Source: Lepiota brunneoincarnata | Lineage: Eukaryota; Basidiomycota; Agaricomycetes; Agaricales; Agaricaceae | Assembly: GCA_023014365.1 (NCBI GenBank) | Contig: JAEBUN010000039.1 | Coordinates: 248,001-312,000, forward strand | Reading direction: 5' to 3' | DNA length: 64,000 bases | In this document: in pieces, positions 1-64,000 of the stretch | Layout of the letters: each line of letters begins with the position of its first letter | Position numbering within the stretch: position 1 is the stretch's first letter | Program-made: the position numbers and the translations under genes | The notes under the pieces: generated by a model | The model's input: the letters and a program-made list of their open reading frames with translations, nothing else | Databases searched by the model: none | Told to the model about the DNA's origin: nothing

Positions 1-579
1 CACGACTCAAGTGTTCAAACGTCCAGATTTTCTCTTTGTTTCACGTTTCTGCGATAAAAATATACTGGGCAAGCGGCAGAGGAGGCATAGTATGCAAATG
101 ATGGAATGTTTAGATGTTAAGGGTGAGACTAGAGGTGGGCCACCCGGAAGCGTGTTCCGGTCAGGGCCCAAGGGCGGGAGGGCACTCCCGTGGTGTTGTT
201 CTGAGCCCTAAGACTGAAGCAAAGGGACTGCACGGATGCGTTGCAGGTGATTGGCGGCGGAGGAAGGGTGCGAAAAGAGCGCTACGCCGGCCAGCAGCCG
301 CCGCTGGCGGGGGTCAGAGGGGGCTGTGATCGCTGTGACCGTTACACCGCGGACGGGGACCTCACTCTACTCCGTCATCGTTCATCCATCCGTTCAATTC
401 ATTCAAGCTAACAAAACAATTACAGTACAAAATTCTGACAACATCACTTCAAGCTTTCTCATTTGCTAAATGACCCACATGCATGTTATGGCTGGAGAAA
501 CGAGCCGCCAACATCTCAGCGGATAGGGAACGGAGGCGTCGGATGACACGCTCACCTCCCAGTGGTTTCCAACAGGTAT
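1..579. other. left-edge intergenic region
   Basis: No gene is recognised. The open frames are short, overlap on both strands and lack a recognisable motif. The right end lies directly downstream of the minus-strand LysM gene and probably holds its 3' untranslated region. Confidence 0.5.
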
Positions 580-1116
580 TTAGTTTTCATAGCTCCATTT
601 GAGGACCTGGCCGAATCCTTGTCAACAAGATTTTTAAGAGCGACAAAAGAGAAGAACGAACCTCGCCGGGGTACAAATTGGTGCACCCCTCATTGATACG
701 GCCCGGATTGCAATCGCGCAAGTTTTGCACAGTAGTGCCTAGCGTGTTTGCGATGGTGATGCACCAATCACCCTGTTGAACGGTGTACTTCTGGTCACAT
801 TTCGGCTTGTCCAGAGCCGGGAAGACCTCGATCACAATGGCACCGGCCCCATCTACGAGCGGTGCAATAAGTTACCTAAATTATTCATCCTAAAAGGTAT
901 GGTTACAGTTATGGTGCGCCGGGACAGCATCGTCCATGGCTATGATTGTCAGAATCAGTAAATATGGATATCATCAAACCCGGCAAGATTTACCAATATA
1001 CGGAACCATGGCACCAAGAGCTACCAGGACGAGAGTCAGTGAGACGGATATCGATCAACTTTAAAGATGATACCGGAGGTAGCCAAGGAGGCGAGGATGA
1101 GGAGTTTGTTGACCAT
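580..1116 (-). CDS. secreted single-LysM protein, copy 1 (four exons)
   Basis: LysM domains bind chitin or related N-acetylglucosamine polymers; fungal secreted LysM proteins act outside the cell. Proposed exons on the minus strand are 1116-1074, 939-907, 852-662 and 606-580, all with GT-AG introns; they total 98 codons (97 residues). Exon 1 encodes a hydrophobic signal peptide beginning MVNKLLILASLATSG. The LysM core has YTVQQGDWCITIANTLG, then LRDCNPG, a further cysteine (GCTNLYPGE) and a short tail VLKWSYEN. The last acceptor was chosen because it makes PGEVLKW, matching PGQILHY in the paralogue at 2823-3339, whose exons 1 and 2 have identical lengths (43 and 33 nt). The gene looks intact. 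The role (chitin masking, wall remodelling or symbiosis) cannot be told from sequence. Confidence 0.75.
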
Positions 1117-2160
1117 GTTGTTTGTTGAGTGTTGGAGATCGAGTAAGTGATGAAGGATTTGGAGAGGAGACAATGGGATTTATAGAACCTGAGTTGCCGA
1201 GTAACGTCTACCGCTGCATGGTCCATTTACTACAGAAGGCATGTCACCACCGGACCTTGGACAATTGAGTGGTCGAATCCCTAGAATCCGGTATCATGCA
1301 ACCTGCCTGGACTGCTTTGAACTCGCCTACAACTTGTGATAGAAAGATCAGAATGTTCTGGTTCACTGGATACTGTTACGTCGCGTCGAAGTCTAGTGAT
1401 CCAGGAAGTGCTACGAGTATGGCTAGTATCCAGCAGGCCTTCACGGAGGGAATGCGGGAGCGAGGAGCAAAGACCCCGCACAAATCATGGGACTCATGGA
1501 GTCACTCTACGAGAATGGACACCTGTTAATGAGCCCTTCGCCTACGCGTGAAAGCCAGTCATAAGAATACCTTTTCAACAAGGGTACTGAATAGACGTTT
1601 CCCCCAAAGCAATCCTACTGGTAATCTGGGCAGTCCGAGCTGCCAGATATTTCGTAATAAGCCTTTGACTGTCCGCTTTCGCTTTGCCTTAATAGTTGTA
1701 CAAGATGTGCTCAAAATAACATTTATCTTGTGGCCGCCGTTATGACTGGATTGGAGAGCCCGGGCAAATTACCCCCTATACAAGCGGCGTTGGTTTCTGG
1801 AATGGACAATGCAGAATTCTCAACACGATTGTTCCGGAGAACTAGGAACAGGCTGTGGATACTACTTCTCCAACCGGCGTCCCCTTTCCACCGCCGCCGC
1901 CGCTACATGGCACACAACAATTCCAGGATAGGGGCCAATTACCGGGCTTCTTGCGCGCACATTGGTGTTCTGCTCGGGCCCATCACAAATGAAATTTGGG
2001 GAATGGAACAGGCTGGCATTCTTGAATTGCCACAGATAATCATCATGGAATCTCGTAACATTGGTTTGAATTGTATAGCCGAAACTAGAATCAGGCTCTT
2101 CTTCGAGAAATGGGTGTGCGGGGGTGGCGGCTCGTTGCTATCTTTGTGTAGTGTCACGTG
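1117..2160. repeat. LysM upstream block plus diverged repeat module, copy 1
   Basis: From about 1140 to 1400 the DNA aligns with 3360-3560, upstream of the second LysM gene, sharing for example the stretch reading gagtaacgtctaccgctgca. From about 1860 to 2130 it aligns with 4050-4290 and 15960-16170 through a GC-rich run of CCGCC triplets and a GCTCGGGCCC box. Open frames on both strands are interrupted and not conserved between the copies, so I do not call a gene. The segment is best read as the left part of a tandemly duplicated LysM unit. Confidence 0.6.
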
Positions 2161-2822
2161 ATTTTGCGGAGAAGATGACGCACTTCTTCATTTTTGCCAA
2201 ACCGAACAGTATCTGAACAGTGTACATATGTTGACTATGTCAAGCCACTCGAATGCAGCGTGGAATCACAGAATTGAGTGTAGCAAAACCATCGCTTGGA
2301 ACTGAATCCGTCACTGCATGGGTGATTGCATTACTAAGGGATGCGGCGGACAACGTGGTTTGGGGCATAAAAAAAGGCATCCCGGGTGCCGGGGGTGTTG
2401 TTTAGTCGGAGGCCTAGCGGTGACAGGACAGGGGATTGGAAAGCCTGTCGGTAAGTTGTTGAAATCAATGCGGAGGCAGTAATCCTCGAGGAGATTCAGG
2501 TAATGGACGAGGGACTCAAAGGAATGGGGCAATGGTGAGTGGGGACACCAAGCTGGGGCTAGGATTTGTGAAGGATGGCAGCCTGGGTTGTGGGTCAGTT
2601 GTAAGTCACGTGTACATTGAGCTGGTCTCTCCATCGAAGTACACTCATTCATATTCGACCTAGTTACACGATTACAGCACACAAACTACTGACACAATCA
2701 TCACTTGTTTCCTTTAGTACACGATCCACGGCCACGGCAAGACTGGAGGGAAAGATGCCCTTAAGGTCTAGGCGGGTCAAGAATCGAAACTGATGACGTA
2801 CCCACATGATATTCGACAACTT
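2161..2822. other. intergenic, nothing recognised
   Basis: A minus-strand frame of 123 codons (2311-2682) is open, but it has no signal peptide, recognisable domain or visible paralogue in this window. It is not called as a gene. Confidence 0.4.
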
Positions 2823-3339
2823 TCAATGTTTGGGTCGGGTGTAATGGAGTATCTGAGGAAGAAGCCATTGTCAACAGTGGGACGGCACAAGCTCAAGTTA
2901 GATAAACGAACCTGGCCTGGGTGCAAGTTGGTGCAATCCTTATTGATCCAGGGGTTGCAGTCCCTCAAGTTTTTGTCAGAGATGCCCAAGTGATCTTCGA
3001 TGGAATAACAAGAATCGCCGGGTTGAACCTGGTAGGCACCGTTGCAGGACTCCATCCGAGTAGCATCAGTCGCAGCTACAAGCGGTAGAATGAGTTATAC
3101 GGATATGAATCAAATGCAAGGGTGGTTACGGTAGTGGTACATCGGAACTGCATCGTTCTCAGCTACGGGCAACAGAATCAGTAACAAGGATATTCATTAA
3201 ATGCAGAGGTGATTACGGATGAATTGAATCCTGAGACCGAGAGCTGCGAGGACAAGTGTCAGTGAGACGGACATCGACTGACTCTAGGGACAATACCAGA
3301 GGTGGCCAAGAAGGCAAGGATGTAGAGCTTGTTGAACAT
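2823..3339 (-). CDS. secreted single-LysM protein, copy 2 (four exons)
   Basis: Paralogue of the gene at 580-1116. Proposed exons are 3339-3297, 3162-3130, 3075-2912 and 2852-2823; they sum to 90 codons (89 residues). The signal peptide starts MFNKLYILAFLATSG. The LysM core reads YQVQPGDSCYSIEDHLGIS followed by LRDCNPWINKDC and LHPGQILHY. Cysteines fall at positions equivalent to those of copy 1, apart from an extra one at ESCNG. Sequence identity between the two proteins is moderate while intron positions and phases are the same, which indicates an old tandem duplication rather than a recent one. The gene looks intact. Its upstream DNA is found again as a broken remnant at 14585-14800. Confidence 0.75.
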
Positions 3340-4930
3340 GCTTGTTTGTTGAGATCGAGGTGATGAGGGATATCAGGAAGAGATGATGGGTTATATAGGC
3401 CTGAGGTGCCGAGTAACGTCTACCGCTGCATGTTCCCGTATTACATGCCGGATCTTGGATGATTGGGGGTCAGATCTCTCCAACACGTTATCAAGCTGCC
3501 TGTCTGAACTATACAACTCACCTGGGATGTTCTCTAGGAGGATCAGAAGGTTCTAGCCTAACGAATAATGCTACGCCGTTTCAACGCCCTCCTACTGACT
3601 CCCTTCACAGATGTAGGGTTAGATGTCTTGACGAGAGGATGCGGAGGCGAGGAGTAGAGATCTCGTCCAACTTGCACGAGTCACGAGACGTAGTTGACTC
3701 ATGCTGCAGGAGTGAAATGGACAGTCGCCTCAAAGTGAACTCATCGCCCATTATGCGAAACAAAGAAAGACGATCACAAGGACTTTTCTTGTCAGCACCC
3801 TTGCTGAATACCGGAGCCGTCTTAGTAATGCAATTGTGAAAGAGTGATCATCTCGTAAAGGACATTCGCCTCTTGATTTTCGCCTTGGTTGACTGGGTGA
3901 ATTGGGCTCAAATTTACATCCATCGCCCGACCGCTGCTATGACCAGGTCGGACGGCATGTGGAACCCACCCCCACGCACAAGTGATATCTGATTCTCCCT
4001 GCCTCGGTGTCTGAAATAGGTATTGCAGAAAACTTCGACATCATTGTCGAGATAACTGGGAGTTGGCTATAGACGCTCCTCCACGAACTTGCGTCCCCCT
4101 GCCACTGCCGCCGCCGCCACACGGGGTACGACAATTGCTGCGTTATCCGGGCTTCTTGGGCGGCAATTGCGGTTCTGCTCGGGCCCGTCAACAATGAGAC
4201 TTGAAGAATGGAATAGCCTTGCATTTCTGAATCGCACTTGGATAGCAATCATGACAGAGTAGAAACCAAGCTCTTCTTTGAGAAATGTAGAGTACTGGCA
4301 ACGGCCGATTCGCGTCATCGCCGAGGACAGTTTACCAACAGGCGCATCAGAGGGCATGAGTTCCAATCCCAAAGCCAATAGTCGATAACGGCACACTCAA
4401 GTCTGCTATACTATTCTCAGTAACCATAACGTCGCGTACCCAATCGTTTCTCATATCATCCACACCAACTGTTCTAGTATGCCTCGAGCGCAAGGAGCAC
4501 AAGTACAAAGTTGGAGCAGTCAGAATTAAGTTAGAGCATGGCTCAGACTCGAGGAAGACAGCTAGTTGCCTTTGTCGTCACAATAGGCTCCAGCAAGCTC
4601 GCTAAGCAAGTGATGCAAAGAACTGACGATAGTTAACATTTTCGAGCCCCTCTGGTATGATGTAAAAAGTTGTCGAGCTCGAGAGGGAAGGGGAATACCT
4701 AAGGTGGCAGAAAGAGTCATTCCTGAGTGAGTCCGTTATTCTGGGCGAGCGTTGTCAAGGCAAGTGCAGGGGGCATTGAGGGTACTCGCTCAGCTAAAGG
4801 CCCGAGGTGGTAAACAGGGGAATTGGAGTGGGGAGCGATGTGAGTGATTATGTGCATTCATTGGGTTGGAAAAGTGATACTGGACGAGATTTGCAAAGCA
4901 AATGGAGGACTCGAGGCCTGAGAGGGCGGT
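3340..4930. repeat. duplicated non-coding block, copy 2 (partner at 14585-16830)
   Basis: This stretch runs from the LysM promoter to about 4930 and lines up, with indels, against 14585-14800 and 15540-16830. Shared landmarks include the CCGCC-rich box near 4100 and 16010, the box cctgagagggcggtgag near 4917 and 16787, and gtcgagataac near 4050 and 15950. Minus-strand peptides such as VNQGE are similar between copies at about 3870 and 15800, which hints at a former small gene, but every frame is broken by stops in at least one copy. No product is assigned. Confidence 0.6.
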
Positions 4931-5029
4931 GAGCTGGTGGCGGGGGGACCTGTCGGGGGATAACGTCTGGTTACACCATGTTCAGACAAGTATCCACCGT
5001 CAACGGCAAGACACGGCCTGTCCGAACTC

Positions 5030-5560
5030 GGAAGGCGACCATACAGAAACCGCAGAGGGGTCGTCCACGTTGGAGGTAAATGTCTCTAGCTCGATTGGGA
5101 TCGGTCCATTCTACGCTATTCAACAGATACTTCGTTCTCCTGCCTACACTCAACCCGAGTGTATGGGTCCTGATATCGTGACAGAGTACATTTCACCCAT
5201 CGACCTTCCACCACGCATCACCGACTTGTCGTCCCTCGATGGACAGTATTGAGGCCGACATTCGTGCGACATCGTACCAAATAACTGCACTACCAGTCAC
5301 CAAACCACAGTCAAGCAGGCGAGAAATACAAACCCCCGGTGACCACTCGGGCACCCATCGTGCGCGACACCTATATTTATTATTGATTTGTTTTCGCGAA
5401 GCACAACTATTTCGCCCGCAGGCGCAATGTTATTCAAGATTTATAAGCCTTCACATTGGCTACTTCAAAAGGGACCTCATTACTCGGCCTGACGTCTCGA
5501 AGAACACGATTTCCAAATATACATTACAATTGAGATGTACCTCGAACCTCGGTTAGCAGT
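5030..5560. repeat. block downstream of secreted peptide gene, copy 1
   Basis: This 530-bp block recurs at 17030-17520 and 27270-27830, each time immediately 3' of a six-cysteine secreted peptide gene, and once as an orphan at 15150-15480. Shared landmarks are the string gagtgtatgggtcctgatat and the AACTGCACTACCAGTCACCAAACC region. No conserved reading frame is evident. It probably carries the 3' untranslated region and duplicated flank of the peptide gene. Confidence 0.65.
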
Positions 5561-5585
5561 CCTACAGACCCCGGAACGATCAACA

Positions 5586-5884
5586 TTACATGCACCCCTG
5601 CCCGAGTTAATTAGCTTGCTTATATCTCAAATGAGGAGGAGGGGGGAATCATTTCTCACAAATTTGCTATTGCACCAGCTACAGCCTAGCCTCTGACACT
5701 GCCAATCCTCCGTGCAGGGTTTGCCGTAGCCAGGGCATACCGACACACCCGCACCGTCCATCAAGGTGGCGGGCATGGACACTCCCTCGATGATAATAAC
5801 ACTGATGTCTCTACTGTCCGGTTGGCTGGGGGCAGCGAAGGTTGCAGTGAAGAGCGTGGTGAATAAGATGAAAGCTTTCAACAT
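5586..5884 (-). CDS. small secreted six-cysteine protein, copy 1 (SSP1)
   Basis: Two exons are proposed: 5884-5660 and 5597-5586. They are joined across a 62-nt intron with donor GTGAGA, branch-like CTAAT and acceptor GGGCAG. The product has 78 residues. The signal peptide is MLKAFILFTTLFTATFAAP, with likely cleavage after AFAA or TFAA. A short propeptide-like stretch PSQPDSRD follows. The mature domain has cysteines spaced C-x6-C-x5-C-x4-C-x2-C-x5-C (CPGYGKPC, then CSWC, then GC). The sixth cysteine exists only after splicing. The pattern resembles disulfide knottins such as carboxypeptidase-inhibitor-like folds, but that is a guess from spacing. Paralogues lie at 17521-17836 and 27857-28154. 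A NACHT gene starts divergently 1.3 kb away. Confidence 0.75.
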
Positions 5885-7217
5885 GACTTGATTGGGGTGG
5901 TTAGTCTGTGGAATGGTACCGACTTTTATACCTCATGTGTGGTTATTTGTGGATCTTTGCTCGCAAGAAAGAACTTCCTCGTGAATCGATACTAATATGC
6001 CCACTGTCATCCCAACAACCCCTCGCCCCTATTCGGCGCGCTTTTTCAGCTCTAGTGTGGGGCTAATTATTGCGGGGGGCACCTCAGGTACCCTAAAGTA
6101 GTCATTGTAACGACTCTTATTTGGGGGCAGACTCGAATAACCCCACGTTTACATACTAGTCCGGGGATTTTTCTGGCACACCAGAAGGAGCCAGAAGGCG
6201 AAATACTTGTGTGGCGCAGACACAATGGAAGGTTCGTGATCCATCTTCCGTAGAAACCGGCCTCGACTCTGTTACAAGTACGTACACCTGATGAAAATCA
6301 GTGATCTCAGAACCTGCGTAAATTGACAGAACCATTGTTCAGACAGAGGGAATGGTCTCTGAGAAGTGTTTAGCTTAGGAAGTAAAGTGGCCGTGAATGC
6401 TACTCGACAAGGGATAGCGAGAATGGAATTAATCTTGCGGCTGCCGGAACTGTGATGAATTATCTGATAGTGTATAGCCCGGTTGAAGTGTGGGATTGGG
6501 ATGAAGAAGTGTCTCGGGAGGAGGGTGGGGGGTAACGTAGTCCACACCACTGCGATTGACTATCCGGAGTGTTGGGATGTGGGAGGTAATCCGATACCCA
6601 TGTACAATAAGTGTCCTGTGTTTTCATCACATCCCCTGCGGGTGTGTTGTGATGTCCGTCTCGGGGTGTTCGTCGGTGAGAGTGCTGCCTAGGGGGTCGG
6701 CTTTCTCATCCGGCTAATAACGCGATTACCACAAGGTGCATCCGCGCCTGGGGAAATGTTATATGCATCCCACGGATGGGATGCAGGATTCTGGTTAATT
6801 TGCGGCCCCAGATTTGGTCTGGTTGAGCTAGTCCGAAAAACTGTTTACACACCGAAACCCCAAGCTGCTTTTTTCCCAATTTCTTCATATCTGCCTCGAC
6901 TTCCTGTTCCGAGGCTAGCCTCTGAGGTATTTATGTTCCATCAAATATTCATATTTGGAAATACGACCTTGGGTTGACTTGCACTCACAGTCTGGTCAGC
7001 AGATTGTGTTAAATGCAATTGAAAAGGGGGTTGGCAGCGAGGCGCGAAAGACAGGAGCCAAGCATAACTTAGTTTAGTTGGAACCCTAACCCACGCGCTT
7101 CAGAGTTTCACTCAGGGGAATGAGGCGTTTAAATGCATAGCCTTCCGGCCCGCAGGGCCTTGTACAGCAGTTTGGCCACAACTCTTGCCTTGTGTACCCA
7201 CCATCCCAGTACCTCTC
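5885..7217. repeat. intergenic block between SSP1 and NACHT gene A, copy 1
   Basis: This is the shared upstream region of the divergent peptide gene (minus) and NACHT gene A (plus). It aligns along its length with 28155-29625, and its first 800 bp also align with 17840-18725. Landmarks are the string gtccggggatttttc near 6160 (again near 18140 and 28470) and ATAGCCTTCCGGC shortly before the NACHT start (7137 and 29559). It should contain both promoters; no specific element is assigned. Confidence 0.6.
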
Positions 7218-9673
7218 ATGATAAGCCCGTCTTCAGAAGATCAGGAGGACGCCTCCGCATCTACCGGTCAGTTTCGGGGGCCCCAAAACTCAGGACACGC
7301 TGAAAAGGGTCCCGGATTTTTCGCCGGCGCTAGTCATTTCATCTTGAGAAATCCGGTGATGAGTATTAACTACCACAATGGCGAGCATGGTAAGATCCAT
7401 CAGAACGAAAAAAAAATAAGAAGATCTCACTTGCTTTTCTGGCATCAGCGATCGAATCTCTCGAGAAACATACAATTCGAGGCGCAGAGTTCGACTCCTC
7501 CGATCGATCACCCCCTCCACGCTGCCACCCAGGCACTCGAAAGACCATTGTTGAGAGGACACAACATTGGTTCAGCGACATCGAACGCCAGAAAAGGATC
7601 CTCTAGCTCGTTGGTTCCGCTAGAGTTGGCAAATCAGCTATCATGCAGACTCTCGCTGAATATGCAGCGGACGCTCCTGGGCCCGACTTGATGTTGGGGG
7701 CGACGCTGTTCTTCTCTGGTCCCAATGGACGCAACAACCCCCTGAAGGTCTTCATCACCCTCGCCTACCAGATAGCGCTCGTGTCCTTGCCGTATCGCGA
7801 ATTCATTGCACGAGAGGTGGTTGCCAATCCAAGACTACCGACAAAGTCGATGGAAGCGCAGTTCACGCGACTCTTTATCGAGCCATTTGCTCGGCAGGCG
7901 GTACATCAGGGGTCTGGCGACCTGTTGATCTTCCTTGATGGTCTAGACGAATGCGAGGGTCACTCGGAACAGTGCGAAATTGTGGAGCTCATTTCGTCCT
8001 TTTCCCTTGCACACCCGAACGTACCCCTCATATGGATCATCGCGAGTCGCCCAGAATCCCATTTAAAAGCGGTATTCTCTCGCATCACTGTCGTATTAAG
8101 CTACAAAAAAGAGGACGTTCCGATCGACTCTGACGAGGCCTGCGACGATGTGGATAAGTACTTGCGAGCGGAGTTTGAGAGGATTCAACAAGACGACCCG
8201 ATCGCCCGTCTTCGCCCCCAGTGGCCAACAGAGACAGAGTTTCTGACGATCGCTGCCGCGGCCGGTGGGCTGTTTGCATTTGCCTCGACTGCGGTCAGAT
8301 TTGTTGGCGATCCGACCTATAAGAATCCCATTTCTGCACTTGCGCTTCTGCTTGCCACGATCAACAAGGTTCCCCTACGGCAATCAAAACGGAGGGCACA
8401 TCCCCTTGCTTATCTTAATGCGCTCTATACTTGCATTCTTTCCGAGATCCCCGAAGATATATTGCCTGATTTGAATTCACTCCTCACGAATTATCTTGTT
8501 TTGCGGAAACACCCTAGACAAAATCCTCGACAGCAGAGCTTCGCCTTCCTTTGTAATTGGATGGGTATGCTTCCCAACGATGCCTATAGTGCTCTCGATC
8601 GACTTCATTCGGTCCTCACAATCCCAACGCCTGAATATGCTGGCCAGGCACTGTCTTTTCACCATCAATCCTTTTACGAATACCTCAAAGATCCCAAGCG
8701 TTCACGCGCATTTCATATCAGCGATGCTGACATGGATAAGCAAGAACTCGAATGTGCTCTAAGAATCTTGAAGGATGTCCACCGAGGTAAACTTCAAGTC
8801 CACACCGGCTTCCGAACGAAAATCTGATTATGTTTATTGATTTAGATATGGTTGCTAAGGAGAATTTGATATTTCCTGTCTCAAAGGTGGTTCTGTCTTG
8901 GCCGGCTGCGATGTTGATCGCAGTGATGCAAGCAACTCTTTACGATTGCGCAGCCTGCAGCATTATAGGCATTGTTGACCGTTTTGATCCTGATCTTGTA
9001 CTACCGAAATTTCGGGATCCAGATGTCGTCCAGGTCATTAAAACCCTCAGTTTCACGTATCCGCGGGACATCAGCACTGGGGACTGGTCGCTTGCCACTC
9101 AATTCCTCCGTGGTGTACATCATCACCCTGTACGTGTCGCTTCTCCCTGTACCAGAATGATTTTGATCAATGACCGTGTCATCAACCCCCACCCAGGACC
9201 TCAGAATTCGCGCCGAGTTCGAAAGATTGGGGTTGCTTCGGACAATACCAGTTAGAATGCTTAACCTCGACCACGTTCAGCTCAAGGCGGCTATCTTTGC
9301 ATGCCATGATGATGATGTCGACAAGGATATCACGTTAGACTCCATGCAACAGACACTGGATAGTCCTCTCATGGTGAGATAATTACCTGGACCGATGAGG
9401 AAGAAAGGGTCACTAATCATCGCGAGCATTTAGATTAACTATGGTCATGAGTCTCCCAAAATGAAGACCATCGATTTCTATGCTCAGTGGGAGAGAAATA
9501 AAATTTGCTCAAATCTAAGGCGCTCCATGATCCAGACCCCGGATGTACCCGTTCTGCATTTCGGAAACGCCATCGGAGCCTACCTTATCTGCCATTACCG
9601 GTTGCTTGATGGGTCTAAGCGCTGGACATTGTACATTCGCTATCGCCTTCTGGAAGAACATGCTATTGGATGA
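7218..9673 (+). pseudogene. NACHT STAND NTPase A (NLR-like), single in-frame stop
   Basis: Signal-transduction ATPase of the fungal NLR-like type. Exons are 7218-7389, 7449-8786, 8846-9129, 9197-9373 and 9434-9673; they sum to 737 codons in one frame, with a single TAG at 7604-7606. That codon is TGG in the paralogues (ILWLVG), so tryptophan became stop four codons before the P-loop. The P-loop is GSARVGKSA, with Arg where the paralogues have Gly, still fitting GxxxxGKS. Walker B is LLIFLDGLDEC. The winged-helix end reads FHHQSFYEYL. The C-terminal module has LYDCAACSIIG and DVPVLHFGN. The N-terminal exon is short and of the same type as copy C. All other codons and splice sites are sound, so this is a very young pseudogene, a sequencing error or a read-through case. 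It is divergently paired with SSP1. Confidence 0.82.
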
Positions 9674-9778
9674 TCCGCTGGCGATTGAGTACTGTATGTA
9701 CATTCTAGTTCATGTAACCTTGCGTAATACACTGTATAAAAGCTTTGGTGAAATATGTCGGACGCTAGTGTGCCTGCG

Positions 9779-10513
9779 GTTCTCATTTTCTAACGATCAC
9801 TGCTGCTATAGGAGGGCTGTTTGCGTTTGCATCGACCGCGATCAAGTTTGTTGGTGACCCGATATATAAAAATCCCATCTCTGCGCTTGCCCTATTGCTT
9901 GCCGCCGTCAACAAAGTTTCTCTACAGCCATCGAAAGGGAGGCCACATCCACTTGCTTACCTTGATGCGCTCTATACATACATTATTCCCGAGATCCCCG
10001 AAGGCGTATTACCAGACACGATTTCACTCCTGACGAATTATCGTGTTTTGAGTAATCATCCAGTAACACTCCAGCGCAAGGACCTGAACTTCCTTTGTAA
10101 TTGGATTGGCATGTCCCCCAACGATGCCTATAGTGCCCTTGACCGACTTCATTCTGTTATCACAATCCCACTTCCCGAAAATGCCGAGACGGAAGGATTA
10201 TCCTTTCATCACCAATCGTTCTATGAATATATCTTGGACGCCAAACGTTCACAGGCATTTCAAATCGGGCAAGCCGAAATGGACGAGCAAGAACTTGCTT
10301 GTTCTATAAGAATTTTGTCGGATGTCCACCGCAGCAAGTTTCGAGTTCCAACCAGCTCCCGAACGACGATCTAATTATCTTGGTTAATTTAAATATGGTT
10401 GCCACAGATCATTCTGTCTTTCCTGTCTCCGCTGTGGTCCTATCCTGGCGGAATGTCAAGGGCAGATCGATGCGGAGGAACCTTTACGACTGCGCGGCCT
10501 GGGGCTTGGGAAT
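9779..10513 (+). pseudogene. NACHT gene fragment A2 (winged-helix region only)
   Basis: A headless and tailless copy of the NACHT gene family placed directly after gene A. Homology begins abruptly at about 9779 within the segment coding for LTITAA and runs through GGLFAFASTAIKFVGDP, ALDRLHSV and FHHQSFYEYI to the exon-3 motif LYDCAAWG, ending near 10513. A conserved intron with a GC donor can be placed at about 10330-10408. The first half of the gene, including the P-loop and Walker B, is absent, so no NTPase could be made. The 5' end is most like locus F (39122-40446), whose homology stops inside the same region, which suggests recombination between paralogues. Confidence 0.8.
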
Positions 10514-10863
10514 CCATGAAGTGGAGTATGCACAGAGTTCCCTGGCGTTCGCTGAAGAGGTGCGGCGGGCCTGACTAGGCGAAATTTCGAGAAGGTCATT
10601 TTCTGCATAGTGAAGGGCGAGAAGCGAAGCCATCACAATCAACAAGCAACGACATCGTGCAGCGTGTCTCGTGCCCTCGAGTCACGCAATTTTTGTTTGG
10701 TCTTCACGGCTTGATCGGGGGATCACTCAGCTTATGTCAGAATTCCCTTATATACTGTAGTGATTTTCAAGGACCAACGGTCAAGGGGGGGCGCTCATGA
10801 AATCAGACTATAGAAGGTGTCGTCAATAAATACACACAAGTCTGAGTCTGACTACGGGAGACT

Positions 10864-11130
10864 ATCAGGCACCGTGCCGTGAGGGGTCCGAGTGGGAGGG
10901 ATTCCCCAGGCCCAGCCTCCCTATTCTACCTACTTGTACGGGGTTCCGGAGGCACCCCAGCGCGCTAGCCGGTCCAGCAGAACAATTAATATATATTGAT
11001 TCATACTTCCCCACAACCACCCTAAGTTAGGTAGTCTTATTCTGTCGCTACATAAGCCAAGTTGGGTTAGGGTAGCGGTTAAGTCCTCCGGTGAGTCCCT
11101 TCGCAAGGACGAAATCCGCATAAGTTCCCA
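10864..11130 (+). repeat. ribozyme-bearing dispersed repeat, copy 1
   Basis: A 267-bp repeat whose only other copy here lies in inverted orientation at 26381-26639. The shared sequence starts with a box reading gccgtgaggggtccgag, passes through an AT-rich spacer (attaatata) and ends with a hammerhead-like structure. No coding sequence or clear terminal repeats were seen. It may be the regulatory end of a retroelement; see the entry for 26381-26639. Confidence 0.7.
11061..11119 (+). ncRNA. degenerate hammerhead ribozyme (type III), copy 1
   Basis: Aligned with the intact copy at 26392-26450. Stem I is 11069-11073 with 11083-11087, joined by the nine-base loop AGCGGTTAA. The first core strand is 11088-11094 and reads CCGGTGA instead of the required CTGATGA, two transitions that should abolish cleavage. 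Stem II is 11095-11110 and stays paired because a C-G pair became a T-A pair on both sides. The second core strand GAAA is at 11111-11114. Stem III is weakened. It is probably an inactive relic. Confidence 0.65.
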
Positions 11131-11298
11131 TTTGTTTCTGGCCCCCGTCTCGGTGAATCAGGTGACAGTGTCTAGGTCACGAGGTATGGAGAAGCCTGGC
11201 ATAAATAAACAAACAAGTCTTTAAGCCCAACGGTTTACCCACGAAAGTGGGAGACCATCTCAGCTCCCACCTTGCGTGCCAACATTCCATTAACCTTT

Positions 11299-13988
11299 AT
11301 GCCGAGCCCTGCTTCAGGAGCTAAGGGTACTTCCGCTCTCGCCAGTGTTGTCCCCATCTTTTATCAAGTCCTCGCGTCGTTTGGGCTTGTGCAGGCTAAG
11401 CAGGATGATGAGGCGCCCACCTCCGAGGGAAATGCTATAACTACCCAGGCAGACTGCCAGCGGGTTGAGCGACCGGGCAGCCAGCACCCAAAAGAGCTCC
11501 AGGGCGCCAATGATGCAACCAGGCGTGTAGAAGTTGCCTCCACCTCTACAGCTGTTGCTCGATATGTGGAACCAACCCGGGAGAGCGCCAAAGCAGCCGA
11601 CGAAAATGCGGGACGCGCTGAAATGGGTTCTGGATTTTTTTCCGGTGCCAGCCATTTTACATTGAGAAACCCGGTGATGACTGTGATCAACTACCGTGGT
11701 ACCAAATACGGTGAGACTCATAACCAAGAAGCAACACCTCTCTAACTTTCTGGCATCAGCAATGAGCACCCTCGAGAAACACACAATTCGAGGTGCAGAG
11801 TTCGACTCCTCCGATCGATCGCCCCCTCCACGCTGCCACCCAGGCACTCGAAAGACCATTGTCGAGAGGACTCAACATTGGTTCAGCGACGTCGAACGCC
11901 AGAAGAGGATCCTTTGGCTTGTTGGGTCTGCTGGAGTTGGCAAATCAGCCATCATGCAGACTCTCGCGGAGCAAGCAGCCGACACTCGTAGACCTGAATT
12001 GATGTTAGGAGCGACACTTTTCTTTTCTAGGCCCAACGAACGCAATAATCCCTTGAAAGTCTTCATCACCCTCGCCTACCAGATAGCACTCATATCCCCT
12101 TCGTATCGTGAATTCATCATAGGAGAAGTGACTGATAACCCACGACTACCGACAAAGTCAATGGAAGTACAATTTATACGACTCTTCGTTGAACCTTTCG
12201 TTCGACAGGCGGTGCATCAGGGGTGGGGTGACCTGCTAATATTCTTAGATGGTCTAGACGAATGCGAGGGCCACTCTGAACAATGTGAAATCGTGGAGCT
12301 CATTTCGTCCTTTTCCCTTACATACCCGAACGCACCCCTCATCTGGATCATTGCGAGTCGCCCGGAATCCCATCTGAAAGCCGTCTTCTCTCGCCTCGCT
12401 GTCGTGCCAAGCTACGAAAAGGAGGAAGTCCCGATCGATTCTGATGAGGCATGTGCCGATGTGGAGAAGTATTTGCGAGCGGAGTTTGAGAAAATTCAGC
12501 AAGATGACCCGATCATCCGTCTCCGTTCCCAGTGGCCAACTGATACAGAGTTTCTGACGATCGCTTCCGCTGCGGGTGGGCTATTTGCATTTGCGTCGAC
12601 TGTAGTCAAGTTTGTTGGCGATCCGACCTATAGGAACCCTATATCTGCGCTCTCCCTGTTGCTTGCCGTTATCAGCAAAGTTACTCTACAACCATCAAAA
12701 GGGCGGCCACATCCGCTTGCTTACCTTGATGCGCTCTATTTATATATTCTTTCTGAGATCCCAAAAGGCATATTACCGGACACAATTTCACTCCTCACGA
12801 ATTATCTTGCTTTGCGGAATCACCCCATGTCACTTCAGCACAGAAGCCTCGTCTTCTTTTGTAACTGGACTGGTATGTCCTCCAACGACGCCTATAGTGC
12901 CCTTGATCGACTTCATTCCGTTCTCACAATCCCACTACCCCAAAATGCCGAGGCGGACGGACTATCATTCCATCATCAATCGTTCTATGAATATATCTCG
13001 GATCCCAAACGATCACAGGGGTTTTACATCAGCCGAGCCGACATGAATGAAAAAGAACTTGAATGTTCTCTGAGAATCTTGAAGGATGTTCACTTGGGCA
13101 AGTTCTGCGTCCCAGCCGGCTTGAAAGATGATCTGATTAAGTTGGTCAATCCAGGTACACACCGCAGGCTTGTCGCAAAAAATGTGATGTTCCCCACCTC
13201 CACTGTGGCTCTGTCCTGGCCAATTCTGGAGAGTAGAGCGATGCGAGGGGAACTTTATGACTGTGCAGCCTGGGCTTTTATAGGAGTTATTGACCGCTAT
13301 GATCCTGATCTTGTACTATCGACATTCCGAGATCCAAGCGCTGCTCGGGTCATCGAAACGTTCAATTTTATAGACCCACGGCGTATTACTTCCCGTGAAC
13401 GGGAGCTGGCCACTCGAGTCTTTAATGAAAGCCCCGCCGTAAGGCGACAACGACCGGTTTGTGGTTTTTTCGTCTGTATTAACGTGGTTTTGATTGTGGC
13501 ATGGATTCCAGGACCCAATTGTTCGCGCAGAGTTTGAGAGATTGGGTTTACTTCGGACTTTACCAGCCGGAATGATTCGTCATGGTTATATTGAAAAATA
13601 TGCACCCATCTACGCTAGTTGTGATGGTGACCCGGGGGTTGTCGAGCTAAACAACCTGACCCTTTCAGGTCATATCTTGGATCCTTCTTTCGCGGTGAGG
13701 GCGTCACCTGAGACTAATATGGGGTTGTCACTAATCAGTGTAAGGGTGTAGACCAACTATGGTTCTAAATGTTTGAGCTGGGTCAGACCGGGCAGGTTCA
13801 GCATACACAACCGGGAATCCATTCTCCAGAAGTTATGGCATTCCGCCATCGATTACCCCGATGTTCCGGTTCTATATTTCGGAAACAGCCACAATGGCCA
13901 CCTAATCTGCCACTTCAAGTTGCCCCATGGTTCCAGGCGGTGGACATTTTACATTCGCTATCACCTTTCGGAGGGATCTCCCATCTGA
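11299..13988 (+). CDS. NACHT STAND NTPase B (NLR-like), intact
   Basis: Exons are 11299-11710, 11760-13456, 13512-13694 and 13752-13988, giving 842 residues. A 57-nt in-frame stretch starting at 13098 with a GC donor matches intron 2 of the paralogues, so it may be spliced or retained without a frame change. The start ATG (MPSPASG) is conserved in position in F and G (MPSLSSG, MPTPSSR). The N-terminal exon (about 137 residues) is unlike those of D and H. The NACHT domain has P-loop GSAGVGKSA near residue 193, Walker B LLIFLDGLDEC, the sensor-like segment IIASRPESHLKAVFS and the end motif FHHQSFYEYIS. The C-terminal module has LYDCAAWAFIG, AEFERLGLLR and DYPDVPVLYFGN. No repeat sensor domain follows. 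Such proteins oligomerise on nucleotide exchange and trigger non-self responses in fungi; the specific ligand and output are unknown. Confidence 0.85.
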
Positions 13989-14314
13989 TTTTCCCAAAGT
14001 AGCTATGTGAAATTATTCTAGTTCGTGTGTGGTGTGCCATGCATGAGTTTTTTTCGGTGATGTATTAGATTTCCAGTATGTATCCAATTCTCATAGAGTG
14101 TAAGCGTAGCTTACACCAGATGTAACCAAACATGGACACATAGCTAGAATTGATAGACAGATAAATAGCGGTTGACCGAAGCTGTAGATTATTCTCTTTT
14201 TCTCTCCGAATAGCATCTCGAGTCCAATGTATTTCATCTCGCCTCCAACAAATATGTGTCCATTCCTTACAGTGAGAGCTACCACGACGGGTGCCCTTTC
14301 ATAGAGCCTAGTTG

Positions 14315-14570
14315 GCGGTTAGTGCTTTAGCCTCAATCGTATTCAGCTTAAGATGGCTATCTTTGCTTGTTTTGAAGTCGGTGTTGATGAGCATATCATT
14401 TGGGACTCTGCGCAGCAAGACCCTAAATAGTCTCCTCATGACAAGGGGGTTACTTAGGCCTACGAGGGAGAATGGGGCTCACGAGCTATTGCAAGCGTTT
14501 AGATTGACTATGGGCCTGAACGCACCAAAATGAAGACTATTGATTTCCATGCTCATTGTTGGGGTACATC
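14315..14570 (+). pseudogene. remnant of NACHT gene 3' end (exons 4-5)
   Basis: This stretch aligns with 9250-9490 of gene A: the segment coding for MAIFAC-like residues, the intron with its CATTTAG-like acceptor (here gcgtttag), and the exon-5 start with ATGAAGACYATYGATTTC. Frames are broken and the rest of the gene is missing. It abuts a remnant of the LysM upstream region at 14585, so two unrelated gene ends have been joined. Confidence 0.65.
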
Positions 14571-14584
14571 AGATCTTCTCTGTT

Positions 14585-14800
14585 CGCAACTATTGCAACA
14601 GAATCGACAACATGGATATCCATCAAATGCAGAGGTAGTACGGATGCATTGGATCATGACACCGAGGGCTGCAAGGACAAGTTTCAGCGAGACGGATGTC
14701 AACCAACTCTTGAGACAATACCAGAGGCGATGAGGGATATGAGGAAGAGATGGTGGGTTTTACGGAACCTGAGGTGCCAAGTAACGCCTACAGGAGTACG
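14585..14800 (-). repeat. remnant of LysM gene 5' region
   Basis: Aligns with 3170-3425 around exon 1 of LysM copy 2, for example CAACAGAATC, the intron-1 sequence and GGTGCCRAGTAACG. An internal deletion removes the start codon and signal peptide. It is non-functional and marks the left edge of the third copy of the duplicated unit. Confidence 0.65.
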
Positions 14801-15149
14801 GTTGCAGGTATAGACACTCTTGCATTCTCCCTTTCACTGGCGGCGCCCTTGCCGATTCAATCAGTCCAGAGCGATGGCTCAGGTTATAAGGGCGATGCCA
14901 GCTGCCATTGTAGCCTGGTCTCTCCTCAACTTATCCCTTCATTGACTCGCCAGTCGCAAAAGAAAGGCATTTATCAGTGACAGATTATGTCATTATACAA
15001 GGTTTTCACATCTGGCAACCGTAGCTGGCTACTGTGCGGTTCTACATGTGAAATCGAAAGAGGGTAGCGAGTAGGAGCAAAAGGAAGCCCCTAGGTTGTG
15101 ACCACGTCACATGCCTGCCCTTGGAAACAGTCTGCTCAAACTCGGAGGG

Positions 15150-15480
15150 GGAACGCACAGAAAACACAGAGGGGTGGTTTACGTTGGAGGTAGGTGCCTA
15201 CTGCCTGGTTGGGGTCTGTACACTCTACATTGTTCAATAGATGCTTTGTTCTCCTGCACTCAACCCAAGTGTATGGGTCCTGATATCATGACTAACAGGG
15301 CATATTTCACTTATCGACCCTCCACCATGCCATCACCAACTCGTAAGGTATCTGCCCTTCAATGTACTATTAGTATTGGGGCCAACATCCGTGCCCCATC
15401 ATACCCCAACGACTGCATTACCGGTTGCCAAACCACAGTCAAACAAGTGAGAAATACGGACTTCCTTTGACCGCTCAGAT
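15150..15480. repeat. orphan copy of the peptide-gene downstream block
   Basis: Aligns closely with 27320-27610 (shared tacgttggaggtaggtgcct and GTATGGGTCCTGATATCATGACT) and less closely with 5060-5350 and 17040-17330. No secreted peptide gene follows; the DNA continues into the 15540-16830 block instead. Confidence 0.65.
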
Positions 15481-15539
15481 ACCCATCATGAGCTATGCAT
15501 ATTGTACTGGTTTCCTTCGCACGAGTAAGGTTATTTATC

Positions 15540-16830
15540 TTGATGGAGAGGCTGCGGGGGTGAGGAGCAGGGATCTCCTCCAATGAGTCATGGCATATAG
15601 ATTCCTGCTGCTGGAATGGGTGGTCGCCTCAAAGTGAACCATTGCCCATATGTGCGACACGGAAAGCCGATCACATGGAATTTTCTTCTGAGCAGCCTTG
15701 CTGAATACCAAAGCCATCTTGGCAATACCATTGTGGAAGAGTGATCATTCAGGCTATATTCTCGCTAAAGGCGTTTGCCTCTCCAGTTTCGCCTTGGTTA
15801 ACTGGCTGAATTGGGCTCAAAGTAACATCTATCGTCTGACCACTGTTATAACTAGATCGGAGGGTGTGCGGGGCCCACCTCGATTCACAAGTGATATCTA
15901 ATTCTCTCTGCCTCGATGTCTGAAATAGGTATCGCAGAAACCTCAACATCGTCGTCGAGATAACCATAAATAGCCATAGACGCTCCTCCACGAACCCGCA
16001 TCCCCCTGCCACTGCCGCCGCCGCCACACGGGGTACGACAATTGCTACTTTATCCGGGCTTCTTGGGCGGCAATTACGGTTCTGCTCGGGCCCGTCAACA
16101 ATGAGACTTGAAGAATGGAATAGCCAGAATCACACTTGGACAGCAATCACAATGGAGCAGAAACCAAACTCGTCTTTGAGAAATGTAGAGTACTGGCAAC
16201 GGCTGATTCGCATCATCGCCGAGGACAGCTCCACCAACAGGCGCATCGGGGGGCATGAGTCCCAATCACAAAGCCAACAGCCAACAGTTGACGACAGCAC
16301 ACTCAAGTCTGCTATACTACTCTCAGTAACCGTAAGGTCGTGCATATGATAGTTAGAGCAGTCAGAATTAAACTAGTGGCCCGGAGTCGAGGAAGACAAC
16401 TAGTTGCCTTTGTCATCACAATAGGCTCCACCGATTTCTCTAAGCAAGTGTTGCATGTCCTCATTACCACTAAAGCCGATGCTCGCGGAGCAGGAACTGA
16501 CGATAGTGAACATCTTCAAGTCATAGAGTTGCCGAGTTCGAGAGTGGAGGGGGTATCTGAGGTAGCAGAAAGAGTCGCTCCTGAGTGAGTCCGCTGCTGC
16601 AAAAGTGACTGGGCGAGCGTTATCAAGGCAGGTGCATGGGGCATTGGGGGTGCCCGCCCAGCCAAAGGCCTCGAGGTGGCGAGCAGGGGAATTGGGGTGG
16701 GGAGTGATGTGAGCAATTATGTGCATTCATTGGGTTGAAGAAGTGATCCTGGACGAAGTTTGCAAAGCAAATGGAGGACTCGGGGCCTGAGAGGGCGGTG
16801 AGTTAGGGACGGAGGAGCCTGTCGGTGGAT
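15540..16830. repeat. duplicated non-coding block, copy 3
   Basis: Counterpart of 3640-4930 with several indels. The CCGCCGCCGCC box at 16008, the GCTCGGGCCC box at 16084 and the string ttgcctttgtc near 16402 match copy 2 in order. An 82-codon plus-strand frame (16101-16349) and a 92-codon minus-strand frame (15749-16027) are open here but broken in copy 2. I therefore treat the block as non-coding or formerly coding. Confidence 0.55.
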
Positions 16831-17029
16831 GTGGGAGCAAAAAAATGGAGTGCCTTGGAGGACAGATTCGAGTTGTGCAGATAAGTGAATGCGAGTTGAA
16901 GGCGGAGAGTCTGTAGAGCTTACCATGGAGAGAGACAAGGGAGAGCACAACGCACTCAGAGCATCACTGGCGCCCGTAACAGGGGAATGTCAATGCAGTG
17001 CGCCGTCCCGTCAAACCCAGGGGGGAACG

Positions 17030-17520
17030 CAGAAGGGCCGTTTATGATGGAGGCGAGTATCCACTGCTAGGGGGATCTGTACATTCTACGCTGCTCAACA
17101 GATACTTTGTTTCCTGCCTGCGCTAAACCCAAGTGTATGGGTCCTGATATCGTGACTGACAGAGCATATTTCACTCACCGACCATCCAGCATGGTTTAAC
17201 CGAATTATCGTCCTTCAATGTACGGTATCGAAGCCTACATTCGTGCCCCGTCTTACCCCAGTAACTGCACTACCAGTCACCAAACCACCGTCAAGCAACC
17301 GAGAAATACAGACCTCCTGTTACTGCTCGGACACCCATCGTGAGCCACACTTATATTGATTATTGAGTTTGTCTCATGAAACACAACTACAGCACCCGCA
17401 GGCGATATTATTCGAGACTTATAAGCCTTCACTCTGGTTACTTCAAATAGGACCTCTTTGCTCGGCATGATGTCTCGAAGAACACGATTTCCAAATAAAC
17501 TTTATATTTGAAATGTACAT
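17030..17520. repeat. block downstream of secreted peptide gene, copy 2
   Basis: Aligns with 5030-5560 and 27270-27830 and ends directly at the stop codon of SSP2. It differs from the other copies by a deletion next to the peptide stop codon, which changes the end of SSP2. Confidence 0.6.
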
Positions 17521-17836
17521 CAAACCTTGGTTGGCAGCCCTACGCACCCCTGCTCGAATTAATTAGCTTGCCCGTCTCTCGAATGGGGAAGAGGGGGGAA
17601 TCGTTTCTCACAAATTTCGGATTGCACCAGGTACAGCCTCCGTTCAAACAATCTTCAGTCCTCGTGCAGCGCATGCCATAGGCAGGGCATACTGACACAC
17701 CCGCACCAACCCCTAAGGTGGCGGGTATGGACACTCCGTCAATGACAATTATATTGATATCTCTACTGTCTGGTTGGCTGGGCGCAGCAAAAGCTGCAGT
17801 GAAGAGTGTGGTGAACAAGATGAAAGCTTTCAACAT
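17521..17836 (-). CDS. small secreted six-cysteine protein, copy 2 (SSP2)
   Basis: Exons 17836-17612 and 17550-17521, separated by a 61-nt intron with the same donor (GTGAGA) and branch-like CTAAT as its paralogues. The signal peptide is MLKAFILFTTLFTAAFAAP. The mature part has CPAYGMRC, then CLNGGCTWC and, after splicing, GC, preserving the C-x6-C-x5-C-x4-C-x2-C-x5-C pattern. The ATG and TAA codons that end SSP1 and SSP3 right after the sixth cysteine are deleted here, so the product carries a six-residue extension ending PTKV. Loop residues between cysteines two and four differ from SSP1 and SSP3 (TRTEDCLNGG against TEDWQCQRLG), so this is the most divergent member. No NACHT gene follows on the plus strand, unlike copies 1 and 3. 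Confidence 0.72.
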
Positions 17837-18725
17837 TACTCGAGTAGGATGATTAGTCTGTGGAATGGTACCGGCTTTATACCTCACATGGTGGCTTTTT
17901 GTGGATATTTGCTCGCGAGAAAGAGGAACTGTCCTCGTGAATTGATACTAAGGTGCCCACTGTCATCCCAAAGACCCAGCGCGCCTTTTCGGCTTTAGTG
18001 TGGGGCTAATTATTGCGGGGGGGAGGAGATTAAGGCATCCGAAAGAAGTCGTTCTACGACTCCTATCTTAGGACGGACTCGAACAACCCCACGTTCACAT
18101 TCACTTCATCCGAATATGCGCCACAGACGACCCAGTACTAGTCCGGGGATTTTTCCGGGACAACAGAAGGAGCCAGAAGGGAAAATATTTGTGTGGAGCA
18201 GACACAATGGAAGGGTTGTGATCCGTCCTCCGCAGAGACTGGCCATGTGATCCTCGACTCTGTGACAAGTACGTACCCCTAATGCGAATCAGTGATCCTA
18301 GAACCTACTCAAATTAACAGAACCATTGTTCAGCAAGAAGGAATGGTCGATGGGAAGTGAAGGGCTTAAAATAGGGAGTGAAGTGGTCGTGAATGTTACC
18401 TGACAAGGGCTAGTGAGATGGAATCAATCTTGCAGCTGCAGGGGGCTGTGGGGAATTACCCGATAGTATACATACAGCACGGTTGTAGTGTGGGACGGGG
18501 ATGAAGACGTATCTCGGGAGGAGGGTATGGGAGAGTGTAGTCCACACACCACCCCAATTGAGTACCCGGAGTGTTGGGATGTGGGAGGTAATTGGATTTA
18601 TGGGGCGGGTTCAACCTGCAAGCCGATACGCATGTACAATGTCCTTTACTTTTATCACATACCTTGCAGGTGTACTGTGGTGTCCATCTCAAGATCCCCA
18701 TCCAGCCAAAACATTGTCACTCACT
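17837..18725. repeat. intergenic block upstream of SSP2
   Basis: Aligns with 5885-6690 and 28155-29000, for example TAGTCCGGGGATTTTTCC near 18140 and gttgggatgtgggaggtaat near 18570. The similarity ends near 18725, before the part that contains the NACHT promoter in the other copies. Confidence 0.6.
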
Positions 18726-19684
18726 ATATGCACAAGTACTGAGAAAAGTCTAGCTACATGTCCACGTGCCAGGTAACCAAAATTCTATTGAATAGGAATA
18801 TAAATAAAATGGTAAACAAATTGCAGGATCGTGATTGCATGGAAAGGGTCCAAGTGCAAATGAAACAACAAGCAAATGTCCAGCTGATGTCACGTCAACT
18901 GTCCATCGGCTTGCAAAACCCAACAGAAACAGCTAGGAAGTCAACACAAATTGGGGCAGTGTGGGTGATGGGACAGGACAACCGTGGGCTACAGAAGAGG
19001 GAACAGGGGGCACAGTTGGACTAGCATCAGGGGCAAGGTTGGCTGAAAGGCACGGTCATTCATTTGTCATTTTTGTTTATCCAGCCCATCGATTACACTA
19101 GGTGGAATACCCACTCCAACACCCAGAGAATCAAGTGGAGCTCCTCTGAAATCTGGGTAGTTATGGGATATGTTTATTAGTAAGCTGGCCCGTACACCAA
19201 CTATTCGGGAAACTGACAGCTGGAAGCCTCAGTGATCAGGCTGGTGGTACAAGCACCCGACAGGCAGGGATGACGGTTTGTGTGATGGGCTGATGAGAGG
19301 GTTGTGTATCGCGGTACTTGGGTGTAGTCTCCCTCGACGGACTGCGATCGTGCACCAGTGGCTAGGTAGTGTAGACACTGTTTACGGTTCTTGGGACCCT
19401 CCTACTCTCCATAGCCGCATCTGGCTTTACCAGCATAGAATGGATTTTAAAATAAAAAAATAAAAAAATAGAAACGCGCGACGTGACATGCGACATGACA
19501 CGGATAATTCTTGGACAGATGGTATCCCATAGGATGCTGTTTCCAAGGGGTTCCAGTCCTGAGGGTCACTAAAAGCTATTTAGCAGCGTGCAATTCATGC
19601 ACTCCACTATCGCGCCACGACTTGTTCCCTTCTGTGCTGTATATCATTCCCCCTCCACAGTTGCAGCGTTTGGATACACTTATA
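18726..19684. other. unique intergenic region before the RdRP gene
   Basis: No gene, repeat or RNA is recognised. An 88-codon plus-strand frame (18758-19024) lacks any motif. A low-complexity A-rich run lies at 19448-19470. The right end should hold the promoter of the polymerase gene. Confidence 0.45.
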
Positions 19685-22600
19685 ATGTCCCCTGAAACTC
19701 AGTCAAAAGTGAGCGCTCCTTTTTCTTAAGCAGCGGTCAGGGCGCCTGATTTTGAGGTTGAAGAGAGGCGAAGACTCTTCTGATGACGAGTTTGATAAAG
19801 AGAATGCCAAGGAATCTGCATTTTGGGACCTTGTGGCGCAGATACCAAGTTAGTTCACCATCGCAAACTGACTACAGATTCACTCAAATATCCCCTAGTG
19901 GATGTCCTGGCAACACCCCAGAAGAAAGTGTCTCACACGCATACAGGAAGCGGGAGCGGTCCAGCAAGAGGAAGAGAAAACGGTGAACTTGATGTAGACA
20001 TTCTTTGCTGGCCATTTGTTGACCATTTAGCTTTGCATCAGGATCTGACCACGGCCATAGCCCAATTTCGAGAGGCGCCCACTTAGTGGACCCTCCGGTA
20101 GCAGTGACGGTATCCGGTGCGGCTGAGGCTCGCAAAAACATGTCGACAGGCAAGGGGTTGCTCTTCACCTTTTACTAGACCTTAAGCTTATACTTGCCGC
20201 ACTCTTGCTTTCTACAGCCAGAGTTGAGGAGCATCTCGGTTCCCTTCCGGCAACGCCGAAGAAGCAGAGCAAGACCACCCATCCCCCTTCTACTGGAAGG
20301 ACAAGGGCGATTATCGAAGGATTGGAGAGCCTGGCGTTCCTCTCTCCGACAAGTTAGTATCCAGGGAAATATCTGTGTCCCGTTTTACTCACCATCGATA
20401 ATATGCTGTGCTCCTTCCAGAAAAAGAAGGATTCCCCGAACCACCACAAATCAATGCCAGTCCTGCGTCACAAGTATGTGGCTTTTGCATTGCCATGTTT
20501 AATTTTAACCTTCCTTTACACAGCCGGAGAAAACCGTCTACATTGGTGTCCCCAGCGACGACGACGAAGAAGGTTAGAGTTCCTCCAGACCGTGTCCAGT
20601 TTTATCAACTTACTCTAGTTCGTGGTCACCTAGTGAATGATAGTGAGCCGATTGTTGCGCTTCGCATCTACAGATTCTCAACCAATTGATAGTACTCTTG
20701 GAGACTGATTCGTCGCCTCCAACCCGGCCGGCTTCTTTATTCGATTATTCTACTTCCCAGGACTCAGGGTTCCTGACAAGTCCAGCCTCATCCTGGTCTG
20801 TCCATGATCGCAAAAGTCAAGCCTCGTGGAGCTCGTTGGAGAGTGACTCTGGGAGTAATGCCGTCGCAAAGCGCAAACGCTTGGGGTCCAGCGGGGCGCC
20901 AGAAATTTCGGTTCGTAGGGTCGATGCTGGTTCCCCAGCGCCGGCCTTTGCTGGGGACGTTTTCACGACTCCTCGTGTCTTGGAATTTCGGGAAGAGCGC
21001 AGACCCGATTCGCCCCAGGAACCGCTTCAAACGAGTTCTTTCGCTCTGCCGCCACCGGAGGAGATCCCTTTAGCTGTCTCGGCGCTCTTCAGCGGCACTC
21101 TTGGCGTTGATCTCAAGCCGATTATGATTGCGCATTCTGCGAAGGTCCAGGAGCTCATGGATAGGCATGGTATTGCCTGGGGTGTGCAATACGAGTTCGC
21201 CCGTGGGGTTTCCCTCAAGCAGTGGACATGGGATGATGTCTACGATGTTTTTCAGGTGGAACTGAACGAATTCAAGGGCTCAAACGTGGATGCAGCCTAC
21301 AAAGTGGGTCCAATCATGTGCAAACGCGAGATGCGCAATGTGAACCTCACGCTGTGGTATGTTTCCCGGATATTATGCAGAAATTGTAGTCATAACGTTC
21401 GCTAGGCAAGAATTGGACCGCGAGCAGGCGGCAATCCTTGAAAATAAAGGTAGAGGTCTTGGTATGATGGGCCATTGGCATGGCCAAGATGACTGGTTCG
21501 GCGGACGCATCCAGCAAATCGCCCGACTCTCTAAAGATGGCACGCAGTATCGGATCCACCTTGAGCCCATGGAGAAACGTCGCTCACATCGTTTTTCGCG
21601 GTACCTTGGGTCGCGTCGGGTCCTGCAGCTTCGTGTTACGAGAGACCTCCTGCGAGAGGAAAATGCGCAACTGAAGAACTTTTTAAGGGGCAAGTTTATT
21701 TTGTGTGGACGAGTATACGTCCCTTTCCATGCAAAGGACCGTAGTCTCTACATGGTGGAGACCAACGAAGACTGGGAGCGCAGGGCACGAGTGGAATTCG
21801 GTGACCAACACCGTGCTTCGTTTGCCGATTTCATCAATTGGCACAACCCTCCCCAATGCAACCATCATCAGGTCCGTCGCGTCATCTTATTCAGTATTAT
21901 GCTCATGGCGGCATCCTGAAAGGCGTTGAGCAAATACGTTACTCGTTATGCTCTTGGGCTATCTACAAGCATACCGATCCTTGAATTCGAGACCGGAAAT
22001 ATTTACTTCATAGACGATATTTGTATGTTCCATTACCCTTTTTGTGCATTTCTGATCCGTAATTCCGCACTTAGATGGCAGCAATTTCAAGGGCGGAAAG
22101 GCCTCCGCGGAAGAGACTATGACAGACGGCTGCGGTTTCATTAATCAAGCAGCTCTGGTTGCCATTAATGCGAGACTCAACAAACAGAGCCTCCCTGTTG
22201 CACTCCAGGGTCGTATTGCAGGTGCAAAGGGCCTTTGGGTTCTTCACCCCAACGATGCAAGTTCGGAGTCTAAGATCTGGATCCGGAAGTCCCAGAACAA
22301 GATCCAGCTGCAAACCCTTGACCGTTCGCACAGGATATTCGAATTGGTTTCTTGTTCACAGCCGTCCTTCTCGGTTTCATTATCTCGTCAAAGTCTCGTC
22401 AATCTGTCGTTCAATGGTGTTCCCGACAGGGTGCTCATAGACTACCTGGAGAAGGGGCTTGAGGACGAGATCAAACCACTTGTGGACTGGGATCGGCCGA
22501 AGGCAGCATTATATTTGTGGCATGCGATCAACAACACTGGATGTGTGACTCGGTCCCGGATTGAGCGCGTCACTGCTGGCATCAGTCGTGCACTTGGGCT

Positions 22601-24496
22601 GACGAAGCGAACGTTGAGGGAGGCGGAAGAGAACACAGTTGATAGTGGAGATGTATTTGATGAGGTTAGTAGCACGTATTCTGGGCGTGACGAGAACAGT
22701 CAAGGTGAGCCAACATCAGGATGTAGCGACCGGGCTCATGATTGGCACTCAGTCCCATTGTCGTCAAGGGAGTTTGCTCTTGAACTTGTTCAATCAGGGT
22801 TCCACCCCTCCCAACTCATGGTCTTGCGAGATAAGTTGAAATACATCATAGAGCAAGTGATCAGGAATGTGGTCGAGAAGTATCATATTCCGCTGTCTGA
22901 GTCTATTTCAGGGTTTGTTATCCCAGGTATGTCTCGTTGCTTAAGTTGCTGGCCAATCTGACACCCAGATGCTTCTGGTAGACCCTCTTGGTATCCTGGA
23001 GGAGGGCGAAATTTATTATCGGTCCTCACAAAGTCTCCTTGATCCTCGCACACAGAGAACATTTGATGTACTAACTGGCGATGTGGTTGTAAGTGGTCGT
23101 TTTGCCATCAGCCCTGTCCCACCTAACTCAATCTCTTTTCAGCTGGGAAGGTATCTTTGATTTGTGATTCCCGACGTGGACCCCGTTCTTATATAATCTA
23201 GGTACCCAATTTTCCTTGCCTCAGATCTACAGAAAGCCAAGGCGGTGAACATCCCGGAGTTATACCAGTGGCCAGATGTCATTATTACATCGACGAAAGG
23301 GACTAGGAGTCTTGCAAGCTTGCTTAGTGGCGGAGGTGCGAGTTAACTACATCTTGTTTCATGACGCTTGGCTAAAGCTAGCCTCTACAGACATGGATGG
23401 AGGTAGCTCTCGTGTGGAATACAAGTACTAGTTGGTCACTAATCTTGGATCTAGATGAGTTATTCATCCTACGTGAACCCGAAATTGTGGAGCCGTTCCA
23501 GAGCACACCTTTCGTCCCCCCTCCCGAGGATTTGAGCACCAATTTCGAGAAACATGTCGAAACTGTCAATGAGTTTTGTAAACGTGTTGAACACACTCCC
23601 CCTGCATTCCAACAGGCAGAACTCCAGGACGCCTTGTTACTCAGTCTCAACGAGGACCAGAAGGGGCTTTACTCTTTTTTTCACGGCAATGCAGTTGAAA
23701 AGTACGGGTATAACCACCCCAAGACCATTCGACTTGCGTACATGTGAGTTTCTGCTACCTTTTCGAGGCACTCGACTGTTGACAGGGTTATATCAGGTTT
23801 AATACACTTTTGGACGCGAGCAAGTCAGGGCTGAGACTCCGAGACGGAATCTTCGAAACAGATAGAAAGGAGCTTGGAAATGGGCCGTTTGTGGAAGACG
23901 AGTATTTCCTCGATCCGCAATCACCCACGAGGCGTCGAAAACAGCCACAGAATCCCGGGCAGACGCCCTCCATTCTCAGTAAGCTTGAAAACGCCGGGCA
24001 AAAGAAGGGGGAGGAGCTCTTGGAGATGCATACGAGTGCTGCGAGGCGTAGCACTGATCAACGTGATCGGGATCTGATCACACCTTACACCAAAGCGGTT
24101 GATTTCGCCCACAGTGTCTACGGGAAGAAGAAGGAGCTGAGATATTTTCTTGACGACCTTTCCAAGATCCGCAAACATGTGGATAAGGCGCGCAAAATAT
24201 GGTTAGAGGAGTGCTCAAAATTGGGCCAGGGTACCACTGTGCAAGCAGCGAGGTTCTTTGCGTCCGAGGTGGAGGACATCATAGCTACGAGCAATGTGGA
24301 GGAAATCAAAGCATCCTATGCCTACCGGGAGTGGTCAAGCTCGCCATTTGCGTTTCAAGTCGCATTCAGGCAGCTGTGCGAGATCAAGGGGAGAGCAACA
24401 AGAGGTGGACTTGCTCCGTGTATTAGGGAGATTGACGAAATGAAGACGATCTCAGGCTCTCATATCAGAGCTGTAGAGAGGAGTTATACTGATTAA
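19685..24496 (+). CDS. RNA-dependent RNA polymerase (QDE-1/RDR family)
   Basis: Cellular RdRP that makes double-stranded RNA for Dicer in RNA silencing; expected in nucleus or cytoplasm. The spliced product is roughly 1,250 residues with many short introns. A low-complexity N-terminal part (19685-20800; KRKKK-free, Ser/Pro-rich) has uncertain exon borders. The core has HLEPMEKRRSHRFSRYLGSR, FILCGRVYVPF and YMVETNEDWE, then MTDGCGFIN at 22119, LQGRIAGAKGLWVLHP, DPLGILEEGEIYY (exon from 22982), an 8-nt exon (23143-23150) completing VVLGRYP, ASDLQKAKAVNIPEL, and the catalytic motif SGGDMDGDELF. That DxDGD motif is made only by joining 23202-23335, a 12-nt exon 23391-23402 and the exon starting 23455. 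The C-terminus has LLDASKSGLRL and stops at 24496. Everything needed for activity seems present. The first exons are the least certain part. Confidence 0.88.
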
Positions 24497-24735
24497 AGCG
24501 TTTACTGGTTACTGTTTTTCGTTTTGCTTTCTTGGTTTCTGCGACGCCTCGCTTATCTTGCTCTATATACCCTGTTATCTGGATCACAGATACTTCATGT
24601 TCATTGCAGCTTGGTTTCAACTGAAATATAATTGCGCTGCTTCATTTTATTATCCTTCCGAAACGTGGGATTTTATTCCCGAAGCGCCAACGAAACACCC
24701 AAAATGTTTGAACACCGACAAGACTTTCTGTACAG

Positions 24736-25672
24736 TTGACTCTCCAGACATCCACCACCGCCGCCGGGAGCGCTGGCTCTATACCCTCCAGCGCTTTTGC
24801 CACGAACCTGATGCGCCTGCACGATGACGATCATCTCTCTACCCCAGAATATACGGATGATCCTGTTACAGAAGTCTCAGAAGTCTCCACGCCTATAACT
24901 TTCTCTGCAGATGCCTCCCAAGTCTCCCTGAGCAACTTCTGCCCGCGGATCCCGCGACCGCTACTCAGAAGAGGAAAAAGAAGAAAAAATCAAAGAGGTC
25001 TGCCAAGGCCAAAGAGGCTGTCGCTGCTGCTGCTCTTAGGGCGAAAACCCAGGAAGAGGCTGACCTGGAGGATCGCCCGCAGGTTGTCTGTATAAGCAGG
25101 AATAAGCACTGGCGTTACATTAGCTCTTATCATGTTCGTGTGATTCCTCAGAGTCACTATTCCCGGTCGCTCAATCTCTCTTGGGGTCCCTGGCTCCAAC
25201 TCCCCGTCGAGCTCTTGGAGTCTCTCTTCCTTCTCAACCTTGACCCAGCCATGCACGTTACTTCTGACATTCGCTCCTCACATTCTCTTGTTACCACATC
25301 TCCAATCAGCCCGTCTGGGAGGCACCGTTCCTTTCCCAATCTCGACGATCACTCCCTGCCCGAATCTCCTCACTCTGTGATATCACTCTCCCCCCGCCAC
25401 ATATTTCCCGAAAACCCGCCCCTCCTCCCATCGATCCAGGTGTTCTGCGTTCGGTGACCACTATAAGGAGACTGATAGACGAGGCCGCAGAGTTGTCCGT
25501 TCGTGCGTCGCCCGGCTTATCTGCGGTCGAACTTGGGTCAATGCGAAGTGGTTCTTCCTATAATGGAAGTTCTTGGGCTGCCACGCAATCTCTAGGGCTC
25601 AACCCTCTGGGACCGAACAGTGGAGGAGGCAGGAACGTTAACATGTCTGCAAATCGGGTCCACAGATTATGA
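24736..25672 (+). pseudogene. decayed conserved hypothetical gene
   Basis: A Ser/Thr-rich start (TSTTAAGSAGSIPSSAFATN) leads into an acidic stretch. One base is then missing near 24920, after which the frame continues as a Lys-rich segment (KRKKKKKSKR), an Ala-rich helix and LQLPVELLESLFLLNLDPA near 25196-25250. A splice near 25440 gives LRSVTTIRRLIDEAAELSVR and a Gly/Asn-rich end that stops at 25672. The layout looks like a basidiomycete-specific protein with a basic nuclear-localisation-like stretch, but I cannot name a family. The frameshift and abrupt end argue for a truncated relic. It is 240 bp downstream of the polymerase gene on the same strand. Confidence 0.5.
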
Positions 25673-25858
25673 AACCCCGGTAGGTTTACAAGTGGTCTTA
25701 CACGTAGTCGCACAGCAGAGTAGTTCTGCACGGTATCTGTATTCCAGGGTACGAAGGTGTAAGAAGTTTTTTCTACTCTAGTTACCTAAGGTCCTTTTAT
25801 AATAAGCATTATGTAAGATTATGATGTGTGAGTAATGAGTGGGTGTGATAGTGCGCCG

Positions 25859-26371
25859 TTACAATGTCCCCCTTCCAGACTGCGAAGTCAGTCTCAAACA
25901 TACACAAGAGGAGCTCGTGCGTGTCCAATTGCCCGGGAGGGATTGGCTCCTCACACGGGGGCGAAGTGAACCGTGTGGTGATGTAGTGTTGGTTGCAGTG
26001 GGAGTCATATGTTCGTCCTCGGAGTATGAGTCACCATAATCCACGCGCTCTTCAATAGGGGTGGCCCAAGACGGCCCCTCGGTGTGATGGGTATACGATG
26101 ATCGTTGCTCCTTGGTCATAGGGTGATTTTTGGGTTGATTGGGTAGGTATATGAATGTAGCGGTGTCTCCTGCTCTTGTCCATCCGTAGTTGTTGCGTGG
26201 GTCGGTGCCAAACCTCATGGTGAGGGTCTCGAAGGAGTTGAGCATGCATGTTATATCAGTGGTGGTAGGGATACGCCATCCATCCCATTCTGTAATAGCA
26301 GTCGGTTCTCCATGTATCCTGAGGTAGCGTAGACGATGATCATCGGCCTTCTCCAGTGTAGAAAGGTCCAT
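25859..26371 (-). CDS. hypothetical protein, unrecognised
   Basis: A 170-codon open frame without a recognised domain; Thr/Pro/His-rich in its second half (THHTEGPSWATP, SEDEHMTPTATNTTSP). Its start lies 10 bp from the ribozyme-bearing repeat at 26381-26639, and the frame can be extended into that repeat. With the 26723-27316 frame on the same strand it may form one gene interrupted by the repeat, or the coding part of the element that carries the ribozyme. No reverse transcriptase, integrase or nuclease motif was seen. Confidence 0.35.
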   Translation of the reverse strand: MDLSTLEKADDHRLRYLRIHGEPTAITEWDGWRIPTTTDITCMLNSFETLTMRFGTDPRNNYGWTRAGDTATFIYLPNQPKNHPMTKEQRSSYTHHTEGPSWATPIEERVDYGDSYSEDEHMTPTATNTTSPHGSLRPRVRSQSLPGNWTRTSSSCVCLRLTSQSGRGTL

Positions 26372-26380
26372 GGATTGGTG

Positions 26381-26639
26381 GGGGGACTTATGCGGGTTTC
26401 GCCCTTGCGAAGGGGCTCATCAGAGGGCTTAACCGCTGCCCTAACCCGCCTTGGCTCATGTAGCGACAGAATTAGACTACCTAACTTCTGTGGGGGAGTA
26501 TGAATCAATATATTAATTGATCTGCCGGACCGGCTAGCGCGCCGGGGTGCCTCCGGGACCCCGTACGGGTAGGTAGGAAGGGGGGGCTGGGCCTGGGGCA
26601 TCCCTCCCACTCGGACCCCTCACGGCATAGTACCTGGTG
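26381..26639 (-). repeat. ribozyme-bearing dispersed repeat, copy 2 (inverted)
   Basis: A 259-bp copy of the repeat at 10864-11130 in opposite orientation. Boxes in order on the minus strand are gccgtgaggggtccgag, the GC-rich gcgcgctagccggtcc, attaatatattgattcatac, gttaggtagtct, then the hammerhead. The two copies differ by many substitutions, so they are not recent. They lie about 15 kb apart. The transposition mechanism cannot be read from the window. Confidence 0.72.
26392..26450 (-). ncRNA. hammerhead ribozyme, type III, complete core
   Basis: On the minus strand all hammerhead elements are contiguous. Stem III 5' strand GCGGG (26449-26445); UU at 26444-26443, with cleavage expected after 26443; stem I AGGGC (26442-26438), loop AGCGGUUAA (26437-26429), GCCCU (26428-26424). 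Core strand CUGAUGA is at 26423-26417; stem II with loop CGC is 26416-26401; core strand GAAA is 26400-26397; stem III 3' strand CCCGC is 26396-26392. Stem III is open, so this is type III topology. The cleavage triplet is GUU, allowed by the NUH rule but less usual than GUC or GUA. The diverged copy at 11061-11119 keeps stem II through a compensating pair change, which supports the fold. Confidence 0.82.
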
Positions 26640-26722
26640 AGAGGCTGGCCCACTGCGTAGTCTTTTACACTACGGCTTTTTCGTCTGTTTGTCTGTGTGT
26701 AATTCCTTAGCCAGATCCTTAC

Positions 26723-27316
26723 TTAAGCATCAGGCCGGCCGTCTCCGAAGATAGGGCAGCAAGTTGCGAAAGTGCGAGGTCTTGGAATCGAACCAAGATG
26801 GTGGAATAAATAGTCAAGGACGTATAGGCCATAAGTGTAGGCGTGATCAACCCAGGATAGGGGGATATGGTTGTGGATGAGGGCAGCTATCGCTTGGTCA
26901 GTTGTGATAATGTCTGAGTCGGTAGTGTTGAGTACAAGTGGTTGGATGCCAATCCGTGGGCCACAATGGGGTCTGAAGGTTCCGCCGTGGGCGCGGATGG
27001 CTTCGCGATAGCATTCTGGTTGGGCAGCAACGAGGGCGAATGCGTGTATAAATTTGGTTTTCGCACCTTTGTGATCTGATTGGCATAAGAGCCTGGCGAG
27101 GCTGTATCTGAATAGCAATCGCCTATCCACATGAAACGTGTGGTCAGTAACTATGCCTGGGATATGATGCGGTGTTCCTGGGTGACTCCGGTAAAGGATG
27201 AGTTCGGCATGTCGGTCAAGGTCGAGAAGGTCATAAATGGATAGTGTGGGTGCCTTTGGTATCGAGTCCACGTCACGTGTCTGCCCAAACCCGGAGGGGG
27301 AACGCACAGAAAACAT
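26723..27316 (-). CDS. hypothetical protein, unrecognised
   Basis: A 197-codon open frame with ordinary amino-acid composition: an N-terminal basic stretch, LSIYDLLDLDRHAELILYRS, a hydrophobic middle and a C-terminus ending in PIFGDGRPDA. I recognise no domain. The length and lack of low complexity make it likelier to be genuine coding sequence than most open frames here. It lies upstream, on the same strand, of the ribozyme repeat and the 25859-26371 frame. Its beginning coincides with the edge of the duplicated 27270-32167 segment, so the duplication junction may have cut it. Confidence 0.4.
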   Translation of the reverse strand: MFSVRSPSGFGQTRDVDSIPKAPTLSIYDLLDLDRHAELILYRSHPGTPHHIPGIVTDHTFHVDRRLLFRYSLARLLCQSDHKGAKTKFIHAFALVAAQPECYREAIRAHGGTFRPHCGPRIGIQPLVLNTTDSDIITTDQAIAALIHNHIPLSWVDHAYTYGLYVLDYLFHHLGSIPRPRTFATCCPIFGDGRPDA

Positions 27317-27830
27317 AGAAGGGTGGTTTACGTTGGAGGTAGGTGCCTACTGTCTGGTTGGGATCTGGACACTCTACACTGTTCAACAGATGCTTTGTTC
27401 TTCTGCACTCAACCTGAGTGTATGGGTCCTGATATCATGACTGATAAAGCATATTTCACTCATCGACCCTCTACCACGCCATCACAAACTCGTAAGATAC
27501 CTGCCCTTCAATGTACTACTAGTATTGAGGCCTACATTCATGCCCCATCGTACCCCAATAACGGCATTACCGGTCGCCAAACCACAGTCAAGCAAGCGAG
27601 AAATACAGACTTCCTTTTACCGCTCGGATACCCATGAGCTACGCATATATTTTTATCGAGTAGTTCTCATGAACATTATTATTTCATCCGAAGGTGCAAT
27701 GTCACTCGAGACCTAGATGCCCTCACTTTGGCTACTTCAAACTAGACCCCATTGCTCAAGCACGACGTCCTGAAGAACACGGTTTGCAAATAAACTTTAG
27801 AATTGAAAGGTATGTTGAATTTCGGTAGAA
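27270..27830. repeat. block downstream of secreted peptide gene, copy 3
   Basis: Aligns with 5030-5560 and 17030-17520, and most closely with the orphan copy at 15150-15480. It begins the second full copy of the segment that contains SSP3 and NACHT gene C. Confidence 0.65.
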
Positions 27831-27856
27831 GCTCTCCGCACTTGGAACGATCAACA

Positions 27857-28154
27857 TTACATGCACCCCTGCCCGAATTAATTAGCTTGCCATCTCTCGA
27901 ATGGTGAATAAAGGGGAGTCATTTCTCACAAATTTGCCATTGCACCAGCTACAACCTAGCCTCTGACACTGCCAATTCTCCGTGCAGCGTGCGCCGTAGC
28001 CAGGGCATACTGACGCACCCGCAGCGTCCCCTAAGGTGGCAGGCACGGGTACTCTCTCAATGACGACCACATTGGTGTCCCTACTGTCTGGTTGGCTGGG
28101 CGCAGCAAAGGTTGCAGTGAAGAGCGTGGTGAGCAAGATGAAAGCTTTCAACAT
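27857..28154 (-). CDS. small secreted six-cysteine protein, copy 3 (SSP3)
   Basis: Exons 28154-27930 and 27868-27857, separated by a 61-nt intron (donor GTGAGA, CTAAT branch-like site, acceptor GGGCAG). The product is 78 residues. The signal peptide is MLKAFILLTTLFTATFAAP. Mature cysteines lie in CPGYGARC, CQRLGCSWC and the final GC supplied by the last exon. Nearest to SSP1: the two share TE(D/N)WQCQRLGCSWCN. As with SSP1, a NACHT gene (C, at 29626) starts divergently about 1.5 kb away. The function is unknown; secretion and a disulfide-stabilised fold are the safe predictions. Confidence 0.75.
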
Positions 28155-29625
28155 GACTGGAGTAGGAATGGTTAGTCTGTGGAATGGTACTGGCTTTTAT
28201 ACCTCATATGGTGGCTCTTTGCGGATCTTTTCTCGCCGGAAAGGGGAACTGTCCTCATGAATCGTTACTAAGATGTCCACTGTCACCCCAAAGCCCGCTT
28301 GTCCCTAATCGGCGCGCTTTTTCGGCTTCAATGTGGGACTCATCATTGCGGGGGGATTTAAAGCACTCGAAAGTAGTCATTCTAATGGCCCCTGTCTCAG
28401 GACAGACTCGAATAACCCCATGTTCACATTCTCTTAATCTAAAACAAGCACCATCGGCGACTCAGCACTAGTCCGGGGATTTTTCCGGGACGACAGAAGC
28501 AACCAGAAGGCGAAATGCTTGTGTGGCGCAGACACAAAGGGATGATCATGATCTATCCTCCCCAGAGATCGGCCATGTGATCCTCGACTCTGTTAAAAGT
28601 ACGTACCCCTGATGCAAATCAGTGGTCTCAGAACCTACTTAATTTAACAGAACCATTGTTCGGATAGAGGGAATGGTCTCTGAGAAGTGATGAGGGCAGT
28701 GAAGTGGCTGTGAATATTACCTGACAAGGGATAGTGAGAATGAAATTCATCTTACAGCTGCCAGGGCTGTGAGGAATTATCTGATCGTGTACAGTGCGGT
28801 TGGAGTGTGGAACGGGGATGAGAAGTATCCCAAAGGGGGGTAGGGGATAGCATATTTGGAATGTGGGGGGTAATTGGATTCGGGGAAGTTGAATTCAACC
28901 TGCAAGCCGATACTCATGTACAATGTCCTTGGTTTTATCACGTCTCTTGCGGGTGTATTGTGATGTCCATCTCAGGATCTTCATCAGCCAAAACGTTACG
29001 TATCTAGAGAGATAAACTGGGATTACGGCGCAACTTGTCCGGGGTCTACGTATTACGATAGTTGCGCACTTTTTTTTTCTGGAGCTTTATGACAGAGGAA
29101 GGCTGATGACTAACTCCCGTTGTCTCGCACCTAAGGGTCGGCCTTCTCATTTGGCTAGTAACGTGCTTACTACGAGGTGCCATGCGTGCCTGGGGAAATG
29201 TTATATGCGTCCCATGGATGAAATACAGGATTCCAGTTAATTCGCGGTCCCAGATCTGGTTTGGTTGAGCTAGCTCGAAAGACTGTTTATCCACTGAAAC
29301 TCCAGGTCGCTTTTTTCGCTATTTCTTCATGTCTCCCTCGGTTCCGTGTTCTGAAACGGGCCCCTGAGGCATTTTGGGTTGACTTACACTCACAGTTTGC
29401 TCAACAGACTGCGTTATAGACAGCTAAAGTAAGAAGGGGTTGACAGCGGGTGGCAAAGGACGGGAGCTAAAGGTATGATGGAATCAGATGTTGAGCTGGA
29501 ACCCTAACCATAAACAGTTCAGAGTCCACTCAGGGAAATGAGGCGTTTAAACGCATAGCCTTCCGGCACGCAGGGCCTTGCACAACAGCTTGACCCTAAC
29601 TTTACCTACCATCCCAGTACCTCTC
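28155..29625. repeat. intergenic block between SSP3 and NACHT gene C, copy 2
   Basis: Aligns with 5885-7217 along almost its whole length with small indels (shared actagtccggggatttttc, GTACGTAC repeats, AAATGTTATATGCRTCCCA and the CATAGCCTTCCGGC box). It carries both presumed promoters. Confidence 0.6.
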
Positions 29626-32065
29626 ATGACGAGTCCGTCTTCAGGAGACCATGAGGATGCCTCCACACCCACCAGTCGGATTCTGAGGTCCCAAAACTCA
29701 GCACACGCTGAAAAGGGTCCTGGATTTTTCGTTGGTGCTAGGCATTTCACCTTGAGAAACCCGGTGATGAGTATTAACTACCATAATGGCGAACATGGTG
29801 AGGCCCATCAGAACGAAAAAACAAGAAGAACTCACTTGCTTTCCTGGCATCAGCGATCGAATCTCTCGAGAAACATACAATCCGAGGTGCAGAGTTCGAC
29901 TCCTCCGATCGTTCACCCCCTCCACGTTGCCACCCAGGTACTCGAAAGACCATTGTTGAGAGGACACAACATTGGCTCAGCGACATCGAACGCCAGAATA
30001 GGATCCTCTGGCTCGTTGGTTCCGCTGGAGTGGGTAAATCAGCCATCATGCAGACTCTCGCTGAATATGCAGCAGACGCTCCTGGGCCCGGCTTGATGTT
30101 GGGGGCGACACTTTTTTTTCCTGGGCCCAATGGACGCAACAACCCCTTGAAGGTCTTCATCACCCTCGCCTACCAGATAGCACTCGTATCCTTGTTATAT
30201 CGCGAATTCATTGTACGCGAGGTGGCTGCCAATCCACGACTACCGACGAAGTCGATGGAAGCACAGTTCGTACGACTTTTTGTTGAGCCATTCGTTCGGC
30301 AGGCGGTACATCGAGGGTGCGGGGACCTATTGATATTCCTTGACGGTCTAGACGAATGCGAAGGTCACTCTGAACAGTGTGAGATCGTGGCGCTCATTTC
30401 ATCTTTTTCCCTTGCACACCCGAACGCGCCCCTCATCTGGATCATCGCGAGTCGCCCAGAATCCCACTTGAAAGCCGTCTTCTCTCGCACCACTGTCGTA
30501 TCAAGCTACAAAAAGGAGGAGGTCCCGATCGACTCCAATGAGGCCTGCGACGATGTGGAAAAGTACTTGCGAACGGAGTTCGGGGGGATTCAACAAGATG
30601 ACCCGATCGCTTGACTTCGTCCCCAGTGGCCAACCGAGATAGAGTTTCTGACGATCGCTGCTGCCGCGGGTGGGCTGTTTACATTTGCTTCGACTGCAAT
30701 CAAGTTTGTCGGCGATCCGATCTATAAGAGTCCTATTTCTGCGCTTGCCCTTCTGCTTGCCACGATCAACAAAGTTTCCCTACGGTCATCGAAAAGGAGG
30801 GCACATCCGCTTGCTTATCTTAATGCGCTTTATACTTGCACTCCTTCCGAGATCCCCGAAGACATATTGCCTGATACGAATTTCACTCCTCACGAATTAT
30901 CTCGTTTTGCGGGAACATCCTACACAAAACCCTCGACAGCAGAGCTTTGCCTTCCTTTGTACCTGGGTCGGGATGCTTCCCAACGATGCATATAGCGCCC
31001 TTGATCGACTTCATTCGGTCCTTACAATCCCAACGCCTGAATACGCTGGCCAGGCGCTGTCCTTTCACCATCAATCGTTTTACGAATATCTCAAAGATCC
31101 CAAGCGTTCACGCGCATAAGACCGACATGGATAAGCAAGAACTCGAATGTGCTCTAAGAATCTTGAAGGATGTCCACCGAGGTAACCCCCAAGCTCTCAG
31201 CAGCTTCGGAACGGAAATCTGATCATGTTCGTTAACCTCAGATACAGTCGCTACAGAGAATTTGATATTCCCCGTCTCCAAAGTGGTTCTGTCTTGGCCG
31301 ACTGCCATGTTGATCGCGGTGATGCAAACGACTCTTTACGATTGCGCAGCCTGCAGCACTATAGGAGTTGTTGACCGGTTTAATCCTGACCTCGTGCTAC
31401 CAACATTTCAGGATCCAGATGTCGTCCAGGTCATTAAAACCCTCAGTTTTACATATCCACGGAACATCAGTACTGGGGACTGGTCGCTTGCCACTCAATT
31501 GCTCCGTGGTGTACATCATCATCCTGTACGTGTCGCTTCCCCCTGTACCAGAACGATTTTGATTAATGACTATGTTGTCGTCCCTAGGACCCAAGGATTC
31601 GCGCCGAATTCGAAAGGTTGGGTCTTCTTCGGACAATACCAGTTAGAATGCTTAACCTCGACCACATTCAGCTCAAGGCGGCTATCTTTGCCTGCTTCGA
31701 TGGCGAAGTTGACAAGGATATCATGTTGGACTCCATGCAACAGACACTGGATAGTCCTCTCATGGTGAGAGCGTTACCTGAGCCGATGAGGGGGAAGAGG
31801 GTCACTAATCATTGCGAGCATTTAGATTGACTATGGTCCTCAATCCCCTAAATTGAAGACCATCGATTTCTATGCTCAGTGGGAGAGAAATAAAATTTGC
31901 TCAAATCTAAGGCGCTCCATGATCCAGACCCCGGATGTACCCGTGCTGCATTTCGGAAACGCCATCGGTGCCTATCTTATCTGCCATTACCAGTTGCTTG
32001 ATGAGTCTAAGTGCTGGACATTGTACATTCGCTATCGCCTTCCGGAAGAACATGCTATTGGATGA
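29626..32065 (+). pseudogene. NACHT STAND NTPase C, duplicate of A, several lesions
   Basis: Segmental duplicate of gene A with the same five-exon layout (exon 1 29626-29797, exon 2 from 29854, stop at 32065). The start MTSPSSGDHEDAST matches A. The P-loop GSAGVGKSA and Walker B LLIFLDGLDEC are intact, and the tryptophan codon lost in A is still TGG. The gene is broken elsewhere: CGA became TGA at 30612-30614, an extra T near 30880 shifts the frame, and about 20 bp are missing near 31118, where A codes for FHISDAD. The C-terminal exons (ending near EEHAIG) stay open. A and C therefore decayed independently after the duplication. Confidence 0.85.
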
Positions 32066-32499
32066 TCCGCTGGTGATTGAATACCGTATGTATATTCTAG
32101 CTCATGCAATCCTGCAAAATATACTGTATAAAAGCTTTGGTGAAATATGTTGGACGCCAATGTGCCTGCAGTTTTCGTTGAGTTTACTAACCAGGGCCCC
32201 TGGCAGCATCAATCCACGGATGTCATAGCCCCCTGCCCGGCACCAGCAGGGCCGACGGATTTCAATAGATGTTTATTGATAGTCCCAGGGCCTGGTATGT
32301 TAACGCTTGACATACGTGGTGGTAATCAAGCGCAGGGGGAGACATAAGAGGGAGGGGGCAGCCATGGACCCACCGAACAAGAAACTGTGGGCAAAATGAC
32401 ACAGCTGTTCCATGTCCACAGACCAAGTGGAACCCCACCCTTCCTCGAAGGGTGGGTGTAGAGTTACCGGCATGCCCTTTTAATATCAAAGATAGACTG

Positions 32500-32678
32500 T
32501 GCACACCCGGGTTTGAGCGAACCGAGGACTTGGTTGTGGGCTGAGGGTCTGGTAGAAGCCGGCAGTTATGCATGCTGGACGAGATGAGCGCCGGGTGGGG
32601 AGATGACGAGAACGAAAAAAAACATGCGAAGATTGCGGTCAACGCGCTCAATGATACCAAAACAGCAAGAAAATCCAT
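32500..32678 (-). pseudogene. fragment of the 48.4-50.1 kb membrane-protein gene
   Basis: Minus-strand sequence from 32678 to about 32500 matches the first exon, first intron and start of exon 2 of the gene at 48398-50133 (shared GACCGCAATC, TTTTTCGTTCTC and CTCGTCCAGCATGCAT). The fragment starts with a good signal peptide (MDFLAVLVSLSALTAIFA) that the full gene does not show at the same place. Homology is lost after about 60 bases of exon 2, so the rest of the protein is absent. Confidence 0.6.
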
Positions 32679-32689
32679 GAATGTCCATT

Positions 32690-33460
32690 GAGATTTGTGT
32701 ATTGGATGTGGTGACGGAGCTTATGTCACTCCACACGCATCATGTCACATGTATGTCACACCCATGTGTGACAGAAAGCAAGAACCCCCTGGGCTCAGTG
32801 TTGTGTCATTCATGAAGTCACGTAATCTTCATGAAGGAATCTTCGTGAACATTCATGAACATCCATGAAGGGGGAGAAGCCAATGAAATTTGACGCGCAA
32901 GTAAGTTGATGCTCATCGCTATAATCAGTTTGTTTGTGTTTGCTGCTAGTCTCAGGAGCAGCGTGACGTGATTACGGCGCCGCATCAAATTCATGCCTTC
33001 ATGAAGGATTCATGAACTTTCAAAACACTGCCTGGGCTCAACAGCGGTGAGTTGGTTGCAAAGGCTTGGTGGAATATATTATTGAAAGTAGGGAAAATGG
33101 TAACAGCTTATACGAGCCTGTTAGCTATCCCAAATAGCATCAGACTTGTTAAGACGGTGGAATGGGTGTATTGGACGACACGAGGGTAAAACATGTGTAC
33201 AGCGTACATTACGCAGTCTGTGTCTGTGGTCACATTTCATGCAGTAGTTTGCATAAGAGACATTTAAGTTTACCCACCGCAATGCTGTGCCTCAGATGCA
33301 GTGCCTCAAGGCTGCCTGACCACTAGCCTCAGAGCACAGCCCACATGGCCCTTCCCCCAACGTACGACCACTATCACCCTCTAGGTCTCAGAGCAACTTT
33401 AAACTTACTTCGATACTCCCCCTGGGGACCACCACTTCAGTAATCATCCCTTTTCAGGAA
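32690..33460. other. intergenic region with TTCATGAA cluster and NACHT D promoter
   Basis: Between 32810 and 33020 the palindrome-like words TTCATGAA, TTCATGAAC and CATCCATGAAG recur many times, as does the string atgtcaca near 32730-32765. No open frame is credible. From about 33240 to 33460 the DNA aligns with 44145-44293 before NACHT gene H (shared gcctcRaggctgcctga and gaccaccacttcag), so D and H share a promoter type. Confidence 0.5.
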
Positions 33461-36376
33461 ATGTGTCGGGACCCATTCTTATCCCTCAGAGTTTCCTTTA
33501 TTTTTCGTAAGCCTTCCGGGTGTTGCTGCTGTGGTCTCAATCGCTCTCCGGTGGGATCCGCGAACGTCACCCCAGGAATTACTGCCCAGGGCGCGGGCAT
33601 TGCGCACTCCACCCTAGTAATCACTGCCTTAAACAGGTGCCAGTCCCAGGAGAGCAAGAGAGTTTTCAGCGACGCGGAGCCTACCACTCCTGCAATGACA
33701 GCCATCACCGTGACGCCTGAACGGCTCGAGAACCCAAGCCACTATCTGGAACAACCTGAAGGGACCGCAGACGTCATCCGGCATGTGGAAACCACAGAGT
33801 CCACCCTGCCAATTGCTGCCCAAAGCGCCAGGCAGGTCCAGAAGAGTAACGGAATTCCCTACTGCACAGAGAGTACCACTGTCCCCACCGCCATTCTTAC
33901 AGCCACTGAACGACTCACAGCCACAGATGGCAGGCCATACCTGGAACAGCCTCAAGCGGCGGACCATAGGTCCAATCAGACCCCGAACATGATGAGCTTG
34001 ACGATCCCCACACAACAGAGACACTTGCAACTTCGGAATCCAGGGCACGTCGAAACAGGTCCCGGAATACTCAATGGCGCTAGTCATTTCATCGTGAAAG
34101 AACTCAAGGTGAATGAACGTGATAACGAACGTGGTGAGACCTACCATACCGGTGAAATAAAACCTCTCTGACCTTCCGACTTCAGCGATGGAATCCCTCG
34201 AGATGCATACAATCCGAGGTGCAGAGTTCGACTCCTCTGATCGACCACCACCCCCACGATGCCACCCGGGCACTCGAAAGACCATAGTTGAGAGGACCCA
34301 CCAATGGCTCAGTAACGCCAGACACCAGAGGAGGATTCTCTGGATGGTTGGGTCCGCAGGAGTAGGGAAATCGGCCATCATGCAGACTCTTGCCGAGCAG
34401 GCAGCCGACTCCCCTGACTTGAAGTTGGGGGCGACACTTTTCTTCTCCAAACCCAACGGACGCAATGATCCCTTGAAGGTCTTCATCACCCTCGCCTACC
34501 AGATAGCACTCGTATCCACATCGTATCGCAAATTCATCGTACGAGAGGTGGTCGATAACCCACGACTATCGACAAAGTCGATGGAAGTCCAATTTGCGCG
34601 ACTTTTTGTTGAGCCTTTTTTGCGACAGGCAGTACATCAAGGCCTCGGCGACCTTCTGATATTCTTAGATGGTCTAGACGAATGCGAAGGCCACTCTGAA
34701 CAGTGCGAAATTGTGGAGCTCATTTCCTCCTTCTCCCTTGCACACCCGAGTGCACCCCTCATCTGGATTATTGCAAGTCGCCCAGAATCTCATTTGAAGG
34801 CCGTCTTCTCTCGCGAGACCGTTGTACCAAGTTATGTAAAGGAGGAGGTTCCGATTGATTCCAACGAGGCATGCGACGATGTGGATAAATACATGCGAAG
34901 GGAGTTCAGCAGGATTCAAAAGGATGACCCTATTGCTCGACTTCGTCCCCAGTGGCCAACGGAAGCGGAGTTTCTGACGATCACAGCTGCTGCGGGTGGG
35001 CTGTTTGCATTTGCATCGACTGTAATTAAGTTTGTTGGCGATCCGATCTATAAGAACCCCATATCTGCACTTTCCCTGTTACTTGCCGCCATCAACAAGG
35101 TTCCTCTGCGACCATCGAAAAGAAGGGCACATCCGCTTGCTTATCTTAATGCGCTCTATACTTGTATTCTTTCCGAGATCCCCGAAGACATATTGCCCGA
35201 CACGATTTCACTCCTCGCCAACCATCGTGTTTTGAGGAATCACCCTGCATCACTCCAACGCAAGTGCCTTGTCTTCCTTTGTAACTGGATTGGTCTATCC
35301 CCCAACGATGTCTATAGTGCCCTTGATCGACTTCATTCTGTTCTCACAATTCCACTACCCGAAAACGCCGAGATTGAGGGACTATCATTTCATCATCGCT
35401 CCTTTTATGAGTATATCTCGGATCCTAAACGTTCACGGGCATTTCACATCAGCAAAGCCGACATGGAGAAGCAAGAACTTGATTGTTCTCTAAGAATTTT
35501 GAAGGAGGTCCACCAAGGCAAGTTGCAAGTGCCAGCAGCTTCCGCACGATGATCTGATTACGTTGGTTAATTTAGATATGGTTGCCGTAGATCGTTCTGT
35601 CTTCCCTGCCTCCGCAGTGGTCCTGTCCTGGCGGGATGTGAGGAGACATAGAGCAATGCGGGAGGATCTTTATGACTGTGCGGCCTGGAGTTTTACGGGA
35701 ACTATTGACCGCTTTGATCCCGACCTTGTGCTATCGAAATTACGGGATCCAGGTGCTGCTCAAGTCATCGAAACGTTTAATTTTATAGACCCTCGGGGCA
35801 TCATTCATCGTGAATGGAAGCAGGACACGAGATTCGCTGGGGAACAGTATAATATAATACGACACAGGCCGGTGTGTATCTCGTCCAACTTCTATATTGA
35901 AGTGATTTTGACATGGACCCAAGTACCCAGCCATTCGTACGGAGTTTGAAAGATTGGGACTGCTTCGCACAGTACCTGTTAAAATGATTCATCGTGATCG
36001 TATCGAGGACAGTGCGCCTGTCTATGCCTCCTGTGATGGTCACGGCTTAGACCTCTCGAGATGTGTCTTCGATCCTTCTTTTGCGGTGAGGGACTCCCTT
36101 GAGACCAATGGGAGGTCGCGAACATCACTAATTATTGCAAGGGTATAGATCAACTATGGTTCCAAAAGCTTAGGCTGGCTAAGACCGGTCAGATTCCAGC
36201 TACGCGACCCGGAACCTATTATCTGTTTCTTGTGGCGTGTCGTTGTTCAGCAACCCAACGTGTCGGTTCTGTGCTTCGGGGATGCCCTCAGAGCTCACCT
36301 TATTTTCCACTTTAAGTTGCGTGACGGGTGGGAGGAGCCCTGGACATTTTATGTTCCCTATCGTCTTCCGAGTTGA
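33461..36376 (+). CDS. NACHT STAND NTPase D (NLR-like), intact
   Basis: Exons are 33461-34133, 34186-35517, 35591-35871, 35924-36085 and 36149-36376; they sum to 892 codons (891 residues) in frame. Intron 2 uses a GC donor. Exon 1 is long (224 residues), Thr/Pro-rich, with a basic-hydrophobic start and a four-cysteine cluster (SGCCCCGL) near residue 20; H has the same start. The NACHT part has MVGSAGVGKSA near residue 280, Walker B LLIFLDGLDEC, IIASRPESHLKAVFS and FHHRSFYEYIS. The C-terminal module has LYDCAAWSFTG, TEFERLGLLR and PNVSVLCFGD. No repeat sensor domain is present. The cysteine cluster suggests lipid-mediated membrane attachment (inference). It converges tail to tail with pseudogene E. 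Confidence 0.85.
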
Positions 36377-36619
36377 ATATCTGTGTGTAAATTCCAGTTC
36401 ATGTATGATGCGCTGTATATATAAGTTTCTAGGCGACAGAATATCTCCTTTCAATACCCTCAGTTGCACTCGAACATTGCAGGCCAAATGAAGGCCTCGG
36501 AGTTTGTATTATCGTCCTACGGCATGCCTTGTTGCTAAATAGCCAATAGCTCCACGGAAAACGCTTTGTGCATCGATTTTGACTCATGTAAAAGTACTCA
36601 CCTTGGAACCACCTGGTTT

Positions 36620-37652
36620 CATCGGAACAGATTAGGACCTCTTCCTTCTCATAGCTTGGTACAACTGTCTCGCTGGAGAAGATGGCTTTCAAGTGGGACT
36701 CTGGGCGACTCGCGATGATCCAGAGAAGGGGTGCATTCGGGTGTACAAGGGAAAGGGTCGAAATGAGCTTGATGATTTCGCACTACTCAGAGCGGCCGTT
36801 GCACTTATCTAGACCATCTAAGAGTATCAGCGGATCAGCAGATCCGTGATGTGCCTCTGTCGAACAAACGGCTTGACGAAGAGTCGCGTGAGTTGTGCTT
36901 TCATAGACTATGTCGGTAGTCGTGGATTAGTAGCCATTTCCCGTACGATGAATTGGCGATATGCTAGATATTGGACTGCTAGCTGGTGTGCCAGAGTGGT
37001 GAAGATTTTTTAGGAGTTATTGTGTCCGTTAGGCCTAGAGAAGAAAATTGTCGCCCCCAACATCGGATTGGAGGAGCCATCCGTGTACTCGGCAAGGGTC
37101 TGCATGATAGCTGATTTCCCTACTCCGGCTGACCCCACCATCCAGAGGATCCTCTTCTGGCGCCTAACAGTGTGGAACCATTGTTGAGTCCTTTCAAGTG
37201 CCCGGGTGACATCGTGGCGGAGGAGGTCGATCGAAGGAGTCAAACTCTGCACCTCGCATCGTGTGCATGTCGAGGGATTCCATCGCTGATTCCGGGAAGT
37301 CAGCGAGGCCTTGGTTCTCCGTCAAAATGAATCTCACCAGGGTTGCCATGGTAGTTAACGTTCGTAACTGGGTTTCTCGGAGTAAAGTGACTGGCGCCAG
37401 AAAAAAATCTCGGGGTCTCGGCGTGTCCTGGATTCTGGAGCGCCAGGGGCCGGCCGTCAAACCTGCCACGTTTCTGATCTGGCTAGGATTGTGGTCTATC
37501 TGGGCCCTTGGAGCGTTCTTTGGCTGTGGGGAGGGTTGTGGGAATGGCTGTATGGCAGGGAATTCTGTCACTCTTTTCGGTCTGTCTCGCATGTTCGATA
37601 GCAATTTCCAGGATGGGCTCAGTGATTTCTGCAACCTATGTGGCACCCACAA
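36620..37652 (-). pseudogene. NACHT STAND NTPase E, inverted and broken
   Basis: The only minus-strand member of the family. It starts with a variable N-terminal exon (MWVPHRLQKSL) that reads into AMESLDMHTMRGAEFDS. CGA became TGA at 37196-37194, and about 14 bases are missing just after it. The P-loop MVGSAGVGKSA is intact in another frame. A gap removes part of the domain. Walker B survives as LLILLDGLDKC with Glu changed to Lys, followed by a CAG to TAG stop. Homology ends near 36620, a short way beyond the 3' end of gene D (36376), so the NTPase C-terminal half is absent. The orientation and junction point to an inversion or fold-back rearrangement. Confidence 0.78.
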
Positions 37653-39121
37653 CCTTTTCAGGTTGTCCTAAGTGATTGCTAGGATGGATTATCCAATACC
37701 CATGTGCCGGGCAGTAGTTTCTGAGGTAACGTCCGCATTTCCATCATTCCCTGATCACGATTGTGTCCACGGTAGCAGCACGCAGGGAGTTTGTTAAAAA
37801 TGAAGGAAATTCTTGGTGATAAGAAAGGGTCCTGGCACAGCTCCTGAATAGAGATAATGATTGGGTGATAGTCTGGAAGGGGAGAGTCTTGGGGACCCCG
37901 GTGGTGTTTTACATACGTAGTTCTTTGTCATACAGGGTTGTACAAACGTGCCGCGAGCCTGCTTTGGGCCACTTCAAAATTCTTACCTATATTTTTATTC
38001 ACATCGAGAAAGTTTTAGTCATCTAACCGACTATAAGCTGTTTCTTGCGCGGGATGGACACATGACATGGTTTTTCTTCTTTTTTTTAATTCAGCATTTA
38101 TATACTGCTACGAGCAAACTAGCGCTAAGACGGGTTGGGCCTTCTGTATAAACAGAAAGGCCCTTCAAGAAGTAAGACATCTACATGGATAAGGCCAGGG
38201 AGTACTGTGGAGATTTCTGGTAAAGTGGTTGTAAGGTCGTGAGCAGGCAACAGTGTACTAGGTAGCAACCTAGGTAGCGGTAGGGTGAAGAACAGGAATA
38301 GAGAGTTTATTGCAAACAAGGACCAGATGGGGCCTTGACATCAGTAATCGGCCTGTCAATTTCCTCCAAGCCAGACCAGACCCAGCCTTCCATGCCGGCA
38401 GCCATGGAAACTCGATGTTGCACAAAGCGGTGTATCAAGCCACTTCTCCCACAATATTGTGCGCTCGATTTTCAGAGGGAGTAATGTAAGCAAGTCGGTA
38501 CGTCGCGGTTCTATGGTTGGTGGATAGGTGTGAGCAGACAAGTTGGAAGACGGAGATTGGCGGCGGTTGTGTCATAGGCAGCGGTGAGACCATCGGTTCT
38601 TGTAGTAGGGCATTGTATCGGTGGTGGCTGCAAAGTGGGTCGATGGTTTATGCAGCCGATATGGTAAGTTGAAGGTAAACGTGCAGTACTACATCCTGTA
38701 TGGCTGACTTGCCACATCATTGTATGGGTCTGGGTCGCAGTTCTGACACTGGATGGGGTGTCGTGCCCCTCACGTCGGTCGGCAGGGTGGCGAAGTGTAA
38801 CTGGCCTATTGAAGGGATCACGAATGCGAGAGTTCTACATTCTCTCCGAGTGGACGTTCCCTCCCTTCCCCCCCCACAGAAGCGCGGGAAGAACAGGACC
38901 AGGTGGTATTTCAAGTTCGAAGGAGCGCCTAAAATGGTGGCATCGCTGTTATCATGAAGGGGCAATGCACATTGCCTGCCATCAGATCACTAGTCTCAGG
39001 ACGCAATGGCGTGGGTCCCTTTCCCCATCACATAAGAGATAAGAGCGCTTTCTTCCTCCGCGTCCCAGAACAACCCAACTCATCTCAACTCTCGTTGGGC
39101 ACCAGGGCCCTGGTAAACCTG
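37653..39121. other. intergenic region before NACHT F
   Basis: No gene is recognised. There is a poly-T run near 38071-38087. The last 90 bp before the start codon (gctttcttcctc) align with 40870-40955 before gene G, so F and G share a promoter type. Confidence 0.45.
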
Positions 39122-40446
39122 ATGCCAAGTCTCTCTTCAGGAGATCAAGATGTCCTCACATTCACCAGAATTTCCATCTTTTTTCGTAAACTCCTTGCAT
39201 GCTGTTTCTGTAGGCTCATCTATGTCCAGAGCGGCAATGAGTCTCCTAGTACAGGAAACGCTGTAACCATCCTGACAGACCAGCGACACCGGGAACCCGA
39301 CATCCGGGGAACAAAACAGGCCCAGGAGATCGAGGGAACAACCAGGCGTGTACCTGAAAATACCTTTATCGAACACCCCAAACAGGGGGACCCATTGGTT
39401 CAAAATCCTGGACATATCCAAGCAGGTCCCGGGATATTCGATGGCGCCAATCATTTTATCGTGAAAGAACTGAAGGTCAATGAGTATGATAATGAACGTG
39501 GTGAGACCTGTCATGATGGAAACAAAACCTCTCTGACCTTCCAACATCAGCGATGGAATCTCTCGAGAAACACACAATCCGAGGCGCAGAGTTCGATTCC
39601 TCTGATCGATCGCCCCCTCCACGCTGCCACCCAGGCACTCGCAAGACCATTGTTGAGAGGACCCACAAGTGGCTCTGCAACATCGAACGCCAGAAGAGGA
39701 TCCTCTGGATGGTTGTGTCTGCTGGAGTAGGCAAATCAGCAATTATGCAGACTCTCGCCGAGAGCGCCGATCGCACTCCCAAGTTGAAGTTGGGGGCAAC
39801 ACTTTTCTTCTCCAGGCCCAACGGACGCAATAACCCAGTGAAAGTCTTCGTCACCCTCGCCTACCAGATAGCACTCGTGTCCCCACGTTATCGTGAATTC
39901 GTCATACAAGAGATGGCCCATAACCCACGGCGCCCTACAAATTCGATGGAAGTACAGTTCACGCGACTCTTTATTTTTTATTGAGCCATTTTCCCAACAG
40001 GCGGTACACCAAGGGTCTGCTGATCTGCTGATATTCTTAGATGGCCTAGACGAATGCGAAAGCCACTCCGAGCAGTACGAAATTGTGGAGCTCATTTCGT
40101 CGTTCTCCCTTGCACACCCAAATGCACCACTTATCTGGATCATTGCGAGTCGCCCAGAGTCCCATTTGAAAGCTGTCTTCTCTCACACGACCGTTGTGCC
40201 AAGCTATAGAAAGGAAGAGGTCCCAATCGATTCCGATGAGGCATGTGCTGACGTGGAGACATACTTGCGGAAGGAATTCGAGAGGATTCAACAGGACGAC
40301 CCAATCACTCGTCTCCTCCCCCGGTGGCCAGCAGAGACGGAGTTTCTAACGATCACTGCTGCTATAGGAGGGTTCTTTGCGTTTGCATCAACCGCGATCA
40401 AGTTTGTTGGCGATCCGATCTACAAAAATCCCACCTCTGCACACAC
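39122..40446 (+). pseudogene. NACHT STAND NTPase F, frameshifted and truncated
   Basis: Exon 1 is 39122-39500 (start MPSLSSGDQD, cysteine cluster LACCFCRL) and exon 2 begins at 39551. The P-loop reads VSAGVGKSA: the first glycine of GxxxxGKS is changed to valine. Near 39973 a run of seven extra T/A bases shifts the frame between P-loop and Walker B. The second frame keeps LLIFLDGLDEC and IIASRPESHLKAVFS. Homology stops at about 40442 after DPIYKNPTSAH, so the winged-helix end and C-terminal module are missing. Three independent defects make function very unlikely. Confidence 0.83.
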
Positions 40447-40955
40447 CAGGTAAATAGAAAAAGAACACCAGTAAATCAACGCCTGAACCACGGCACCTGG
40501 GAATGTTAATACAGCCGTTTTTGGAAGTAGTACGCACTGTAACCTACACACTCATGACCGCGGCCGACGAAAGCCCTCTCCTCTTGTCAACGAAAACCTA
40601 CAAGCCAGAAGCGGAACATGTGTAACTGGTGGAACACTAATGTTGAGGATGGGGAAGGGGACATGACTTTCAGCGCACCCTCAAGTCGCTTAACATATTT
40701 TTCATCGACCACTTATTGTGAGATATTCGCTCGTATATTTGCAATTGCCATTCCAAGGTCCCGAATGGTTGGGCGCTCAAGACTGACGCCGGTCGAGCAC
40801 GTGGTGGGATAAGGGGGGGCGATGCACAGTGCCTCGCGATGGTATGGTTTCCCTTCCCTTCCACATAAGAACGCTTTCTTCCTCTATATCAGAATAACCT
40901 TACTCATTTACTCATTTCTACTCCCGTCGCGTGTACCAACGCTTCCGTAATCTTC
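40447..40955. other. intergenic region before NACHT G
   Basis: No gene is seen. The 3' part (about 40850-40955) aligns with the upstream DNA of F. The first 350 bp are unique in the window and replace the lost end of F. Confidence 0.45.
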
Positions 40956-43729
40956 ATGCCAACCCCCTCTTCAAGAGATCATGACGCCTCCACGTCAACC
41001 AGAATTTCTGTCTTCTTTCGCAGTCTCCTTGCACACCGTTCCCGCGGGCGCATCTATGTTCAGCGGGGTGAAGAGGCCTCTGGCTCAGGAATCCCCGTAA
41101 CCACCCTGACAGACCAGCAGCGCCAGGGACGGGACATCCAACACCCGGAGGAGCCCCAGAGGATCGAGGGAACAGCCAGACGTGCACCTGAAATTATCTC
41201 CACCTCAATAACCGCTGCCCGACATGGGAGACTGACCCAGGAGAGTGGCAAAGTTTCCAGCCATACAGAAATAGGTCCCGGAATACTCAACGGCGCCAGT
41301 CATTTTGTCGTGAAAGAGCTTAAGGTGAATGAACACGACAGCGAACGCGGTGAGGCCTATAATAACAACGAAACCAAGCCTCTCTGACCTTCCGACTTCA
41401 GGAATGGAATCCCTCGAGAAGCACACAATCCGAGGTGCAGAGTTCGATTCCTCTGATCGATCGCCGCCTCCACAATGCCATCCAGGCACTCGTAAGACCA
41501 TTGTAGAGAGGACCCAGCAATGGCTCAGCGACATCGAACGCCAGAAAAGGATCCTCTGGCTCGTTGGTTCCGCCGGGGTTGGGAAATCAGCCGTCATGCA
41601 GACTCTTGCCGAGTACGTAGCTGACTTCCCTGGGGCTGACTCTCCTGAACCCGACTCTCCTGGACACGACTCCCCTGGGCTCGGCTTGAGGTTGGGCGCG
41701 ACACTTTTCTTCTCTAGACCCAACGGACGCAATAATCCCTTGAAGGTCTTCATCACTCTCGCCTACCAAATAGCACTCGTATCCCCACAATACCGCCAAT
41801 TCATTGTACGAGAGGTGGCTGCCAATCCACGACTACCGACAAAGTCAATGAAAGCTCAGTTTGCACGACTCTTTGTCGAGCCTTTTGCCAGACAAGGGAT
41901 ACATCGAGGGTCTGGTGACTTGCTGGTATTCTTGGACGGTCTCGACGAATGCGAGGGCCACTCTGAACAGTGTGAAATTGTGGAGCTCATTTCATCCTTT
42001 TCCCTTGCACACCCAAACGTACCCCTTCTCTGGATCATCGCGAGTCGCCCAGAATCCCATTTGAAAGCTGTTTTCTCTCATAAAACCGTTGTGCCAAGCT
42101 ACGAAAAGGAGGAGGTCCCAATCGACTCCGATGAGGCATGCGCCGATGTAGAACAATACTTGCGAAAGGAGTTCGAGAGGATTCAACATGATGACCCGAT
42201 TGCTTGTCTTCGCTCCCAGTGGCCGACCAAGACGGAGTTCCTTACGATCACTGCCGCTGCGGGTGGGCTATTTGCATTTGCGTCGACAGTGATCAAGTTT
42301 GTTGGCGATCCGACCTATAGGAATCCCATCTCTTCACTCTCCCTGTTGCTTGCCGCTATCAACAAAGTTTCGCTGAAACCATCGAAAGGGCGGGCACATC
42401 CGCTTGCTTATCTTGATGAGCTCTATACATGCATTCTTTCCGAGATCCCCGAAGGCACTTTCCCTGATACAAATTCACTCTTCACGAATTATCTTGTTAT
42501 GCGGAAGCACCCTGTATTACTCCAACGCACTGAATGCAGGAGTCTAGTCTTCCTTTGTAACTGGACTGATATGCTCCCTCATGATGCCTATAGTGCCCTT
42601 GATCGACTTCATTCCGTTTTGACAATCCCACCACCCAAAAATGCCGAGAGAGAAAACATCTCATTTCATCATCAATCATTTTATGAATATCTTTCCGATC
42701 CTAAACGTTCACAGGCATTTCATATCAACAAAACTGACATGGACAAGCAAGAACTTGAATGTGCTCTAAGGATCTTGAAGGATGTCCACCGCAGTAAGTC
42801 CCAAGTTCCAACCAACTTACAAACGACGATCTGATCATGCTCGTCCCTGCAGATGTCGTTATCACAGAAGACGTATTGTTCCCTGCCCCCAGCATGAACC
42901 TGTCCTGGTCAACTATGGTGGTTGACGGGATGAATGCAAATCTTTACGACTGCGCTGCCTGGAGCTTTATAGGAACTATTGACCGCTATGATCCAGATCT
43001 TGTGCTATCGAAATTCCAGGATCCAGCTGCCGTGAGAGTCGTCGAAACTCTTAATTTCATAGACCCCCGAGGTATCAGTTATCGTCAACGAACGCAGGAC
43101 ATTGGATTTTTTAGTGAGGAGCCGGATATAATACGACACAGGCCGGTATGTGCCTCTTCCTCCTTTTGCTAGGGGTGATTTTGACTGTACCATGGGGCTA
43201 TAGGATCCAACTATTCGTGCAGAGTTCGAAAGCCTGGGACTACTTCGCACGATACCGGTCGGAATGATTCATGATGACTGTATCGATGAGAGCGCGCCCA
43301 TCTACGCGTGGAGTGATGGTGGTAGCTGTATCGACGAGAGTGCTCCCATCTCCGGATGGGGTGGTAGGGCAAAGATCGTTGACCTGGACGATTTGGACCT
43401 TTCAAATCACGTCTTGGATCCTTCTTTCGCGGTAAGGGAGTACTTGAGACCAATGAAGGTCGTGAATGTCACTAATTATTGCGAGCATATAGATCGACTA
43501 TGGTTCCGAACATTTAGGCTGGATAAGACCAGTCAGGTTTCGTGCACGTACCCGGGGGTCCGTTCTCTTGAATTTGCGGTTTTTCGTTGTCTATTACCCC
43601 GATGTACCAGTTCTGTGCTTCGGAAATGCTGTCAACGCTTACCTGATTTGCCATTTCAAATTGCCTGATGGGTCCAATCGCTGGACATTTTACATTCGCT
43701 ATCGCCTTCCAGAGTCCCGGTGTGAATAG
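40956..43729 (+). CDS. NACHT STAND NTPase G (NLR-like), intact
   Basis: Exons are 40956-41349, 41402-42793, 42853-43145, 43204-43431 and 43493-43729; they sum to 848 codons (847 residues). The N-terminal exon (131 residues) starts MPTPSSRDHDAST and ends in GASHFVVKELKVNE, a motif shared with D, F and H. The NACHT part has LVGSAGVGKSA near residue 187, Walker B LLVFLDGLDEC, IIASRPESHLKAVFS and FHHQSFYEYLS. An insertion of short DSPE/DSPG repeats follows the P-loop helix. The C-terminal module has LYDCAAWSFIG, AEFESLGLLR, a tandem CIDESAPI duplication in exon 4, and YYPDVPVLCFGN. No sensor repeats follow. With B and D it is one of three copies without visible lesions. Confidence 0.86.
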
Positions 43730-44293
43730 GCATATGTATGTCCATTCTAGTTTATGTTTTATGATGTACTGTATAGGAGCTTTTGGGTGGTGTATTGAAC
43801 TTTCAGTATGTACTCAGTTCCCATCGAGCCTGGCAGCCCGAGCCAACCGTAACATCGGCCAGCATCGGCCCACAGGACAATTCGAACCAGATCCCCTCAT
43901 AGGCCCACCGTGGCCCCTGGTAGAACAAAGCCAGCGACGACAGGCAATTAGACTAGCTGTCAGATCAGAAAACTTCTTTTCCTGAAAAAGTACTTTGAGA
44001 GTTCGACATAATACCTCCTGCCCCAAATAACATATAATGCAGGGACGGTCTGATCCAGGGTAAAAGATGTTCAAGTTCGACTGCCCCTAAGTCAGATTCG
44101 GAGTCAGCCGATTCTCGGTGATGTATGAACTGTGTATGATTCATATGTAGTGCCTCGAGGCTGCCTGATCATTACCCTCAGAACGTCGCGCACAGGGTTC
44201 CTTCTTACCCCCACATTAGGCTGCCATCATCCTCTACATCTCGGAACAACTTTATACCCTTCGACTCTTCCCTTGCTGACCACCACTTCAGAG
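43730..44293. other. intergenic region before NACHT H
   Basis: No gene is recognised. The segment 43800-44080 resembles 47620-47770 after gene H (shared GCCAGCGACR, cagtac and tttgagagttcgac), so it is a repeated 3' flank. From 44145 on it matches the upstream DNA of gene D. Confidence 0.5.
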
Positions 44294-47200
44294 ATGTGTC
44301 AGGTTCCTTTCTCATTCCCCAGAATAGTCTTCACTTTCCGTAAACCACCCACATGCTGCTGTTGTGGCCTCAATTGGGGTCAGGTGGATAATGGATACGC
44401 AGATGTCACCCCGGGAACTACTACCCAGCATACGGACATTGCGCAGCCCACTCTAGCAATCACTACCCTACACAAGAGTCTATCCCAAGAGGGTGAAGAA
44501 GTCCCCAGCCACGGAGAGACTACCACTCCCACTACGACAGCCACAATCACCACCCCCAAATGGCTGGAAAACTCAAGCAGCCACCATCTAGACCAGCCGG
44601 AAGAGGGTATAGATGTCACCCGCCACGTGGAAGCCGCGAAGTCCACCCGCTCAATTGCTGCCCAACGTGCGAGACAGACCCAGAAGACTAACGGAGTTCC
44701 CCGCCGCACAGAGAGTACCGCTGTCCCCGACGTTAACCGGACCGCAAACATGATAGGTTTGACGATCCCCACACAACAAGGACACCCACAACTTCAAGAT
44801 CCAGGACATGCCGAAACGGGTCCCGGAACGTTCAGCGGCGCTGGCCGTTTTATCGTGAAAGAACTGAAGGTGGATGAACATGATACCAAACGTGGTGAGT
44901 CCTATCACAACAGAGAAACAAAACCCTTCTTACATTCAGACTTCAGCGATGGCATCCCTGGAGAAACACACAATACGAGGGGCGGAGTTCGATTCCTCCG
45001 CTCGGTCCTCCCCTCCACAATGTCACCCAGACACCCGAAAGGCCATCGTTGAGAAGACCCGCCAGTGGTTCAGCGACACCAGGCGCGAGAAGAGGATCCT
45101 CTGGATGGTTGGGCCCGCCGGGGTTGGGAAATCAGCTATCATGCAGACACTCGCCGAGCAAGCAGCGGGCTCTCCTGACTTAAAATTAGGGGCGACGCTT
45201 TTCTTATCCAGGCCCAACGGACGCAGTAATCCCCTGAAAGTCTTCATCACCCTCGCCTACCAGATAGCACTTGTGTCCCCACCGTATCGTGATTTCATCG
45301 TGCGAGAGGTGACCGATGACCCACGACTACAGACAAAGTCCATGGAAACGCAATTCCGACGACTTTTTGTCAAGCCGTTTTCTCACCAGGTGGTACATCA
45401 AGGGTCTGGCGACCTACTGATATTCTTAGACGGTCTAGACGAATGCGAGGGCGCTCCTGCCCAGTGCGAAATTGTCAAGCTCATTTCGTCCTTCGCCCTT
45501 GCACATCCGAATGCACCCCTTGTCTGGATCATCGCAAGTCGTCCAGAATCCCATTTGAAAGCCGTTTTCTCTCGCAAGACTATTGTGCCAAGCTATGAAG
45601 AGGAAGAGGTACCGGTTGATTCCGATGAAGCATCCATCGACGTTGAAAGATACTTGCGGGCGGAGTTCGAGAGAATTCAACAGAATGACCCAATCGCTCG
45701 CCTTCGACCCCAGTGGCCAACCGAGTCGGAGCTTCTAACAATCACTGCTGCTGGGAGAGGGTCGTTCGCATTCGCGTCGGCCGTGATCAATTTTGTTGGC
45801 GATCCGACCTATAAAAATCCCATTTCTGGGCTTGCCCTATTGCTTGCCGCTATCAACAAGATTCCTCTACAAAGGAGGGCACAGCCATTTGCTTATCTTG
45901 ATGCGCTCTACTCACACATTCTTTCGCGAGTCCCTAAAGATGTATTACCAGCGACTTATCGTGTTTCGAGGAACGACCCTGCATCACTTCAACGCACGGG
46001 CCATTCCGATGAAGCATCCGCCGACATGGAGACATACCTGCGGACGGAGTTCACGAGAATTCAACAGAATGACCCAACCGCTCGTCTTCTCCCCCAGTGG
46101 CCAACCGAGACAGAGTTTCTAACAATCACTGCTGCTGCACGGGGGTCCTTCGCATTCGCGTCGACCGCGATCAAGTTTGTTGGGGATCCGATCCACAAAA
46201 ATCCCAATTCTGCGCTTGCCCAATTGGTTGCTGCAATCAACAGTGTTTCCCTACAGCCATCGAAAGAGGGGCCGCGTCCGTTTGCTTACCTTGACACGCT
46301 CTATACATGCATTCTTTCCCGGATACCCGGAGGTATATTACCAGATACAATTTCACTCCTCGTGAATCATCGTGTTCTGAGAAATCACCTTGTATCTGCC
46401 CTACCCGAGCTGGCCTTCCTTTGTAGCTGGATCGGTATATCCCCAAACGACGCCTATAGTGCCCTTGATCGACTTCGTTCTGTTCTCACAATCCCACTAC
46501 CTGAACAGACCGAGAGGGAAGTCCGAAGGATTCTCATTCCAACATCAGTCGTTTTATGAATATCTCTCTGACCCTGAACGTTCACGGATATTTCATATCA
46601 GCAAAGCTGACATGGACAGGCAAGAACTCGATTGTTCTCTGAGAATATTGAAGGCTGTCCACCAAGGTAAGTTCTCAGTTCCAATCAGTTTCCGAACGAT
46701 GATCTGTTAATTTGGATATGGCCGCCATAGGTCATTCTATTTTCCCTATCTCCACCATAGGCCTATCCTGGCCAAGTATGAAGGCGGGTGAATCGACACG
46801 GGAAGATCTTTATAATCACGCTGCCTGGGGTTTCATGGGGATATTTGACCGCTATGATGCTGACCTTGTGCTATCAAAATTCCAAGATCCAGGCATTGCT
46901 CAAATTATCAAAACTTTTAATTTTATAGACCCCGGAAGGGTCGGTCATCGTGAACCCCTGCTCGATGCTCCGTTCGTCCGTGAGGACCTAATACGACGCC
47001 AATCGGTATGTGTCTCTTCCTTCTTTATTAGGGGGGGTTGTAACTCTGCCACCGACTCCAGGACCCAAAAATCCGTTTAGAGTTTGAAAGATTGGGTTTC
47101 CTTCACATGATGACTGTTGGAATGATTTGCCATGATCATATTGACGAGGGTGCGCCCATCTATGTTCGTCGTGATGATGATCAGCCAGCGCATGCTGGGA

Positions 47201-47559
47201 TGGACAACTTGAGCCTTTCGGGCTATACCTTAGATACTTCTTTCGCGGTGAAGAACTCACTTGAGACCAACGATGGGTCATAAATGTCACTAATCATTGC
47301 AAGGGCATAGATCAACCCCAGGTCCAAATACATGAGTTCGGTCAGACCGGTCACGGTGCCTGACAAGAGATTTGTTCTTCGGGAGTTGCAGCACTGCGTT
47401 GTTGACTGTCCCGATGCACCCGTTCTGTATTTCAAAAATACCCGCAATGGTCACATTATCTGTCGCTTCAAACCGCGTAATGGTGGTTCCGGAAGTACCT
47501 GGATATTTTACATTCCCTATCGTCCTCCGGAGGAGGCTCTTGATAGATTACCCATGTAA
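44294..47559 (+). pseudogene. NACHT STAND NTPase H, internal duplication and one frameshift
   Basis: Exons are 44294-44894, 44947-46666, 46731-47005, 47062-47247 and 47311-47559. Their lengths total 3031 nt, one more than a multiple of three, and the reading frame changes near 46515-46530, just before FQHQSFYEYLS. The N-terminal exon starts MCQVPFSFPRI and has the four-cysteine cluster PTCCCCGL as in D. The P-loop is GPAGVGKSA and Walker B LLIFLDGLDEC. A 384-bp (128-codon) in-frame tandem duplication covers the region from about 45621 to 46388; its second arm resembles gene F more than its first arm does. The C-terminal module is open (LYNHAAWGFMG, LEFERLGFLH, DCPDAPVLYFKN). If the single extra base is a sequencing error, this is a functional long variant. 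Confidence 0.8.
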
Positions 47560-48397
47560 ATAGTTGTATGTCAATTCTAGTTCATGTATGATACACTGCA
47601 TAGAAGCACATTTCAGTGAACCAATTTTCGTTGAGCTCGGTAGCCAGAAACACCGGGCCTACCACGGCCCTTGTTAGAACCAAAGCCAGCGACAGCGGGC
47701 GATTCGGATCAGAAAACCTCTTTCCCCGCGACAGTACGTATATATTTTGAGAGTTCGACGTATTACCTCTTGCCGTTCATTGGGACAACTCACGATAAAA
47801 TACCACCTTCATAAGTAAACATAAAATAGGCCATAATACTTCTCCTACACACCACGCCAAGTAACTAAAAAAAGGGGATCAGTAAGTCAACACCTTGACA
47901 ACAACGCCTAGGTCGGGGTATAGAGAAAAAAAGGGGGAGAACATGAAAAAACGTAAAACTATACGCCTGGTATATATAGAAAAGCGTACTAAAACAACTG
48001 GTTGCCCAGACCATCAGAAAACCATCATCAATCAACCCATCAACATGCCGAGCGTCGGTATCAAGAGATCGACGTCATGGTCGAGACAAATCGTGGGGTA
48101 AATTCCAAGTAAAACACGGGGATGCCGAGAGAAGTATCGGGAGAAAGGGAAGAGCGGTAATGATAGATAGATAGGCGGCAAATTCGTTCAGGAGCTTCAA
48201 ATAGCGCGGGAATGGTGTAATAGTAACACAAGAGGAAAGGGGCACAGGAGGACGGGGCACAGAACAAGTAAACGAGGGTCTGACGGGTAGAGGGAAGCAC
48301 GAGGATAGGTTGTTTTCGCCCAATTACTAAACACACACGGACCACGAAACTAGGGAAGCGAAGAGGGAGAGGTGGCGCAATAGGGATCGATAAAGCC
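47560..48397. other. intergenic region
   Basis: No gene is seen. The first 200 bp resemble the 3' flank of G (43800-44080). The remainder, up to 48397, should hold the 3' untranslated region of the convergent membrane-protein gene. Confidence 0.45.
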
Positions 48398-50133
48398 TCA
48401 CGCCGTTCCACCATACGGATCTTCATCCTCCCCAATTGCATATCTCGCACCACCATAATGCCCGAAAGCACTGTTGTAGCCGTTGCCAGTATTAGTCGGA
48501 CTGACCACGCCAGTCGGACTGTATAGAGCCCTCATGCCTCCACTTCCGGTATTGGTAGGTGACATAGAACCAGAAGGGCTGGCGACAGGCATGGGATAGC
48601 TGATGGCGGCACCGTTTGCAGTCTTCTTCCGCTCTGCGTATGCCCTCAACATCTCGTCAGGAGACATAACGGTAGCGGGCATAGGCATGAGTCCCATGAT
48701 AGGAGACATCATGGGAGGGGGTGAGGCAGGTGAAACAGGCGAGGTGGGGAAGTGAGGCGAGTGAGGAGAGGCATGGGTGACGGCAGTAGGAGGAGGGGAG
48801 AGGAGATACTCATCTCCCTGGTCGTTACCTGTGCGCATCACTGGAAAGGGGTCAGCAACTACTCAGAAAGAAACGGATATTACACATACTACTGAGAGCC
48901 GGGAAAACCTCATCGATTTCATCTTTCTTCTGCGAAGAGGAATCGGTTGCATTGGAGGCGCTTCGTGCCCGACCACCGACAGCAATTCTCGCTCTGATAT
49001 CCTCGGAGGTGAGGGTCAGAGGTCCCTGAGTCTGTCTAGGGCTGAGAGCTCCATCATCAGATGAACCGTCATCGCTGCCAGAAGCGGCGTTGGGGGGGAG
49101 AGAAGGGACAGGAGGAATATAGGCGCTGTGGAAAGCACGAGTCCTACGGGATTCTCCAGAAGGACGCGGATCGTTGGCAAAGGAAACGCGAGACTGGCGT
49201 GTATCAGCAGCAAAAGAGACTCGAGAAACGCGTTCGCCATTATTAGAAGCTAGGGTGGGATTGCGAAGTCCCACGCCTGTTCGCATCTGTGACATCTGTC
49301 TAGCGCCCACGCCTGCCTGGTTACCGTCTTCGACAACGTAGTTGGACGCAGGGCGGATGGCACCGAATGAAAAAGAAGAAGCACGGTTCCCGGAGACGGC
49401 GATAGAGTTACGGATGGCGGCATTGGCGCCAGCAGGTGTGACTGATTTCCAATCGGTGGAAATAGTAGACATGCGTTTATCGACAGCGACACTGAAGCGT
49501 TTGGTCTTTTCTTGGGACTTGGTGCGTTGGCGCCTGATGTACGCGGCGATGCAAAGGGTTATAAAGAGAAGGGGGAGGAGGACAGCAGCGGCGGTCTTGC
49601 CGGGAGAGAGACCGTGGCTGGACTTAATAGCACCGAGCTGCTCCATGTCCATGACAGGACTGGCGTTGATAGAGGTATCAGCAGCCTCTGGGACACCAGA
49701 GGAGGGCTGAGTGTAGGTTGCGGTGATGACAGGGCCGGCAGGGAGATCGCTAAGGAAGGGGGCTTCGCCAGTGGGGACAATGCCAATCTGAAGGTTCATG
49801 GACGAGGTAGAATTCCACCAGCGAGGCATAAGGTTCACGGTGACCGATCCTTTGGTGAAATCGACCTTTTCCCAGACCGCGATGCGGGAGCGCTCGGCGG
49901 TGGGAGCGAAGAGGTAGATGTCGGCCTTTTGGGTATCGAAACAGGTTGTGTCCCACTTGATTTCGAGAGGCTGTAGGGAATCGACGACCTGGTTGTGGGT
50001 TGGGGCCTGGTAGAAGCCGCCAGTCATGCATGCTGGACGAGGATAAGCGTTGTGTGGGAAGGTGATGAGAACGAAAAAAAGGACATACACGGATTGCGGT
50101 CAGCACGTTTGATGATTCTGTGGTGGGAAGCAT
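48398..50133 (-). CDS. single-pass membrane protein with Kre9/Knh1-like ectodomain
   Basis: Exons are 50133-50091, 50032-48890 and 48840-48398 (543 codons, 542 residues). The N-terminal 130 residues form a beta-rich ectodomain (GGFYQAPTHNQVVDSLQPLE, then a WDTTC motif) that resembles Kre9/Knh1-type wall-protein modules; that call is tentative. A transmembrane helix AAAVLLPLLFITLCIAAYI follows, then basic RRQRTKSQEK and a long Ser/Pro/Thr-rich cytoplasmic tail with MSPDEMLRAYAERKK near the end. This layout suits a cell-wall sensor or wall-assembly protein at the plasma membrane. The exact start is uncertain because the first exon shows no strong signal peptide, whereas the truncated duplicate at 32500-32678 does. 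Confidence 0.68.
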
Positions 50134-50914
50134 GAACTGCCTTGAAAGAGAAACCCATGAATCTGGTAAGGAACGACGGTAGAAAATGAAGGGAAGGGCG
50201 GGGCGGGCGAGGGCGACGCCTGGCTGGCAGTGGAGAACAACAAACGAACTTGGCAATTGAAAATCACACATCGCGTGGGACACCCATCAGAACAGTTCCC
50301 ACGCCCCTTATCTATTGCTGATATGAAAACATTGAACAATTGCACCCGCAGACTGCCTATAGCCACGGGAAAAAAAATTGGCCCGGATGCGAATGTATCC
50401 TTAGGGGTCCCGGAAGGAGAAGGGGTATGGACCAATGGTGACTCCACCACTAGCATTGAGTACTAATGCTGCGTTTTCCCGTCGCGGCGGTATGTACCCG
50501 TCATTGGAAGTTCGTATGACGGGTCGCTGGATGGGGAGGATGTCACCCCGGAGGGAGAGGGGTGGCTTACAGCGCAGAACGACAGAGAACGACATGGTTG
50601 GGTGGCTGATCAAGGCGTTAATGAAATATGCTGTAAATTACGACAATGTCTTCGTCAGAGGTCGTCAAGGACCCCAAGGTCGTAATAGAAGAGATGTAGC
50701 AAGTGATTGTGGGCGTAAAAGAGTTCAGGACAGACTAGCTGCTTGGCACTGTGATCGCCCCTGTCTCGTTATAGCATTATCTCGCGGCTCCATAGATCAT
50801 ACACCCAACCGCGGACAGACTGGTAACACAACTAATACGACCTCCAGCTCGAGGGATGGCAGATTATCCTAACTTGCAACCCTTCCCGTCTAAAATGCTG
50901 CGGCTCCTTCTCTT
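50134..50914. other. intergenic region
   Basis: No convincing gene. A 145-codon plus-strand frame (50435-50872) is Arg/Gly-rich with no motif. The left part should contain the promoter of the membrane-protein gene. Confidence 0.4.
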
Positions 50915-52390
50915 TCAAGTCCCAATGCTGATGATGAGACAATTCCAACACAACTCCTCGAGCCCAACCCGCCCGTGCCCAACCTGCCCATGGGTGAGTT
51001 TCGAGTTGTTCCTCGACCGAAGGAGCTTGAGGATATACCTAAAAGACGCCTTCCTGAACAGATTCGTCCCCCACATGATGATGTGCAGAACCCTTAGCTC
51101 TGGGAACCTATTCGCGCTTCTACTCGCTTGCAGCGTTAGCAAGTGAATCCAATCGACCAATGATCCTGTATGACACGCAAAGACGACCAACTCCTTCAAC
51201 TGAACATTGTTTACGAGGATAGGTCCATGCCCTGAAGGGATTTAGGCCACTCCGTATCCCGCAATTCCAGGGCCCCTAGCCCACTGATGTGGGACCAAAA
51301 GTCCCCGAACGTCCATCGACGGCTCCAGCTCGGGAATACATTCAGTATGAGACGGCGGAGAAATGGGAACCTAAAGTGCGCCAAGGGATACCGTTGCCAC
51401 CCACCGTGGTTGTGGCCAGACCGATCCCATTCGAGTATTCGCGGCTCTCCTAGCTGCACGGTAGCTGACGGGCGCTCCTCAACGCCCAAACTTAAGCTAG
51501 ACTCTTCGGCCATCGCCCAAACGCCGGCATGTGGCAAAGGCCTCCTACGCCGATACTCAATAAGATTTTCACGTTCCAAGAGTATCTGCAGGCATTGGTC
51601 CACCAGGACGCCTGTAAGTGTCACGATCGTGATCCGACGAGAACTGGAGTGCGGTGCGATTTAGGGGACGTTCATGGAAAACGTGGCCCCGCGTAAGGAC
51701 GGTGGAAAATTTCCCCGGAGGACACATTACAGAGGTGGGTCCCGTGGGATCATGGAATAGCGGCGCAAGATGCAGCGGAGGCGCAGCAGGGTCGCGATGG
51801 AACTCCAATTTTCGAAGTTTGAGGAATAACCCAGGATTGCACTGCGTCCGAGTGATGATAAAATGCGGTAGTTGGTTTGCGTTTGGGGGTACCTGGATTG
51901 TAAGGCTCTCTACTCCATTCGAGTGTTCCTGAAAAATAAGATCGAGGATCCTATTTCGTCTGTGCGTCTCTTTTCTGAGAGAGACCAAGGGGACAACAGC
52001 CAAATGGATGTTCAGGGAATAGCTCCCAGCATTTCGAAAACAAAGTCGTAAACCTTAGGCCCAACTGCTCGTACGCTCGGCCGAGGGCTTAAAGCACGAA
52101 AAGCCTGGAATGAATATCCACCGCCACAGCTGTGGCGATCCCCACGCAACACTTCTCCACTCTTTACAGAAAGCACTGATCATCAATAGGATCCGATTGT
52201 CCCGATGGGTGAACTGTTCGAAGATCTGTACGAGGAGGTCATGCTGAAGGACCCGGATGATGGGAGCTCGGAGAACATTACGCCTATGTCGAAGTTGTGC
52301 ACGTTTAGTAAGCAGTTGGGCGACTAAGTCGTTAATGGTATTGAGTTTCTGGTCTAGCTCTGCCTGTGTTTCGCCACTGGGGGCGCCCAT
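50915..52390 (-). pseudogene. F-box protein gene, three frame breaks
   Basis: The first 112 codons (52390-52055) hold a coiled-coil-like start (LDQKLNTINDLVAQLLTKRA) and an F-box: HDLLVQIFEQFTH, then WRSVAWGSPQLWRWI. Leucine-rich, F-box-like sequence continues in shifted frames: 52003-51569 (LRKLEFHRDP), 51624-51211 (LNVFPSWSRRW, LGALELRDTEW) and 51199-50915 (LKELVVFACHTGSLVDW). The three frame changes do not fall at GT-AG introns that I could place, so the gene is judged decayed. F-box proteins recruit substrates to SCF ubiquitin ligases. It is divergent from the F-box gene at 52532, with only 141 bp between them. Confidence 0.65.
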
Positions 52391-52531
52391 GTTGCGGACT
52401 TGTACAGTACGGCCCTGTGATAAGCTTGCGTGTAACGTGATTTCGTTTTTACTGAGCGTGATTCGTCACACTGACTGATTATTCATGGTGACAATGGGGG
52501 CTGTGGTCAGGTCTTATCATCCACAGCCATC
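52391..52531. promoter_or_regulatory. shared divergent promoter of two F-box genes
   Basis: The start codons at 52390 (minus) and 52532 (plus) are separated by 141 bp, so any upstream control elements must be shared or overlap. A CACTGACTGA box and two TGTGA-like words are visible, but no factor site can be named. Confidence 0.35.
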
Positions 52532-53663
52532 ATGCAAGACTCGCAAGACTCGCCTTTTCCTACAGAGATTTTCGAAAAAATCGTTGGCCACGTCGAGGAC
52601 ACCCAAACCCGAGCCACCCTGTGTCGAGTATCGCAATCATTTTGCATCTTTGCCCGACCCCGTCTTTACGACTCCTATGACTCCCTTACCATCGTCAAAA
52701 CAGAGGCCCACGCCGCATTCCTCAAGTCCATGATCGAATACCCACACCTCGCAAAGATGGTCCGCGCTTTCAGCTTCGTCTCCCGGCCAGGCGTTCTTTG
52801 GCCCCGCGACCTCTACGTCGCTCTGCCGCGGATGTCTGGTCTCAAACACCTTACCCTCATCAACGTCTTTCACACCGACCATCCTCATCATATGGACCTC
52901 TGGCGCTATTTTTTCCAGAACGACAAGCTTCCTTTTCGACTTACCACCTTCAAACTTCGCTGGATCGGTCCACCTACGCACAGACCATTCGAATCAATGA
53001 TGCTCTGCACTTTTCTAAGACAACAAAAGACGCTGAGGACTCTTGTTATCTCGTACCATACCGCTCTCATCCACACCAGCGACCTACCCCGGCTACAGCA
53101 TGTAACAATAGATTGGGACAACTGGGAATATGTTGTTCCTGGTCGACCAATCAAAACCTTGCATTTCGACGGAAGTATGACGGACGCTGTCGACCGTCTT
53201 AAGCCTATCGCTCCTGGATCGCCCATGGAGATAACGCTCCGGAGTCTGAAGCTTTTGCGTATGGACGCTCAGGTAATGAAAGCACTCTTGCTTCACCTCC
53301 ACCTACCGTCCCTTGAGGTCCTTATTCTGTCAGCTTTCAAAGTCAGTTCAACTTGTCCATTGGAACGGACCCCATATCGCTGACATTCATAATATACAGG
53401 ACGACTATCGTCACTCCCTATCTTTATTACCCAGGCTCAAAGTCTTGTGTATCTTCCATCCACGTAATCCGGAGCGCAAGCAGAAGGACACAGCAACCTG
53501 GCTCTTCGCAAACATGAGAACCCTGACGGACGTTATATATTGCGGACCTATTGGAAGGAATGGGTTCCCTAAAAATATCTGTCAACGCTACAGACGCGAT
53601 ATCCCGACCCCGGAGAATATGCCCGATGCCAACGCGTACCTCGACTTTGTTAAGGTTGCCTGA
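52532..53663 (+). CDS. F-box-like protein, intact
   Basis: Exons 52532-53341 and 53400-53663 (donor GTCAGT, acceptor TATACAG) give 357 residues. The N-terminus has an F-box-like helix set (PFPTEIFEKIVGHVEDTQTR, ATLCRVSQSFCIFARPRLYD), followed by irregular leucine-rich segments (MSGLKHLTLINVF, LRTLVISYHTALI, LPSLEVLILSAFKD, LPRLKVLCIFHP). That layout is typical of the large basidiomycete F-box families, which act as substrate adaptors of SCF ubiquitin ligases. The start was chosen because it is the first ATG and puts the F-box at residue 9. The ligand or substrate is unknown. Confidence 0.78.
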
Positions 53664-53884
53664 GGAACGGCTTTTTCTGGCAATGATATAAGATGGTAGA
53701 TATTCACTACCTCAACGCATCTTGAGCTCAACTTTTGCCCTCATCAGTCTGGCGTTTTGGCAAGCGACGGGTTGCACATATATCCGCACTCGGACACGAT
53801 CCCCATGCCCTTGTCGCCTTTCTTATATTCCCACCCCCGCTCCTTTCCCGACTCTCTCACAAAGACTGCAATTTCTTGTGTTGT

Positions 53885-54345
53885 ACTAGTGACATTATTT
53901 TCCTTTTGATACCGCTATCGCGTATTCCCGCTCTTACCTCTCTTGGCTGAATTTTGGGGGCAAAACTGTATTTGACTCGCCTACCTGGCGGATTCGTGTA
54001 TATAAAAGCCGGCCATCATTTTTCAAGATGTGATGTCATTTACCCATTGTCTTAGATAATCAAATGTAATTAGATCACATTAGATCCTAAAGACTTGTGC
54101 CCCTAGACCGAAACCGTTACTGTTAGCGCCGGGGATGTACCCTCGTTAAGCTTTCTCCGAAGTACCATGGCGGTGTTTTTAGTAGGCTCCTATCCTCATT
54201 CTGCAGGTCCCGTCAGCTAGCCCTATCAGTGGTTTGTACCCAGATCAACAAGGATATTATCTACGCACAAGAAGAAACATGTGCCATACAGTGCCATACA
54301 GTTGCTGGCACGTTAGAAATGTATTCCAAAGCCAAACTAGCCCAA
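53885..54345 (+). repeat. 460-bp direct repeat, left copy
   Basis: Aligns with 56285-56725 in the same orientation. Shared landmarks are attattttccttt, CGCTCTTACCTCTCTTGGCTGAA, TTTTCAAGATGTGATGT, AGATAATCAAATG and TCTACGCACAAGAAGA. No coding frame is conserved between copies. The copies frame 1.9 kb of otherwise unremarkable DNA. Confidence 0.7.
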
Positions 54346-56284
54346 AATCGTTTGAACGTTGTGAATTTTGTAAAAACTAGGCAATTGATTGAGCCATGTG
54401 CATATCCGTTTGTATTTAATCCCCTCCTTTCTAGCGAATCACTACTTGATTACCAGACTACTCCGTTTCAAGGAGATTTCAAGCGGTTTCAGGTAGCCCC
54501 GTTGCCTCATTGGACCCACAAAAGGATGATATATACCAAGTCCTTCACTTCCACTAGCATCGCACCAAGTCAAAAAAGGAGTCACCGTGCTCTTCTCTTC
54601 CAAAACCTATATCCAAGACCCTTTACACTCAGTGAGTGTGTCAATTCGCAGCTACTTGCCCCCCAAAATGTGCTTTTGTACGACTGACGTTCCCTGACTT
54701 CGTTAATTCATTAATTAGGGTAATCAACAGTATCCTGTATGAGCAACAAAATTCCAGTTGGAGGCCTGCCCAGCACCAACAGGCGAAACAGCCCACTACC
54801 ATCTTGCCAGGACTTGCGTGACTCATCGAGGTCGCTTGAACCTCCCAAATCTTTGAAACACGCTCCTAGGAGTATAGTGGTGCGGGGTATTGCCCCAGGA
54901 AGGGTAATGCCAGGGAAAATACATCAGAGGGCAACAGGGAGTGCGATACGGAGAAGGTCGCAAATGTAATAAACAGGTTGGGCATCCAACACCCATTATA
55001 ATCCGTTGGCTTTGTACTAAATTAAATTCACTACCTCGCTAAACTTGTTTCTTTACCAAGGGAAAATGATCATGAAAGATGAACTTTGACCTTTCACTAC
55101 TACTTACCATCTGAATGTGGGAGCTCGCCCCCTGTGAATTATTTTATCGCTGGTAAGCAGGGCTTGATATGAAACTTGTAATTTGTCTGATAGCTCGCTG
55201 GTTCAACACGTTTCGGAAATTTGCGCGCCCGAGGACTGTGAATGGGACATAGCCACCGTCAGCACCAGAGGGGGCGCACCTGGTGAATACCTCAGTGGTT
55301 AGAATAGGAACGAAGGACGTATTGTATTTGGTGAGCTTGGACTGAAGTATATTCAACTGCGCCCTTGGGGTTACTTGTCGCTTACCCTTCATCAACCCAC
55401 GACCGATACCTCCAAACTTAACGTATAGCTCCATTGATTCATCCTTGTCACCATGTCTCTGGCTCACTGCTCGGTAGAAGTTGTAAAAATATGCCTTGTG
55501 TAGTGCTAGTGTGGATGTGCCGAGTGCTCGGTGTTGGAATATCTCGGAGGGCGTATGATGCGCGCCGTGCGTCCGTTCGTCGGTTGTTTAAGATGACATC
55601 ATTGTATGATGGGAGACACTACACCGGAGCTCTTTTTTTCTTTAAAAAAGAGAAGTCAGTTGATTGATGTTCTTCTACAACTCCAGATTCACAAAAATTA
55701 TTTGGCCACGCCGTCCTGGCTGCAGCGGCCTTCATAGAGTTGCCCGCTATGCGTCAGTGAGCATGGCAATCCTTACCCGAACCAGCCCCTCAAGCGGCAC
55801 TACCGCTGTCAACTGGGTGTTGAGCAGACAACTGAGATCATTCCTACCAAAACAAAACTGGTTGCTCTTCTCCACGAACTGAGCACTAATGTAACAAATC
55901 GGGCATGGAACTGATTCCCCCGATAATGTTGTTTATCTAGTATTCTGTTTCGTTTCGGTATGCTGTCTTGGGATGGCTCGAATGGGCAGTTGGGGGTAAG
56001 GGGATCTCTCGTTTCAGGATGAAGGTAATAATATACCCATGAAACAAGCCCCTCCTAATGTATAATATCCTTTTGGCCAAAAGCGAGTTTCGGAACCGAG
56101 GAACGAGAATTGTCTCAAGTCATGGAAAAGGCAGGAAAAGAAATGCAGAACTCTCTAGGGACAAGGACAAGGAGGACGAGACATCACGAGCCTTAATTCG
56201 ACTTTTGATACCGTTTTCAGAGGATGTTCTCAGAATCATAACCCCCCTCTACAACGATATTGAAACCATCAATGCGACAAGCTA
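54346..56284. other. DNA between direct repeats, nothing firm
   Basis: Several frames of 60-107 codons are open on both strands (for example 55144-55467 minus), but none has a signal peptide, domain or paralogue here. No terminal inverted repeats or transposase motif were found, so I do not call a mobile element. Confidence 0.35.
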
Positions 56285-56725
56285 GTACCATTATTTTCCT
56301 TTCGATACCGCTATTGCGTACTCTCGCTCTTACCTCTCTTGGCTGAACTTGCCGGGGGGGGGGGGGACAAAGCTATATCTGACTTGGCGGATTCGTGTTC
56401 CTTTTTCAAGATGTGATGTGATTTACCTATTGTCCTAGATAATCAAATGAAATCAGATTACACTGGATATGATGATTTGAAACTGTTACTGCCAGTGCCG
56501 GGGATGTATCATTGCCGTCCCTTGTTAAGTTTTCTCCGAAGCCCCATGGCGGTGTTTCTAGCAGACTGATATCCTCGTTCAACGGGTCCCATCATCTAGG
56601 TTCCGTGCCCTTATCGGTGGTTTGTATTGAGATCAGCAGGAATTTTATCTACGCACAAGAAGAGACATGCGCCACACAGTTGCTGGCACGTAAGGAATGT
56701 ATTCCGAAGCTAAAACTAGTCAGGG
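56285..56725 (+). repeat. 460-bp direct repeat, right copy
   Basis: Partner of 53885-54345. It contains a long G-run near 56353-56366, absent from the left copy. It ends about 260 bp before the decayed TPR-CHAT gene. Confidence 0.7.
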
Positions 56726-56988
56726 GACGTTCGAACTAGACAAATCCGGTAAAAACTTGACAACTGAATAAACCACGTGCATATCATATGGGGTTCGAAG
56801 ACCTGTTTCCCCTCCTCGGGCACACCTAACATTTCAGCTTGTTTCGCTGCGCCTGAGGTTCTCACCCAGATGCCCGATGTTGTGTTCGTTCCGCGTCAGA
56901 TGCGCCTTAAATAGCCCTTTCACCGCATGCTTGCAGAACAATCCGAGGCATGCATCGAATGAAACACGTAAAACTGCTTTGAGCATTA

Positions 56989-59900
56989 TTGAGACCTCCC
57001 CCCCATTATGATCGTTTTGTGTCACTCGTCATCCTTGCCAATTGCTTCTCGAGCCAATTCAAGAAAAAGCACGATTTTATGGTCCTAGAGGAATGCATAT
57101 CCGTCCAACGGGAAGCGGTGGAATTTATGCCTACATCCCATCCTGCTCGGTTTGGATTACTTAACAATCTTGCCGGTGCCCTCTCAATCCGATGAAGAGA
57201 ACTCGACTCTTCAGCACGTGAAAGGCGCCGAAACGAAACCGAAACACGATCGAAACACGATCGAAACAGCGCTAACACGAACAAACAAAGGGGCGAGTGT
57301 GGTTGGCGGAACAACCACTGGGCTTCGAAAACCGGGAAAGACGAGATAATTGCGAGAGAGAGAGAGAGAGAGGGAGAATGAGACTGAGAGGGAGTTTTTG
57401 GGTCCTATATTGACTGCCGAGCTCATAAGTGAGCTCGGAACTTTATATACAAGTAAATTATTGTACTAGCTATGTTTTCTGTACCGAAACGGATCGAAAA
57501 ATTGAGAGATAACTATACTAGAACAAATCTGGAGAATAAGGAACGTGAAACAGGAGAGATCGTGAAGTTTTCACGACTACGTTAACAGGGAAATGGGAAA
57601 ACAGAATAGAAAAGATGAAAGGGGTGGTATGCGAGGCTCAGAGGAGTCTATATATGGGGAGAAAACTTATGCTATGGTTCAAGTTCAGGGAAAGGAATAG
57701 ACAAGTAGTGAAAATTTATTTGTTAGGGAATGTAAGAGGTTTCAAGTGAAAGGGATATGTCGCGAAATGATAACGGCTTTGTTCAGCTGGGCGCTCCGAG
57801 TTTCTTGATCCGAGTTTGGATTTTGGGTTCCGAGTTCGGGTTCCGAGTCCTACGAGAGGTGGCATAGGGCAGCCTTTGCAGGTGTAGCCACTTGCCCACC
57901 TCTACACCGATTTCAACAAACTGGTAATTTGCAGGACTTGGAAGAATGCATCTCCATCGGGCGAGAAGGATTGAAATTGATACCTCCACCGCATCCAAAT
58001 CGTTTCAGATTACTTGTCAACCTTGCCAGTGCTGTCCTGACCCAATATGAACATAAAGGTGACGTTCAGGATTTGGAGGAATGCATCCCCCTCCAGAGAG
58101 AAGCACTTCAATTGACACCTTCACCCCACTCAAGTCGTTCGGCAATGCTCAACTCTCTTGCTACTGCCCTCTCAGCCCGATTCAAGCATAAGGGTGATCT
58201 CAAGGACATGGATGAATGCATCTCCCTCCGTAGAGAGGCACTCGAATTAATGCATCCTCTGCACCCGAATCGTCTACAGTCACTCGACAAGCTCGCCAAC
58301 GCTCTCATAACTCGTTTTCAACAAAAAGGCAGTTCTAAAGACCTGGAAGAATGTATCGCCTTACACCGAAAAATGCTGGAATCAAGGCCTCCACCACACC
58401 CTGACCGTTATTTGCCACTCAAAAACCTCGCCGTAGCCCTCTCAATCCGATTCAACGAGAAGGGTGATCCTTAGGACATGGAAGAAAGCATCTTCATCCA
58501 GCGAGAAGCACTGGAATTGATACCTCCGCCCCACCCAAATCGTTCTGCGGCACTCAGCACTCTCGCTAATACACTCTCATTCCGATTCAAGCACGGGGGT
58601 GAATCTGCGGACCTGAAAGAATGCATCTCCATCCACCAAGAAGCGCTGGAGTTGGCGCCCCCGCCTCATCACGATCGTCATATATCACTCAACGGCTTTG
58701 CCGAAGCAGAAGGGTAACCTTCAGGACCTGGAAGAGTGTATTTTGCTCCGCCAGGAATCATTGGAATTAAGGCCTCCACCCCATCCCAGCCGTTCGGCAT
58801 CACTCAGCAGCCTGGCCCATGACCTTTTGCTGCGATTCGGGCAGAAGAGTGATCTTCAGGATATAGAGGAGTGCATTTCCTGCTATCGAGCAGCACTGGA
58901 ACTCATGCCCCTATCCCACCCCAATCGTACTATGTTACTTGACAACCTCGCCAATGCCCTCTTGACACGATTTGAGCACAAGAACGATCTTCAAGACCTA
59001 GAGGAATGCATATCCTTGCACAGAGAAACACTGGAGTTGAGACCTCCACCCCACCCCGATCGTGTTAAATCACTCCACAACCTTGCCAATGCCCTTTGGA
59101 CACGGTTCGATATCCATGGCGATCAAGCTGACATAGACAGTGCTATGCTCTTTTTGGAATCAGCATCCAACTATGAAACAGGGTTGGTACTCGATCGATT
59201 AAAGACAGCGAAATTTTGGGCTTCACGCGCCCGAGTCCATCAACCTCAATCAGCCCTCAAAGCATATCAAAGTGCCATAAACCTACTCCCTCTGCTCGCC
59301 TCCCTTGATATTTATTACCTTGGAAAAGTGCCAGAATGTGCTGGCTCATACCGGACAACTTACCTGTGATGCGGCAAGATGTGCAATTGGACAGGGCCAG
59401 TTTGAGACTGCAGTTACTTTTCTGTCCACTGGCCGCTCTGTTTTTTGGTCCCAGACCCTACAACTTCGAACTCCCATTGATCGACTGGAACGTGTCAACC
59501 CAGTTATTGCCCAGAAGCTCCGCAACATATCAAAACGGCTCGAGTCAGCCTCTTGCTCAGTAACACGGTTTGACTCGGTCATGCAAATATCTCCACGTCG
59601 AACGATGAACAGATCCGACTCATTGCAACACTATTCTCTTGCTCAAGCCTGGAAGGCTGTGCTCAAAGAGGTCCGACAGACCAAGGGGTTTGAAGACTTC
59701 CTACTTCCCCACTCCTTCGATTCCCTACAGAGTTCCACAGCCAATGGTCCCATTATCCTACTTAACGCAAGCGAAGATGGTTGTGATCCTTTAATTCTGC
59801 AACCCAACTCAGTCTTGCATGTACCGTTGCCCAAGATTGAGCATAGAGACCTATTGTTGCTCAAGCGCCTCATTGAGCGATTGGTCCAGGGCACTCACCT

Positions 59901-60983
59901 CCGCTTGGATTCTCTGGATGCAATTGAAGCGGAGTTCGAGCTTAACCATCGCCTGAGAGCCGGTCGGGTGTCACGGCGGGAACATGATCTGACTCCAGAG
60001 GGATGTTTCCGGTCCGTCCTGCACACTTTGTGGACGACCGTTGTCCAGCCCGTTGTTGCTAAGTTACAGTTGCAAAAGGTACATCCCCGCAATTTCCTTT
60101 GTTCTTCTCTAATACCTATCACGCTAGACTGAATCACCCAAGAGAATGTGGTGGTGCCCAACAGGGCCGTTTGTATTTCTTCCCATTCATGCTGCAGGGG
60201 TTTGCCCTGATGATGGACCTGGCGATTGTCTATCTGATTACGCCATCTCCTCGTACTGCTCCTCCCCCCGGGATCTCCTCTCCCGTGCACCTGATATTAT
60301 TCCACCTGACTTCAGGATGCTGGCTGTAATCGAGCCAGAGGCCCCAGGTGGCGTTCTTCTTCCAACGACCCTTGACGAACTGGATAAAATCAGAGCTCAC
60401 ATACCTCACCCTAAACATCTGATCACACATGTCGGCAAAGTTGGATCGCCGTCTTGCGTCAACGATGTTCTAACTGATGTTGCACGGGCTTCAATAGTTC
60501 ACTTCGGCTGTCATGGGGTGCAACACCCAACTAACCCGCTCGAAAGCTTTCTTCGTCTCAGCGGTGGGAAACTTACGATGTCTAGGATCATTCAACAGTG
60601 CCAAATGTTGGGTGCATCTTTCACCTATCTGAGTGCCTGTGAAACGGCAAAAGGTGTTGAGGATCAACCAGATGAGTCCTTGAGCCTTGTCGCTGCCATG
60701 CTATTTGCTGGATTTTGAAGTGTTGTTGGAACCATGTGGTGCACCAGGGTGTTGTGTTTTGCAAGATGTCTATAAGGCTGACGATCAACTATCAAGGTCT
60801 ATTTCGGATGATGACACGCCGCTTGTAGCTGATGTGTTTTATGGGCACCTCTTTCGACGTGGAGCTCGGGTACCTCCAAATGCAACCGATGCAGCCTACT
60901 CACTGCATCTTGCTGTTCAAGAGTTACGAAGGCGGGGCAGACCGTGCTGCAATTGGGTTCCATTTGTGCATTTTGGTGTTTGA
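56989..60983 (+). pseudogene. TPR-CHAT protein gene, interrupted and decayed
   Basis: CHAT is a caspase-like protease domain; in Agaricomycetes it commonly follows arrays of about 42-residue TPR-like units. At least ten units of the type DLEECISLHREALELRPPPH are visible (57070-59130). A linker (GRSVFWSQTLQLRTPID) and, after an intron at about 60079-60129, the CHAT domain follow: MWWCPTGPFVFLPIHAAG, the histidine motif HFGCHG and the cysteine motif YLSACETA. Lesions: a 714-bp insertion at 57193-57906, CAG to TAG at 58472-58474, a deletion with frameshift near 58700, a frameshift near 59310, TGA in place of an expected arginine codon at 60716-60718, and a frameshift before VADVFYGHLF. The catalytic pair is still legible, but no full protein can be made. 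The 5' end before the first TPR is not identifiable. Confidence 0.82.
57193..57906. mobile_element. solo-LTR-like insertion, 714 bp, TSD CCGA
   Basis: The TPR coding sequence is cut between an arginine codon (CGA, 57190-57192) and TTT at 57911. The inserted DNA begins TGAAGAG and ends CTCTACA, so it has the TG...CA ends of a long terminal repeat and short imperfect inverted termini (TGAAGAG against TGTAGAG). CCGA flanks it at 57189-57192 and 57907-57910, a 4-bp target duplication. Removing the insert and one CCGA restores the TPR frame exactly. No internal gag or pol sequence is present, so it is most likely a solo LTR. It includes a (GA)n tract near 57353-57372 and a tttatata box near 57440. 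Confidence 0.75.
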
Positions 60984-61622
60984 ATCAGTCTGGTGCTGCT
61001 TGTCTCCTTCACTCTAACGACTTCTGATGCAATGATTCTACGCCGTCCCTTTTTTCGAGTTTCGATTCTTCCTTTTCACATTCGCTAGTTTGTCTCAAAG
61101 ATCCTGACTATCCCGAGCCCATAGGCTCACTAATATCTGAGAATCACAAGTCACACGAGACATGGGTGGTCCCAACAGTCTATTCGGATTGGAGAGAGAA
61201 TGGATGTTGTATTTAGTAAGGATGGATGGGTTATTGGCCCTGATATTCCTCTGTTTTGGATAGTCCCAGATTTTTACAACTATCTTCCACATTCTTCTTG
61301 CTTATTTACTATCTCTCCACATGGTTCATTTTTCATTGACTATCAACATCTCAGGATTGGTAAACATTGGGCTCAATGCTATGTTCCCACTAAACAATAA
61401 TGATATATTGCCTATGTCCACCTCAGCTTCACATTGGGTCTCTTTACCTAGTATCGTCTCTTCTAAGCTGATTCTTGGTGTATTCCAAGATATAAAATTC
61501 CTGGATTTTTTGTTATTTCCTGAAAACCATATGTTATCCCAAGTTACAGCAAGTACTTGCATTCAGAATAATAGCACAAGTCAAGCTTTTCATGCAGGAC
61601 TGTCCAGATAGGATACAGATAT
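60984..61622. other. AT-rich intergenic region
   Basis: No gene is recognised. The region lies between the ends of the convergent CHAT and amylase genes and probably contains both 3' flanks. Confidence 0.45.
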
Positions 61623-63714
61623 TCAAATCCATCTAATTAAATGGATTATCCCCATCCCTAGTAAGCAATATGACCACCCTGACAGCCTGAACAGTCCAAG
61701 GCACTGCAACTGATGCAAGGGTGACATTTCTGCAGAATTGGCAATGACAGAACCACCACCTCCCCCACCCACACTGCTGGTCACTGTGTTCCCCACGTGA
61801 ATAGCAATTGCATTCCGAGCAGGAACAGTTGCTGTGAACTTTCCACCGGATACCATAAATCTATGATTCACCCTCCCTATTAGCATATGAACATAGATCT
61901 CATATCAAACGAACACGCACGAGGATCCAGTACATGGCCCACCACCACCACCGATACTACCCCCACTAACTACGTCACAATATGTCCCATCAGGAACTGA
62001 GGTGGTAAAAGTCGAGTTCCACGCCGAGTCCACATTGTTGATCGCAACATATCCCAACGCTCCTCTACCAAAGGCAATTTGTTGGAGGTTCAGGGAGGTC
62101 CAGTTCGTTAGGAGCGCGGAACCGACGGTATTTCTGAAGCCGACCATACCGCTGATGGCAGTGAAACGGTGCTGACAGAGCCAACCGTTGGTGCCGCTAG
62201 CCCCAGTGCACGTGCCTGTACCTGAAGAGGGGATTAGGGCGCAATGGAAGAAATGAAAAAGTAGGCACTCACCATTGTTAGGCCCACCATCATCGTTGTT
62301 GGAGATATTGTAGCTGGAGATGACTGTCGGCGATCCATAGGGATGAGCAAGAGAGAAGATGGTCGCAGTGATGAACGTGTTCGACGGAGAGTCATATCTA
62401 AGTGAGCCGTTGTTCTGTCCAAATGGTCAGTTTTATGGTTCAAAGGATAGCTGTATGGCAAAGACATACGCGCTCGGTATCGTGATCTGCGACAAAGACA
62501 TTGGCTTTGTCGCCAGAAACCCAACCCCGGTTATCCAGATTCTCCAGACTTGATATGTTCCCACCCAAGAATGCATCCCTTAGGGTGGAAGCGTAACGGA
62601 ATCTTGTTATCCAGCCTTGTGAGCCTGGTATGGGATTGCCTGATGGAGTCGTCACTCACTCTTGCACGTCACCGATACCAGCGTAGTCGGGAGGTTGGAT
62701 TGGTTGACCAACCCCAAAGACGACTTCCAGAGTGATATATGGTTGTTTTGAGAGTCGACCAAGGATATTGGAGAGATCCTCAGTGGGTATATCTAACAAT
62801 GGTTTACCTTAACACTTCGTGGACTAGGATAGGATGATGTTATAACTCACGCTTGGCAGCATCCAAACGGAATCCATCAACCCCAAGCGACAGCAAATCA
62901 TTCCCGTATTGCGCAAGTCGGCTCCTAACATACTCTGTATCTGTCGCGAGACTGCCAACATGACTAAGTGGCTAATTTTGACGAGAAATGCGAAAGTCGA
63001 AACCCACTCGGCTAGGTTACCAAGCTCGCAATGCTGCACCTGCTGACCATCCTTAAAATTCATGATATCATCATCGGGCTGACCACAGTGATGAAAGTCT
63101 TGAATCTGGTATATGCCGGGGTAATTGTAATGTGTGAATGAGCTGCTGCCGACACCAGTGCCGGAGTCGATACCCGCCATGTGATTGAAGATAACGTCTG
63201 TAAACGTGGATTAAATCCGCCATTCGGATAAAAGGAAATTGGGAGATACATACCGGCTATGACACCGACACCAGCGTTATGACATGCGTTTATCATGCTG
63301 GGTGGGGAGTCAGCGTAATAATTAAGACCGGTTTCCCCAAAGACGCGCGAGAGTCACCAACTTTTGGAATTGTTGACGATTGCCTCGCTTAGAGTTGAGA
63401 TTGTATGAGACTGGTTGATAGTCTGTCCACCATTGTGGTCCAGCGATGTGTTCTTGGGGTGGACTAACTGTTGCGAATTGTTAGTGTCACCTGCCTATAC
63501 CGAGAGAAGTTGAAGTCGCACCTTGGACAAAACCATAACCAGCCGGTCCGATGAAGTTTGTACATTCCGAGGCGATGGAATCCCAGTTCCACTCGAACAT
63601 CTGGATAATGACTGTTTTCGAACCACTAGGTGTTCTCCGGCCGGGGGTCCCACCAATTGAAGAAGAACCCACAAGGGTAAGAAAAGTTAGCGGGAGAAGT
63701 GATAATCGCTTCAT
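61623..63714 (-). CDS. secreted alpha-amylase (GH13)
   Basis: Hydrolyses internal alpha-1,4 bonds of starch or glycogen outside the cell. The signal peptide starts [19 protein letters not shown]. The TIM-barrel start is [17 protein letters not shown] and [11 protein letters not shown], then [17 protein letters not shown] in the next exon. All four GH13 regions are present: [10 protein letters not shown] (about 63190), [13 protein letters not shown] with the Asp nucleophile (about 62860), [11 protein letters not shown] with the Glu acid/base (about 62745) and [12 protein letters not shown] (about 62480). The gene has several short introns. The C-terminal beta domain ends [10 protein letters not shown], a Gly-rich loop, then across an intron [19 protein letters not shown]. 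The FIGPAGY and VSPPQEH motifs fit the animal/bacterial-like GH13 group also found in basidiomycetes. No starch-binding module is evident. The last exon border is uncertain. Confidence 0.87.
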
Positions 63715-64000
63715 CGCTCTTCACTACGAGCAGCCGGACACAAACGAGAGTAATAGGGAGGGAAGACAAGAGGGTAGAGTGAACTTTATTGATTGCGAGC
63801 ATCGTGACAGAACGTGTCTAGCAATCATGATGATCAAGTGAAGTGGCAGATGCGAACTTAACTCACAACAATATATCATGATGTGCGCAATTTGATATAG
63901 CACCTGTTCAAAATCATCATCCCACCCAATCACAACTTCCATCAACTAACCAGGGGGTGAACAAGAAACCCGAGCCATGGCCGTCGTGTCAAAATTCCCA
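63715..64000. promoter_or_regulatory. amylase upstream region
   Basis: The 286 bp before the amylase start. No specific carbon-catabolite site is assigned; the window ends before any neighbouring gene. Confidence 0.35.

Follow-up and report, generated by a model that had tools for sequence, protein, structure and literature searches.

A type III hammerhead motif forms the 3' domain of a small non-coding dispersed element in the fungus Lepiota brunneoincarnata

The 64,000-nt stretch of DNA analysed here (the window) contains a complete type III hammerhead motif at 26392-26450 of the minus strand. The motif is part of a multi-copy, non-coding element with fixed ends, whose 3' end consists of the hammerhead and a C-rich tail and whose 5' end is a hairpin resembling a T-arm and B box that is present in two subfamilies, and which has inserted precisely and bluntly at seven sites. 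We give a probability of roughly 0.5 to the reading that the motif is a ribozyme at the 3' terminus of a small SINE-like element, one that is non-autonomous and would be copied through uncut RNA with a reverse transcriptase provided in trans.

All parts of a type III hammerhead that the first-pass annotation had reported for this position were found. Read from 26450 to 26392, the minus strand consists of GGCGGGTT followed by AGGGC...GCCCT-CTGATGA-GCCC...GGGC-GAAA-CCCGC. Stem III (GCGGGU/ACCCGC, 6 bp) is open, while stem I (AGGGC/GCCCU, 5 bp) is closed by a 9-nt loop, AGCGGUUAA, and stem II (GCCC/GGGC, 4 bp) by an 8-nt loop, CUUCGCAA. The core strands CUGAUGA and GAAA lie at 26417-26423 and 26397-26400 of the minus strand, and the UU of the GUU triplet at 26443-26444, which, under the hammerhead numbering that we assume, places the predicted cut after 26443. 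Thus, the CUGANGA and GAA cores, an NUH triplet, three stems and an open stem III are all present, and a scan for the full architecture found this one type III hammerhead in the 64 kb as compared to none in 60 simulated windows with the dinucleotide frequencies of the real one. The hammerhead is both the minimum free energy (MFE) fold and the centroid fold of the isolated 67-nt strand, whose stability relative to shuffled sequences is unexceptional (z -0.96; 36 of 200 shuffles fold at least as well). The covariance search proposed in the first-pass annotation gave a divided answer: the motif aligns to Rfam RF00008, on one strand only, at 33 bits (E 5e-5 in 1 kb), but this is below the gathering cut-off of 48.5 bits, which is why a scan of the window at the gathering threshold came back empty. 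The motif therefore has type III architecture, but not an Rfam-certified membership of RF00008. Loops I and II could in addition form four kissing pairs (GCGG/UCGC), with 94.2% of cells paired and the changes mostly at CpG sites; a contact of this kind is described as common in hammerheads, at about 40% (PMC3088659).

The repeat that harbors the motif had been put at 260 bp, a size that the copy alignments revise to about 420-428 bp. In the window, the whole mobile element spans 420 bp on the minus strand (26379-26798, TCTTGG...CCCCCCA), as determined from the alignment of copies and the positions of the end patterns on contig C35, and copy L003 measures 428 bp. Alignment of 30 genome copies with their flanks shows sharp ends, TCTTGGTTCGATTCC... 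and ...CATAAGTCCCCCCA, and these limits are confirmed by the empty sites of seven other copies. The 5' terminus is a tRNA T-arm-like hairpin, TCTTGG-TTCGATT-CCAAGA (26780-26798, minus), within which a regular-expression scan finds the B-box match GGTTCGATTCC (26784-26794, minus). This B box begins at base 5 in two of the three copies scanned and is gone from the L003 copy; there is a single degenerate A-box match, which lies downstream of the B box, and none of the three copies scanned contains TTTT. At the other end, the tail ATAAGTCCCCCCA (26379-26391, minus) is defined by the copy junctions and the tail pattern, and a run of five to seven C followed by A marks the 3' junction in 30 of 30 loci (L001-L030). 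The predicted cut falls 64 nt before the 3' end. The longest stop-free stretch in L003 amounts to 87 aa, inverted repeats of at least 12 nt are absent from 26000-27300, tRNA genes were found neither in the window nor in six loci examined, and the fold of the whole element shows no extra stability over shuffled sequences (z -0.39). A second, 5'-truncated copy, recognized by copy comparison (L041), lies on the plus strand at 10864-11129; in its hammerhead region (about 11060-11128) the core is mutated, with CCGGTGA in place of CTGATGA.

As to the surroundings, the window copy overlaps the end of a minus-strand ORF (26723-27316, in the region 25859-27316) and sits just upstream of another (25859-26371); no homologues of the flanking ORF were found. 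A duplicate of this locus, with the element in it, lies on contig C60 (L001). Between 7643 and 46559 the window carries several similar NLR-like ORFs, a local gene family, of which those at 11696-13537 and 41329-42834 match NPHP3_N and NACHT, and at 22119-22961 it carries part of an RNA-dependent RNA polymerase gene (PF05183) of the RNA-silencing type.

That the repeat is dispersed, with further copies in the genome, was borne out. A DNA search yielded 178 candidates, and the 40 of them that were scored were all matches. In the 55.6 Mb searched, which include TTAGGG-type repeats, a 33-nt pattern of the ribozyme core is matched at 107 places if up to three mismatches are allowed, at 36 of them exactly (control 0), a 5'-end pattern with up to three mismatches at 108 (control 0) and a tail pattern with up to two mismatches at 104 (control 4), counts that include segmental or haplotype duplicates. 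A looser pattern, CTGATGAGN{6,20}CGAAAC, matches at 211 places (control 2) and takes in a second hammerhead family. By their flanks, 49 compared loci, collected by one 3'-end search and one 5'-end search, represent 38 independent insertions; 29 of these have base 1 as their first base, 32 extend to the 3' end (base 425 or beyond, of 428) and 23 are complete on both sides, while 5' sequence is absent in 8 and 3' sequence in 6. Two copies, L004 and L025, share their right flank with the full-length copies L008 and L015, and their truncation therefore looks secondary, for which reason we rejected target-primed 5' truncation as a source of support for target priming. Tandem dimers, for which a search had also been proposed at first reading, were not found within the flanks covered (0 of 41 loci); among the ribozyme-core places listed there is one inverted pair, on C14, with a spacing of about 1 kb. 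A repeated sequence, some 1.9-2.0 kb long, was also seen from one edge of which the 5' end of the element points away (C22:62.7-64.6 kb and 88.6-90.6 kb; C25:3001-3003, 3016-3018 and 3051-3053 kb); beside L009, this stretch has outward-pointing 5' ends at both edges.

A second subfamily, B, preserves the outer parts of the element. Its copy L057 (301 bp) has the ends and the hammerhead of the main form and a different middle, and both copies that were read to the 3' end (L057 and L094) keep hammerhead and tail, with one change in the core of L094. The 5' hairpin of subfamily B reads GGTTCAATCCC, with changes only at positions that are degenerate in what we take to be the B-box consensus. Members are L057 and L094-L097, of which L095-L097 were partly read and show just the 5' portion, plus the matches to TCTTGGTTCAATCCC among the listed 5'-end places.

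Direct repeats are not consistently present on the two sides of the copies. For 30 loci, the two flanks were joined and used as queries in two batches of 12 and 18, the latter swamped by a high-copy repeat beside L025, and this revealed an empty counterpart for seven (L003, L006, L010, L011, L012, L013 and L014). In 7 of 7 cases the element sits between two adjacent target bases, with neither duplication nor loss; several of the counterparts, among them the ones for L006, L010 and L013, differ by substitutions beside the junction, and L010 was judged on a counterpart that is 86% alike. The target base pair is variable. Blunt, duplication-free insertion without a fixed target sets the element apart from LTR elements and retrozymes, and equally from canonical Helitrons and from ordinary SINEs that depend on LINEs. 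The target site duplication that LINE machinery produces at SINEs is absent from all seven sites; the lack of this duplication and of an A-rich tail, together with the single A-box match downstream of the B box, means that the element is not a standard SINE.

The positions of the copy ends bear on what was copied. Copies ending at the ribozyme cut were considered and rejected: none of the 38 independent insertions ends within 2 nt of the predicted site, and the nearest end lies at base 358, the cut being at 364, in a single locus (L083/L087/L088). Hence, cleavage does not define the copied unit, and since complete copies also hold an uncut ribozyme, the template was probably not cleaved RNA. 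The first-pass annotation had suggested that the repeat may move through a self-cleaving RNA; of this, movement by way of the cleaved RNA is disfavoured, and an RNA route as such is what we infer. Copying of an uncut template agrees, by analogy, with in vitro work on the Penelope element PAc, for which unprocessed RNA is reported as the main inserted substrate (PMC11167929). In the mechanism that we favor, a reverse transcriptase acting in trans would copy the element from intact RNA ending in CCCCCCA. The hammerhead, which is probably active, would cut transcripts 64 nt before their 3' end and thereby leave two products, a body ending in a 2',3'-cyclic phosphate and a short 3' fragment that starts with a 5'-hydroxyl; such cleavage would detach the body of the element from read-through transcript and restrict how much uncut template is available. 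A candidate helper would be the telomeric Penelope-like reverse transcriptase of the same genome.

The absence of target loss at all seven sites fits a DNA mechanism as well, and in this respect counts against copying through RNA. The element could accordingly be a non-autonomous rolling-circle transposon of the HUH or Helitron type, in which the hammerhead would be mere cargo or would serve as a terminal DNA hairpin, and this reading, though unlikely, is the most probable of the alternatives. Like Helitrons, the element starts with TC, has fixed ends and a blunt insertion, and lacks both target duplication and inverted repeats of 12 nt or more, and the genome does have Helitron genes (18 matches to PF14214). 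However, its 3' end is CCCCCCA and not CTRR, and insertion between A and T is seen in only 3 of 23 full-length insertions. Among the matches listed, inspection by eye found no PF14214 match flanked by 5' and 3' element ends within 15 kb; a ribozyme place on the minus strand of C8 (C8:64889) lies about 12 kb from a Helitron gene on the plus strand (C8:52538), but in the opposite orientation and with no listed 5' end. Moreover, rolling-circle transposition gives no reason why ribozyme and T-arm should persist across subfamilies.

Copying through RNA requires us to look at the source of the reverse transcriptase. In line with the first reading, none was found beside the motif: a Pfam scan of nine ORFs in the window (seven of the 14 with at least 230 aa, plus two shorter ones) detected none, nor does any of the 150 scored PF00078 matches fall in the window. 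Elsewhere the genome has at least 150 such matches (150 of 1371 candidates were scored, and all matched). At contig ends, there are arrays of reverse transcriptase elements that we read as Penelope-like (L072-L076, at the ends of C14, C22 and C35). Further matches lie near the ends of C7, C8, C16, C20, C21, C31 and C37; among the matches listed, the orientation is plus at low and minus at high contig ends, and one (C5:159211) is away from any end. Among the homologues of the reverse transcriptase ORF of these subtelomeric elements are proteins from Leucoagaricus, Agaricus bisporus and Armillaria. Because this ORF reaches 13.5 bits on RVT_1, which is under the cut-off, and has no match among PDB chains, the name Penelope-like rests on homologues, position and the literature, in which A. 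bisporus is reported to have Penelope elements close to its telomeres (PMC7473861). The 3' ends of these elements carry, as judged by eye, a candidate type I hammerhead with a GUU triplet, which Rfam aligned to the type III model at 25.3 bits, and it is followed by C-rich tails and, in many copies, by CCCTAA repeats.

These arrays suggest a further possibility, namely that the telomeric Penelope-like enzyme, which would normally prime at telomeres, inserts cDNA of the element without an endonuclease at chromosome breaks. We consider this quite improbable. The order of parts in the arrays (candidate type I hammerhead, C-rich tail, CCCTAA repeats) is compatible with it, as is the absence of target duplication, and AGTCCCCCC is common to the element and 2 of 18 distinct Penelope-like ends. 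Specifically, two of the 18 (L051 and L073) read TTTTAGTCCCCCCTTCCC, to be set against the ...CATAAGTCCCCCCA of the element, and TTTTAGTCCCCCC is found in two and absent from 16, the version in the element being CATAAGTCCCCCC. The 9 nt in common are mostly a C-run, and it is possible that the resemblance arose by chance. As regards the 3' end that a SINE would have in common with a LINE, the observations are this 9-nt similarity to Penelope-like ends and the 15 tail-selected loci described below, all of this family or remnants of it. Repair of breaks is expected to lose or add bases, whereas 7 of 7 sites are exact. The exact combination of tail and telomere repeat (CCCTAACCC) has no match in the genome, which weakens the link to Penelope, and the window copy shows no similarity beyond 12 nt to the five subtelomeric stretches compared with it. 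A helper role of the Penelope-like enzyme for the element is, on such sequence resemblances, a weak lead. Similarly doubtful is a bolder reading, in which the element would represent a new class of ribozyme-bearing passenger that integrates bluntly, with nothing duplicated or lost at the target, as a full-length copy of uncut RNA; its C-tail would silence the hammerhead for as long as the RNA is intact, and the telomeric Penelope-like reverse transcriptase or an unrecognised integrase would insert it.

We also considered that the motif might be an inactive look-alike that is retained only because the copies are young. The first-pass annotation had made its case depend on the core strands being conserved in copies across the genome. 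Among 36 of the 41 loci (five segmental duplicates were dropped, and copies were not selected on the core alone), the core is intact in 26 and mutated in 10; natural variants of the core include AAAA in place of GAAA, and CTGGTGA. At non-CpG sites, divergence is 0.016 in the hammerhead compared to 0.026 elsewhere, a value matched or undercut by 15 of 370 windows of the same length. When CpG sites are counted as well, 110 of the 370 are as conserved as the hammerhead, and we regard selection on the ribozyme as partly shown. The compensated pairs of stem III (C4-G59 and G5-C58) are all at CpG sites, on both sides, so we treat the covariation as weak, and the signal may reflect CpG decay. Two alignments were used, A1 with 23 of the 41 loci, picked to show variants, and A2 with 39 of 51 distinct sequences, omitting 12 with truncation, insertion or lost arms; A2 is biased toward an intact core because some of its rows were found by the exact core pattern. 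Loci selected by the tail give another view. Of 100 places listed, 15 were read, chosen among loci new to the set (L104 and L110 look like one duplicated locus); all 15 belong to this family or are remnants of it, and 14 show, by eye, sequence of the hammerhead region, though several miss an arm and the core is unmutated in three.

In folding predictions, the 60-nt motif alone has the hammerhead as its MFE fold. With the C6 tail attached to the commonest sequence, a competing hairpin becomes the MFE fold (enforced hammerhead ensemble -25.2 as compared to -27.6 kcal/mol for the free one), and replacing the tail in silico restores the hammerhead. In full-length context the predicted probability of the hammerhead is 0.000-0.051 in eight of nine copies and 0.55 in L016. 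In subfamily B, the hammerhead is not the MFE fold of the 60-nt strand of either L057 or L094; the tail brings about a competing hairpin in L094 and has no effect in L057. From RNA folding alone, the C-tail may thus gate the ribozyme through the competing hairpin; tertiary contacts are absent from folding energies, and for this reason we offer tail gating as a hypothesis and not as a result. The folding competition, the Rfam score under the cut-off and the CpG caveat on covariation are what one would cite in favor of a look-alike. However, all core bases, the triplet and the three stems match, none of the 60 simulated windows contains such a motif, its non-CpG sites are more conserved than the rest, and it is kept in subfamily B apart from the one core change in L094, all of which makes an inactive look-alike very unlikely.

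The first-pass annotation had also pointed to retrozymes and circular RNAs. In a retrozyme, tandem transcripts cut by the hammerhead would give circular RNAs that are then reverse transcribed, and the combination of a type III hammerhead with a small, dispersed, non-coding repeat does recall the retrozymes of plants. Membership in this group is unsupported, since neither tandem dimers (all 41 loci are single within the flanks covered; the pair on C14, seen among the ribozyme-core places, is inverted) nor target duplications are found, and with no copy end at the cleavage site, this route is largely refuted and retains very little probability. Least probable of all is that the copies are integrated remnants of a fungal RNA resembling viroids or ambiviruses. 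Fungi do have viroid-like RNAs, and some of these carry ribozymes (PMC10162972 and PMC9875651), but integration of circles should give varied ends where those of the element are fixed, RF00008 matches a single strand, and a 36-nt core pattern has no exact match in IMG/VR. Exact core patterns have no match in GTDB species genomes either.

How, then, does the SINE-like element that we propose relate to known systems? The following comparisons draw on the accessible text of the sources. Hammerheads in interspersed repeats of a fungus are already in print for Yarrowia (PMC3088659), as are five Hammerhead_3 matches, type III by Rfam, in Pleurotus ostreatus (PMC5040776); these are fungal and dispersed like ours, and the accounts consulted give no element structure, ends or insertion sites for them. 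Reviews place eukaryotic type III motifs mostly in plants and in infectious circular RNAs (PMC7229834, PMC6155905 and PMC7761336). In the open-licence literature, no paper was found that describes an element built in this way or inserting in this manner, which is no proof of absence. The LTR retrozymes of plants (PMC4918200) are likewise non-coding and dispersed with a type III hammerhead, but they have two hammerhead-bearing LTRs as direct repeats, 4-bp duplications, a PBS and a PPT, whereas our element is a single unit at 41 of 41 loci and has no duplication. The non-LTR retrozymes of animals (PMC7229834) are also short non-coding hammerhead repeats of about 150-450 bp; they have type I hammerheads, tandem repeats and circular RNA, in contrast to the type III motif and dispersed single copies seen here.

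Schistosoma Sm-alpha is a small element that joins tRNA-like features with a hammerhead, and in both respects it resembles ours. It is described as a non-autonomous retrotransposon with a type I hammerhead (PMC6155905), and schistosome repeats are said to include a tRNA (PMC4918200). It differs in hammerhead type and belongs to another host kingdom, while our element has the T-arm/B-box part only and inserts bluntly. Penelope-like elements carry the hammerhead near the element end, as is the case here (PMC11167929, PMC3846280, PMC7761336 and PMC7473861), and those of the same genome have a C-rich tail in common with the element. They encode a reverse transcriptase, with or without a GIY-YIG endonuclease, have type I hammerheads and are telomeric in this genome; our element is interspersed and without an ORF (stop-free stretches of at most 87 aa in L003).

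Taken together, a ribozyme-bearing element with clean insertion is close to known ribozyme-bearing retroelements, yet not identical to any of them. The type III hammerhead is here a fixed 3' domain of a fungal interspersed element, and the empty-site data, with their duplication-free insertion, set this element apart from retrozymes and from ordinary SINEs. The role of the hammerhead in Penelope-like elements is stated to be unknown (PMC7761336). Since the copies keep an uncut ribozyme, the role of a hammerhead in an element that would be copied from uncleaved RNA becomes directly testable, also with respect to the Penelope-like elements, and one genome with two hammerhead-bearing families is a convenient system for this.
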